Source: Hymenopellis radicata (lineage: Eukaryota > Basidiomycota > Agaricomycetes > Agaricales > Physalacriaceae). From it: a stretch of 64,000 bases of DNA. The position numbers and the translations under genes were made by a program. Of this stretch, positions 1 through 64,000 are shown piece after piece (positions within the stretch are counted from its first letter, which is position 1; every line of letters begins with the position of its first letter). A model generated the notes under the pieces. The model made no database searches and was not told the DNA's origin. It was given only the letters and a program-made list of their open reading frames with translations. The stretch spans positions 248,001 to 312,000 of the forward strand of contig JADNRX010000012.1 of the NCBI GenBank assembly GCA_015501595.1, read 5' to 3'.

Positions 1-1459
1 CCCATTCCACCGCTGCGCCTTCGAATTTGGTGGCAACAACGCGCCGGAGGAAAAGCTCAATAAAATGTTTCTTCATGACCGGGTCAAGCTGGAGTTTGTG
101 CTGCGCTAGATACGCAAATAATGCTCGATCCTTGGAAAACGCCCCATCTGATAATAGAGTCCGATCTGGCGGGTACAAAACATCACCCAGGATGTCACCA
201 CGATACACCCATGGGATGTGATTTGCACTCAGTGAATGCAGTTCCGAAACACAATGATAGAGGTGGGGAATCATGTCAGGGTTCTGGGAAAAGGTGTCTT
301 CGACCCATCCGATTGCGTGAGCTAAGTACTCGTTTGTGACATATGAGTTGTTCAGATGAACTCGTTCTAAATCTATCCAGTGTAATGCGGAAGTTCCATC
401 GACACGTTTTTTGAGCTTCCCGGTAGTCGTCGGTATATAGCGCAACTTCCACAGGAAGTCAATGGAGCGAAGAAAGACCAAGGCCTGTGGAGACTTGTAC
501 GCGCACAAATGGGTATACGGTTCTCCGAAAATAACCAGGAAAGTTGGAAAGACTGTGGTAACGAGGACCATCACATACGCTGCTCCAATGAAAGCAGTCA
601 CAACGATTGCAACCGTCGTGTTACGGTCCCACAGCAGGTTCAACAAGCCGATGAAGAAGCAGAGCAAAGCAAGTTGAAGAAGGAGAGGTAGCATGGAAAG
701 GATATCTTCAACTTTCCACTTTTTCAACGCTTCATAGCGCATCTGGCGTAACGCCAAACCGTGCCTGTAAGAAAGTCCGGCGTCCTTCTCGAACTCGCGA
801 AGCCATTGCTTGCACAATATGCCTACCAGTGCGGCCACAAGCGCGATGGAAAGACTAAGAAACCAGAAGACGTTGATACGGATATCCGCCAGAGTAGGAG
901 AAAAGTCCTGAGAGAGAGAAGCTATTGTACCGTTGGCACCATTGGCAAGCTGCTCTGAAATGCGAAGGAGTAAGAGGGCACTGGTATCTGCCGGATCGGG
1001 CTCGAGCCATTTGTACGATTCTATAGTGAATGCAGTCACGACTGCAGAGAAGAGACCTGCCTACAAAACAATGAAAAACACACCCTAAAGAGTACCGAGA
1101 TCAAGACTCACGAAGACAAGTAGCGTGTCGACGTCTTCTTTCCAGTCTTTGCAAACGACGGTGTCGTGTTTCTCGACAGCTTGATAGCATGCCTGCCAAG
1201 GTTCAGCATCATTTTTCCTCGGACATGGTCTCCTGTAGGGCTCGTGTTCCGCAAACTAGAGGGTATTAGACACGGCATGTTATTATCAGCCACAGTCGAG
1301 ACTTACCACTTTTCTTTGTTCAGAACTGAAGTCAGCGTCAGCGTCGCTCAGTGGTAAATTGACCAGGGGTGGTGCTTCGGGCGTCAACCAAATTTGCAAT
1401 GGAGTATCGCGACTCTGTTCAGATGAAGTGCGGGACGTGGTCGAAGACGATGTTGACAT
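1..1459 (-). CDS. DUF6535 multi-pass membrane protein, 3' part outside the window
   Basis: Exons read as 1307-1459, 1112-1255 and 1-1060, with introns 1256-1306 and 1061-1111 (GT...AG on the minus strand); the frame stays open across both. The ATG at 1459 opens a Ser/Thr-rich N-terminus. Exon 2 carries the family signature around PWQACYQAVEKHD and CKDWKEDVDTLLVF, followed by AGLFSAVVTAF, ESYKWLEPDPADT, WFLSLSIALVAALVGILCKQ and LLQLALLCFFIGLL. This order (acidic N-terminus, WKEDVD helix, about four membrane helices, then a long cytosolic part) is that of the agaricomycete DUF6535 family, whose function is unknown. The C-terminal part continues past base 1, so length and terminus cannot be judged. 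It is transcribed away from the RNase H gene, 200 bp apart. Family assignment is firm; the biological role is unknown. Confidence 0.88.
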
Positions 1460-1659
1460 ATTGACACTGGCCGCAGTCAATATTGGACGTTAAGGTGAAG
1501 TCTGCCAGCATTTTGAAGCCGCGTTAACCGCGAAGAATGATGTAAGTCTGATGGGCAGGCGTTGAAGCTGACAGCCTGAAGGAAGTGTAGTCCGGGACAG
1601 TCGGCCCGTACTGTACAGTAGTCAAACACGCGCAAACACCTCTCTTGATTTTGACATCG
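1460..1659. promoter_or_regulatory. Divergent intergenic region between DUF6535 and RNase H genes
   Basis: The 200 bp between the two start codons must hold both 5' regions. I see no clear TATA box or palindromic operator in it. Confidence 0.4.
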
Positions 1660-2398
1660 ATGGCAACCAACATCGTTGACCGGTCTTTGAAGCTCTGCGC
1701 TCGACTCTCTACTTATTCTGCAGAACAGCTCAAATTCGAATGTGCTACCTGCTACACCTACCAACTAGTTGATTGTGACTGCGTCTTTTGCAGCGCCCGC
1801 CTCGACAACTCCGACCCCTGTAGCCGTGATTACAGGATTCTGCTTGTTTATGTGGATGGCGCAGTCCCAAGAAACGGATATGCTGATGCGACGGCGGGCA
1901 TTGGAATCGTGACCGGGTCTACCCCAGACCAGCGCTGGAGCATACCTATTACCCAAGACATTGATCCAATCTCGCCGAGGACCAATCAGCGCGCCGAGCT
2001 CCTGGCCGCTATCTACGGTGTGAAGGTTATCAAGTCTGAAATATCCGCTATTGACATGAGGTATGCTCGTCACCGGCCAAAGGATAAACGGCCGCGGGTC
2101 GTTCTCATGACGGATTCAACCTATGTCCAGAAAGGCGTTACCGAATGGCTTCCCAAATGGAAGGTACATTTATTTTATTTCATTGTCCTTTCTAGAGTCT
2201 TACGATTGTGTTATGTAGGCCAATGGCTGGCGCGGAAGTAAAGGAAAGGAACCATCCAACTTGGATCTCTTTCAAAGGCTCGATCACATGATAACCACGT
2301 TGGAGAAGGCCGGAATATTGTGTGGAATTCACCTGATAGAGCGCTACTATAACAGGGAAGCCGATGCTCTTGCAAAACAGGCCGCGCGTACTCGTTGA
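1660..2398 (+). CDS. RNase H domain protein (227 aa)
   Basis: Two exons, 1660-2163 and 2219-2398, joined in phase 0 over intron 2164-2218. The fold's catalytic acids are all visible: D in LLVYVDGA, E in TNQRAELLAA, D in LMTDSTYV and D in NREADALAKQA. The basic loop WKANGWRGSKGK follows the intron junction. These hydrolyse the RNA strand of RNA:DNA hybrids with two metal ions. The N-terminal 60 residues hold a Cys cluster (CATCYTYQL then DCDCVFC) that could bind zinc and is not the usual hybrid-binding domain of eukaryotic RNase H1. No reverse transcriptase or integrase lies nearby, so it is a stand-alone gene and not a retroelement fragment. An in-frame TTG at 1645 is not needed; the ATG at 1660 is the likely start. 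Confidence 0.85.
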
Positions 2399-3193
2399 TT
2401 TCACAGATCCCAGAAAGCAATATGTACAGCTCATCTATAGTCTTTCCTGTTCCATTGCTGTTGATGAATTAGATCCATGGTCATTCGTTTTTCATTGTGC
2501 ATGCAATCGTCTGCAAGAGCCGTGGTTGAATTATTCAATACTCTGCATGTCTGTGAAGACGAGGACCCGGTGGTCAAGGACTGGTGCGACGTATTCAAGG
2601 GAGGTGAAGAATTGAATTGCTCTGTCTTTTGACTTGATTCCAGCCTGATGCTACCCATAATGAGGTTGCAGCTTTCTTTCCGACGAGCCTGCGCCCCAGG
2701 TCAAACGCGTGACCCGTTCCTTTGTAAACACGCGGGACGTTGTGCTCTGCACCATCGCCACAATCAAAGCAAATCTCCGCACAAAGTCACACTAATCAAC
2801 CACGGCGACGTGTCACTACCCTTGAATGAAACAGCGGGATTTTGCAGCGTTTTGGTCCGTTCCAAGTCCTTGATACATTCGCGCTCAGTGAGCCTGTTAT
2901 TGTCATGAAACAGTACGTTCCAGCAGTTTCACCAGCTTTGACTTACCGTAGACTCAGTCTGATTTATCCTCAGGCGTCGACCGCCGACGAGCTGGACAAC
3001 GTTGAACGCTTCGACGATAACATGTTTATAGTTCGAGGGAGGTCTTGAACGCACTCCGAAGCTGGACTGAAGCTTGAGTCAGACTTCAAGTGCCCCGCGT
3101 TTTCACACTGATTTTTGTTAAATGCTTATTGATTTATTCCGTAGACGTTGTGTGCTGCATGACCAAAGCTTCTTGGGACTCTCGCAAATTCTC
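2399..3193. other. Spacer with broken coding-like fragments
   Basis: Plus-strand fragments (for example ELFNTLHVCEDEDPVVKDW near 2520-2580 and QASTADELDNVERFDDN near 2970-3030) look protein-like, but I could not join them into one frame with plausible introns. They may be a decayed gene or part of one with unusual splicing. No family recognised. Confidence 0.3.
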
Positions 3194-4263
3194 TTACGAG
3201 TCAGCTTCCGCTATGGCGTTGAGCCAATTTGCCAACCGATACCCGCCTAAAAACACGTTAGGTACCCATTGAAAATGAACAATTGTCTCACCTTTAGCAA
3301 TCTGGAGCTTAACGGTAGCAACAGCGTTTGTGTGATATGAACCCGTGCTGAGATCGTCACCCTCGATAGCATCGGCGCCGTCAGGAACAACTACCTCACA
3401 AACGTAGGCATTGGAATCAGACGCCCATTCTAGTGCGCATGCTGCCGCGGAAGCAACATCCATGCAGGTGATCCAGCTCGCTTTCTGGGACGCGTAGGTA
3501 CCGGAGTTGATCGCAGCTAAGCAAAACCTCTACTCAGAAAGTCGGGGACAATAGCCCAGAGTACGCACTGATGAGTGTTGATGACCATGAGCGTGCGGCG
3601 ATTATCGTGGATCCACCGGCGACCTCATTCACGACTGTGCGAGATGACGATCAATCAAGAAAAGTGCGTAAAAGAGGTTGTCGACGCACACGAACTATCC
3701 CAAGCGGAGTGCAAATTGGTATCAGTGCTGCCGTAGGAGACGTCAATGGAGTTTCCACCCGTGCCGTCTAGAGAATCAACATGCAGCGGTTGAGTGATGT
3801 CGCCAAGAAAGTGGACCAAGAACGCCAACGCGTCGTGCCGATGCGCCGTTGAGTACCTTCCGTCCATGACAATAGACGTCTAGAGATAAGTGCGAAGTCA
3901 AATGCTACATCTAAGCCCATATTCAGATGGCCTTACATAGTTCGCAATGGCCTCGACGATGCAGAACGTGCCACAATCAGCAGGATATGTAACATGACAG
4001 GTGTCTGGCGGGTTGTCCTCTGCGTCGATGTAGTGCATACCTGCACTCCATGCCCCTGCAGCAGTGTAACGGTACGAATCGGCCCATGTAGCGATGTCCA
4101 CTAGCTCGTCCCCATCCAGAATGTCCGCAAAATAGTCCACGGCCGTATCGGATAAGTAATTTGTAGCGATGAGCGCAACAGTATCATGCCCTACTGTGCC
4201 CCAGGCGCGCGCAACGCCACAAAACAACGTGGAAGAAAGCAGGACGGCGAAGAGGGAGAACAT
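3194..4263 (-). CDS. Secreted S1/P1-type nuclease (286 aa)
   Basis: Five exons: 3937-4263, 3690-3879, 3569-3634, 3292-3516 and 3194-3246; the lengths sum to a whole number of codons. A signal peptide (LFAVLLSSTLFCGVARA) precedes the mature N-terminal Trp, which is itself a zinc ligand in this family. The zinc-binding residues follow in the expected order: W and H in WGTVGHD, D in TWADSYR, H in GMHYIDAED, H and D in LVHFLGD, H in PLHV, then H and D in NLHSAWD. The terminal YRLANWLN motif is present. These enzymes cut single-stranded DNA and RNA and remove 3' phosphates, outside the cell or in the vacuole, and serve phosphate and nucleotide scavenging. A TATAAA-like box on the minus strand lies at 4309-4314, about 45 nt before the ATG. 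Nothing suggests loss of function. Confidence 0.93.
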
Positions 4264-4308
4264 GATTCGAGACGAGGATCACCGCCTTCAGACCACCCGC
4301 CAATGTCA

Positions 4309-4314
4309 TTTATA
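4309..4314 (-). promoter_or_regulatory. TATA-like box of the S1/P1 nuclease gene
   Basis: Minus strand reads CTATAAATG about 45 nt upstream of the start codon at 4263, a common distance in fungi when the transcript leader is short. Confidence 0.45.
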
Positions 4315-4731
4315 GCCTGACATTGGCATGCTGCCAATGATATAGATGGATGTCGAAGAACAGCACCATATGGGCTTTGCATCCACCATTGGCATCAGAT
4401 CGTTGGACGATAGGAAGAAATACATTCAAGAAGACAAGTGCATGCTGAGCATATCAATAAGGGCATGTGGTATGTAAATCCGCAGTAGTAGGTGTGAGAT
4501 ACTTGCGCACGAACGTTGGTACTCGGAGTCAGTTCGAAACGAACATCAAGCTTCAAGATCGCCATAAGTAGTACGAGTTCAGCGCGCGCAGCTACCAATG
4601 CCTCATGGGAACTACGAAAAATATATTCGATCTATAATACGCGTTTCCATGCCAGCAATAATGAAGGTCCAAGTTAAGAGTTATACTACTTAGATCGCAA
4701 GCACACTTGAAGCCTGAGTAAGCGAGGGGCT

Positions 4732-6650
4732 GCCGAAAGATTCAGTTGAGAGAGCCAAGTAGATCGCCAGTACACTTGAACGTCGCATCAGAGATTGTCA
4801 GAGTAAGAAATCGCCGTCAAAGAACCCGATCAAGAATGCCTGATCCAAGGGTGTGGCATCGAGAGTCATGCAAGAAGACTCTAGGCCGCCGTCAGGCATC
4901 AGCGTAGCCAAGAGGTCACCAATCAAGTAGTATAACATATACAGTAGCTCGCAGAATGATTTGGGTCCGCCTGAGGGTGCAAGAGTCAGCGATGACATTG
5001 TGAGCAAATGGAGTGATAATCACCTTTCACACATTCTTCCCCGCAACGACGCGACACTTCATTGAAGATGTACATCGTCTAACTTTTCAGAGCCCCCGGG
5101 GATCGGACTCGGAGGGATGAAGCACTCAACGATGTTACTCGGAGCATATTTGGTTGGCCTGGAAAAGATGTCAGTCAAAGGTCTAGGCAACGAGGAAGAC
5201 TCGACGTACAAGGCCAGTTTTCGTTCGGGCAACGACGAGGCACTTTATGAAAGATGCACATCGTCTAACATTTCAGGGCCCCGAGGGTCGGACTCGAAGG
5301 ATGAAGATCCTCGAAGAGGTTGAATGAGTAGATAATAGGAGTCGTTAGCACGGTCGTTGGTTGAGTAGTTGGCATAGCAGAGTAGCATAATATCGGTTTT
5401 CGAGTGTTGGTAGTAGCATAGTCGTAGTCGTTTCGGAGGATGCATGGCAGTCGTCTTGAGCCCGAGACAGCGGAGACATAGCAGCGCTCACGGCTTACGC
5501 CTCGGAGAACCAGGGACCCATGGCCACGGAGCACTCACATTGAGGCGCTCACGGATTACGCCACCGAACAACAACAGCGAGTCGACGAACGTTCGTACCC
5601 GATGAGGACGTGCCAGCCGTCCGACGACTGCACAGCGCCATTTCTGACCCGATTGGGTTGGCCTCTTGCTGCGAGTACTTGTTGGACAGCCTTTGCGTGC
5701 GTACATCGAGCAGTGAGAGGCACTCTGGCTGGAGAGAAGGCTGAATGGGTATGGTGTTTGTGGCCATAGAGGAGAAAGGGAACTGGACGACCGATGTTAG
5801 TAGGACAAAGGCAAGTCGTGCAGAGACTTACAAGAAAGAAAGAAAAAACATAGAAAGAAAAGTCTAGATCGCCATCAGTGACGTCAAGTAGCACATAGAA
5901 GAGAGGCGTACTTGATTGGGGACCCTCTTCAGCAAGGCTTCGACGATCTAAAGTGTGGCGCAGTTGTGCAGCCGATCGTGCGTGCAATGAATCGCGACCG
6001 TGGCGACGTTTTAGTCTTGCCAGGTCAGACAACGTCTGTATGACATGTCAGGTCGTTATGACCAGGGGGTGGATGAGTTGCGATCTACAAAGGCAAGGTC
6101 AACGAGGAGCCCTGCAACGAAGAAGCATAGGACAGTACCATTGCACGATAAAGCGACCGCAACGACGACGAGGCAAAGGTCCTCGACGTCTAAGGCTCAT
6201 GATGATGGTGGTCGTAGAAGAGAGAGCCAGATTGAAGGAAATTGGATTGAGGCTCCCTCTTTTATAGGCCAAACCGCCCGGCGCGCGCAAACAGTCCCCA
6301 ACAGCTTAGCCGTGCAGCCATCAGCGCATGATTGAGCGCTATTGTCCCAAAAGTCGGCGGAGATCAAGGGAGGATCGTCGCTTCTCGATTGTGCTTTCTG
6401 TGTCTCGAATGCGCGGTCGACACGTCTGTTCCACCGCTGGAGTGGTTTCCGGGTGCGCGCCAACTAAAGAATGCCACTTCAAGCACCGAAATCGACCTAG
6501 AAATGCGTGCAGTACGCGTAGCTGTCCATTCCACATTTGGGCGATTGTGGGTCCTCCTTCCCATGTGCATCCTCGCGTATCAGCAGATATGCAGGTCCGC
6601 GCGGCGCCTTGTTCTTGCAATGCTGTCCTTTTGTTCTTCCATCTTCTTCC
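4732..6650 (+). repeat. Dispersed repeat family R, copy A
   Basis: The same roughly 1.8-2 kb sequence recurs inverted at 33000-34760 (copy B) and direct at 39350-41310 (copy C). Shared landmarks in order are AAAGATTCAGTTGAGAG, TACACTTGAA, CTAACTTTTCAGAGCC, GGATGAAGCACTCAAC, TACGCCACCGAACAACAACA, TCAGGTCGTTATGACCAG, CCTCTTTTATAGGCC and GCGGCGCCTTGTTCTTG. The motif ending CATCGTCTAAC(T/A)TTTCAG with a following GGATGAAG block occurs twice inside each copy (near 5070 and 5260 here), so the unit has internal sub-repeats. No long open frame is conserved among the copies. It could be a solo LTR or a non-autonomous element. In copies A and B the similarity continues into the F-box gene promoter. I could not find ends with a target duplication. 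Confidence 0.7.
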
Positions 6651-7239
6651 ATTCTAAGAACAAGAATGAGGAATGGTTTTCATGAGAAGGTAGCGCTGAC
6701 TCCGGAAAATCACTGGACGTTCGAAGATCTGGATGGGTACTTCTGGCCTGGTCCGTTGGACGCGTCTGACGATTCGATCTACTCTATTGTCGTTCTCCTT
6801 TTGAGTATCTGGTAGATGCATTTTGGTCAGTAAATTTCCGCGAACATACGCGGCTGAGTTATGCAGGGAATACAGAGCTAGGCGCCGTGCGTCAGCAATA
6901 CAGTGGGAAAAACACACCGTACTCAAGGCGCCTCCACGCCAGTGTGCATGAAGGTTCTAGAGCCAGTCCTGGTGAGGCGTGCCGCGTCTCTCAGACCGTA
7001 AGAAACAAGATCAATTTCTTAGGTAATCAGCGCGATCGGGTTACCGATCGGGCGCGTTCGGCTGTGTTGTTTACTCTCATCTTCGTCCTCCTTGCCCTCG
7101 CCGTCGAAAGGCACTTCAAGTGAGAGCCAAGCGCTACTGCGATTCTCCCGAAAGACTTCCGTAATTTCACACTTCAAAGCACCGTATCTGTGGGTCTCCT
7201 CCCCAGCTTAGTGACAGCTCCTAACTTCATCCTTAGCTT

Positions 7240-8676
7240 ATGATCCATTTGCCGCAAGAAATATGCGACGACATCATCGACAAGGTCGCAGATGATAGAT
7301 TTCTTGCACCTAGTGCTGCTCTAGATCTGCTCCGTCAGAACCGTGATACCTTGCGTGCTTGTGCTCTAGTCTGTACACTCTGGACAGCAAGAGCACAGAA
7401 GGTTCTCTTTCGGAGTCTCGAAATCCGATTCGTCCTTCACAACAAGTCATTAACACGCCGCTTTGGATATGAAACGTCATTCTTCATCGACCCAGTCCGT
7501 TTTCCATTCTATAAGGGTCTCAGGAAACGCACACATTTGCTTTCGTACGTGAAGGATTTAAAAATCAGGTTCATACCTGGTTCTCGTGCTGATAAACGGC
7601 CGCTTTCGCTCTCATTCACCCGTCGCATTCGCTACTGGAAAAATGAACGAAGACTGTGCTATGTCCTCGACGTTATCAATAGTCTCCGGGCTGTTGAGCA
7701 ATTGGAAGTCGATGCACGTCACCTAGCACCCTATGTATTCCTGACACTTCTTACTAAGGACGTCTATTCAGCACTCTTGTCCGTCCTCCACCTTCCGTCG
7801 TTGACCACTTTCCGCCTCTTGGATGGCGTCGTAGTCAATCTCCTCGCGCTCCTTCGCGAATGTCCCCAGATCACACGTTTAGTCGTCGCGTGGATATAGC
7901 CTGGAAGGTGCTGATGTTGCTACCCTTGTCCCGCCGAAACTCAATTCATTGGTAGAGTTGGTTTGCAATGATAAGGATTTCCTTCGACATCTTGAGGCCC
8001 TCTCTCCCTCTCAACAAATGATCAAATATGGTTCCCTTCGGCGCCTTGACTTCGGTGACGCGCCTGCCACCAGGCAGGGCCCACATGAAGAATCCCGCTG
8101 GATAGCAGGCGTGCTGCGTCGTCTGGACGGGAAATTACTACAACATCTTTCACTTTGTGGTTACCCCATCGGTAATGCGAATAAAATCTTTTTGTGTTTT
8201 CCCAAGCTCATTTTGTGATAGAGCCACTCTGGCGTCTCTTCGACCTTTCAAGCCTCGTTTATGTTGAGTTAACAACATACTGGTACGACCAGTGGTGGAC
8301 GTGGTGGATCAACTGGCTCATACAGTCTTTCTCTGTTCCACCTGCATCGATCAAATCCAGGTTGCAACTTTCAAGGAGATGGCTTCTCCGATATGTCTTC
8401 GCACGTTGACGTTGGCATTCAACATGGGCGATTCCTGGAATAATACAGAACCTCCTCTCGCTGATGAATGGCGTCGGCTCGACGCGTCGTTATCAGCGTC
8501 CAAGTTCGATTGTTTGAGAAGCGTATCATTTGTAGATTCGGACTGCTGCCTCATGACTTATGGGAACATGAAGATGGTAGAAGATATACGCTCAGTATTC
8601 TCTCTCCTTTCACAGAAGGGTCTCTTGAATTCTAGCACGTTTGTTCAAAGACTGGTACCGAATATTTTGATACATT
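7240..8676 (+). pseudogene. F-box-like protein gene, copy A (frameshifted, chimeric 3' end)
   Basis: Starts MIHLPQEICDDIIDKV followed by the F-box-like TLRACALVCTLWTARAQ, almost the same as copies B (31221-32548) and C (37651-38960). F-box proteins act as substrate receptors of SCF ubiquitin ligases; these large fungal families evolve quickly. Compared with copy C, two bases are missing near 7897, which turns the frame into a stop after VVAWI, and one A is missing near 8350 in the second exon. The intron (from 8172 to about 8219) matches those of B and C. After the shared PPASIK segment the 3' end departs from B and C and instead resembles the end of the gene at 48956-50270 (LTLAF..., EPPLADEWRRLD, FDCLRSVSFV, DIRSVFSLLSQKG). 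Copy A is therefore both broken and chimeric. Confidence 0.75.
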
Positions 8677-9399
8677 GAACTGACGCTGATCATTATCTCC
8701 AGCGTTTTTTTCAGTCGCGGTCGACAGTGTTATGCCATCTTAAATATTAGTTCTCTCATGTTGCGACTAATCGCCACCGCGTGAAATTTATCGCAGCCTC
8801 ATTCAATCAGGAACTTGAGGAGTGCAGGTCTCGCGTTTTTGCAACAATATGCTTGGCCGACGCGTACATAAGCTCGAGAATTGCCACCTCATTGAGAATA
8901 TCGTGCAGACCAGAACAGCCATCTTGCTGCTGTTCAGTTATCTGACTGCGTGCGAAAGCGACCGATCCAGATATGCAGGGATCCGCTGTGAGAATATCCA
9001 GTGTGTCCTCTACTTCTTTCCTTCTAGCCCGATAACCAATTGAGCGTTCATCACGAATATTGCCGCCAATTTCGCTCACTGACATTCTGCCCAGTCATAT
9101 TGATCAAGTATTAAAGCGAAGATGTCATTCAGGCCGTCGGAGTAGTTCCTTTACAAGTTTACAGCATTCTCCTCGTCACCTCATCAGCAGGCGGAGAAAC
9201 AAACTCTCTATCGCGGACGCCCGTTTTGCGCTTTCCATCACAATTTCGCCTTGGACGCTCTACTTCTTGTGGACGACGGCACGCCACTTCACGGACAGGG
9301 AGAGTGAACGCATGACCCAATCCCGGATCATCATAGCGATTCTTATTCTCGTCAGGCAATACTGTGCATCGTTCTCGACTGCCTCATCTACTTTGGAAA

Positions 9400-10584
9400 T
9401 GTCATAACGGCGGTACATGCTCGGCTCCGACGCGTTCACCGGGTGGGTCTTCTTCCAACTGCAGACGTCGAAGCTCGCTTTGAACTGGTCAGCATGGTTC
9501 ATCCCATTGGCCATTTTTTTTACCTCATTTACGCGCAGAGACATTATCGTGACATCTGCAAAGAGTACCGAAGGCATATGACGAAGGTTGTGAAATGGAG
9601 ACACCTCGCTTGCGTGCAGACGTTCTGGTTCGGTCCTTTTGGTTATCTCAGTGGTAAGGCGCCATTTTGCTCGAGGATTCGACGTCTTCTTATCAAGATT
9701 TCCCTAGGCTTGTCATTTCATATTCCCACCCGTGGTTCGTGTTCTTGGGTGTGGTCATTTACCCGACCTGGGCCGGAAGCGTGCGTCTTTGGGTGCTTGA
9801 TATGAACGGATTTTACCACGCTCTGCTAGTCAAACTTCACGGAATGTGTGAGGATCCCTTTCGTCCTCTGATGCTCTCAGTTTCGGACAGGTCTGTGTTC
9901 AGCTTGACAGGAATTGCCCGCCGCTTCAGCTTCGGGTCAGCTTCTAGCAGTGACTATCGCCATTAAGCCGCTATTTCAAGTACTCAATCGATGGCAGCTA
10001 GTCAACGCTGTCCGTCTTTTTCCTTCCTATTTGGGATGGGGTCGTCTTCCTCTTTACTCTATCCAACAGGCGAAAGCGCAGTTTCCCGCAATGCACCGCA
10101 CTACTAAGCGCACGGTGTTGGAACTTGGGCCTCGCAAATATGAGAGTGGCCAGTCTATGGACATATTGAACCATGAATTTCTTCTTCTTCCAGCTCATTC
10201 CTTTGGTTGTTTTGGGATTCACAATCGCCTCACAGTTCAGGCTTATACGGTCGTCCATCTCATGCTCGAAATCAGTCTGCATCTTCGGACTCGAGCTCTC
10301 AACCCTTGCCAATCACGTCTGCTCAGGTTTTACCCCCCTACACCACATTATGCGCTCCCGTGCCACATGGCCACTCACGCACTAATACTACTTCACACGG
10401 TAATCGTCAGGCTCGAGCACAATCCTCATTAGAGTCGTTCACGATGTCTAGTCTGCCGGTCATCTCTGGGAAGCGGGTGGGCTTACAGCTCACCCCAGTC
10501 ACACAGGGTGTCAACAAAGGATCATCGATATCCATGACAAACCGCCACATCGGGCCCCAATCAACCGACGGTTCCACTACTTAG
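9400..10584 (+). other. Possible decayed or unresolved multi-pass membrane protein gene
   Basis: Several short plus-strand stretches look like membrane helices, for example ILCIVLDCLIYFGNVITAV near 9360-9415, SAWFIPLAIFFTSF near 9480-9530, WFVFLGVVIYPTW near 9735-9775 and LSVFFLPIWDGVVFLFTL near 10007-10062. A Ser/Pro-rich tail ends at 10584. This would suit a fungal seven-helix or DUF6533/6534-type protein, but I could not build one continuous exon chain and found no convincing start. It may be a pseudogene. Confidence 0.25.
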
Positions 10585-10828
10585 TGTGTACTGGTGATTA
10601 TTGAAACAGACTATGTATATATCATGTAAATAAAATACTTAAACTAATAGCGATGTGTAACCGCGGCCTAATGCCAATAATAAGGTAGACGTAGTCTATA
10701 ATAACCCAAAGAAAATGAACAAACATCCACAACGAAAGCAGAACATAGATATACAGACAGGTATCGCGAGTGCGCTCTCCGGATCAGTCAAGAAGAATCA
10801 CATCTCCAATAAATAGGGAAACACACGG

Positions 10829-12222
10829 TCACCAATCGTGCAAACTGCTGCAGCCGGGCCGTGAGATATTGACACCGCCACGAAGTAGTTTCGGGAGGAC
10901 CATGCCCTCTTCTATCGTGTTGTTCACGATCGCCTCAACCTCGTGTGTCGATACGCGGCCATACCAGACTCCCGCACCCTGTGGGGTGTAAATCTATGGG
11001 CATTATTCATAAGCCAGCGGCATTTAGCGGGGAAGGGACTACTCACGATACAATTACCCGCGTACCGGTGCCCGCCAATGTGCGAATTGCGGACGATAAG
11101 TGCCGTCCGTGTTCCCTGGATGTCTTGCAACTGTCGCATCACGTTCGCCTCTTGCTCCTCCTCGGTGCCCACGAAGTCCTCAAGGGGATCATCGATCGGA
11201 TGCTCCAGCTGGGTGTCTACTGTCCACCCTTTGCTTTCCAAGCTTTGCGTAAATGCTATAAAGATGGCGTTATAACGTTGTCATGGATGAACGAAATGAC
11301 GAACCGTGCTCCAGTTTGATCGCTGCTATTGAGCAACGCTTGTCACGCTTTTTATGAGAGCCTAGACATGCATGTTAGTCATGACAACAAAGGGAAAGCT
11401 GAGAGACTGCGCACATAACAGGATAACACAAGAGTACGGTATTACCCAAGAATTGAAAGGGCTTTTTTGCAAGAGATCGCCTCCGAGTCCGAGCTGAGGA
11501 TCTATAACGGTGTTCCATAGATCCTGCGCGCCCTCAAGAGAGCGCGGCACCTCCGTGACCATCTTGTAATCGGGAAAGATGAGGATGGTTTCTCGCTCGG
11601 GGTCTTCGCATAAGGTAGAATGGCTTCCGTTGAGAATAGATATCTTTTTCGCGTCTTCGGCATTGAAGACACCAGGAGCCGTTGGAGGCGGAGGGTTCGC
11701 AGTGACGACAGTCCCGAGTTCCTTTTGGCGTAATAGGAGAGAGTCTAATGGAGGAGAGCGAGGTAGAGAGACAACGCTTGGCCGCCGTTCCTTAGCAATA
11801 CCCTTGTGTTCGACTTGTGAAAGGTAGGCGGCGAGAGACCCGTGTGTATGCGTTATTTCGCGATCCCAGTCGCTCTGACCAGTTGATATAACTATCTGTA
11901 TGCATGGATAAGAGACACGTCGCGAAATAGAGGGCATAAAACGGACTTGGCGGCGGTAAGGCCTTACTGAACCCAACATATGACTCTCCATGTCGACATC
12001 AAACTTAGGATACGCCTCGTGTCCTGACGATGACAGCCCGTTATCAGATAACTGTATCAAGTGCAAAAAAACCGGCTTACCTTCGTCGCAAGGATCCGGA
12101 CATGCTCGACACTGCGCGTATGTTACTGGGACCGATGAGGCCTCGAGTTCAGCGTGAAGGCCTTGCAAAGTGTTGTCCTGGCCTAGAACGAGGGCAAGAC
12201 CGCGGCGAAGAAAAGCGGACAT
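10829..12222 (-). CDS. Sucrase/ferredoxin-like (Apd1-type) protein (376 aa)
   Basis: Six exons: 12081-12222, 11947-12023, 11415-11895, 11305-11361, 11047-11255 and 10829-10993, totalling a whole number of codons. The family order is intact: CRACPDPCDEG near the N-terminus, FDVDMESHMLGSVRPY, IVISTGQSDWDRE, ILNGSHSTLCEDP, the WVIPYSCVILLCSHKKRD segment, and the signature SHIGGHRYAGNCI, which carries the histidines and cysteine of the thioredoxin-like [2Fe-2S] domain in Apd1-type proteins. It ends with GVWYGRVSTHEVEAIV and LRGGVNI. Yeast Apd1 is linked to redox and iron-sulfur tolerance; the exact role in basidiomycetes is not known. I chose the ATG at 12222 because upstream in-frame codons read through what looks like 5' leader. 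The KRDKRCS segment after the third intron is slightly changed from the more usual KRDNRC. Confidence 0.9.
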
Positions 12223-14314
12223 GACGTTAAGCGTGCAAGGGCCAGCAACCCACAGGAAACGCTGGATTAATGAACGAAGATGGACGTAAGAGTCTGAGAC
12301 CAAGCCGTGCTGTGCTCGTCGTTGCCGACTAATTTCGAAAGACTCCTGTCTTCTATAAAGTCGATGTGACGAATTAGAGACAGGGGGACCGCGGAATGTG
12401 GGGGTTATCTGATAAGCCAAGTTTGGGGCACCGTCTTATCGGGCGAGACCTGCCTTTTATATATTGCCATGTTTACTCCGTTTTATCCGACCCAGTCCGA
12501 AATACTCCGACTCCGCCTCACCTCATCTTTTACTGTTTTTCCTTTCCGCCTTTCACGACAAGGGTGGCGCGACCGACGGCTCGCTGCAATTGGGCGCGAT
12601 AAGCAAATTTCTTATTGCACAATGCCTGGATCGGCCTCGTTCCCCGACGGAATCTCTATTTAAAGGTTTCCGTTATCTGCGCTCAGGTAGATGTCACTCA
12701 TCTTATTACAGCTATTTCAAATTAGATGACAGTAAGTGATCGCGTTTAAAAGACAGACCTAATCTAGTGTTCCACCATGGCTTGGATCAGTGTTGGGCAC
12801 CTAAATTGGGCAAGCTGCCTCAAAATAGGCCCGCCTTCCCTCACGACACCCAAGACTCTGGCCTCGTCGAGGTCAATTCAGTCCACCGGTGCATGGGTGA
12901 TTTCGAGGTAGGAGTCGAACACCTAGCTTAGGTTTATTCGATAGAGACACTCGATCGCTTACTGTCATCTATTTTGCAAACAGCTGTAATTCTTACCTGC
13001 GCGTGGGAGAGAACCAATACAAGTGACTGAGCTCTCGTTCCTTGGCACCTACCAAGAGTTCGGTCTGTGCCATCTGGTATTCTTGTAATCTGTCTTCGCA
13101 CCGGAGATCTGTGGCCTGTGTACCAGCCGAGGAAAGCTCTATAGCTCATATATCAAAGGCACTTGGACACATCATCGATGGAGTTTGACATGGCCTATCT
13201 TTGTCCACTCGCCGGGTACTCACTTTGCCTGAAGGACTGCGTATTTCTGCAAAGGGCCACTAGTTCCACTTTGAATTTGAATTTGCAACGCCACCAAGTG
13301 TTTGCACATCGAGGTTACATGACGACCCACAACTGTCGGCAATCTTGTATTTTTAAAATTTTAGGTCGACGGATTCGGCAAGTCCCTGGAACCCTCTCAG
13401 TCTTGATCTTCTTGGTCCCGACTTCCAATACCCCATAAGTATAACCTCTGCTGGTATACTGCTTACTTGAAGTCAATGGTTCCTGGACTTGACTTCGCCT
13501 CCCGGTTGCACGCGACGCCTGCCTATATTTCGAATCATCTGTCACTGGCCCTTGTCCCCTGAGGATTGCCTACGGACGAAACGAACACTGTTGCTACCAA
13601 CCATCACCCCATTTTGACATCCTTGTCGCGACATCTCTTAGGACCCGAAGGTTCTATAACAGCTGTTGCGACTTCGGGTCTTTCCTCACATACGAAACAG
13701 TCAAACTCTTCCAAAAGCTATACCTCTGAGAGAGATCGTCTTTTCAGCCTTGCGAAGAGGCTACTCGAGTATATATTCGCGCACTTCTGGATCGAGGATG
13801 CCAAACCTGAACAAATGTCACATACTTATATTTGACATCCTTGTGCGCCGAGTACCTCACAACAACATCATCAAACAAGGTGTGGCGTAGTAGTAGAAAG
13901 AAAAGCACAAGGACCACAGAGAAAAACTTGGCATACCAGGACATGCTTCGTCGAATACGCCTTTGCGGAGCAGATTCAATTGACCATATTGACTTCCCGA
14001 GTGCTGACGGTCCCGGAGGTCCGCGGGAGCTTCAATTCCCCACCTCCTCTCTAAGAAATTCAAACGAAAGCTATGCATCTCTCAAATCACTTGGCGCTCT
14101 CGAGCTCACCCAAGCGACTGGAGCTTATGACATCTCGTTCTAGTCGGAATCTGTAACATCCTCGAAACCCGACTCACATGCGTCCTCTGCTCACCCCACA
14201 TGTGTCTGAAAGTCACGTTGCTGTTACAGTCCAGGAGTATATAAGAGCTCGCATAAACGGCGTTTCAACATTTCATTTCGCTCCCTCGCCTTCCCTCTCG
14301 AGTGCCGCTCTTTC
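12223..14314. other. 2.1 kb intergenic stretch
   Basis: Only short unrelated open frames are visible. A minus-strand frame at 13744-13944 begins with a very hydrophobic stretch (FFSVVLVLFFLLL), which could be the first exon of a small membrane or secreted protein, but no following exon could be found. Otherwise I see nothing supportable apart from the GH16 promoter at its right end. Confidence 0.4.
14238..14245 (+). promoter_or_regulatory. TATA box of the GH16 gene
   Basis: TATATAAG lies about 70 nt before the start codon at 14315, with pyrimidine-rich sequence (CGCTCCCTCGCCTTCC) between, a typical strong fungal core promoter. Confidence 0.6.
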
Positions 14315-15422
14315 ATGTCTGTAAAGTTCCTCCTCCTCGCCTTGGGACTTTCCCTCCTCGCGCCTTCATCTCAGGCACGCGAAAACTTGGCTTCGCGTCA
14401 GAACTCATGTGACACGTACACCACGTCCGGTGTATCAGGAGGTTTTACAGAACGGACTTTCATCGACTTCAGCTCCGTTTCCTCAGGACAAGACGCGGCT
14501 TCATTCCTTTCGTACGTCGCAAAAAATCAATCTACTCGCGCTGTCGCCCATTATTCGTTGCAGCCAATACGACTTCGAAATCAGCAATTATGGCGTCGAT
14601 AGCACGCCCATCGGACACACCTTCACTCCCGATAACGTCAAGCTCGGGGATGGTGCGCTCGAGATGAAGGTCTCCGCTTACTCCTCCGATGCCGTCATAA
14701 GCTCCGAGATCGTCTCATCGGCTACTTTCAAATACGCGTCTGTTCGCGTCGTCCTCAAGTCCAGCACGACAAAAGGCGTCTGCGAGGGCATCTTCTTCTA
14801 CCGTAGGTCCCAGGCAACCCAGTCATTCCATAAACTCACGAGTGTCTTCTAGAGGGAGACACACAGGAAACGGACATCGAGCTTCTGACGACGACTAGTT
14901 TACAAGCGAGCGCCACCGTCCCAGCGGGATTCTGGACGACCAACCAGGTATAAGCATCCACATACGCTATCATTCAGAGTCGTATCCTCATGCATTGCCC
15001 GCTTTCAGGCCCTCGTCCAAGGCGAAGACTCCACCTCAGAGAACATCGCATTCAATTTCGACCCGACAGCAGATTTCCACGAGTATCGCATCGACGTACG
15101 TTGCTCGGCTCCTCGTGCGTCCCATGACGGCTGACCGCTCCTCTAGTGGACATCCTCCTCCACCACATTTTACGTCGACGGCACACAGGTCAACCAGCTT
15201 ACAGAGAACGTAAGTGCGGTGCTTCAGATTGACGTGCGAGGCTGACTCGGCGCTTGACAGGTCCCCACAGCCGCCACCAACTTCATCTTCAACGCGTGGA
15301 GCAGTGGCGACCCGTACTGGTCAGCTGGACCGCCCACTGCAGACTCAATTTCGAGCATCAGGTCCATCGAACTCTACACAGGATACACGTCCACGGCATC
15401 TGGATCGACGTGCAGTGTATAG
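14315..15422 (+). CDS. Secreted GH16-type beta-glucanase/transglycosylase (280 aa)
   Basis: Six exons: 14315-14511, 14564-14802, 14853-14947, 15009-15095, 15147-15209 and 15261-15422. A signal peptide (FLLLALGLSLLAPSSQA) is followed by a short propeptide-like region and a GH16 beta-jelly roll. The catalytic ExDxE triad is in TQETDIELL (exon 3), with the first Glu as nucleophile and the last as acid/base by family rule. Other hallmarks are HEYRIDWTSS, TTFYVDGTQV and WSSGDPYWSAGPPT, the last typical of fungal GH16 proteins acting on beta-1,3/1,6-glucan. It is probably secreted and used in remodelling or degrading glucan. No carbohydrate-binding module or GPI signal is seen at the C-terminus. 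The exact substrate cannot be told from sequence. Confidence 0.92.
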
Positions 15423-16111
15423 AGGGTTTCTTCTCCAAGTTATTGTTGTATACAGGCATCCACCGGTCCTTTAAACACCACCACTCCTTTAAACACTTTA
15501 TATCTCTACAAGTTCTCACTGTTATGGGCACTCTTTTTGAATTTAAATGATCTTTTAGTTTATAAAATGAATTGTAGATACATCTGAGAGCACGAACGAA
15601 GCTACATACTGCGTGAGAGAGAGGTGTCGGAAATGGGCCGTGGGAAGCATGTGTAAGCAGATCGGTCCTTTAAACCCGAAGATCAGTCTCAGCTTAGCAC
15701 CAAAAATCATGAAAATATTCAGGGGTACTCTGCAGGTATAAACAAAGGTTTTCATCACTGGAAGTGTGGTACGAAAGTCAAGGGATGTCGAAAGATCACA
15801 AAATTAAATTTCGGCGTACATCGGACCGGTGGATGCCTATACCACATATCATGCTCAAAGGCGCAAAACCAACGTTGTCCTGGACGAAAATCTTGACCGA
15901 ATCGCGAAGAACAAACATGAGAATTCTGAAAACTATACAAAGCAATGCAATTGGCTATTACTACAAACTAGTCTAAAGCGACGGACTTTTGCCACAATGA
16001 AAAATGGGTGTAAGAGGAGAAGATATAAAACATACAAATGTCCATTGGGACTTCTCAGGTATCGCCTCCAACATAATTAAGTATTACGCCCCCGCCAGGC
16101 TATTATCCCCC
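15423..16111. other. Intergenic region between convergent GH16 and Sch9-like genes
   Basis: An AT-rich stretch of about 690 bp holding both 3' ends. Nothing else recognised. Confidence 0.4.
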
Positions 16112-18611
16112 TCACTCGACCTCCGTAAAACCTAGTCCTTTTCTTCTACCGCGAGCATAACGTCCTGCACTCCTGGAAAAGTCCTCATACTCATCCTCCG
16201 TCGTTGGCTCTGCACCTTCCTCATCACTCTTGTTCCCGCCATGTCCGGTGGCCCTATGCCGAATCTCCAAATCGTCCATCACGCTCTCCCCCGAGAACGA
16301 GAATCCCTTGAAGTTATCCTGCACGCTGCTCGTGAGCGGGCTACCTCGTCCCGTCGAGCCCTTGCCTTTTGACCCCCTGGAGGGCTTCTTCCCTCCCTTG
16401 ATATCCACGCCCTTGCTACTCCGACTCGACATCGATAAACCTCCAAATCCGCCGTAGAGACTCCCGAGGCTGCTTGAGCTATTACTTCTGCTGCCCTTCT
16501 CGCTGCCGAGTGGTCCATTCGGCATGTGAAACCCGGAAGAGCCGAGGCTGCCCATCACCCAGTCCTCGCTCGGGTCATCTTCATCCATAAATCTAGAAGA
16601 AAACTCCGACAGATCCGCCCCCGTGAATTCCGGGTCAAAGTTGGCCGTGCTCTCATCGCTCTCGACGACAGGCTTGAAGGGCGGCGTGACCTGCTTCAAA
16701 GACAGTGCCTTGAAGTCAATCGATGCAAAGAAGGGATGCTCTTTCAGCTCTTCCGCATCTCGCGTAGCCCCAAGTCGGTGCTTCGGATTACGGTTCAACA
16801 ACTACATGAATGATTAGTGAGTTTAGAATGATAAGGCGTCTGATAAGCACTCACACCCTTGACGAACTGCTTGCCTTCCTCGTTGATAACTCCCTTGGGA
16901 AACCGGATCTTCCCAAAACAGATGTTCTTGTACATCTGCTGGGTCTCCTCGGCATAAAAAGGACTCCACCCGCAGCACATTTCAAACAGCAAGACACCCA
17001 AGCTCCAGAAATCCACAATCTTTGAATAGCCCTGCTCATCCAGGAGTATTTCAGGAGCAAGGTATTCAGTCGTTCCACAAAATGTCGTTGTCAGCTGGTC
17101 GGCACCCAAGTCCGCTTTGGATAAACCGAAATCACAGAGAGCGACATGTCCGGTAGCATCAAGAAGAATGTTTTCGGGTTTGAGATCGCGATAGACGATA
17201 CCGTACTTGTGCAGATGCTCCAGAGCGAGCACAAGTTCGGCAATGTAAAAACGAGCACGTTCCAAGGTGAACCGTGTTTCCCGTTGTAGATGCCAGAAGA
17301 GCTCACCACCACTCTTAAAATCAGTAACAAGGTATAGGTCCTGGTCGGTTTGAAAGCTGAACTTGAGTCCGACGAGGAATGGACACTCGAGGGATCGCTG
17401 AAGGATCTTGCGCTCGCCAATAGTATGCGCAACCTCCTTTTTGGCAACGATCTCTTTCTTGGACAAGACCTTCATAGCGTAGATACGCTTGGTATCGCGT
17501 TTGCGGACCTGGAAGACCTTGCCAAAGGTGCCTCGGCCAATGAGCTTGAGAAATTCGAAGTCTCGCGGAGTGAGTGCGCGTTTGACCTGTATGCACATCA
17601 GAAACCGCCGCAATAAGAAGACCGGGGAGAAGTACCTTGTAGGCTTCAAATGTGATTTGAACACGTATCTCGCCAGAGACAACCTCGTTCTCAAACGGGA
17701 GCAGTTTGTACCACTGGTCAACAGATTGGTCATGGATGAGGACGGGTTTGATTTGAACCGTGCCGAGAAAACCAAGATCCTGAACGGTGCGGTCGTAGAC
17801 GTTGAAAGTGATGAGGGAGGATTCCGACGTTACATCGCTGCAGAAAATGAAACACAACACAACAGGACTGCGATGAGTAACGCACAATGAGACTTCATGC
17901 TTCCATACAGGATTGGTTGCGCTGACACGACCAAACAAGCCGCCGTTGCTAGCGCCGGTAGAGGATGATGACTTTGATGAGACGCTGGACGATGGCGACG
18001 GCGGGTGGCCTGCGGCACGGGTGAGGGCATTGACGGCGGTAGTAGAGCCAGTCTTGGATGGGACGCCCTTGACCTCCTTGTCGGCTTCATCGGTGGGATC
18101 GCGACTAACAAACTCGTTTTGTTCAAACTGCACGACAACATAGGGCTTCGCTGCAGAACTGTGAACATTGAGAGAACGGGCCTGGATGAGCTTGACATGT
18201 ATCTGGCCGCGGGAGTTTGTCAGCGGGGGAGGGGGCGAGGGCGACTGTGGTTTCGATCTAGACGGAGCATGCATGTTAAAGTCGGGCGCATGAAGAGAGA
18301 CACTGGTGGTCGGCAGAGCAGCAGCAAAGGACGAATGGGCAGTCGGCGCCTGTGAGCTGCCTGGTGTCAGGTCGAATGGATTGGACACGGACAGACGAGT
18401 CGGGGTGAGGAGTGGATGATGGGCAGAAGCAGGTGACGACAGCGTGTCGAACGGGTTGCGGTCAACCCCGGCCCTGGGCGTCATTTGGTCCAAATTGGCC
18501 ACTGTAGGCGTCGTGGGCCACAGTTTAATCATACCACTGGTATGCGGGTGAACAAGATGGAGGTATAGGGTAGAGAATGACTTACATATCATGCCTATCA
18601 TTCTCCGTCAT
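16112..18611 (-). CDS. SCH9: Sch9-type AGC protein kinase with C2 domain (766 aa)
   Basis: Five exons: 18586-18611, 17886-18536, 17636-17837, 16855-17586 and 16112-16801, in frame throughout. The first exon is only 26 nt and encodes MTENDRHDI. A disordered N-terminus (about residues 1-115) leads into a C2-like domain (about 118-290: GQIHVKLIQARSLNV ... WKHEVSFDVTSESSL ... FNVYDRTVQDLGFLGTV). The kinase domain follows (about 302-560): GRGTFGKVF loop, YAMKVL lysine, IVYRDLKPEN, CDFGLSK and activation loop TTTFCGTTEYLAPE. The AGC tail has a hydrophobic motif FKGFSF near residue 705, the TORC2/TORC1-type site. C2 plus AGC kinase is the Sch9 architecture; Sch9 acts downstream of TORC1 in nutrient signalling and ageing. 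YRD in place of HRD is normal for many AGC kinases. All catalytic residues are present. Confidence 0.94.
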
Positions 18612-19614
18612 AGTGGAGTCTCCTCCGGAGTAGTCTCTCGGGCTCTGATCCAGAACATCCCTGATATGCTTGCCATCCTCTGTCTTTCTCTTCATTCCAG
18701 ACTAGGAGATCGCACTCAGATCCTTTTTCTCAACTCGCGATCATGATCACTCCATCGTGGACCCTCCCGGATATCTCCTAAGCCACTCCTAGCTTACACC
18801 AATGTACTAGCAGTCGAAACCGAGCTCAACATTGGCTGCCGGAGCTTGGATATCTCTGCTATTCTCGACTATCCAGGCCTCCTACATCAATAACAAGTAA
18901 AGTATGTACACTACAACTTTCCACGTTTATACGAATCCCGAACGCGCTTGTCTTGGAGCCTATAAGGAGCCGAACTCCAAACCCCAAACCCTTGATGGGA
19001 TAACGCCTTGACAACTGGCTTCCAGTCCCCCTCGAAAGTGCATTCTGCATATTTAGTGGCTAAATATAACCTTCGGTCCGCATTCCGAACTGCACTGCTT
19101 TCAGCCACGATCGCGTCTTGTTCGCGCGACAAATTCTCTTCTGTTTCTCATTGTGCATCGCCGAGGTTCTACACCTGGCTACGCTCAAATTTAAGCTTTC
19201 TAATCAATTCAATCTTCTTGATGTCCAGCTAGGGTTTTATGGCGTGATCTATTCTTCAAGAAGCATCATTTCGACTTTCTAAACGATTGAGCGTTGCAGA
19301 ATGTTTTTAGGCTGTATGATCTGCTTCCTATTCTTAGTTAGACCGCAGTTCCAACTTAGCTGCGGTTTGGTTGTGTCCCACACATCACTCAGAAGCACCG
19401 GCTTGAGGCACTGTTCAATTCTCGGAACCAAATCCCAGAATAGACGGCTTCAATCACTACTACTACTACGTTTAACACCCAGTCTCACACCGTGTCAGAA
19501 GACGTTCAACATGAATTGCCAGTATCCCAAGTTTTTAGTTACAGTAACAAGTAGAAATACAGAATATACAAGCACGCAAGAAAGCAGGAGTCTCAAACCA
19601 AGATTTCACACTCT
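18612..19614. other. 1.0 kb upstream of the Sch9-like gene
   Basis: Presumably the Sch9-like promoter and leader plus the 3' region of the next minus-strand gene. No open frame or repeat that I can support. Confidence 0.4.
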
Positions 19615-20670
19615 TTACTCGTCATCGTCATCCTCTTCTTCCCCATTGCCCTCCTCCAACTCCAAAACCAGCTCTGCGTCAGGCTCAACACCCGCATGCG
19701 CCATCGTCTCATCCACATCACACGGGAATTTCTCAAAGTCATCGTCACCGACGGGCACAAGAAGTGATAGTCGAGCACTAGAATCAACCACTTGAACACG
19801 ACGTGTAGTACAAGCGAAGGAATACGCACCCATCCGGATCAACTCCAAAGACCTTACAGACAGCGTTGAGGACCTTGCGTACGGGATAGCGTCCACGCGT
19901 CAACAGCGCAGCGCGTTGTTCAGCCTCCGGGCCGCGCACCGTAATCTTGAAGCGCTCATTCGGATCCGTCGCGTTGAGCTTTTCGGTGCCTTGTGAAGGG
20001 GACTTGACGGGGGAAGACAGTACGTGCTTCACTGGAGAAGGTGCTGGCGGCGCTGGCTTGAACTTGGGCGCCTTGGGAGCGGCAGGCGAAGGCGGTTCTT
20101 CAGCTGAATTTGAGTGAGATAATATGATTGTCGCGATGTGAGAAGGTGAATTTACCACGTGCAGTGGGCTTAACTGGCGCGCGCCTTCGCGGCGGAGGCG
20201 ATCCTTCGTCTTCGTCTTCATCTTCGAGCTCTGGCTCCTGTTTAATCTCAGGATTCTCAATTTTGACGGCTGGTGCAGGAACATCTAATTGCGATTGTTT
20301 CTTGAGTAATCTGGCGAACGGTGCGTACTCACCGTCAACATGATCCCACTCAGAACTCTGTGACCCACTTCCTCCAACACCGGCGTTATTACCAAAGAGA
20401 TCTTCCGCAGAATGGATGGAAGGCGTCCGCTTGTGCTCTTTCCCTTTTCCTTTCTCATCTCCCACCTCTAAGCGTACATGAGAAGACAACTTGATAACCG
20501 AATAAGGACATACCAGTAGGTGCAACGTCGACGTTCACTTGATCCAAATACGGCACAACCACGCTCCACGCGTCTTCGTCAATCTCCGCGTCCTTCTCGT
20601 CGAGCATAACCCTTAGAGATACAGCGGCATCGTCGTCTAATCGCAATTTGTTGCGCAGCGCGCTAATCAT
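19615..20670 (-). CDS. Unrecognised acidic protein with possible C-terminal ubiquitin-like domain (285 or 301 aa)
   Basis: Exons 20514-20670, 20333-20467, 20156-20284, 19830-20103 and 19615-19777. The N-terminus (MISALRNKLRLDDD) is followed by a low-complexity middle rich in Ser, Pro and acidic residues. The C-terminal 90 residues (from FKITVRGPEAEQRAALL through VRKVLNAVCKVFGVD, ARLSLLVP, PCDVDETMAHAGVEPD, AELVLELEE) have the strand-helix-strand rhythm and LVLEL ending of a ubiquitin-like/SUMO-like (Rad60 SLD-type) fold. I infer this from pattern only. The 48-nt segment 20285-20332 has good splice borders but is also an open frame of 16 codons, so it could be spliced or retained. No function assigned. 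Confidence 0.65.
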
Positions 20671-21460
20671 GTCCTAGACCGGGATTGACTGGGGTCGTAC
20701 ACAAAAGAAACGCCCAAAACGCACATCATATACAGTTCTCCTGCGCATGAGGATCTCTCGCGCGCCATGCCGCACTAGGAGCACCGGGACGTCGTCATTA
20801 TGTTGACCGATGCGCATGATATGAGTGGCAGGTGAAAGAAAATATGTCGGGGTCGCCTTAAAGATAACTCGAACCGCGATGCAGAAAGTGAGACTCCTTC
20901 AGGATTTGGCGCGGTGTAGATACCACCTTGTGCGTGGTCTCGGTTGAACGAGAGCGTGTTACTGACGTAATCTGATCCTTTCAACAGTCGAGTTTCTTCC
21001 CACGCTCAGTCTCCTCTAAATCTATGTTATTCTTCGCACTGTATGCTACACGGTAGTTTTAGCACATCAAGACCGCTAGATGTCTTGATAGACGTTGCAG
21101 AGGATTCTGCCGATGGAGCTCACCTTGGATTGCAGCTCGTCGTACTTATCGTTCTTCGCCAGAGCTCTTCAAGTTCGCCTTAAAAAGGCAGCCGGTCAGA
21201 ACCTTCTTGTGGTCATCCATCAGGATATTCAAGACCTCCAACTGGTTCTCGCTTCACTGTCGTTCTTCCAGAGGTTCGTGATAAAGACTCAGAGTAACCT
21301 GCCTCAATCGCCTCCTCCAAAAACGTCTTTCGCTTTACCCGATGTAGATGTTGTCTGGGAGTCAACGAGAAACCATGTTCAAAAACAAATAGTTTAGCGT
21401 AAAGAAAAGAAACAAAACACAAGTAAAGACGACGAAACAAGCAGGAAATCCGAACCAGCC
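20671..21460. other. Intergenic region, about 790 bp
   Basis: Holds the promoter of the minus-strand gene on its left and the 3' end of the ChAPs gene on its right. No supportable gene. Confidence 0.4.
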
Positions 21461-24048
21461 CTAAAAGTCATAGCCCTCGACTTTGAAGGTCTTCCCATAT
21501 TGTAGGTAGCTATCCATAATCTTCAGTATACTTTCTGGCAAGCCCATGCTGATGAGCGTAAATGATATTTTGGCGTGACCGTGGATCTGCCCGAGCTTGA
21601 AAAACGCGCGGGCTATCTGGGTAGGATACTATCAAGTTCATCAGCATGCAAACATAGGGAGGCAGTTGAAAGAAAGACGCACGGTCATCTCGCCGTAATC
21701 CGCCCATTGGTACGCGGCCACCCTAATGGCAGTCTGTATGCTCCTCTGGATATCGCCTTCCTCTGCATACATGTCCATCAGTTGAGCCCAAGGTTTCGCA
21801 CTAAATCTGTTGAGCAGAGGTCAGGAACTTTCTAGATTCAGCAACTGATGAATAGATGCCTTGACGAATCCAAACATCTCTGGTATGCCTCCTTCGACTC
21901 TTCTTTATGATGAAGACGCATACCCAAGTCGGCGAGAATCTCCCATTCGTATGACGTCTTGCGATAAGCCACATGCTGAGTCTTGAAATGTGCCACCTCC
22001 GCCCGGAAGATAGTCCAGACGCGCAGATCTTCATATAACACCATAAAAAGATTGTCCAGCCACCGCTCGCAAAGCCGCTTGTTGCTAAACGACGTTGTGG
22101 CGGCAGTAGAGGCAGACGACTCGATGACGGGTGTTTGTGGCCTATTCTGGAGATCATCTTCCGGAGCGGCCTGTGCAGGTTGGGGCCTATCGACACCACT
22201 GACGCTTTCGTGGAAACCAGTCCCATTCATTTTGACATCTCCATCCACAGCCGCCTTGGTTGCCTCCCCTTCCGCCTCCTCCGCGTCACGGTCAGATTCC
22301 GATGAGACTCTGATAATAGGAACGACGACGTCGAGCGCATCCTCCCTGCTGCCACTTTTCATTCCTCTTGTCGAAGCATTGTCGCCATTGACGTGATCTT
22401 CTCCTTTAGACTCGTTGACCACCTTCTGGATGTCCCCGTGAGCTTTCTGCATCCTGTACTCTTCCTCCATAACGAAAACTTCACTCCTGATCCTCAAGAG
22501 GTCATCCCAGCCAACCCGGCTGACTAGCTTGGTCAAGAGCCCGTACGCCCTCTTCCACGTCCCCCGTAGACCGGGACTCGGCAGTCTCAAGAGCGCGGGG
22601 TCGGCTTCATCGTCCTCCGTTTTTGTCCTTTCAGGTAAAATATCTCCAATAGGCTTTTGGAATGGCAGATGAACTCTAGCGGGTGTGATAGGATGATGCG
22701 CGTCGCGTCCATTGAAGGTAAACATGGGACACGAGTTCAAGGTCAGAAGAGCAGAAGGAAAGTTTCCCAGTTCGATGTAGAGGAGGGTGAGTTTCTCCCA
22801 GGTAACGAATTCGCTGGGTGCGCAGTTGACAGCCTGACGAGCGAGTTGGAGGGCCCACTCGTGTTTACCTTTCGAGCGGAGAAAATCGCATTGAACATGT
22901 AGGAGGTGTAGGATTGGGGGGTTTGCTTCATCGCTGCCGCCATTATTTGAACAGCTTTTACTTCTTCGTCTGCAGGCATGTCAGATAGAGTATTATCAAC
23001 ATCGAGACGCGTACTCATGCCAATATAACTTCTCGCTAAAAGAGAGGCGACTTCGGGTTCTCGGGCGCTAAGCTTTTCGAAGAGATTCGCCACGGGCTGG
23101 TAACGTCCACTGTCCCCAAAGTACTTCATTATTCCCGCCGTAAGGTGATTTGAGACTACGGTTGCAACCTGGATTTCCGGGTCAGAGCCTACTTGCCAGC
23201 CTAGATTTCATGATGTGTATATCAGCACGAAGATAATGGAGGAGAACACCCACCCTTCATGAACACGGCCTCTGCAGCCTGCAAGAACCTTATCTCTGCT
23301 TCTAGACTGGTGATTGGATCCAACTTTCTGTAGGCGTCAAGCTGGTAGGTCGGGTCGTCCGAATATAATATGGCTCGCAGTAAAGCGGACACGTAAGTTT
23401 CTTGCCAAATTTCCGCCGTAGCTTCATGTCTGCAACGATAATGATGACAAGCGATGAATTGACGGGAGAATGGGCACACCTCTCGCCTCGAAGGTCAATA
23501 ACATAGGCATTGACACCGCCAGGGATTTTCACGTCCACGCGGATATCGACGCGCGAAAAGGCATTGAAGCAGCTAAGGCGCGGAGTCGTGTCAGACTCGG
23601 CTGGTAGAGGAAGAGACAGTAAGCGCACCAGTAGCACCCGTTACGGACTTTCCATGCGCTGCCTTTGGCGAACCATGTACCAGGATCTTCGATGGCGTAC
23701 GTGAGTGAGTTGATGTATGCAGCCAGGGAGGCAGATGAGGAGGCGTCGACACCGGACACGTAGTGGTAAGAGCCATACTAAAGCGTCGTGGTCGTGAGCA
23801 ATGTACAGGAAAGAGGGAGTCCTGGCACTCACATCCCTTGTCCCAGCCTTGCCGGTGCTCTTTACGACATGACACAAGTCCGGCGGGCCCAGCTCGCGGA
23901 ATGTTGCTACCAAAACAGTTAACATTGTGGAAGAGATAACACGAATATGCGACACACAAAGACTTTCTGTTCTTGCTGTTAACGATTCACCCAATTCAAC
24001 CTCAAACAGCTCAGGAATGTCCTTAAAGGACGCCTCCGCCATGCTCAT
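21461..24048 (-). CDS. ChAPs family exomer subunit (Bch1/Chs6-like), with an apparent 1-nt frameshift
   Basis: Eight exons: 23958-24048, 23833-23906, 23629-23777, 23480-23572, 23254-23429, 21860-23200, 21683-21806 and 21461-21628. Conserved blocks in order are LRELGPPDLCHVVKSTG-like, YGSYHYVSGVDASSSASLAA, FSRVDIRVDVKIPGGVNAYV, HEATAEIWQETYVSALLRAI, a TPR-like array, WALQLARQAVNCAPSEFVTW, LNSCPMFTFNGRDAHH, FSAKPWAQLMDMYAEEGD and the family's terminal LQYGKTFKVEGYDF. Exomer is the Golgi cargo adaptor that, with Arf1, exports proteins such as chitin synthase to the plasma membrane. In the large exon the frame slips by one base at a run of six G (22916-22921 on the plus strand): one more base would join both halves, so this is a sequencing error or a recent mutation. 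The intron 21807-21859 is best read as GC-AG. Length about 738 aa, normal for the family. Confidence 0.88.
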
Positions 24049-24295
24049 TTGTGTACCAAGTCCAATGTAACGCGGTTGCCTTTAGTGTGACGTGGCCGAT
24101 TCACTGCGAGGCTAAGAATGCAAAACCAGTGCGAAGTGTTGAGAGACGGAATCAGGTCGTTCTCGGATCGGACCGAATACGTGGTGCCTGTATATCACTC
24201 ATTTTATATAAGTTTAGTGTTTACATGAATCGGAATATGTGTGGCATTGTACAGATAGCAGTAGAGTATGTAACAAATTTTCGACGGACGATAGC

Positions 24296-25740
24296 AATGT
24301 AAGATAGACAGAAAATTGGCAGCGTAGCATTAGGTCAGACGCCTAATTGCGTTCAAGACCTCCCTCGAACTGTACACTTCTGGTCCTTCATGACAAAAGC
24401 GGCGCGAGGGCAGATCTTGCATTATTTGGTGCGCAACGTCGGATACCCCCGCGGCCTTACAGAGATTATGAATCTCGTCCTTTGTGAACCCGAACGCAGC
24501 AGCCATGGAAGGATGGTAGGTCATGTCAATAGCCAAAAGCTCCCACATGCCTTGAGCCTGGCGGTGATGAGGTTGTCGGTCTAGTTGAACGGGTTCGTCC
24601 CTGTCTGTCAACCCGGTACCCAAAATAATTCCATCGCTGATTCGTCCAACAAGAGGAGATATTAACATGACCTCGAGGGACATAAGAACGTCCCGGTCAC
24701 AACCAGAGTGCTTTGCAGGCGCGTCGTAATTGCAGACGCAAAGGTATATGCTCCAATCTCGAACCCGAGCAAGGCGCTGCAAAGAATCGGTGATCAACAG
24801 GTATATATCTCGTCAAAGCGAGGACTTACAGCAACAGCCCACAAATTAAGTTTTCCCGTCGCGTACAGATTTTCCGGGATCCCGTTCGCCATATCAATCC
24901 CCAGCTCTATGCAATACTTTTCGATGAAAGCAAACAGAATACGATCAATGTAGTCGGCTAAGGAGGATTTGAATGCAGCTGGCCCAGAGCTGGCAACGAC
25001 GGCATCGAGATCGAATCCCAGAAAGAGACACTCGGAAACTTCGCGGTCGAAGCCTCCATCATCCGCTCGTATAGCGGTCGGGCGGAAAAACCCCTCATAC
25101 CCTCTCCCCCCCTCGAAGTGCCAGTGATTGACGTCAACATACATTGAGAGCATGTCGACAAAGGCATGCTTGCCGAATCCGGAGGGTCTATCGAGGAGAG
25201 CAATAGTATTCTCGTGATAAGGAAAGGGGCGTTTGTACATGGCGATAATGAACTGGGATTTGTCGACCCATAGGCTTCCTTCGTCGGCGAGAAGATTGTG
25301 GAGGTTGTCCTGCGTCCGCAGAATGTGCTAAGTAAATGGTCAGGACATGCGTCGAATGTGCCGGCGTTGCACTCACCGATGAACCGGTCTCCCCATTCTT
25401 CAGGATGCCAGGTTCAGTCACAGAGAAATGGGCGGTTGCATCATTGGACCCCAGGGATCCCCGGCGGGATGTAGGGTCAGACGACGACGAGCTACTCGAC
25501 GGTGGAGAAGGGTCCAAGTATGACGAAATCTCATCAAGATCTTCTACATACGGTGCTTGAATAAGGTGCGCAATGTTAGAAGCAAGAAAACATACCATAG
25601 TCATAACCAAAGAAGTCTTCCTCGATGGTCGAGGCTTTGGGTTCAAGCTGTGGCTCCAGGATCGCGAGTTCATCACGCGTTAAGTCTTCGGACGACCTGG
25701 AATAAACCGAAATGGGATAGAGATCTGCCATTATGGAGGA
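24296..25740 (-). repeat. Direct duplicate unit D, copy 1 (with 29296-30735)
   Basis: Similarity to 29296-30735 starts at AATGTAAGATAGACAG just after the stop codon and ends within a few bases upstream of the start codon. It includes all three introns at identical places, so the duplication is at DNA level. The two copies flank the divergently transcribed nuclease gene. Confidence 0.8.
24330..25731 (-). CDS. AAA-ATPase-like (PF09820-type) protein without nuclease domain, copy 1 (419 aa)
   Basis: Exons 25596-25731, 25377-25555, 24830-25327 and 24330-24776. A poorly ordered Ser-rich N-terminal 100 residues is followed by the AAA-ATPase-like domain: LWVDKSQFIIAMYKR, the P-loop equivalent RPSGFGKHAF (152-161), CLFLGFDLDAV, the Walker B equivalent LCVCNYDAPAKHS (284-295), ISDGIILGTG, TYHPSMAAAFGFTKDEI and the terminal EVYSSREVLNAIRRL. 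In the canonical family the P-loop is RPRRFGKS/T and Walker B is LIDEYDKPI. Here the P-loop Ser/Thr is His and the two acidic residues before YD are Cys and Asn, so ATP hydrolysis is doubtful. The protein stops where the canonical family continues into a PD-(D/E)XK nuclease. It is divergent from the nuclease gene at 25921, with 189 bp between start codons. Function unknown; possibly a regulatory or decoy NTPase. Confidence 0.82.
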
Positions 25741-25920
25741 GGCGAGTGGCGAATGTGATGGTTGGAGGAAAGGAAAGTCGTGATGCCAGTGACTGTGACT
25801 CCTGAACAATAGTCGGTCATGTGACAGTGGGTCTTTTGCTCAATGACACCACGTGGTCCGCTTTGTTCGATGGCAGACTTAAACGCTTGACTCGTGGACA
25901 ATGGCTCTCTCTCTTTCACC
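25732..25920. promoter_or_regulatory. Shared promoter region of NTPase-like copy 1 and the header-nuclease gene
   Basis: Only 189 bp separate the two start codons, so both genes probably share control elements. A pyrimidine-rich CTCTCTCTCTTTCACC directly precedes the plus-strand ATG, a common transcript-start context in fungi. The region contains CACGTGG at 25850-25856 (E-box/CACGTG core). Confidence 0.45.
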
Positions 25921-26610
25921 ATGTCCACCCCCACCTCTTCGGACGTCGTCATCTACCTTCATCCTCTCCCGGAGTATGTTACCGGAGTCCAAAAACTCGT
26001 AGTCTCGAGTTCTGGACAGCCAGCGACCTTCTCGCATTTGGCTACGCTAGTTAACACAGTGCTCTCAAGGATGGAGAAACATTGCCTGGATTGGAATCTA
26101 GCCGACAGTCCTGTTATATATGGACGCTTAGAACGCCCCAACGGCGAAATCGATCAGGTTTTCCTCTCAGAGGATCGACACCTGCAGGAGTTTCTCACTC
26201 GACCGCTGAGAACACCCTCTATATCGTTTTGCAAGGAGCGAATGATATTACCGAATCCATTGTATCTCCCTTCTTCCATGTCTACTCCGACTCGTTTGCA
26301 AGTCTGCCTATACCTTCATCATCTCCCAGATCACGCTCTCGGAGTCTCCAAAGTAGTAGTCTCACCCTTCGAACTGCCAGTGACCTTCTTGCACTTGGCC
26401 ACACTTCTTCTCGCAAAGCTCTCAACAGTCAAGAAACGCATCAGTTGGAATCTAGCGGACAGTCCTCATATATATGGACACTCAGAACGCCCCAATGTCG
26501 AAATTGGGAAGATCTCCCTGCTGAATGATCAAGACCTGCAGGCGTTTCTCAGTCGGCCGTTGGAAACACACCGTATATCTTTTTGCAAATTGCCACCGAC
26601 TCCTTCGGTA
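25921..26610 (+). repeat. Internal tandem duplication encoding two header domains
   Basis: Two adjoining units (25921-26279 and 26280-26610) each begin with ATGTC(C/T)AC and encode similar segments of about 110-119 residues: LVVSSSGQPATFSHLATL / VVVSPFELPVTFLHLATL, WNLADSPVIYG / WNLADSPHIYG, ERPNGEI / ERPNVEI and LQEFLTRPL / LQAFLSRPL. The DNA duplication lies wholly within exon 1 and keeps the frame. Confidence 0.85.
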
Positions 26611-29209
26611 TGAGTGTTTTCCAGCTCCATAACTGTCTACTAACTTGAACGTTCACTAGTCCCCGTTGGAAGCACCTTCTTCCTCAACTGCCCAAGCAAC
26701 CACTTCTGGTACTGCGGCTGGTCCTGCCTCTGTCAATGCTCCGTTGAGTGTTTCTAAGCCTCTCGCCCGCAAACGGGGTTTGAGCAAGAGCGATGAAGAT
26801 GTGGCGAATCATAAACGTGGTTCACAGTCCGTACGCGTTCGACGGGAAGGGAAAGTTGGAGAATTTTGAGTGTCGGACATCCGGATGATGCTGACTGGGG
26901 GCAGAAATCGGTCGGTATTTCTTTATTTTACTCTATACCTGCTAACAGATATATGTTCGCGTCTAGATGAGACTCAAGGTGGACTTCACACAAGATAACT
27001 TCATGGTTCCCTCACGCACTCTTGTCGTCGATCGTTCCTCGTTCGTGCAAGCCATAGAGAATCCTGATTTACGCAAAGCATCTGAGGATCGAATGGTGAT
27101 CACCCATTTCGATGTCGACTCCTTGGATCACGTGTCAGGCTTGACCTCGATATTTAACAATATCAATGGAGCCAAACGACATGACGAGACCTTCGGAGAA
27201 ATGTTAATCAGCAAAATACCAGATATACTGCACTCTCAGTATCTCATTCTCGAGATGAATTTAGCTCCACTGGCATCGCATTTGACACAACCTTCTGACT
27301 TACTGCAGAGGTTGTCAGCCCTTGTTGTCGCAACCTTGGCCGGCTTCTGCATGAACTATGAATCTCGGTTGCCCTTCACTTGGGAATCGATATACAGGCC
27401 AGACCGCCCTCTTTATGACGTTATTAGAGATTTCATGGTCAGTACTATATACTTCCTTGAATCTGTGCGGTTATTTACGCCTATATTAGACTGCCTTCGA
27501 TCGCTGTAATGCCCTAGACGAGATTCTGTTGATTCTCAAGCGTTACGATCATCCCATCAATGCCGCCTTCCTCAACTCCCGCTGCAACCAGACCGTTTTC
27601 AACGAGCATGCAGTCATTGAACTGCTATGCACTTACTTCTTTGACCCCATTTCGAGGGCAAAAGACGCCGGCATCATCAAGCGGATCATCTGCTTCGGGC
27701 GGTCTAATGCGGCACGTTTGGCCTTGGCGAGCCGGTTCAGGTTGTACGATGTGACATCCCATCCAAGCATCTCTCGCTTGATGTATGCAACAGAAACTGA
27801 ACTACGCGAAAGTATGAAGTTCCTATATGCCGATATTCCGCCGGAGCTTCTCGCCACACGAGCGAACGAGGCAGAGCTCTGGATCGCTGGACAATCCGAT
27901 CGCTCAGGACGCGAACCTACAGGGGCGCACTATGTTGAATGGGGCTTGATGTACAAGATCCTCAGCCGTGTTTTCCACCAGAGACAGGAGCCTGAACGGT
28001 CACTTATCGATACGGTGGATAATCTTCCCCATGACTGCTTTACATTCCTGGAGCTGCAACTTTTTGGCATCGCCATAGCTCAGACCCCTCACGAGTTTCT
28101 CCTAGAGAGGCTACCACCACTGATTGAGCCTGTTTTTGAGGACCGAACTGAAGTATGGGATTGTCCATGCCCAAACGTACTGTTCCGGTACACCGATGTA
28201 CTGGCGCTTCCCGCGTCCAACAATGTCGTGGTGACGCGATTAAATCTTTCTCCGCTGGACAGCCAGGTTGCGATCTTCAAATTGTTTTACGAGGCTGGGC
28301 TATTAACACTGGCCATGAATGACTTGGACCAGACAACCTCGAACGACGTTTACCTCCGTCTTCCTAATCTTCGTGCCAAGAATTTGGTGCGTATACAATC
28401 TCTGAACTTTGAATCAACCAGTCCTCATTATCTGTCAGGTCATGTCCATCGTAGAAACATATGCTCGCTACGACTATACCACGCAGGGTTACGCGGGTAC
28501 CGAATGGCTGAAATCTAGCGTGCTAAATTTTATGCGCGACCGTGATGTCCGGGTATTAAAAACGTTCAAAGAGGCAACACTGCAAAACACCGTCGTCGCC
28601 ATGCTCTCTATGGGCGGGGCAGCGGTTGGCCGCATTCCACGCGAAGCAGTCCTCGACGAGCTGCGACTTTACGACAAGAGGTACATTGATCGTTTCTGCG
28701 ATCTCTTCTTACCTACACTCCGCGTCGTCATCGAGCTCAAGAATATCAACATTCTTGACTTATTCAAAGGCATCTACGGTCGCCTTCCCACGAACGATGA
28801 CGAACTCGATCTATTTCTCAACAAATATCTCTTCGAGGTGGATATCCCCTCGGACGCCGATTTCGATGACGATTCGAAGGCAGTAATTGCCCCGGCGGGA
28901 TTTAAGAAATTCGGCGATAGCCTAACGTGGGCAGACCTCTGGTACGAGATCAAAAAAGAGGATGGAACCACTGTATTTCAGTCTGTCGACACTTGTTTTC
29001 GCCTTGGCATCGGCCAGCTCAGAGGTTATCAAGGTAACATCGCCGTAGGTCGCTTTCCCGTGTGGCGGCGAAGTAAAATCACTACGATAAAGGCCCCCAC
29101 ACAAATGCTCAAAGCGACCCTTCTCATGCTCCTAGCCGGTCGTCTCGTTGTCACCAAGGACTTGGAAGACATACCGACCGATTACGAGTTTAGAGTCGAG
29201 CCGAAGTAA
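25921..29209 (+). CDS. Header-pseudoNTPase-PD-(D/E)XK nuclease protein (about 998 aa)
   Basis: Exons 25921-26607, 26660-26830 (3' border uncertain), 26967-27437, 27490-28386 and 28439-29209. Residues 1-229 hold two tandem header domains that look ubiquitin-like; 230-286 is a Ser/Ala linker. From 287 an AAA-ATPase-like domain can be traced: VDRSSFVQAI (cf. VDKT), a P-loop-equivalent THFDVDSLDH with no GK, DEILLILKRYDHPIN (cf. LIDEYDKPIN), IIKRIICFG, YDVTSHPSISRLMYATETEL, then FYEAGLLTL and YLRLPNLRAKNLV, the standard connector to the nuclease. The C-terminal nuclease keeps D826 (YIDRF), E841-x-K843 (VVIELKN) and QLRGYQ. This order matches fungal crinkler-like or DUF1703-type effectors. The NTPase lacks Walker residues while the nuclease keeps its catalytic set. 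The 26831-26966 junction either is a 136-nt intron or hides a frameshift. Confidence 0.72.
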
Positions 29210-29295
29210 ACAGTTTGCGCGCTGCACACATGAATTGTATATCATTTGTTTTTATGTTTTGACTCCTACAATTTCAATGTATTCAATGGACACGA

Positions 29296-30735
29296 ATGTA
29301 AGATAGACAGAAGATTGAATGGCAGCGTAGCATTACGTCAGACGCCTGATTGCGTTCAAGACCTCCCTCGAACTGTACACTTCTGGTCCATCGCGACAGA
29401 AGCGGCGTGGCCGTAGGTCGTGCGCTATCTTCTCTGTAACGCCTGGTGTACCCGCAGCCGTACAGAGATGTTTGATCTCGTCCTTTGTGAATCCAAACGT
29501 AGCAGCCATGGAAGGATGATACGTCATATCGATGGCCAAATGCTCCCATATGCCTTGAGCCTGACGGTAATGAGGCTCTCGGTCCAGTCGAACGGACTGG
29601 CATTCATCTGCCATGCCAGTGCCCAGAATCAATCCATCGCTGATTCGTCCCAGAAGCCGAGATACTAACATGAAGTCGAGGGCTTCAAGAACTTCTGGGT
29701 CACAACCAGAGTGCTTTGCAGGCGCGTCGTAATTGCAGATGCAAAGGTATATGCTCCATCCCCGAGCCCCAATGAGGTTCTGTATGGCAAGGGAATTTAG
29801 TAGGTAAATATGTCCAATGAAGGAAGACATACAGCAACAGACAAGAAGTCTAGTTTTCCGGTCTCGTATAGGGTTTCCGGGATCCCATTCGCCATATCAA
29901 TCCCCAGCTCTATGCAATACTTCGTAATGAAGGCAAGCAGGATACGGTCAATGTAGTCGGCTAAGGAAGATTTGAATATAGCTGGCCCAGAACTGGCAAC
30001 GACGGCATCGAGATCGAATCCCAGAAGGAGACAGTTGTGAACTTCATTGTCAAAGCCTCCATCATCTGCTCGTATAGCAGTTGGACGAAAAAAACCATCA
30101 TACCCTCTTCCTCCCTCGAAGTGCCAGTGATTGACGTCAACATACATTGAGAGCATGTCGACAAAGGCATGCTTGCCAAATCCGGAGGGTCGGTTGAGGA
30201 GAGGAATGGTGCGTTGGTGATAAGGGCAAGGGCGCTTGTACATAGCGATGATGTACTGGGTTTTGTCGACCCATAACGCTCCATCATTGGTGAGAATATT
30301 GTAGAGGTTATCTTGAGTCCGCGGAATGAGCTCAGAGGACATGCGTCGAATGTGCCGGCGTTGCACTCACCGATGGGCCGGTCACCCCATTCTTCAAGAT
30401 GCCAGGTTCAGTCACAGAGAAATGGACGGTTGCATCATTGGGCCGGCGGGATCTAGGGTCAGACGACGACGAGCTACTCGACCTCGTCGACGCCGGTGAG
30501 AAAGGGTCCAAGAGATCTTCTAAATACGGTGCTTAAAGAAGGTGCGCGATGTTAGAAGCAAGACAACATACCATAGTCATACCCAAAGAAGTCGTCCTCG
30601 ATGGTCGACGCTTTGGGTTCAAGCTGTGCCTCCGGGATTGAGATTTCATCACGCGTTAAGTCTTCGTACGACTTGGAATAGACTGAAATGGGATAGAGAT
30701 CTGCCATTGTGGAGGAGGCGGGTGGCGAATGTGGA
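29296..30735 (-). repeat. Direct duplicate unit D, copy 2
   Basis: Second copy of 24296-25740 in the same orientation. Similarity breaks off just upstream of the start codon at 30707, so the divergent partner gene and shared promoter present at copy 1 are absent here. Confidence 0.8.
29333..30707 (-). CDS. AAA-ATPase-like (PF09820-type) protein without nuclease domain, copy 2 (413 aa)
   Basis: Exons 30572-30707, 30371-30531, 29833-30330 and 29333-29779, with the same intron positions and exon 3 and 4 lengths as copy 1. The domain markers are conserved: LWVDKTQYIIAMYKR, RPSGFGKHAF, LLLGFDLDAV, LCICNYDAPAKHS, ISDGLILGTG, TYHPSMAATFGFTKDEI, EVYSSREVLNAIRRL. The altered P-loop (His after GK) and Walker B (CNYD in place of DEYD) are identical in both copies, so the change predates the duplication and has been kept in intact frames. 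The second intron is 40 nt and uses an acceptor ending CTCTGAG, one of the weakest in the window. Its promoter differs from that of copy 1. Likely expressed but function unknown. Confidence 0.78.
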
Positions 30736-31220
30736 AGCAATGAGAAATTCAAGATGCGTTGTCGTGAATACAGTCCAAGTTGATAGATTTCCCCGGAGTG
30801 GTTCGTGCTGCAGATATGTTCGGAGAACTGGTGGTAATGGTGGTGATGGTAGCAGACAACAAAGACGCTCGACAGTGTGCCGCCGCTAAATACCCTGTCA
30901 CGTGGACGCTCAATGGGTGGCGCAAGTAGACCAAAGGTATTAGAAGTGAGTATTTCTACGTTTCCTAGGCCCGTCTCCATCTCTGTCGCTATCCCACCAG
31001 CTGACTGCTCTTGGATGTGGTGCCTTGTTTATCACTAAGATGATGTTGCACCAAAGAAATGATGCATAGGTAGAGGGGGCCTGGAGCGGTGCGACGCGTC
31101 CTAAATTTGAAGGCGCCAAGTGGGATACGGCAGGTACTGACAAGCAAATGACTGGCCATCCTGTTGGTGCTCAGTATATCCAGAGCACCAATATGCACAC
31201 CTGCCAGTGTACTTACGCTA
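30736..31220. other. Spacer between duplicate unit D2 and F-box segment B
   Basis: About 490 bp with no supportable gene. It contains the junction between the duplicated NTPase unit and the inverted F-box segment. Confidence 0.4.
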
Positions 31221-32548
31221 TCACGAGTCTAGAAGAGGTTCGTATTTCAATTTACCGTTTTTCTTCATCTCCGGAAACGCATCAATCATGTTTTCTGGAC
31301 GCCATGTCTTCAAGATGACCCTTTGCAGTTCAGGCCACGAGGCCAGAGCTTTATCGAAAACATTCCATTGCAGTACCTGTGGTTGCCAATCAACGTCCGC
31401 AGCACCAAATTGTATGAACGACAGCGTAAGTTGCTGAATTTTAATTGACGCCGAAGGGATAGAGAAAGACTGTATGAGCCAGTCGATCCACCATGCCCAC
31501 GACTCGTCGTACCAGTGTGTCGTCAACTCAAGGTAGACGAGATTCGAAAGGTCGAAGAGGCGCCAGAGCGGCTCTGTCGTGGAATGAGTTTGAGAACTCA
31601 CAAGATGAGTTACAGCATACCGATGGGGTAAATACAAAGCGAAAGATGTTGTAGTAATTTCCCGTCCAGGCGACGCAGCACGCCTGCCATCCACCGAGAG
31701 TCCTCATCCGGCCCCTGGCTAGTAACACACGCCTGACCAAAGTGAAGGCACCGGAGGGAGCCATAATTAATCATTTGCTGAGAGGGAAAGATGGTTTCGA
31801 GATGTCGAAGGAAATCCTTGTCGTTGCAAACCAATTCTACCAATGAATCGAGTTTCGGTGGGACAAGGGTAGCGACGTCAGGACCTTCCAGACCGTATAT
31901 CCAACCGACGACCAGCCGCGTGATCTGGGGACATTCGCGAAGGAGCGCGAGGAGATCTGCAAGAACGCCATCCGAAAAGCGGAAAGTGGTTACAGACGGC
32001 AGGTGGAGAACGGATAACAGTGCCGAATGCACATCCCTAGAAAGTAGTGGCATGAATAAATAGGGTGCTAGGTGACCTGCATCGACTTCCAGTTGCTCAA
32101 CAGCCCGGAGACTATTGATAACGTCGAGGACATAGCGCAGTCTTCGTTCATTTTTCCAGTAGCGAATGCGACGGGTGAATGAGAGCGAAAGCGGCCGTTT
32201 ATCAGCACGAGAACCAGGTATGAACTTGATTTTTAAATCCTTCACGTACGAAAGCAAATGTGTGTGTTTCCTGAGACCCTTATAGAATGGAAAACGGAAT
32301 GGGTCGACGAAGAAGGACGTGTCAAGTCCAAAGGGACGTGTGAGCGACTTGTTGTGAAGAACGAATCGGATTTGGAGAGCCCGAAAGAGAACCTTCTGTG
32401 CTCTTGCTGTCCAGAGTGTACAGACTAGAGCACAAGAGCGCAAGGTGTCACGGCTCTGACGGAGCGGAGCGGCGCTGGGTGCAATAAGTCCATCATCTGC
32501 GACCTTGTCGATAATGTCGTCGCATATTTCTTGCGGTAAATGGATCAT
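31221..32548 (-). CDS. F-box-like protein, copy B (426 aa, intact)
   Basis: Exons 31621-32548 and 31221-31573; intron 31574-31620 lies at the same codon (PI|EPLWRLFDL) as in copies A and C. N-terminal F-box-like region: MIHLPQEICDDIIDKV followed by TLRSCALVCTLWTARAQKVLF. The body has a loose leucine-rich pattern (VEQLEV, LLSVLHLPSVTTFRF, LLRECPQITRLVVGW, LLQHLSLC, LVYLELTTHWYD, FDKALASWPELQRVILK), as expected of a substrate-binding LRR-like domain. By family it would recruit substrates to an SCF ubiquitin ligase; the targets are unknown. Unlike copy A it has no frameshift. It is inverted relative to A and C and carries repeat copy B upstream. Confidence 0.82.
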
Positions 32549-32999
32549 GGGCTAAGGGTGAAGTTATAGTGTACATGCTGTAAGCTGGGAGGAGACCCAC
32601 AGATACAGACGGCTACGGTGCTTTGAATCGCCCAATTATGGGAGTCTTTGGGGGAAAGTCGCACTGGTGCTTGGCTCTCACTTGAAGTGCCTTTCGACGG
32701 CGAGTGCAAGGAGGAGGAAGATGAGAGTAACTTCAACAGTAAGCAACACAGCACGACCTTCGGCAAACGCATCCCGATCGCGCCGATTACCTAAGGAATT
32801 GATCTTGTCTCTTCCCTCATCGAGGCCTCATCTGTGAGAGGCTCATCACGGTCTGAGAGACGCGGCACGCCTCACCAGGACTTGCTCTAGAGCCTTCATG
32901 CACACTGGTGCGGAGGCGCCATGAGGTATCTCGAATCGGAAGACGCGTCCAACGGAACGGGTCAGAGGTGCGCCTCCAGATCTCTGAACGTCCATTTCC

Positions 33000-34760
33000 C
33001 ACTTCATTTCCCGGAGTCAGCGCTGCTTTCTGATGAAAACCATTCCGAGTCCTTGTTCTTCAGAGGGAAGAACAAAAGGACAGCATTCCAAGAACAAGGC
33101 GCCGCGCGGACCTGCATATCTGCTGATACGCGAGGATGCACATGGGAAGGAGGACCCACAATCGCCCAAATCTGGAATGGACAGCTACGCGTACTGCACG
33201 CATTTCTAGGTCGATTTCGTCGCTTGGAGTGGCATTCTCCAGTTTGCGCGCACCCGGAAACCACTCCAGCGGTGGAACAGACGTGTCAACCGCGCACTCG
33301 AGATACAGAAAGCACCATCGAGAAGCGACGATCCTCCCTTGATCTCCGCCGACTTTTGGGACAATAGCGCTCAATCATGCGCTGATGGCTGCACGGCTAA
33401 GCTGTTGGGGGCTGTTTGCGCGGGCCGGGCTGTTTGGCCTCTAAAAGAGGGAGCCTCAATCCGATTTCCTTCAATTTGGCTCTCTCTTCTACGACCACCA
33501 TCATCATGAGCCTTAGACGTCGAGGACCTTTGTCTCGTCGTCGTTGCGGTCGCTTTATCGTGCAATGGTACTGTCCCATTTCCTCGTCGCGGGACTCCTC
33601 GTTGACCTTGACTTTGTAGATCGCAACTCATCCACCCCCTGGTCATAACGACCTGACATGTCATACAGACGTTGTCTGACCTGGCAAGACTAATACGTCG
33701 CCACGGTCGCGATTAATTGCACGCACGAACGGCTGCACAACTGCGCCACATTTTAGATCGTCGAAGCCTTGCCGGGGAGGGTCCCCAATCAAGTACGCCC
33801 CTCTTCTTGTACTACTTGACGTCACTGACGGCGATCCAGACTTTTCTTTCTATGTTTTGCTTTTTTCTTTCTTGTAAGTCTCTGCACGACCGTTTACCTT
33901 TGTCCTTACTAACATCGGTCGTCCAGTTCCCTTTCTCCTCTATGGCCACAAACACCATACCCATTCAGCCTTCTCTCCAGCTAGAGTGACTCTCACTGCT
34001 CGATGTGCGCACGCAAGGCTGTCCAACAAGTACTCGCAGCAAGAGGCCAACCCAATCGGGTCAGAAATGGCCCTGTGCAGTCGTCGGACGGCTGGCGCGT
34101 CCTCATCGGGTACGAACGTTCGTCGGCTCGCTGTCGTTGTTCGGTGGCGTAATCCGTGAGCGCCCCAATGTGAGTGCTCCGTGGCCATGGGTCCGACCTG
34201 GTTCTCGGAGGCGTAAGCCGTGAGCGCTGCTATGTCTCCGCTGCCTCGGGCTCTCAACGACTGCTATCCATCCTCCGAAACGACTATGACTATGCTACTA
34301 CCGACACTCGAAAACCGATATTATGCTAATCTGCTATGCCAACTACTCAACCAACGACCTTGCCAACGACTACTATTATCCACTCATTCAACCTCTTTCG
34401 AGGATCTTCATCCTTCGAGTCCGACCCTCGGGGGCCCTGAAATGTTAGACGATGTGCATCTTTCATAAAGTGCCTCGTCGTTGCCCGAACGAAAACTGGC
34501 CTTGTACGTCAAGTCTTCCTCATTTCCTAGACCTTTGACTGACATCTTTTCCAGGCCGACCAAATATGCTCCGAGTAACATCGTTGAGTGCTTCATCCCT
34601 CCGGGTCCGATCCCCGGGGGGCTCTGAAAAGTTAGACGATGTGCATCTTCCAAGGAAGTGCCGCGTCGTTGCGGGGAGGGATGCGTGAAAGGTGTTATCA
34701 CTCCATTTTGGCCCTAATGTCAGTACTGACTGTTATCTCCCTCAGGTGGACCCAAGTTCC
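33000..34760 (-). repeat. Dispersed repeat family R, copy B (inverted)
   Basis: Minus-strand copy of the sequence at 4732-6650. Similarity runs on from the repeat through the F-box promoter into copy B of the F-box gene, as in segment A, so 31.2-34.8 kb and roughly 4.9-8.4 kb are one inverted segmental duplication. Its outer end stops near 34760, where copy A continues for another 200 bp or so. Confidence 0.75.
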
Positions 34761-35867
34761 TGTGTTGGTGTATGTTCTAGTTGAGTGACTGGTGACCTTT
34801 CGACTGCTCCGGAATCAGTCTTCTACGACCTCGTGACCGTGTCATCTTCAAGACTGGGAGTCTGGGATACCAACTGAACTTTGCTACAGCTTGGACTCTG
34901 GAATGGGGGTTCCTTTGTCTATACCCTAGGCAGGCTCCCCTGGTTCGCTCACCCTTTATTGCCTCTCAAACACGATGATAATCTCCTGCTCGACCCTCCG
35001 AACTCATGTTTCCCCCAAGCTTTTGGATTGCTCAACTCAATCTTTCTTTCTCGTCGCTGGCATGAAAACGCCTTTGTCACGTATTATAGCCCAAATATAT
35101 TGTGTGTTCTCTGTGAATCGTTGTTACCCGTACACTCGTCAGTCCATATTGTGCCCGTACGGCAGACGCAGGTATCTCCGAGTTTGAATAGGTTGGATAA
35201 CATATTTAAATTAGAGGGAGCTGCTGTCGGGCCTTGTCCTCGACGCCAAGGCCATGCAGGTCAGAAAAATGCTGGATGGATCTCAGACTGCTCAGTCTTC
35301 CCATTGCCACATGCACAGAGGAGAAACAACGCATGCAGAGCCGTAGTGTCGCGCGACCTGATTGATGTTCACGCGGGATGTCGATCTGTCTCAGCGCTGC
35401 CGCGATCGCTAAGTTTAAAATCTATAGATTTGCTTCCGCTTTTTGCGTTGAAAGGCTGGTGCAGAAAGAGAACAAGTGAAGAAGAGAAGACGGTTCTGGG
35501 CCTCAGAAGTTCTGACATTAGAGTTCGTAGGGAGCAAACAATGTGGTGCTGCGGCGACAGGACGCCGTGAAAGGGAGATGTGATATCAAAAGATTCAAAA
35601 CGTTTTAGTCGTGGCAGTGCAAAAAGGGTCCCCACTCCGTTCTGGAACGATCATCATCATCTTTGACGACACTTGACAAGCGCTGGTTGCTTACCTTTCG
35701 CCATCTCACACGGACTTTCTACTTGCCATAAACTAGCTTTCGGACTATTAGATGAACGAGGAAGGATGTTGAATCTTGTACCACTGTATACACGGCGGGT
35801 GATGCTGCCAAGGCAGACGGTGAGAATTGGCCTACTGCTGCGAAACGTAGAAAACTGATTGAGTGAG
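34761..35867. other. Region upstream of the Ser-rich membrane protein
   Basis: A 229-codon plus-strand open frame (34881-35570) is present, but its composition shows no domain, signal or homology I recognise. The 5' exons of the gene ending at 37162 probably lie here. A GAATCTTGTACCACTGTATA segment near 35770 may be coding. I could not settle the exon chain. Confidence 0.3.
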
Positions 35868-37162
35868 AAGGATACTGGAACGGGACCTGGTACTGGAACA
35901 GGCGCTGGCACTGGTACAGATGGTGGTACCGGGACTGGTGGAGGAACAGATGGTGGCGGTACGCAAACTGGAGGAACGGACCAACAACCAAGGTATGTCA
36001 TTTAGTTGCTGCGCTTCTCAAATGTCAATCATGAACGACTCTTTAGCTCTACACCGCCAACTTCCGGGCCTTCTTCTCCGCCAGGTTCGGACTCAAGCCA
36101 GCCGCCCGTATCGCAGCCTTCTAGTCAGCCTCCGTCTTCCTCGCCATCCTCTACCCCCACCTCAGCTCCACCCTCATCCTCCCCCTCCTCGAGGTCCCCT
36201 TCTTCTACCCCTTCTTCTTCCCCTACGACTTCTCCTTCATCCCTTCCGCCGCCAACCTCGAGTGTACCGAGCACTATCACTTCACTTGCCGATTCCGCAG
36301 ACTCAACTACTCAACCGACATCGTCAGGCTCTACAACGCTTACGACGGTCACTACTGAAGTTAACGGTCAACTTACGACGTTCACGTCTGCAGTTCCCAC
36401 CGGTCTAGCCACTCAGAATGCAAGCAACAATGACACCGCCTCCCGCACGGCCTTGATCGCCGGAGTCACGACAGCAGCCCTTGTTCTGCTCGCGCTTGCT
36501 CTTGGTGTTGTCTTTGTTATCAAACGCGCCCGGAAAAGACGTGTCGGTTGGCTGGAAGCTATTCGACGTACTCGTAGAGAAGGCATGGGTGCTGGTGCCA
36601 TGGGTTTACTGGACGGCGAATTCGACGATGACCGTCCCCATATCGCGATCAGATGCGGTCTGTTCCGTCCACGTCCAACGTCAACTTAATGGCAGTGGGC
36701 AGCTCGACGGGCCACAGCAGACATCCATCATCGCCGTCGCCCCCAATAACACCCACTCCCGGCCCGTACCAGCACCACTACCACTACGTCCATGCCCGAG
36801 AAAACTCCAGTCCCGCGCCCTCTGTTCTCCGTGCATCGGACTCGGGGAGCATATTCCACGAGGAAGTGTGGCCGCCTCCAAATAGAAGTTTGGTGAATGT
36901 CAATGATGGCTCCTCACCAGTACCGTCACCGACTAAGCTGACGCCAAATTATTCTCCTACAAAGCTGGCGGCTTCATCACCGACAATGTCTACACATCTC
37001 CGAGATTCAGATCCCTTCAGATCGGTGTATTCGCCTCCACCAGAGGCCGGCAGTTCCGTGTCCTTGAATCATCCACGGACGCCCTCTATCGTCACTATGC
37101 TTCCACCAGGCGCTGCCGCACCTGCCGTGCCCAGTTCACTTACTGTTGTTAACAATCCGTGA
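35868..37162 (+). CDS. Ser/Thr/Pro-rich single-pass membrane protein (5' end unresolved)
   Basis: Exon 35868-35992 encodes a Gly/Thr repeat (GTGTGAGTGTDGG type) and joins over intron 35993-36046 to a long Ser/Pro/Thr-rich, probably O-glycosylated ectodomain. One membrane helix follows (LIAGVTTAALVLLALALGVV) with stop-transfer RARKRR, then a cytosolic tail containing MRSVPSTSNVNL, SDSGSIFHEEVWPPP and PSPTKLTPNYSPTKL. This is the layout of fungal Mid2/Wsc-like or agaricomycete 'WPPP-tail' membrane proteins, which may sense the cell wall. Between HIAIR and MRSVP (36630-36655) the frame changes with no usable intron, so there is an indel. The N-terminal signal peptide was not found. Confidence 0.5.
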
Positions 37163-37650
37163 TTCCTTTTGGACCACTGCACTCTCGTTATCTTGCTTTA
37201 CTTATTTTACATACCTCGTCTCTAGTTTAACGGACATTTGGTAGTAAGTACATATCGCATTGGGACCAAGCTTGCAACTATGAAAAGTTCCTGCTATGTG
37301 AAGGCTGGTTCGTTTAGAAGCGTGCTTTCATGTCCTCACACTGACAGTCGTCAAAACGTGATAAGGCTGACAAGTTAAAGCATTTTACAGCCGCCGGGTG
37401 GCGCGAGTAAGATCAATTCCTTACGTAATCGGCGCGATCGGGACGCTTTTGCCGAAGGTCGTGCTGAGTTGCTTACTTTCATCTTCTTCCTCCTTGCACT
37501 CGCCGTCGAAAGGTACTTCAAGTGAGAGCCAAGCGCTACTGCGGTTCTCCCCAAAGACTCCCGTAATTTCGTGATTCAAAGCAATCTGTCTGTATCTGTG
37601 GGTCTCCTCCCAGCTTACAGCATGCACATTACTGACTTCACCCTTAGCTT
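37163..37650. other. Promoter region of F-box copy C
   Basis: From about 37400 the sequence matches the region upstream of copies A and B (GCGCGATCGGG, CTTCAAGTGAGAGCCAAGC, GTGGGTCTCCTCC landmarks). The F-box promoter was therefore duplicated with the gene even though repeat R is not upstream here. Confidence 0.6.
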
Positions 37651-38960
37651 ATGATTCATTTACCGCAAGAAATATGCGACGACATCATCGACAAGGTCGC
37701 ATATGATGGACTTGTCACACCCAACGCCTCTCTGCTCCGTCAGAACCGTGCCACATTGCGCGCCTGTGCTCTAGTCTGTACACTCTGGACAGCAAGAGCA
37801 CAAAGGGTTCTCTTTCGGACTCTGGAAATCATATTTGTTCTTCACAACAAGTCGTTCGAAAGCCCTTTTGGACATGACATGTTATTCTTCATCGACCCAG
37901 TCCGTTTTCCATTCTATAAGGGTGTCAGGAAACGCACACATTTGCTTTCGTACGTGAAGGATTTAAAAATCAAGTTCTCTCCTGGCCTTCATCATCCTGA
38001 TCAGCAGCCGCTTTCGCTCCCATTCACCCGTCACATTCGCTACTGGAAAAATGAGCGAAGGCTGCGCTATGTCCTCGACGTTATCAAAAGTCTCCGGGCT
38101 GTTGAACAACTGGAAATAGCACCCTGTGTATTCATGCCACTTCTTACTAAGGATGTTCATTCAGCACTGTTGTCCGTCCTCCACCTTGCATCGTTAACCA
38201 CTTTCCGCTTCCCAAATGGCGTCGTAGAAGATCTCTTCGCGCACCTTCGCGAATGTCCCCAAATCACGTGTTTAGTCGTTGGGTGGATATACGGTCTGGA
38301 CGGTGCTGATGTCGCTACCCTCGTCCCACCGACGCTCGATTCCTTGGCAGAGCTGGTTTGCAACAAGGATTTCCTTCGACATCTTGAGACCCTCTTTCCC
38401 TCTCAACAAATGATCAAATATGGGTCCCTTCTGCGCCTTCACTTCGGTGACGCGCCTGCCACCAGACAGGGCCCACATGAAGAATCCCACTGGATAGCAG
38501 GCGTGCTGCGTCGCGTGGACGGGAAATTACTGCAGCATCTTTCGCTTTGTGTTTACCCCATCGGTAATGCGAATAGTCTTTTTTTGTGTGTTCCCAAGCT
38601 CATTTCGCGATAGAGCCACTCTGGCGTCTCTTCGACCTTTCGAGCCTCGTTTATATTGAGTTAACAACATGCTGGTACGACCAGACCTGGACGTGGTGGA
38701 TCAACTGGCTTATACAGTCTTTCTCTGTTCCACCTGCGTCGATCAAAATCCAGGAACTCAAGTTGTCGTCCACGCAGTCCGCTTCTGTGGCGGTGAATCG
38801 TTTGCAACCGTTACCGCAGTGGAAGGTATTCGACAAGTCTCTGGCCTCGTGGCCTGATCTGCGAAGGGTCATCTTGAAGTTATGGCCGCCATGCCCACGA
38901 CATGCCGTGATTGAAGCTTTTCCAGAGTTGGAGAGAAACAGTAAACTGATGCTTGTCTGA
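37651..38960 (+). CDS. F-box-like protein, copy C (419 aa, intact)
   Basis: Exons 37651-38563 and 38614-38960. It opens with MIHLPQEICDDIIDKV and TLRACALVCTLWTARAQRVLF and keeps the same LRR-like body as copy B, ending ...FDKSLASWPDLRRVILK and FPELERNSKLMLV. Residues between the F-box and the LRR are one to several codons shorter than in A (no DARHLAPY segment). The frame is intact, and the gene sits in direct orientation to A. Repeat copy C lies downstream and not upstream, so the arrangement differs from A and B. Predicted role as for copy B. Confidence 0.82.
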
Positions 38961-39349
38961 CGTATCTGCGACGTTTTTAAAGCGGCGAGTGGCATGTATC
39001 AATAATCTCTCTGTTTTCATGGCGCTAGAACACGCCGCAATGTCCCCGTGTATCGTTCATTATGGAAGCTGGCTCTTGTCTTCGGGACTTTTCACGCATA
39101 TAGCAGCGGAATGGTCTTACTGAGCATTCTGTGTTTGCTCGACTGCAAGCCCTTAGTGCAACTTGTCGACGCGACATCATGGATCTCCAGGCCGGCGCTC
39201 TTCGACGCGCACAAAGGGTGACCATCTTGCTTGCCCAACGTCCACTGAACTGGTGTCCAAACTGGATGGTGCGTACTTGGGTTCACGGAAAACATAATCA
39301 TGTATTGGTCTGTGGTACGGGACAAGAGGCTTTTCCATGCCAGCCATGA

Positions 39350-41310
39350 GAAAGATTCAGTTGAGAGATCCAAGTTGAGCAGAGACGTTACATAGATCGC
39401 CAGTACACTTGAAGATCGAATCAGAGATTGTCAGAGTAGTGTTGTGCCCAAGAAAGTCAAAGAACCCGATCGGAAGGTACAGCGAAAGAATGCTCGATCC
39501 AAGGGTGTGGCATCGAGAGTCATGCAATGTCACTAGGTCGCGCCGCAGGACATCAGTGTAGCCAAGAGGTCGCCAAGTAAGCAGAATAACATATAGACAG
39601 GAGCTCGCAGAAAGATTTGGGTCCACCTGAGGGAGCAAGAGTCAGCGGCGACATTGTGAGCAGATGGAATGGCAATCACCTTTCACACATTCTCCCCCGC
39701 AACGACGCGACACTTCATTGGAAGATGTACATCGTCTAACTTTTCAGAGCCCTCGAGGATCGGACTCGTGGGGATGAAGCACTCAACGACGGTTAGTCGG
39801 AGCAAATTTGGTCCATCTGGGAAATACGTAAGTGACGAACTCGAGGACATCGGGAAAGGAGGGCTCACAATAAGAGTTTTCGTTCGGGCAACGACGCAGC
39901 ACCTCTGTCATGTCGAAGATGCACATCGTCTAGCATTTCAGAGCCCCAGAGAGTCGGACTCGAGGGATGAAGAGCCTCAAAAGAGGTTGGTGGCTTTTCA
40001 TAGAAGCATAAATTGTTGTTGAGTAGTCGGCATAGCATAGTGGCGTATTATTTTTGAGTTGGCAGTAGCAGTCGTTTCGGAGGATGGATAGCAGTTGTTG
40101 TGATCCCGAGGCAGCGGAGACATCGCAGCGCTCACGGCTTACGCCTCGGAGAACCAGGGACCCATGGCCACGGAGCGCTCGCATTGGGGCGCTCACGGAT
40201 TACGCCACCGAACAACAACAGCGAGTCGACGAACATTCGTACCCGATGAGGACGCGCCAGCCATCCGACGACTGCACAGCGCCATTTCTGACCCGATTGG
40301 GTTGGCCTCTTGCTGTGAGTACTTGTCGGACAGCCTTAGCGTGCACACATCGAGCGGTGAGAGTAACTCTAGCTGAGGAGAAGGCTGAATGGGCATGGTA
40401 GTGGTGGCCATAGAGAGAGAGGGAACTGGACAAACGATGTTAGTAAGGACGAAGGCAAGTTGTGCAGAGACTTACAAGAAAGAAAAAAGTAGAACATTGA
40501 AAGAAAAGTCTGGATCGCCGTCAGTGACGTCGGGAAAGCAGATCAAACAGGTTGCATACTTGATTGGGGACCCTCCCCAGCAAGGCTTCGACGATCTGAA
40601 ATGTGGCGCAGTTGTGCAGCCGATCGTACGTGCAATTAATTGCGACCGTGGCGACTCGTTGGTCTTGCCAGGTCAGACAGTGTCTGTATGACATGTCAGG
40701 TCGTTATGACCAGGGGGTGGATGATTTGCGATCTGCAAAGACAATAAAGGTCAACGAGAAGCCCCGCGACGAGGAAATGGGACAGTACCATTGCACGATA
40801 AAGCGACCGCAACGACGAGGAGGCAAAAGTGCTCGACGTCTAAGGCTCATGATGATGGTAGTCGTAGAAGAGAGAGCCAGATTGAAGGAAATCGGATTGA
40901 GGCTCCCTCTTTTATAGGCCAAACCGCCCGGCCCGCGCAAACATCCCACAACAGCTTAGCCGTGCACCCATCAGCGCATGATTGAGCGCTATTGTCTCCA
41001 AAAGTCGGCGGAGATCAAGGGAGGATCGTCGCTTCTCAATTGTGCTTTCTGTATCTCGAATGCGCGGTTGACACGTCTGTTCCCCCGCTGGAGTGGTTTC
41101 AGGTGCGCGCCAACTGGAGAATGCAACTTCAAGCGACGAAATCGACCAAGAAGCGCGCCCAGGATGTGTAGATGACGGCTCCCCGATTTGGATGATTGTG
41201 GGTCGTCGTTCCCATATATGTATCTTCGCTTAGCGCTTATCAGCAGCTGTCTAGCTCCCATGCGGCGCCTTGTTCTTGCAGTGACGTTCTTTTGTTGTTC
41301 CATTTCGAGA
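39350..41310 (+). repeat. Dispersed repeat family R, copy C
   Basis: Plus-strand copy beginning GAAAGATTCAGTTGAGAG and ending near GCGGCGCCTTGTTCTTGCAG. Compared with A it has small indels throughout and lacks similarity to A after about 41310, so the right end of the repeat unit proper is probably there. Confidence 0.7.
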
Positions 41311-41534
41311 ACAAGAAATTAGCTGTCAAATAGATTTCTTGGATGGGCCGTTACATTATGCCGCCGAGGCTCTCATGCTGCTGGCGACTCCGACTGCAAT
41401 TTTGCCAGATCAGAATGTATTAGCCCTTCATATGCATTCAGTTTGCATCACGGAGCTATCGGAATGGAATGCACCCTTCGTCATCGCCACAGTTCGAACG
41501 AATCACCCGAAGATGGAGAACGCAGCTAACCGTT

Positions 41535-41956
41535 ATGGGCCAGAGCAGCAGCATCCCTCCCGACGGAATACTAAACTTCGATGCATACCTGAAACAGGCT
41601 GCCGAAGATGTCGATCTCCTGAGACGGCTCGAGTCACAGCATCTTGCGCCACACTCTCCAGGGGACCAATAAATCGAAGAACTATCTTCCCACATACACC
41701 AGTTAATCCACTTACACCTATCATTGAGAACCTCAGAGTGCATGCGAAGTATGAGATGGAGATGACCCAGGGAGCGTATGAAGAAGAGTTAGCGACAAGG
41801 ATGCGGCGAAATTCTCCCATAGCCGAGAAGTGTATGAGGAAGTGGAAAGAGGCGTACCAGAACTTGGATGCCCTTCGTCCATTGGCCGTCCCCGGGTTGT
41901 TGAAGGGCAGTGCGGCGGCGAAAGGGCGGAGAGCGCGAGTATTCTTCGTAAATTGA
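41535..41956 (+). CDS. Possible small gene, frame not resolved
   Basis: An ATG at 41535 opens MGQSSSIPPDGILNFDAY (a possible N-myristoylation start) with DVDLLRRLESQHLAPHSPG. A different frame downstream encodes MEMTQGAYEEELATRMRR...WKEAYQNLDALRPLAVPG and ends at 41956. Both halves look coding, but I found no intron that joins them. It could be a frameshifted small gene. No family recognised. Confidence 0.25.
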
Positions 41957-42262
41957 CTTCTTTCATACTTTACGTTCTTGATGTTTCGTTGATACCCGTG
42001 TAAAAGAATCCAAGGCAACAGTGCGCAGGCGAATCAGGTCACAATATCAACACCCTCCTAGTCCGGAAGCCTGAGAGAGCAAGAGGAGTCGCGCGACGCT
42101 AACGATGGCCTGCGAGCAAGTACTCTAATCGAACTTGAGGAGAAAAACGTCGTTGGGGATTTTCAAGAGAGATTGAATCACGTGGATCTGAATTTTCATT
42201 CGAAAATCGATTTCAAGAAGCAAACTTAATGTCGCCTGCCAACATTACTGCCAGTCACTCCG

Positions 42263-43774
42263 CTAATCTAGATATAGAGTATCCATGCCCATCCTTGTCC
42301 GAAATTCAACAGGATCCACCTCTCCCAACTTCCGGCAGTTCTTCCAAGTAATCAGTTCATAATCGAAGCGAAGAAGTTTCTTGGCCTCCGATGGCGTTAT
42401 TCCCGCATCTAAAGACTGCTTCCTGATTACCTTCCAGTCCCCGAGAACCGTCGAGAGCTTGCGCCAATCTATGCCAATCTTGTCATTGTACGCTGCAAGG
42501 ACAGGACAAAACGGCTTGTGGGGCACGTGCGCGTGCTTCCACGCCGCGACCTGGCATTCTCGAGAGCAATAGGAAACGGTCTTGCAGCCAGAACACGTCT
42601 TGAGTTTGCGATTCTGGGTGGAGAAGGTCTCCGTACAGCCAGGAGCCTGACAGAGATCGGACTGGGCAAGCCTACGAGTTTTGTCGTAGGCAGAGACATG
42701 AAGGTCTGGCCCTTCGTCGCCAAAGAACTCCTTCAGGATCAACGGTGAATACGAGGGCATATTAGAGAGGACGGGAAGATTATTCTGGGAACAGAACATG
42801 AGGAGCACCTTGCCCACTCTGACGAGAATACGTATTATACTCGGATCGCGTTCATGCTGTAACGCCTTGGTCATAAGCGAAACCGTGTCGTGCGCATACG
42901 GAGCCCAGGCGCGCTGCAGCAAGGCATCGTTCTGAAAGAAGCGCTCTATCGCATAGAACAAGATGCTAGTGAGAGAACGAAAGTCCATATGAACATCAGC
43001 ATCTGAATAGGCGTTCTTGAGCAGTCGGTCGATATGCGACACAATCTGTTCTGGCCAACAGGGTACGGCGTGGAGGCGGGAGGTGAGAGTTGTTCCAGTA
43101 GCACCGAGGAGGAGTTGAATGACGAGCAAGAGCGGGCCGTCCTTGTACATATCGTAGTGTTGCCAGAGCATATCAAGCATGTCCTGCGGAGGATTCGGAA
43201 GAGCGTCCTCGGACTTGAGTGGCCATGGTGCCCGCTCCCCGCGTTTCGCTGCTTTCTTTGCATCCTTGAAGATACGGTCTAAGGATGGCCAAGTCACCTC
43301 TGCAATTGCAAAGGGAATTAGGGCCCTGGCGAGAAAGGAAGATATGAGAGTGATCAGACGGCGTAAAGAAGCATCTGAACGGCTCAGAGCGTGAATCCAG
43401 TGACCGTCGTCCTTCGGACAGCGGCACCGAGCAAGCTTTTTCTCCAAAGCTGACACTGCCTGAGTGCTGCGCTTGTATGTTACGAAGCGCAGCATGGCGG
43501 TGAAGATCTCGGGACTGGCAAGACGCAGCTCCTGGAAAAGAGGCTCGGTGTCCGTAAACATGTAAATGCATGAAATGTAGAATTGCACGCAGTGCTGAGG
43601 TCCATCAGGATGCGAGAGGCTGTCAACAAAGGCGGAAATGGTACGCTTGGTTGGCGTTCGCACAAGTGCGTAATGACGCGTAGTCCCGTTGGATGAGCTC
43701 TCGCAGACGGGGAAACCAAAATGGTCGGAGAGCGTGAGATCCGCCTTGAGATCCTTTGGAATACGAGGTGGCAT
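42263..43774 (-). CDS. MYND zinc-finger protein (503 aa)
   Basis: A single open exon from the ATG at 43774. A GTACGT...TTACAG intron (about 43775-43822) appears to lie in the 5' leader, its acceptor one base before the ATG. The first 370 residues are helical and unrecognised (FYISCIYMFTDTEPLFQEL, LLLVIQLLLGATGTTLTSRL, TSILFYAIERFFQND). The C-terminal MYND finger has all ligands: CQAPGC, CSGCKTVSYCSREC, then H and C in KHAHVPHKPFC. MYND fingers bind proline-rich peptides. This is the large agaricomycete class with a helical N-terminus and MYND near the C-terminus, of unknown function. It lies head to head with a second MYND gene at 44150. Confidence 0.88.
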   Translation of the reverse strand: MPPRIPKDLKADLTLSDHFGFPVCESSSNGTTRHYALVRTPTKRTISAFVDSLSHPDGPQHCVQFYISCIYMFTDTEPLFQELRLASPEIFTAMLRFVTYKRSTQAVSALEKKLARCRCPKDDGHWIHALSRSDASLRRLITLISSFLARALIPFAIAEVTWPSLDRIFKDAKKAAKRGERAPWPLKSEDALPNPPQDMLDMLWQHYDMYKDGPLLLVIQLLLGATGTTLTSRLHAVPCWPEQIVSHIDRLLKNAYSDADVHMDFRSLTSILFYAIERFFQNDALLQRAWAPYAHDTVSLMTKALQHERDPSIIRILVRVGKVLLMFCSQNNLPVLSNMPSYSPLILKEFFGDEGPDLHVSAYDKTRRLAQSDLCQAPGCTETFSTQNRKLKTCSGCKTVSYCSRECQVAAWKHAHVPHKPFCPVLAAYNDKIGIDWRKLSTVLGDWKVIRKQSLDAGITPSEAKKLLRFDYELITWKNCRKLGEVDPVEFRTRMGMDTLYLD

Positions 43775-44149
43775 ACTGTAAGGCAATTAAAACTCGAAGA
43801 CAGACAGAGACAGAAAACGTACTTGGCAAATCTGGGATGAGACGTAGAGAAATCGCCTCAGTCGATCGACCTCCTTTTGTAGCGTTCGGATAGTATCACG
43901 GGACTTGATAGGCGAGTAGTGTATCCATTTGGAAGAACCAAAGACAACAATTGTACTCGACTCGGGACACAAAAACGGGCTGAACAATTGAGCAGCCAAA
44001 GGCGGGGAACAAAGCGCTCCGAATTGTCAGAATGCAGCTGCCAAATTGGCAGCCAACCGAAAACGACCATTGAAGTGCTGAAGTTCCCACGCTGTGTCTT
44101 GATCAAGGACGCCTGATTCTCGAAGACGCGTCTTTGCTGTTTGGCTACC
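43775..44149. promoter_or_regulatory. Divergent region between two MYND-finger genes
   Basis: 375 bp between start codons, part of it the leader intron of the minus gene. The two proteins share only the finger type, so shared control is possible but not shown. Confidence 0.35.
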
Positions 44150-45199
44150 ATGTACGGTGTGGTAAGAAAACTTCTCTCTTCGAGATATCGTACACCAACG
44201 CGTCGTAGATCAGATTTCTCGATACGGAGCTCCTCCCGGCGTCGACGCCTGAGGACTACCCTAAAATTATCAAGTCCGGCATTGATGAAGAGGGTCAGCA
44301 CCACAAGTCGCCCAGTATCACTGGACCATGCGGGATAGCGACTCTGTTCCATCGTGCTGGCCGGCTGGATCTTCTGGAACGCCTACTCGACCCCAAGGGA
44401 ACCAAAGACTTCGATCTCTTAGTAGACACAGGACACGAGTATCTCCAAAATGTGTATCTTCATCGGAAGGGGTACGATATCGAGGTGGGTTTTTGCTTTA
44501 TACCCGAAAGCCCGGTTGCTGTCAACTTCGTAGATGGGATTTCTATCTTCGGGCAAAGAAGCGCAGCATGGCGTACGCTACATTATGGTGGAAGACGACA
44601 AGTATCGCGTAGGGAAATGGCTTCCTTTAAGCACGTCTGATCTTGGTTCGGGTTGGGGTGGGTCGCATGAATGGGTGCGTGGACAGGGCGCGGCGATCAC
44701 CAAGTCTATATGGTACAACCAACTCTGGGACTGCAGATTTGAGGCTAGCTGGACAGGCATTACCGAAGAGCAGAAAGCCGAACTTGCTACGTGGAATAAC
44801 CGGCGTGCAGAGAATGAGATCGAACAGTCACACGTCGATAAAGGGGATGAGATGGAAGACGTGATGCAGAGGTACTATAACATGCGTAAGTGGTGCAGAG
44901 CGCAATGTGGTGAAAAGAACGCACCATTTCAATGCAGCAAGTGCAAGTCAGCACGTATGAAATTCCCACTCCATTGAGGTGTTCATCAGCTAACAGTTTG
45001 ACCAGGATATTGCAGTGCTGCGTGCCAAAACGAGGATTGGAAGGTGCGTGGGAAGTCTCCACATCTGCGCAGGCCAATAATTACATTTACAGTACCACAA
45101 AACGTATTGCGGAACGGAGACACCTATTCCCGAACAATATCGCTAACTACACACGCAAGACAAAGCAGGACGGTTATAATCGAAATTTTACGCGAATAA
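44150..45199 (+). CDS. Second MYND-finger protein (about 300 aa)
   Basis: Exons 44150-44161 (MYGV only), 44209-44484, 44534-44954 and 45006-45199. Intron junctions keep the frame and restore the finger: CGEKNAPFQCSKCKSAR|YCSAACQNEDW. The N-terminal part has FLDTELLPASTPEDYPKI, PCGIATLFHRAGRLDLLERL and DFDLLVDTGHEYLQNVYLHR, probably an ankyrin-like or helical region. The final His/Cys zinc pair expected after the tryptophan is not visible in the reading I prefer, so either the finger is incomplete or the last exon is wrong. The first exon of 12 nt is unusual but has good splice signals. Confidence 0.65.
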
Positions 45200-46022
45200 C
45201 TCACTGGTCCTTCTTAAGGCTCCTTCTGTCCCACTACTCATGTTCTCTCGTACCGAACATCATAGACTCTCGTGTCTCCGCACCACCCTTCCTACATCAT
45301 TGAAGGCAAGCCTCGGCCTTCAAAACTCTGTATCGACCGTTCTCCTCGCTGCAATCGCCACATTTTGAACCTTGCTGGACATTGTACGTCGCGCTCCAGA
45401 GTACTGCGTTGCCAGTGGCAGACGTTCCTCGCACTCCCAACACTCTAATATTTTTTCGATGGGACCACTTTCAGTCTCAAGCACTCTATTATCTCTCTTC
45501 GAGCTGTCGGTCATCTCCTCGAGGCATCCTTCCATTTTGCATCAATCAAAATGGTAGCATCGCCGTCGGGTCAAGGTCTTGCAAACTTGGACTGAATGAT
45601 CTCGAGGCAGTGTGTCTTGAATAGTTTCTTCGTTACTGTTGAAGGTTGAGTGATTTGATTGGCGCGGGGTCGGCGCTTAAGACGTTTATTCATGCCTGTT
45701 CCTGCTGGCCTGACCTACGCGCTTTCGGACTCCCGGCTTCTCTCGTATCGCGTGGTTTTCATCGTGCACATCATCTAGTACCTGCAACTTCGAAAAATAA
45801 ATCCGGAAGGCAAGTACATGGGCACGATCATCACATCACTGCCTCGCCGAGATTACCCACCATCTCAGCATCGGAATGATCTGTCAACCGTGGGTTTTTC
45901 GAACAACATTAGACTGATTTAAGCTACGACCGACACGTTGTCCAGCCTTCATCTTTCCATCTTCCCACTCCCTCTACGCTCTTGAATACTAACGAAAACG
46001 CGCCTCTCAATCTGAAGTACGC
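45200..46022. other. Intergenic region, about 820 bp
   Basis: Short plus-strand coding-like pieces (CINQNGSIAVGSRSC, LNDLEAVCLE near 45535-45620) hint at a small decayed gene, but nothing can be supported. Confidence 0.3.
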
Positions 46023-47031
46023 ATGCAATATTCTGAATTTGTGTTCGATCCAGAATGCCGTTACATCACGTCGCCATTCATACCCACGAAAGTCTTGGGC
46101 ATTATACGACTGTCCTTCGCCTCTTATGCCTTGTTTGTGTTAATATTTTCTCTTGTGACCGATGGTCATGGGTTCGTTGTATTGAATGCCTCCCGCCACC
46201 TTCCTAGCTCACTTTGCCAACAGGTGGTTTGCCTACTTTACACACCTCACCTACATTGGTCTGTGCGCCTACTTCTTCGCATCTGGATTGCAGACTACGG
46301 TATACGCCTGGGGCGACAAAGACCGCTACCTCCTCCGCACTTGGCCGCGATTTCTCCAGATAGCGCACGAGTTTCTCTGGAGCACTGCCATGTCATTTCC
46401 TCCGCTCGTCACCCTCGTCTATTGGGGGCTTCTCGACCCTCTCTTGCCTACTTTCACATCCGCCTTGGCCAGCATCTCCATGCACGCTGTCAACTCCGTC
46501 TTCTGCGCATTTGAAGTGTTCTTCACAAGCACACCTGCGCCTGTCTGGTGGTACGCCGTACCGTGTGATGCCGTGTTGGCACTGTATTGTGGGATGAACT
46601 ACATTTTTGCGACGCCTGAGCTGCTTGGCACTTATGGTACGTTCATCGCTGTGGCTGCTGTGGTTGTTCGCTAATCGCTTACCGGTGTAGTTTATTCCTT
46701 CCTCGATCCGGGTGTTGAAGGCGACTTGACTGCACCGTACATTTTCGGCATCGCTAGTGGCGAAGTCATCGTGTACGGTATCATGTGGGGTGTTGTCAAG
46801 CTACGCATCAAAGCGGTGAACCATATTCAGCGGGGGAAGCACAAGCGAGGAGGTCATGAGATGCTCCCGTTGGCTGAGATTTCTTCTCAAGGCAAGAAGC
46901 GTCGTCGATGGTGGGGCAGTAAAGGGGAAAGAGATAGCTTCATTGAGCCCGACCACATCTTCTTCCCTCAACCACAGAAGCCAGCTTTACGCCTCGATCC
47001 CGACTATGTAGCGACAGGTCGCCATGCATGA
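46023..47031 (+). CDS. Multi-pass membrane protein, possibly FAR-17a/AIG1-like (303 aa)
   Basis: Exons 46023-46164, 46208-46636 and 46691-47031, in frame. About six membrane helices are visible: VLGIIRLSFASYALFVLIFS, FTHLTYIGLCAYFFASGLQT, FLWSTAMSFPPLVTLVYW, ISMHAVNSVFCAFEVFF, WYAVPCDAVLALYCGMNY and IFGIASGEVIVYGIMWGVV. A basic/acidic cytosolic tail of about 80 residues follows. The order FTHLTYIGL, then HxxNSVF, then YSFLDPxxEG is shared with a widespread agaricomycete family often labelled FAR-17a/AIG1-like; those with known activity are membrane serine hydrolases. I cannot confirm the catalytic Thr/His pair by eye, so the family link is tentative. The first intron is short (43 nt). Confidence 0.78.
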
Positions 47032-47235
47032 GTACGTCTAGGCGTTATCATTTGGACGTTCTTGTTTGTAAGATACCATATTTATCACATGCAAACGCAA
47101 CGTGTATTGAATTTTCGTGCCGTTTCGGTACCGAAATGCGCCCTGACAGCGCCTCGATCACTCACGGTGACTCTGATCCCGACGCCCATTTACTTTATAA
47201 GGCGATCCCGCCCATTCACCGACACTACACCAGCG

Positions 47236-48465
47236 ATGTCCGAGACTGTCACCCTTCGACGATCCAAACGCAAGGTTGAAGCCAGAAACGTTCGGACGGT
47301 CGACTATGACAGCGATTCCGAAGAAGAACGTCCGGCCAAGCGCCCCAGAACCAAATCGTCACCCAAGGCCTCGTCGTCGTCTGCCAGAAAGAGCAAGGGT
47401 CTGAAGCTTCAGAAAGTGGACATGCTGCAAGAGATGCCCGTCGAACTCATACTCGAAGTATGTACGTCGTATCTTGACATATCACTTTGGCCGATATGCT
47501 CCTAGATACTCAGTCACCTCGGCTCTGAGGATCTTGTCAATCTTCTCTCGCTATGTCGTGCATTCAGAAACGTCCTGGTCAACAACAAAGACATCTGGCG
47601 TTCAGCGCGCGCACAGGAGGCATTTCCTATTCCCCCACCACCCACTGACGACTTTGGCGAGCTGCGCTGGGCGCTGTTTCTGTTCGGCAAAACATGTCAT
47701 GTGCGTTGTATTGTCGTTTCAGTACGCAACGCTCAATGACGCCCTCTAGGTTTGTGGCGCGACTTTTAAATCTAGACTGACTCGAATATTCACGTTGCGA
47801 AGGCGCGCCTGTCGCAATTGCATGACCCGCAAGTAGGCCTCTCGTCACCGCGTCCATTCGCTGTTCACCCGTTCGCTAGTATGGTTCGTGGCGCCGATCG
47901 CCCCCATATCTTCAAGTCCAAATTGCCCTTCGCCAGTCCCACGTTGCTTGAACTCATTCCCCCCTCTGGTTGCATTATTTCACTCAATCTTTTCTTCGTA
48001 GTCTAATCAATCCTCTTATAGACAAGACCCTCACTGGAATTCTCGCATTGGAACAGAATTACTGGGCCGACCAACCTATCTCTATATCCACAGAATACTA
48101 CTGGGTTCCCGATATCTCGGCCATGTCCCGCCGTCTAGCGCGCGACTTCCCGGAAGTATTTCATTCAGAAGTGAAAGCTGAAGATGATCCTGCTTATATG
48201 GCGTTCCATGTGGAGAGGAAAGACCGCATTCAAACTGTCATTAAGGTAATCTCCATCTCTACCCCTCCCCATAACGCTCATACCCGATCACTAGCACGCT
48301 TACCTGTGTTGTTTATGGGAGAAGGAAATGAGAGCATACATGAAGGAACGAAGTGATGCCAAAAAGCAAGAGAAGAAGATGGCGAGGGGGAAGAAGAGAA
48401 AGGGCGACTCGGACTCTGACTCCCACTCGGAGTTTGGCTCTGATGGAATGGATGACGAGGAATAA
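47236..48465 (+). CDS. F-box protein with Cys-rich motif (304 aa)
   Basis: Exons 47236-47457, 47506-47700, 47750-47832, 48002-48245 and 48295-48465; lengths sum to whole codons. A basic N-terminus (LRRSKRKVEARNV, KRPRTKSSPK) suggests nuclear location. The F-box follows: LQEMPVELILEV|ILSHLGSEDLVNLLSLCRAF. The Cys motif CHVCGATFKSR...RRACRNC, typical of this agaricomycete F-box class, probably binds zinc. Later segments are EYYWVPDISAMSRRL, KAEDDPAYMAFHVER and a Lys/Asp/Ser-rich tail. The intron 47833-48001 is 169 nt, longer than any other in the gene, and itself holds an open stretch (PHIFKSKLPFASPTLLELIP), so an alternative exon may lie inside it. Confidence 0.78.
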
Positions 48466-48955
48466 GTGATACTGGATCTACTGGCTTAAATCTACTCTCG
48501 GGACTTTGATCTTACTCTTAGTATCTTATTACGGACCTGTGTTGTACTTGGTGTTGTATCAACTTTGTTGTATCAATGTATGATATCATAGCATGTACAC
48601 TTTTCTCCAATCGAATGCAGTTTGCAGATTAAATACCACGGAATACGAGTGCTTTGACGGATCTTCTACGTCTTCACCGTTTTTACGCTCAACATGGTTG
48701 TGAACCCGCTACAGAGACTCGGGTGTGTGGCGCTCTTCTACGGCCTGTCTCAATCGTGAAAATTGCTAGTATCTGTTACCTTGAACCGCCGGGGGGATGA
48801 AAAAGTCTCGCTAGTAGTATATAGATTCAGGGAAGCGTTCGCGCAGTGTGCAGTTCTTGGAAGCACACAGTGGAGGAAAGACCAAGCCTGTCGCGGACGC
48901 GGTATAGAAACAAATGTGCATTTTGAACCCCCCACAAGAGCCCCTCACACGTCTA
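48466..48955. other. Intergenic region between convergent F-box genes
   Basis: About 490 bp; both genes point into it. No supportable gene. Confidence 0.4.
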
Positions 48956-50270
48956 TCAAAGCGACAGGATCCCCCGACCAGATAACTGAGGCAGCACCGA
49001 ACGCACATCGACAGTCGAACTATGGTTCCTGAGAGTGATAGGATTACTGTACTTGTTGACGAACGTTACACTCTTCAAACAGGATAGATTGGACAGGGTG
49101 TGGTCGAGCTCCCGCCACCCTTCAGCCAGTGGTGGCTGACTATGTTCCAGATCGGCGTCATAAGGTAAAGTCAACGAGGTCAATCGGCCGGTGGATGGGA
49201 GACTCTTCAGCGTTGCGTTCCACCACATCATGGCAGAGAAAACGGGTATCGGCTCGCGCCGATCTGTGGTGAATGTTATACAAGAGAACCTCTCCGCCAG
49301 CGGAAGCGGTGCCCCGGGAAATTGTTCGATCTGCTGATAGACTTCCACGACGTACGCATCACTAAGGTCGCAACGATCTATAAACAGCACATAAGAAGAG
49401 CAAAAACATCCCACCACTAGACCAGGACGTACCACGCAAATCACATCTAAATGTTTCTAGAGCGGGAAACGACCCGCTGCTTTCAAGAAACGAGTATAGG
49501 ATGCTCATGGCTTCGTTATCGTTTATCTGGACTGTCAAGTCGCGCAGGACCGGTACTGCAATGCGTTCCGGATCATTGATAAAGGTGAATATGTCATGTA
49601 GACACATCGCATTGGACCCAAGGCCAGCACTTCGAGACGGTTGAAATGCACCACCTCTGAGCTTGTGTGACTACGACAGTACTCCAGATTAGGAGCGGAG
49701 CCTCCATATCCGTTAACGTCAAAGGTCATGCCTCTCGCGCTGAGAACACGTAGTCTGGGCGCATTTTTGAGCAAGTCAAAAAGCTCGTGGACGCAGGGTG
49801 TAGAACCATTCAGGAGTGTTAACTTTCTAGATTAGGGTTATCGAAGAGCTTCCGCCGTCGAAGAACCTTGTAAATTTTGTCTTGGTGATGGTCGAAATGC
49901 AAGTAGATTTCGTTCAAGTTTGCGTGGGCAACAAGAACTTTGAGAGTCCTTGCCAAGGAATGGGAAATATGGTAGACCGGCGGGTAGTAATACGACGGCG
50001 GTTCAATGACAAGATGCCGTATGAATGCGGTAATACGGGGGACGAGCGTAAGAACGCGTCGAGTTTGTCCTGTCTTTCTTGCCATTCTGAATGTCTAGAG
50101 TCGTGACAGATCTGAGTTCTGAAGGTCTGAAACAGAAGACGTTGGCTGGAGTGGCACCATGCTCGGCATACGAGCGCACAGTTGGAAAGGGTGCGTTTTC
50201 TATGAAATCCATTCAAGTGTATCAAGTGTCCGAGAATGGCATCGGTAAGCTCCTGTGGGATGCGTGACAT
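48956..50270 (-). pseudogene. F-box/LRR-like gene with three single-base frame slips
   Basis: Starts MSRIPQELTDAILGHLI with the F-box-like TLSNCALVCRAWCHSSQRLLF. The LRR-like body runs ITAFIRHLVIEPPSY, LVAHANLNEIYLHFD, LLKNAPRLRVLSARGM, FNRLEVLALG, VPVLRDLTVQIND and FPALETFRCDL, then a proper intron (49378-49432) and a last exon with TGRLTSLTLPYD, FSCITFTTD and CLKSVTFVNK. The frame slips near 50037-50041 (a run of five G on the plus strand), near 49818 and near 49615. All three are net losses of one base. They are either real decay or assembly errors. The last exon resembles the 3' end of F-box copy A at 7240-8676. Confidence 0.65.
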
Positions 50271-50432
50271 ATATCTGCAACTTCATTGTTAGATACTGTC
50301 GACTGATTAGCTTGAGTACATACATGGCTAGTTGAACGTGGGTGTAATGGCTTAGGTCAAGATGACTCGAATCGCAAGGCTACGCAAGCAGATTCCAGAA
50401 CGTATCGGGCCGAAGCTACCGGCCAGAAGACG

Positions 50433-50697
50433 ACAGGAACGATATTAGAACTTGTCCGAAAAGCTATTCGTAAACTACTGTGGTATACGTGCCTCAAGCA
50501 ATGGTGACCGTCTGAGGCCAGACATCAGTCGCGGGGATGCCCTAGCAAGTTCCGCATAAGACGGGAACGATATTAGAATTGTCCGAACAGCTACGTAGTT
50601 CAAATGAGCGTAAACTACTGTGGTATATGTGCCTCAAGCAATGGTGACCGTCTGAGTCCAGACATCAGTGGCGGGGATGCCCTAGCAAGTTCCGCAT
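50433..50697. repeat. Imperfect tandem duplication of about 130 bp
   Basis: Units 50433-50557 and 50561-50697 share GGAACGATATTAGAA, GTAAACTACTGTGGTATA, CAAGCAATGGTGACCGTCTG and GGGGATGCCCTAGCAAGTTC. The second unit has a 13-base insertion and overlaps the 3' end of the small secreted protein frame. Confidence 0.85.
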
Positions 50698-51141
50698 TAG
50701 CAAGATATCCCAAGTACACTGGAAACACATGCAGCTTACAGAGTATGCACTGTACGTCTCAAGAATGACGATATCAAACAGGCCAGTGGTGTTGCCGCCA
50801 TAAAAATACGACGGGGTGAGGTCCGAGTAATAGACGTAGATGCCGACAGTGCTTGGAGCGAGGTCTTTCACCAACGTGGTGCCAGTCCTAGTGAAGGGAC
50901 TGGGGGCGAGGAGGACAGTGATAGACTCTGACTGCTCCTTGTAATATTTGCCCGACGTGAACGTCAAATTGAACGGCTTGGTACAAAACGGTCAGCGACG
51001 AGTGGAAGCAGAAACAAAAATCTAGATGACCTCAGTAGAAGAAATCGTCGATCCTGCTGCCGGAGAGTTGAACACTCCAGCCGAAGCAAGAAGAGCAGCG
51101 GGCAACAAGTAAAGGAGCGAGTTGATTGAGGTGAACTTCAT
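50665..51141 (-). CDS. Small secreted protein, unknown function (about 140 aa)
   Basis: Exons 51031-51141 and 50665-50976, intron 50977-51030. A clear signal peptide (INSLLYLLPAALLASAG) precedes a single domain with FTSGKYYKEQSESITVLLA, KDLAPSTVGIYVYYSDLTP and LFDIVILETYSAYS, the pattern of a family of small secreted proteins common in mushrooms and related to no known enzyme. There is no Cys-rich core. The last 25 residues lie within the tandem repeat at 50561-50697, so the true end may differ, for example through another intron at TACTCT|GTAAGC. Confidence 0.65.
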
Positions 51142-51614
51142 GGTGGTTTGGGGTACTGAGTCCTGGCAACGAAACCATGGCTGGTCAGCTTTAAATACAC
51201 ATCCAGGGCAAAGACCACGGGGCGTGAAGACCGCGCGGCGCGTCGAGTCCATCACCAATGCGAAACGTAGAACTCGCGTCTGGTTATTTATAGCCCTTCT
51301 CAATTCCAGTTTATTTCGTGATCCCAGGAACGGATGATGGAACCCTGAGACGCGTCCGACGGTCCAGCCAGGACTTGTCGTCGGTCGACGCGTACCGTTC
51401 CCCTCCGTTATCGTAGCCTGCAGCCCCGTTCAAGTTAGAAGATTTGGACATTGAATACTCTCCTTTATCAACCAGGCTGAATCCCAGTTGGGAGCTTGTG
51501 CAGCGTTCGCCAAGGCGAGCACCCTGAATGCCCCCATGATGGGATCACTTTCGGATGCTGTTCGGATGCGATGACAACATAAACTGGAGTCTTTCACATC
51601 GTGATATAAGGCAA

Positions 51615-51622
51615 AGGGCCTG
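51615..51622. other. 8-bp target-site duplication, left
   Basis: AGGGCCTG directly abuts the left inverted repeat and recurs at 54471-54478 directly after the right one. Confidence 0.8.
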
Positions 51623-54470
51623 CACCTCCTAGGCCCGCTTATGGGTACTAGTTAGACCGGAACCCTGATGAGCAATCAGATCTAACTTGTACCCTTAGAC
51701 CGTTTGTAGGCTGCACGCAATATAGCCGCGATTTCAACGTGAACTTGAGAGCCGTAGAGAGTCAGTACTAGGGCGGGCGACACCTCGGGTGTATTTGGCA
51801 TTGCCGCCGCACCATCAATCGCGTTCGGGCATCGTCCCGCCGCTCACTCCCGCCCCTCCAAAAGTACTGTTCATTATTTCACCATGTATTCCCACTTGAG
51901 TAAATTCTGATGTGCTGGCACTGCGTGCGAACTGGCCGACTAACATCACACCGTGATCGGACGGGTGTCACAGGCCCCGCTCATCATCCCGCCATTGCCG
52001 CGAGTGTCTTCACCGCCGTCGTGCTTTCCTCCCGCCAGATAAATCGGAAAAAAATAAAATACTATTGGAATTCATGTGTATGTACAAATACTATCCTCTT
52101 CTAAGAAACTGCAAATTGAGGGTACATACTATGGGTGGCTCTTTGCAAGGTGTGAGGTAGAACACGGGTGGCACGCAGCACTCGCACCATGAAAGATGAC
52201 AAGCCTTCAGGTGTTGCTTGAGTTGGAGGCATTCACCATGGGAAGGGGAGAACGGGAGACATGGTGTTGGCGCCCTTGTCGAAGCGCGGACATCACTTTA
52301 GGTAGGACTTGATGGGGAGGAGGGTGTCATCGCGGATATGCTGGCATGTAGCATCGGTTGGCGTGTTGGTAAAGCATACAATACACTTACCAGATACGAA
52401 AATCCCTGGCCCCGCAGGCCGTCGTCGTCCAAACATCTCCCCATCCTTCATTACGGCCCGTTCACCCTTGCCCAGTCCGACAACGGTCTTTCTAACGACA
52501 CTGCACTCTGACTCAGTGCACAGGTCCCCTGGCTGCGCTTAATCTGCCAGTCAGACGCGCATTTGAACAGGGCAGCGGCATCGGCCTTTCTTCGTACGGG
52601 ATCCACGACATTCCGGGGGTTCAGGAGGGAAGAAAAAAGCGCACAGACGGTGCAAAGACGTTGTTGAACGGTGGTGGGGTTGACCAACCAACAAATGGCT
52701 CGATGGTGGTGGTCGAAGGGAGAGTGAGCAGCTGCCAACAGCGTTCGATCACCGTCCGGATCGTTCGGATCGGTCATCCGATCATGAGCGGAATGAGTTC
52801 GTCGACGCTCGGGACGGCGACAACGAGCTCGGAGTAACAATATAAGCATCGGTATTTACTACTGTGCATATACACGCTAGCCTCCAAGTACAATTTTGGT
52901 AATACTGTGCGATATAGATGTGAATTGACCTTACGTGGATAGTATCCCATTGCCATAGCCTAAAATCATCTGCTCCAGCACCGTAAGCCCATCCGGTTGC
53001 TCAAATTTTGAATGGAATCTATACTTTGTAATAAATCTCATGAATTACAGCTAGGATAAAGGCAGAACTCAGAAGTGGTGCTTGATTATTGACGAAAGAT
53101 GGCCAAGGTGCACATACCTGATTAAGAAATGCATTCAAAACAAGGATCTGTCGCAAGTGATGCATTCAAAAGTATCACCTCTTAAACAGCACTAATAAAT
53201 TCAGTTGTTTCACTGAGATTCAAGTTCTTCTTACTGCCATTAATGCTATTATATTTTTGGAGGAAGATAGCCTTATGGTGAGTGTCGGTGCCAGCAACGA
53301 ATGCGCAAGGTTGCTGCACAGCCACGACACATCTTGCTCTTGACCACGATGGCGCCTCAACGACCAGGTGCCATCGGGCTCTCTACCTTCGCGTGCACCC
53401 TCCGGGCTCTTCTGCTTCTGCTTTCTTCATTTTTTCAAGTGTGGATCTCCCTCCACGGCTTCCAACCGCCGCGGATAATGTTTGGACTACTTTTTGCAGT
53501 TTCTGCTCCAACGATGAGGGCACCACTACGCGTCAGCCTCCAGGATGGAGCTGTAGTACCGCCGGAGGATGACCACAGGGTTATAGCAGCTGGATTAGCT
53601 TGCCATCAAGGTTGGAGTTGGATTTTTGGAGCGGGATGGCATCGTGGATGCATCCTCCTTCCAAAGGTGCGGATTTCCTCCCTGTTTTTTTGTTCATGTA
53701 GTGATGTCATGTCCACCTTGGTGGTGCTCAGCGCGGAGACGGTTGACTTAGACTCAGATGCGAAGGAGGAGCCTGACCCATTTGCTGGGCTCTCCGCTAC
53801 CAGGATCGTCCCCGCTGTTCCTCGTGCCATAACCGCCGACCTCGACGACGATTTTCCTCAGTGCTCCGAGCAGCGGCGACACAAGTGTTCAAGGTTCAAC
53901 TTCAAGCAAGAACTTCGGGGCCCATGAGGGCATGGGTGGCGGTATATCGAGCAGTGGTCCGATTATTGCCATGCCGCACTTTGAGATGGACAAGGACTTC
54001 TTTCGATTTATGGTGGATGGGATCCACGGACCTATCTGCCTTTGTGGGAGGACCTCCCGCCTCATCCGACTTGTGGAATGTTGGACCGCCCGTACCCTAC
54101 TCAAATGCCGGCTCCTTCAACGTGTTTTAAATACATTTATATAGACTCTATGTACTCCTCCGTATCTAATGAATATTCTATGATTTTTGGTGTATTTTAT
54201 CGAGTTTATTGAGTACAACAAAGGAAGGAAAGAATTGAAGGCGGGGTGGGCGGCGGGACGATGCCCGAACGCGATTGATGGTGCGGCGGCAATGCCAAAT
54301 ACACCCGAGGTGTCGCCCGCCCTAGTACTGACTCTCTACGGCTCTCAAGTTCACATTGAAATCGCGGCTATATTGCGTGCAGCCTACAAACGGTCTAAGG
54401 GTACAAGTTAGATCTGATTGCTCATCAGGGTTCCGGTCTAACTAGTACCCATAAGCGGGCCTAGGAGGTG
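51623..54470. mobile_element. Non-autonomous DNA transposon-like element with about 230-bp terminal inverted repeats
   Basis: Positions 51623-51852 and 54241-54470 are near-perfect inverted repeats (outer ends CACCTCCTAGGCCCGCTTAT); I noticed only one or two mismatches over roughly 220 bp. Both ends are flanked by the direct duplication AGGGCCTG (51615-51622 and 54471-54478). The 2848-bp element has a 2.4-kb centre with no recognisable transposase. It carries a 208-codon plus-strand open frame (53301-53927) and short overlapping frames of unknown nature. An 8-bp duplication fits hAT, P or some Mutator elements; such long inverted repeats are more usual in Mutator-like elements. The near identity of the arms implies a recent insertion or frequent arm conversion. 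Confidence 0.88.
53301..53927 (+). other. Open frame of 208 codons inside the transposon-like element
   Basis: The frame runs through a hydrophobic first part (LRALLLLLSSFFQVWISL) and an acidic later part (AETVDLDSDAKEEPDPFAG). I recognise no transposase motif. It could be a captured host fragment, a remnant or chance. Confidence 0.25.
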
Positions 54471-54756
54471 AGGGCCTGGGCAAATCACAGCTCGCACGCT
54501 GCCATTCGTGCTCGCTTGTGACTAGGCTCGACCGTGAAAATGGAATGAAACAATTGGACGACATCCCGTAAGGATTAGAAGGGGTACGAAGATCCCAACA
54601 ATGTCTCAACCTGCAAAGCAAGCATCGCTAAATTAGAATTAAAACATACATACTGATACAGTCCAAGATTTAATCGCTATTTATCGAATCATCGTCCGCC
54701 AGAAATGGTCTGTTGGTCTATGAGCTCTCGCGTCGCAACTGTTGAATTCAAAAATC

Positions 54757-57700
54757 TTACGCATATTCATAATCGTTCCGAATGGCATTGCTCATCCACT
54801 CTTCGTCAACCTCTTGCAGCGGGAACCCAGGCCCTCCAGCGACGCTGAGTATAACCGGCAGTAAGACCAGTCCATGTAACGCCCCCGAAATAATGAGGGT
54901 CAGCCACATTCGGAAGTAATAGATCTAGAAAGCCACTTGAGCTCAAACTCGATCCTTGAGACGAGACTGGCAGAAACTTACCTCGAGAAGGCGCGAACGA
55001 GTGAGTGCCAAAACACACATCCCAATCAACTTGGTGAACGTGATGCCCGACAGCACTGACGGTCCAACGTCGACGAGCGCCGTCCACATCCGTTCATCCC
55101 GCTCCTTCTGCCCAGCCGGATGATCAACCGCCAACCCCGAACCCGCACTCATAAACGCCCGAGCGACGTGAGCGCAGAACTCCACGGCTATTCCGAGAGA
55201 GATAACCAAGTTGACCAAACTCAGAGCGTTCAAACTGATGCCCCAGAGAGCCATGACTCCCATGACAGTGACTACTGTCAGTCCAACAACGCCAGTAACA
55301 ATAGTTCCTGTTCGCCAGGATCCCAAGAGTATGGCTGTGATCAGCAAGACCGTGGCGAGACCGAGGCCCAACACCATTTGAGTTGTAGCCGTGATGTACG
55401 CATACTGTTCGAAGAACACGTAGTGTATGGCGTACGGGAAGACTCGAGCTCCAGTCAGCTCCGAGATGTCATTCGCGATTCTATCGGCAGCTTGGTATGA
55501 TGCAATGAAGTCCGCTTGAGACTTCAGCGGTTTATGATAAGTTCGGAAGTGCGACGCGATGACTTCATTCTCGCCCAACGCAAGAGCTGTTCCAAATGAC
55601 GCCTTACCGGCCTGCGGACAGTCTTCGTTTGTTGGTGAGATCAACCATTGTCGAAGGTATTGCATAAATTCCTCTCCTTCAGGAAGACCTGCCATCGTGA
55701 TGTTCCATGCAGGCTCTCGATCCTCATAACATGGGCGACACTGCCTGGAATTTTGTCGAGGAGTGCAGAAGACAGATGGATCTCGCTTCAGCACCCGACA
55801 GCACTGCTCTTTGGCAGGATCCAGCCACCCCAAAAAGTCATCGATCCAGGACGCACTGGGTTCCGATATGTAGGAAGTGTCGGGACGTTTTCGTTCGGCT
55901 TCCAAAACGTTCGCTATAGATAGCTGGTCGCAAGTTGTAAACCGTCCACAAAGAGCTTGTTGTCCATCACGTTTGGTCACGTTGATATCTGTGGAAACGA
56001 AGTAGACCGGGGGTCCAACATCAAAGTATGCGTCTAGTTTGTCGAAGTATGACACCAGGTAGGAGTCGGAGGGTAACGCCAACCGTTGATCTAAGATTCT
56101 CTGAATAAGTTGTACGGAGTTTCAAAGTGCGGGGTTCTTACCTAGACCAAGCTCCAAGTGTTGGATCGATATTACCGAGGCGACGAACACGCCGGAGAAA
56201 ACGAGTACGACAACCCCTTTGACAATGGGCTGTAATAAGAACGGGGCATAATGTCTTCGTATGAATTTGGCGATACGTCCGAGACCGCTACCACCCCCTT
56301 CAAGTAACGCAATACGAACCGGGAGTCTGACGCATGGGAAGCAGTCGATCCGATTCGCCTAGTAACGACATTAGTACTCACGGACTATGGCAGTCGACTG
56401 GACATTACCTCTGCTCGCCTCAAGTCCAAAGCCAAGGCACTGACGAACACTGTCACCTGGAGTATGGCGTTCAACAGCACACTCCCGGCCGCGTACAAGG
56501 CAAAATTTCTGACTGCCGGCATGGGTACGAGCGCGCCGAGCGCAAACGCGACCGTCTCTGTGACAGAGCTCAGCAAAATCGACGGGCCCATTTTTGCCAC
56601 TGTCCTGGCAACGCGTTCCTCCGCGCTCAAGAACAGTGGAACAGACGCAGCATCCACGTCATCGTGCGAAGAGTCGAACTGGGAGAAATGTCCCCCACGG
56701 GGTTCTACAGGCGACGTGGCACCTCCACCTAACAGCGCGGCGTTGGGCCCATGAAGGAGATTCTGCCTGTCCAGTTCATGAACAAGGATGAAGACATTGT
56801 CCACGCCAACAGCCAAGATCAGGAAGGGTATCACTTCCGCGATGATGAGCGTGACCTTCACGCCCATAAAGGAAAATAATCCAACAGAAGACGACACCGA
56901 TAATATCACCAAGAAGATACCGAACAATGCTAGCGAGACCTTGCTTTCAATGAACAAATTACGGGGCAGTCTAGGGAACCACCGCGGAGTCATCCTCGAG
57001 TCGATAGACAGAGCACCCGATGCACCCTTCTTGAATAGCCCAGGGAAATTGCGCGCCCACGTCAAAAGCGAACGGAAGAATCCATCTTCGTCAGTGCGCG
57101 TTCCACCGCCCAATGTCAAAGAGACATAGAAGAACATTGCGAGATAGGACAAGACCACAATCGTCACGTCCGTGTTCGTGCTCTTGTTGATCTCTTCCTC
57201 CAATGAAACACCCGTAGAAAAGCTGATGCGAAGACCAATTTCTCCCTCGATACGTTCGGAGAGATCGAGAAGATAGGCGCGCAGCGACTCCTCCCATTCC
57301 TCGGCACCTGGAAGATGGGAAACAACGAAGGTAACAACCAAGGCCACAGCTTTAGTGTATTGCTTGTGGTCATCATCGTCTAGCGGCACCCCACCCAGGA
57401 CGTACTGAGGCTGCAACGGTTGCTGGAAATCCGGAAGACATTCTACAGGATACGTGGCGCACTCCTTGAGGTGTTCTGCCCATGTTTCCGAAGTGTATCC
57501 GTCTAAACTGTTACCAAACCAGCCGCCAATTGACTGAACAACACATGCACCCTCCTCGCCCCCAGGCTTGAAACAGACATCATCCAATGTGTACCCATTG
57601 GTAGATGTCAGAGAGCGTATATCCTTCTCAACATCGAACCAGTACTTGAGACGGTCCCAAGACAAGACAGCTCCTTCCTCTGGAGTAGTCACGAATATCT

Positions 57701-58972
57701 GCTCAGTGCGATAAAATGGTCCGAAATGTTGGTCGAAAAACTCCTTGTTCTGTTTCGTGGCAGAAGTAGGGGAGACCCATAAGCGCACCGGGTCAGTCTC
57801 GATTTCAAAGTTCCTCCACCCGATATTGAGCACACCGACGAGTATAAAGATGACACAGAACATGAGCCATGGGCTCGACGCGCTCCAGTAACCTAGGCGA
57901 TAGAACATGCGCCGCAAGACGTTGTTCAATTTATATTGACGCGGCTGAGCGGTCTCCACCGGATCGAGTAACGTTGCACCGCGCCCGAGCTCATCCTCCG
58001 TGCTCATACTATGCCCATTCTCGCTCTCTAGGTATTGCGAGAGTGACCCGGCACCGACCAAACCGCGTGTATGTGATCTGGGGGAAAGCGAAGCGGTCTC
58101 CGCGCTCAACGCGACTCGCTCGTAGCGTCCCTCTCGTCGCTTGCGTATGGTCCTGCCTATCGCAACGCCACCTATAAAGGCACCCACTGCCAGACACCAG
58201 ACGAGGATGAGAGCAAATGATAGGCACGTCACCGCACCGACATTACATGTCGCCGGTTCAGCCACCTCTGGGAGAGTGAGACAAATGTCGGGGCAGTCAA
58301 TGCATGTGCATTTGCTTCCGAGGTCGTTGTCGGCGCAGTTGCGGGGAGGGGGGTCTAGTCGGCTGATGTCCTCCGGAGTGCCATTGCTCTCCGGCGGGAC
58401 GTTTATTTGGAATGGACTGCCAATTGGTTTCTCGTCGCCAAGGTACTTGAGAAAGGCGGGTGCAGTCTTGGCGCCACCTCCGATGAGGTCCATGGCGAAA
58501 CCGTTGGTCGCCCCCATCTGCACGCTCTTGCACGAGTCGAAGAACCCTGCGCGAACTGGTCGCCAACGAAAGAAGTCGACGGACGCCACGGCGGTGCCCG
58601 AGTCCGTCTGCTGCGTAGAGGTGACGTTGAGAAAATCATGTTGGTTCGGGGAGCAGGTGAATTTGCAGAAAAGGATTTGAAGTTGTTGAGACAGGCCGGA
58701 CAGGATGAGACCAAGCCCTGTTATTTGGGCAAAGTTGGACTGGAGAGTCTCCAGCTGCGCGGACGTGCAGCACGTCGGCCCACTGGCAAATTCTGCGCCG
58801 CATATTGAAGTCAGTAAATCACGGTTGTCAGGCTGTACGACTGTCAGTCGATGGGGTGAGCCGAGAAAGGGTGACGCACTTGGACTGCTGGTCCGTCGTA
58901 GGGGCACGGTAAATCTCTGCCAAAAAGACCTTTCTTCCCGCATGTATCGCGCATAGAGCAGCGCCCAGCCAT
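54757..58972 (-). CDS. NCR1: NPC1-type sterol transporter (Ncr1-like), 1336 aa
   Basis: Exons 58880-58972, 56409-58832, 56142-56358, 54982-56090 and 54757-54924, in frame. The N-terminal Cys-rich sterol-binding domain starts AGRCSMRDTCGKKGLFGRD and continues through CPYDGPAVQ, CCTSAQLETLQ and CKFTCSPNQHDF. Then come the first membrane helix (VTCLSFALILVWCLAVGAF), a lumenal loop, the sterol-sensing domain (from SLALFGIFLVILSVSSSVG through VIPFLILAVGVDNVFILVHE and TETVAFALGALVPMPAVRNF), the Cys-rich second loop (CCRVLKRDPSVFC, CRPCYEDREP) and the terminal RND helices (LNALSLVNLVISLGIAVEF). It moves sterol out of the vacuole or lysosome with NPC2. No signal peptide is encoded before AGRCSM in this reading, although the N-terminal domain must enter the lumen. 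The segment near 58545-58577 reads FRWRPVRAG where the family would favour the neighbouring frame. Confidence 0.95.
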
Positions 58973-59092
58973 GGCGGGCAGGTATATATGGGTATCCGGT
59001 CAGGCCAGTTGAGTGTCGGTAGCAGAATGCAGTCAGACGCGTTCACGCGTATGTAAAGCCCACGTGGGAAGTTCAGCGCTTGTCATCCCACA
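58973..59092. promoter_or_regulatory. 120-bp divergent promoter between NPC1-like and sirtuin genes
   Basis: Contains TATATA at 58983-58988 (very close to the NPC1-like ATG) and CACGTG at 59061-59066, a palindromic E-box core used by bHLH regulators including sterol-responsive ones in fungi. Both genes must be driven from this short region. Confidence 0.45.
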
Positions 59093-59998
59093 ATGAGCTC
59101 AGACGTAGCCCAGTTCCAAAAGGTACTCAAATCCTCCAAAAACATCATTGTCGTCGCTGGCGCGGGCTTGTCAGCCGCATCAGGAATACCCACATTCAGA
59201 GGTGCTGGTGGACTATGGAGGAAACATAAAGCCATGAAACTCGCCACCCCAGAGGCCTTCCATGCCAATCCCTCTCTGGTCTGGCAATTCTACCATTACC
59301 GCCGCGAATCGGCTCTCAAAGCCCAGCCAAACGCAGCACATAAAGTCATTGCTCAATTCTCTGTTCCATCCGTTCGTAACGCCATCGTACCCGACTCAAC
59401 ATTCACCTTGATAACCCAAAACGTTGACGGTCTCAGTCAAGTAGCACTCGACGAGGTGATGCTCAAGTATCCCGACGAGGCTACACCTGCTCCGAATGAG
59501 CAGCCCAGAATGCTTGAAATGCACGGGCGCATATTCGACGTATTGTGTGCGTCGGGAATATGTGATCATATCGAATTCAACAAGGCGTCTCCCATCTGTG
59601 AGGCTCTAAAAGGCACAGAGGAGTTGATCGACAAACAGAGCATGGACGCCACTATTGCGCTCTCTTCTCTTCCCCACTGTACACAGTGTGGCGAGCTGAG
59701 TCGACCAGGAGTTGTCTGGTTCGGAGAGGAGCCCCTGTATCTCGAAACGATTGACAAGTTGGTTGACAAGGCGGATTTGTGCTTGGTGGTTGGCACTTCT
59801 TCGACTGTAAGACAAAACTGAAGTAGACTCGTTTAGCACTAACGATGGTTCTAGGTGTATCCTGCAGCAGGCTATGCATATACGGTATCGGAAAACGGTG
59901 GTGCAGTCGCGGTCTTCAACTTGGAAGGTGATGACGATGCCGACTTTCTCTTCCTTGGCCCATGCGAAGAGACGCTTCCCAGAGCATTAGGGTTGTAG
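59093..59998 (+). CDS. SIRT5-like NAD-dependent protein deacylase (285 aa)
   Basis: Exons 59093-59806 and 59855-59998. NAD-binding and catalytic motifs are complete: [35 protein letters not shown] (catalytic His), [15 protein letters not shown] and FNLEG near the end. The YHYRRE motif (Y-x-x-R within FYHYRRE) is the class III signature that makes SIRT5 prefer succinyl, malonyl and glutaryl lysines. The zinc site has CTQCG as its second pair, while the first pair is spread as CASGIC, which is unusual. There is no clear mitochondrial presequence, so location is open. It shares a short promoter with the NPC1-like gene. Confidence 0.93.
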
Positions 59999-60056
59999 TA
60001 GATTAGACATCTAGGAACATTTAAGACGTGGTAAATATATAACGCGGAGAACATAC

Positions 60057-60539
60057 CTATGCCTTGGATTTCTTACCACCCTTTGACTTTTTGCTTCCAG
60101 ACTCGATAGCGTCAGGATTCCTAACAGCGTCCAAGCCCGGCATGCGAACCTGTCTCTCGCTGCTCGTGTCCACCCCATAGAGCGCCTCCATCAGGCGCGC
60201 CTCCCTCAGTGAATAAGCAGCAGCGCTCCAAATTTCGCCTGCCCTCCCAATCATCGGCGCGTCCTTCTCCCACTCCCAGTACGCTGGCTGAGACTGCTCA
60301 AAATCCCTCCTCTCCTTGAGCGATTCAAACACTTTATACGCGTTCATCTCCGACCGCGACGGGTATGCCAGGAACGCCTCGTCAATTTTCTGCGATAGGT
60401 TTTCCTTGGTCACAAAAGTCTCCGTCTGGTGGTACAACGAGATGAGAGCGTGCATCTTCTTGTCAGGCAGCTGCAGCGGCTGGGTCGATGCATGCCGGCA
60501 GGCAGCTTTGAGGGGAGTATGCAGTCTGCTCGCCAACAT
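60057..60539 (-). CDS. Unrecognised small protein, possibly mitochondrial (160 aa)
   Basis: A single exon with the ATG at 60539. The N-terminus (MLASRLHTPLKAACRHAS) is basic and amphipathic, as in mitochondrial presequences. The body (MHALISLYHQTETFVTKENL, KIDEAFLAYPSRSEMNAY, WSAAAYSLREARLMEALYG) is helical, and the end is Lys-rich (SKKSKGGKKSKA). I do not recognise the family. It converges with the sirtuin gene and diverges from the gene at 60612 over only 72 bp. Confidence 0.65.
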   Translation of the reverse strand: MLASRLHTPLKAACRHASTQPLQLPDKKMHALISLYHQTETFVTKENLSQKIDEAFLAYPSRSEMNAYKVFESLKERRDFEQSQPAYWEWEKDAPMIGRAGEIWSAAAYSLREARLMEALYGVDTSSERQVRMPGLDAVRNPDAIESGSKKSKGGKKSKA

Positions 60540-60611
60540 GAGGGCTCGCGACAAGTCGAGTTCGGGAAACGCCGAAGAAAATGGCTTCACGTGATCAGCG
60601 TTTCGTTCTTC

Positions 60612-61196
60612 ATGGCCACCGTGGTCAAACTGGAACCCAGCTCACTGTATATCGCCACCCAGATTATCACCAACGACGACGACACAGTAGAAACCGCCGC
60701 CTGGCACTGGTCCTTCTTTGTGACTGACCCCTCCTGCCGCACGTCGCAGCACCACTGGAATGTAATTCCCGGAACTGGAGACGAGTCCTACCAGCATCGT
60801 TCCGTGTCCAGAGTTCTCGCAAAAATCGACGCAGAGCACAGCGCTTATGTCGTATTTTGCAAGCTTCCCGGATGGAATGCTCCAGAAATGCATACCTTCG
60901 AGTCGACTCTTGATGGGCTGTATAAAAAGTACGAAGGCATTCACTACAGTCGTCTGCGTCTCCTGGATCCTATGCGTAGCTGCCGCACCTGGATTGTAGA
61001 CGCACTCAGGTCGTTTGTCGCACACGGATGGCTGGTCCTCGATCATGAGCTCTGGAGTTCGGTCGAGGATGGATGGTTCCTTGCCGCCGACCAAAAGATG
61101 AAGGATTTGAGCGCGCCAGCAACACAGAGATATCTCAAGATGGAGGATGATTGGTTGGACACTACCAAATTCAAGCCGACCATTGGCATCTTGTGA
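60612..61196 (+). CDS. Unrecognised 194-aa protein
   Basis: Intronless frame from the ATG at 60612. Features: SLYIATQIITND, WHWSFFVTDPSC, HHWNVIPGTGDESY, SAYVVFCKLPGW, SRLRLLDPMRSCRTWIVDAL and KMEDDWLDTTKFKPTIGIL. The pattern of strands and a central CRTWIVDAL helix resembles a class of fungal single-domain proteins sometimes seen near effectors, but I cannot name it. The upstream 72 bp must carry its promoter and that of the minus-strand neighbour. Confidence 0.7.
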   Translation: MATVVKLEPSSLYIATQIITNDDDTVETAAWHWSFFVTDPSCRTSQHHWNVIPGTGDESYQHRSVSRVLAKIDAEHSAYVVFCKLPGWNAPEMHTFESTLDGLYKKYEGIHYSRLRLLDPMRSCRTWIVDALRSFVAHGWLVLDHELWSSVEDGWFLAADQKMKDLSAPATQRYLKMEDDWLDTTKFKPTIGIL

Positions 61197-61278
61197 TGCT
61201 GGGATATTGTGAAGAAACTCGTAATAGTACAAGCTCAAAAGCAAATTTTACAATACAACGGAATAAGTAGTTTGTTAT

Positions 61279-63257
61279 TTACAAGTGCGCCTTCAGCCCC
61301 GCCTTCTCCAAAATCGCAATTTCCTTCTTTTTCGTTTCGGCTGCCTTTTTTGCCAATGCTGGTGCTCGCTTAAGTTCCCGTTGACCAACCTGTTGAATGT
61401 GGACAGCGTCCGGTCCCTATCATTATCATCAGAGAGGCGCCACATTCGGAGAGGAGTGAACCATACATCAGCAATACGAAGTGTCCGGATGCCAGCCCAA
61501 GCCTCGGCGAGATGCTGGTCTTGGGAGAGACCTTCAGCGCCAAAGGATTGCATAGCACGGTCAATGACACCAAGCGCCATCGATGGCACCACGAACTTAT
61601 ATTGGTGAGCATCTTCCATCAAGTAGCGCGTCCAAGAAACTCACTTTAGCAATACCAATCTCCTTCAACGCGCCCTTGGCTTTGTACTTGTCAATCTTCA
61701 AACACCTGTCAGTAACAGAGTATGATGATCGCACCCAGACCAACCATTAATGCGGCGCTCAAGACCAGGAGTCGTCCCGACTCGATTTCAGCACGAGACT
61801 TTGCAATATCCGCAACCACGGTTCCTAAAACCTGAACTCAGCTTCGCTTTGAGGCTAATAGCTTCAGACTTACCATGCTCGTAAAGATATTTGCCAAAGG
61901 TCTTTCGTGACGGGTCCGTTACTCGTTGGAGCATCGTGTCCAGAGCGGCTTGCGCCGTACCAATTGTTCGCATGCAATGGTGAATACGACCCGGTCTAGA
62001 GAGAATATAAGCACGCCGCCGTAACACAACGGCAACCATTTACCCAAGACGTCCTTGGATGATCTTCACACAAGAGGTCAGATTGGAAGATCATGATACA
62101 ACGAGAAACTTACCTCGAAGCCTTTACCCCATCCTAGCACCAAGTTTGACAGCGGCACTCTCACATTCTCATAGATGATCTCGCAATGACCTTCAGGCGC
62201 GTCATCGTATCCCAACACCTTCATCGGCCTGATAACTTTGACACCAGGCGCGTCTGCGGGCACGAGTACAACACTCTGCTGATTGTAAGCGCTCTTGTTC
62301 CCAGGATCACTCTTCCCCATGACAATGTGCACTTTCGTGCGCGGGTCTCCTGCACCGCTGATCCACCTAGTACTGAGGTTAGAACTTTCAAAGGAAACAC
62401 AAAGGCGCGTTAACCGACCACTTGTGACCGTTAATCACGATCTCGTCACCCTTCCCGGCGAATGGACGTCCGGATGTTGGTCGCATCAGATGAAGACACT
62501 GAAGGAGGAAAGTTTTACACATGAATGAAAGTAGTACCCGCAGAAGCTACTTACCGAAGCGCTCAGTCATGGCGAACGCAGAGCGTATCTCCCCGTTCAA
62601 CAGCGGCACCAGCCATTTTTGTTGTTGTTCGCGTGATCCATAACGCGCCAGGACCTCTGTCAATGGGAAGCGCTGTCAACACATGGATTAGAACATGCCC
62701 CGAGACATACCCATATTGCCCGTATCGGGAGCAGAACAATTGACTGCTTGAGAAGCCATGGGACCACCCCGACCTAGCAGCTCGGCCATGACCGCATACT
62801 ATAACGAACACGGTCAAATTTAGACGTCAAACGAATATTGACAGAGAAAGACTGACCTCAATGTTGGACAGCGGCACACCAAACTCTGGGTAGTGCGCCT
62901 TGCTCAGGAAGAGATTCCACAGTCCGAGTTTCTTAGCCTTGACCTTGAGTTCTTCAATGACCGGAATGATCGTCTTCCAGCGGCGTTCTGGGTCGTCTGG
63001 GAGCTGAGCATGAGCTAGCTTTGTAGCCGGAATGATCTCGTCCTGTGCAGTCCAATTCCAATCAGTAAGCAACACGAACAGCGCAACAACCGACCTCAAG
63101 GAAAGTGATGAGCTTGGCCAAGATTTCCTTCCCGTACGGGGTGAACTTATCTTCCACCTAGAGCGCGCGTTTAGAGCAGCGTGGAAGACTCAGGATACAA
63201 ACATACCATAGCCCATGAGGCCTCAGAGGTAAGCTCGACAATAGGATGGGATGGCAT
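61279..63257 (-). CDS. Acyl-CoA dehydrogenase (ACAD10/11-like), 453 aa
   Basis: Thirteen exons (63207-63257, 63095-63157, 62857-63042, 62711-62798, 62555-62656, 62419-62498, 62114-62366, 62044-62063, 61875-61995, 61745-61824, 61645-61695, 61467-61595, 61279-61416); the lengths sum to 454 codons including stop. One exon is only 20 nt. Motifs: [31 protein letters not shown] (FAD/substrate-binding TEP-type loop), [58 protein letters not shown] and [32 protein letters not shown] flavin site. It oxidises acyl-CoA to enoyl-CoA in beta-oxidation. The length and HHCMR/ADGP features match the fungal ACAD11-like class. No PTS1 at the C-terminus (KAHL), so mitochondria are likely. Confidence 0.94.
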
Positions 63258-63747
63258 TGTGGGGGAGTGGGGGAGAGGCTGATCGGGGCGCGGTACCAAT
63301 TATACTCCCGGCAGTAACAAAACCCGGAGCCGGACCTATATCAGTTTATATCGAATACGCGCTCTGTCATACGCGCGTGTACTATAGCTATGAAGGCATA
63401 AAAACGCGAAAACAGATCCGTGAACGGACAAATCTAAGAGAAGGCAGGTGGAGTTCTAGATGGCTGATCCGTCACGGAGTGAGAGGGCAAGAGCACGAGC
63501 CACTAAGTCATTAAACTGCGATATACACTGATATACATGTACCCTAAGCTACACTACACGATTGATATATTGTCCGAAGGGTATGGTAGTCAGACTTAGT
63601 CACAGGAAGCATACGATATGGATACAGAAGAGGAGTACATACAATATTATACACAGCTGGATATATCACTGTTCGTAGGACGTCGTAATCGTAAAGGAAA
63701 AGTTGGAATAGATAAGTAGTAGCAGCAAGTGCAAAAACGCATCGGAA
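63258..63747. other. Intergenic region, about 490 bp
   Basis: Promoter of the acyl-CoA dehydrogenase gene and 3' region of the right-edge gene. AT-rich; nothing else seen. Confidence 0.4.
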
Positions 63748-64000
63748 TCACGTCGAATTATCCAAGTCACCTAAAGTAAACGGCGGGTCAACATACTGGT
63801 CAAAGTCATGCATCGGCCATAACTCTTGCCCTGTTTGAGGGAAATCCGCCCCGTTGTTGTTGTAATTACGTAGAAAGTCGAACCCGCGGAAGGGCAGGCC
63901 GGGGGCATCGAACGACGAAGTCGGAGGCGTCGTCGACATTCCACCGGTTCCGCCATTTGCCCCGAACCCAGAGTAAAGGGTGTCCATCGGAGCGTAGGCG
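63748..64000 (-). CDS. C-terminal end of a protein running off the right edge (possible transcription factor)
   Basis: The last 80 or so codons of a minus-strand frame, rich in Gly, Asn, Pro and aromatic/acidic residues (PTSSFDAPGLPFRGFDF, GQELWPMHDFDQYVDP, FTLGDLDNST) and ending at 63748. This composition is common in the C-terminal activation region of fungal transcription factors, but no DNA-binding domain is in the window. Confidence 0.4.
   Translation of the reverse strand, partial: AYAPMDTLYSGFGANGGTGGMSTTPPTSSFDAPGLPFRGFDFLRNYNNNGADFPQTGQELWPMHDFDQYVDPPFTLGDLDNST

Follow-up and report, generated by a model that had tools for sequence, protein, structure and literature searches.

Divergent pairs of NTPase and nuclease-like genes across the genome of the mushroom Hymenopellis radicata

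A three-gene cassette on contig C224

The window analyzed here, a stretch of 64,000 nucleotides, is carried by contig C224 of the 75.5-Mb assembly of Hymenopellis radicata, an edible, saprotrophic agaric of the family Physalacriaceae. It contains a cassette of three genes in the order NTPase-only gene A (minus strand), middle nuclease gene (plus strand) and NTPase-only gene B (minus strand). Gene A (24330..25731) encodes 419 amino acids in exons 25731-25596, 25555-25377, 25327-24830 and 24776-24330, as read from a spliced open frame with intron borders, while gene B (29333..30707) encodes 413 amino acids in exons 30707-30572, 30531-30371, 30330-29833 and 29779-29333. Both have four exons with equal intron places, and their frames are open in the window. 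The 189 bp between the start codon of gene A at 25731 (minus strand) and that of the middle gene at 25921 (plus strand) form a candidate two-way promoter (25732..25920).

A previous sequence-only reading had described two duplicated, same-strand NTPase-like genes flanking a plus-strand gene. This layout was confirmed, with 322 of 409 aligned residues (79%) identical between the two NTPases (NG86 dN 0.12, dS 0.39). The divergent orientation relative to the middle gene, also part of that reading, applies to gene A, whereas gene B is convergent. It had furthermore been proposed that a 5-kb unit was duplicated and that the second nuclease was subsequently lost. The only copied DNA is, however, that of positions 24301-25757 and 29300-30733, i.e. 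the 1.45-kb NTPase gene alone, and inspection of the flanks revealed no trace of a second nuclease. Based on these two results, duplication of a 5-kb unit was rejected.

In the Pfam search, both NTPase-only proteins matched PF09820 above the curated cut-off of 26.1 bits (A: 34.6 bits; B: 38.3 bits). Sequence reading revealed a complete P-loop together with the Walker B acid in neither of them. The P-loop region of gene A, RPSGFGKHAF (25161..25193, minus strand, position read by eye), retains the Lys and has His in place of the usual Ser/Thr; its Walker B-like stretch, YLCVCNYDAPA (24717..24751, minus strand), compared with a catalogue of paralogues, carries Cys for the usual Asp and Asn for the usual Glu. 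Among the NTPase-only paralogues, G-F-G-K-S/T is kept in 17 of 19 catalogued P-loop stretches, and the Walker B position is occupied by Asp in 14/17, Glu in 2/17 and Gly in 1/17 stretches. Asn stands at the position of the usual Walker B Glu in all 17, which were collected with a search pattern that permitted Asn, Glu or Asp. The P-loop His and the Cys for the Walker B Asp are shared with a protein of Mucidula mucida (P0004, 71%), the one NTPase relative outside H. radicata obtained from a protein database of 5.8 billion sequences. Judged from these residues, the window NTPases may bind nucleotide without hydrolysing it.

Elsewhere in the window, inverted gene copies with the protein start MIHLPQEICDDIIDKVA are located at 31296-32564 and 37635-38891 (also 7237-7896); they resemble an F-box-type family, but the tested piece of this gene gave no Pfam match. 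A Niemann-Pick C1 type gene adjoining a Sir2 gene (54946-59818) represents ordinary neighbours.

The middle gene and its allelic copy

The middle gene (25921..29209, plus strand) corresponds to GenBank BDZ89DRAFT_1058584 (P0001), a hypothetical protein of 1017 amino acids, and is composed of header, linker, pseudoNTPase and nuclease-like parts in exons 25921-26607, 26660 to about 26910, 26967-27437, 27490-28386 and 28439-29209. Frame reading of the first exon (25921..26607) resolved a header present twice in tandem (about 25921-26240 and 26278-26607), with each copy beginning with MSTPT. A header copy of the window matches the opposite copy of the second haplotype with 69% and 71% DNA identity, in agreement with the duplicated header recognized in the sequence-only reading. 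Reading of the linker exon (26660..26910) shows a basic stretch of bipartite form (KR...KR). No hydrophobic N-terminal stretch was found on reading the window protein. At the related locus L038 (frame 5792-7471), an upstream in-frame Met would prepend a hydrophobic, signal-peptide-like stretch to the header, and some family members may therefore be secreted effectors; in the relatives L034 and L045, no Met shares the reading frame of the corresponding upstream stretch.

The part following the linker (27006..27900, plus strand) is an NTPase-like domain without a P-loop that is homologous to the NTPase-only proteins (hhalign 93.6%, E 2e-7 over 261 columns, in one comparison). While an AAA-ATPase-like domain had been proposed here, the match to PF09820 (20.9 bits, E 3.4e-4) stays below the cut-off of 26.1 and covers only profile positions 51-191, i.e. 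the profile without its P-loop part; it is the hhalign comparison that supports the homology.

The Pfam search placed neither the header nor the C-terminal domain of P0001 in any family. The C-terminal domain (28439..29209, plus strand) presents the motif layout of PD-(D/E)XK nucleases (D...ExK and Q-x3-Y), with D at 28700-28702, E-x-K at 28733-28741 and Q-x3-Y at 29015-29029. Across seven aligned C-terminal domains, the only invariant columns are E, E, K and P: E-x-K is invariant in 7/7 domains and Q-x3-Y in the 6/6 rows that reach that far, and the motif Asp is aligned in four of the seven rows (window, L025, L032, L040), not in L034, L039 and L038. A Foldseek search with the AlphaFold model of this domain (pLDDT 72.6) returned no nuclease as a significant match (best E-value 2.3), while a second look at structural matches (VIA-align rows) placed nucleases on top with middling Z. 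The model for the nuclease domain of the C929 pair was too low in confidence for use (pLDDT 32.8), and a PDB search by sequence gave nothing convincing. PF08011 matched neither the C-terminal piece nor P0001, and a genome-wide search with it gave no match, although that search gave none in any control genome either. Of the claim that this domain is a PD-(D/E)XK nuclease of the PF08011 family, the motif layout and the nuclease-headed structural matches lend some support to the former part, and the family assignment failed.

Contig C1060 represents a second haplotype of window positions 24301-49997, with 96-98% identity in the main aligned pieces, so the assembly contains both nuclei in part. 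It carries the same three-gene layout; rearranged stretches between C1060 (L019-L021) and the window are located at window 31-42 kb. All four exons of NTPase A align without gaps and show 15 synonymous and 23 nonsynonymous codon differences among 419 codons, but the haplotig contains a stretch of about 160 bp from the exon 1/intron 1 region twice. NTPase B shows 14 synonymous and 28 nonsynonymous differences, with one gap in the haplotig copy. Three exon pieces of the middle gene sum to 24 synonymous and 24 nonsynonymous differences; the pseudoNTPase exon shows 10 and 19, respectively, and the nuclease-domain piece 28439-28860 shows 11 and 1. In the window copy of the middle gene, the reading frame is interrupted within the linker exon, a break that the GenBank model appears to span by a very short intron; the interruptions of the haplotig copy lie elsewhere. 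Since both haplotype copies contain frame breaks, the window nuclease may be decaying; assembly error and real decay both fit.

Divergent pairs across the genome

To place the cassette in a genomic context, the surroundings of all 26 PF09820 places in the genome (E ≤1e-3) were examined, comprising the window, C1060 and 19 neighbourhoods of 8-10 kb. A relative of the middle gene adjoins 12/26 of these places, equivalent to seven loci when haplotypes are counted once. Paired places are found in the window (two NTPases), on C1060 (two), at C929:120 kb, C1307:150 and 152 kb, C637:25 kb, C347:50 kb and C347:129 kb, and on C840 and C807, the weakest pair being that of C637 (L028) with a profile E-value of 6.9e-6. 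The nuclease profile behind these assignments was built from five partner genes that it re-finds, and its independent matches are L028, L032 and L039. At the remaining 14/26 places, no nuclease was detected within 3-6 kb upstream using the profile and reading frames of at least 115 amino acids. As a rough yardstick, 24 stretches of 10 kb make up about 0.3% of the genome.

At every paired locus, the NTPase adjoining the start of the nuclease gene has the divergent orientation. The two start codons, picked by reading, are separated by 189-426 bp at seven measured loci and by 210-426 bp at the six beyond the window; L034 and L039 are haplotypes of one locus, and L038 and L040 were left out of this measurement.

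The reciprocal search of the whole genome with pieces of the nuclease gene (E ≤1e-3) yielded 15 nuclease genes, nine of them known from the NTPase side and six new (C347:27 kb, C347:107 kb, C594, C1015, C484 and C212). Matches above E 1e-3 are left out of this count (C929:57754, 0.003; C526, 0.02; C1, 0.32; C1382, 0.34). The weak nuclease-like match at C526:57982 (plus strand) and a weak PF09820 match at C526:77510 (minus strand) are about 19 kb apart and possibly represent a broken or distant pair. An NTPase divergent from the start was present at 14/15 nuclease genes, and the 15th (C212) is cut by the contig end 2.6 kb upstream of the nuclease match. All five testable new genes (5/5) were thus paired with the predicted divergent NTPase, as seen by reading the upstream side for both C347 genes and from match positions alone for C594 (two NTPase matches), C1015 and C484. 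The gene at C347:107 kb has stops within the matched pieces, and C1015 and C484 appear to be allelic copies of a single locus. Two NTPases accompany the nuclease gene in the window, on C1307 and on C594. The cassette is real, one of many divergent pairs spread over the genome, and the idea of NTPase-only proteins that are separate from, and systematically paired with, a header-pseudoNTPase-nuclease protein is supported within the H. radicata genome.

We further compared the distance matrices of NTPases and nucleases for seven pairs, leaving out haplotype duplicates, and obtained a correlation of r 0.957 (1 of 5040 permutations), which fell to r 0.63 (5 of 120 permutations) once each of the two close couples was represented by a single pair. 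Deep pairs are 14-32% identical, and nuclease domains are as low as 17% identical to that of the window. The close couple C929/C1307 shares 87% identity in the nuclease piece and 77% in the pseudoNTPase piece but only 38% in the header, which makes the header the fast-changing part. Such fast change would be expected of a recognition module. Between the header exon of L025 (5958-6630) and L032, DNA similarity ends at the header.

A protein search for the nuclease beyond H. radicata via shared 5-residue words retrieved only the nuclease itself among the best 7998 and 7995 candidates, which is weak evidence for its absence elsewhere, because the reach of this search was limited and distant partners in the own genome, which may be missing from the database, were unlisted as well. 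Among the titles and abstract starts surveyed, no treatment of such divergent pairs in mushrooms was found.

A putative two-protein nuclease system

The back-to-back pairing that recurs across the genome suggests a nuclease switch with two parts. We give an even chance to the reading that the locus belongs to a family of nuclease systems built from two proteins, in which the NTPase subunit would control the nuclease. A single ancestral NTPase would have given rise to both the NTPase-only protein and the NTPase-like part of the nuclease protein, and the two might still assemble together in the nucleus. Most likely, the NTPase subunit would hold the nuclease in check for as long as the header has not met its target, possibly invading DNA, a different nucleus or some other organism, and the shared upstream region would keep the amounts of both proteins balanced. 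Restraint is preferred here because no testable nuclease is found without an NTPase, while NTPases often stand alone, an asymmetry expected of an obligate partner or antidote; licensing of the nuclease by the NTPase fits it almost as well. The two-way pairing, the homology of the NTPase domains, the distance correlation, the invariant E-x-K and the 11 versus 1 codon differences in the nuclease-domain piece count for the two-protein reading. Against it count that genes copied as a block stay linked without joint work and that several pairs are duplications or haplotypes, as do the Foldseek result, the frame breaks in both haplotype copies and the weak constraint outside the nuclease-domain piece.

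The same asymmetry could also reflect a strict toxin and antidote, with a harmful nuclease, the NTPase as its dedicated antidote and the orphan NTPases as spare antidotes. By analogy with CinA-CinB of Wolbachia this is conceivable, though we regard it as rather unlikely. Ordinary clustering of gene families, in which pairs were copied jointly and adjacency has no functional upkeep, would suit a genome where duplication is common (NTPase A/B; the C929 clusters). It appears unlikely given that the divergent order is kept in 14/14 testable pairs despite nuclease domains down to 17% identity to that of the window, and that linkage can be lost, as the NTPases without a nuclease show.

Improbable, too, is a split nuclease system policing foreign or rival nuclei, in which the header recognizes, the NTPase licenses or neutralizes, and pairs and orphan NTPases would constitute a poison-antidote repertoire between nuclei, mates and invading DNA. 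We consider it very unlikely that the cassette is, or derives from, a mobile element of two genes, comparable to a transposon NTPase with a restriction-type nuclease copied around the genome. Several copies are clustered on C347 and C929, and prokaryotic NTPase-REase genes are described as linked with transposable elements (PMC5289972). However, the cassette ends lack inverted repeats beyond chance-level matches of 8-13 bp, the cassette is present in both haplotypes, the NTPase duplication involves the NTPase gene alone, and the deep pairs are only distantly related.

Crinkler-kind NTPase-nuclease proteins have been reported from many eukaryotes, and we know of no settled answer to the question of how the nuclease is controlled by their NTPase part. 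A natural split, in which one gene encodes an NTPase and the other a nuclease fused with a dead NTPase, makes such control testable, and matched and mismatched partners can readily be drawn from the many divergent pairs. PF09820 and PF08011 domains are usually fused in prokaryotes. The window NTPase-only proteins resemble these prokaryotic proteins in belonging to PF09820 by the curated cut-off, and differ in that NTPase and nuclease reside on two genes and the nuclease does not match PF08011. The CinA-CinB nuclease pair of Wolbachia is counted among the closest known systems.

For CR (Crinkler-RHS-type) proteins, a review describes a header-NTPase-REase architecture, diverse headers and an occurrence in non-pathogenic organisms as well (PMC5289972). 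The window nuclease gene is likewise ordered as header, NTPase-like domain and REase-like domain; unlike CR proteins, the system has an additional NTPase as a separate divergent gene, and its fused NTPase domain lacks a P-loop. The Crinkler header PF20147 did not match the header pieces and was not detected genome-wide, in a search that gave no match in any control genome either. Of the proposed crinkler-type effector, the domain order thus persists, while the header and PF08011 models fail; the protein may yet belong to a looser CR class, since CR headers are described as diverse (PMC5289972). Membership in the crinkler/CR class finds no support in PF20147, the single header model applied. 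The best reading has the window system operating in the manner of a crinkler-type NTPase-nuclease divided between two genes.
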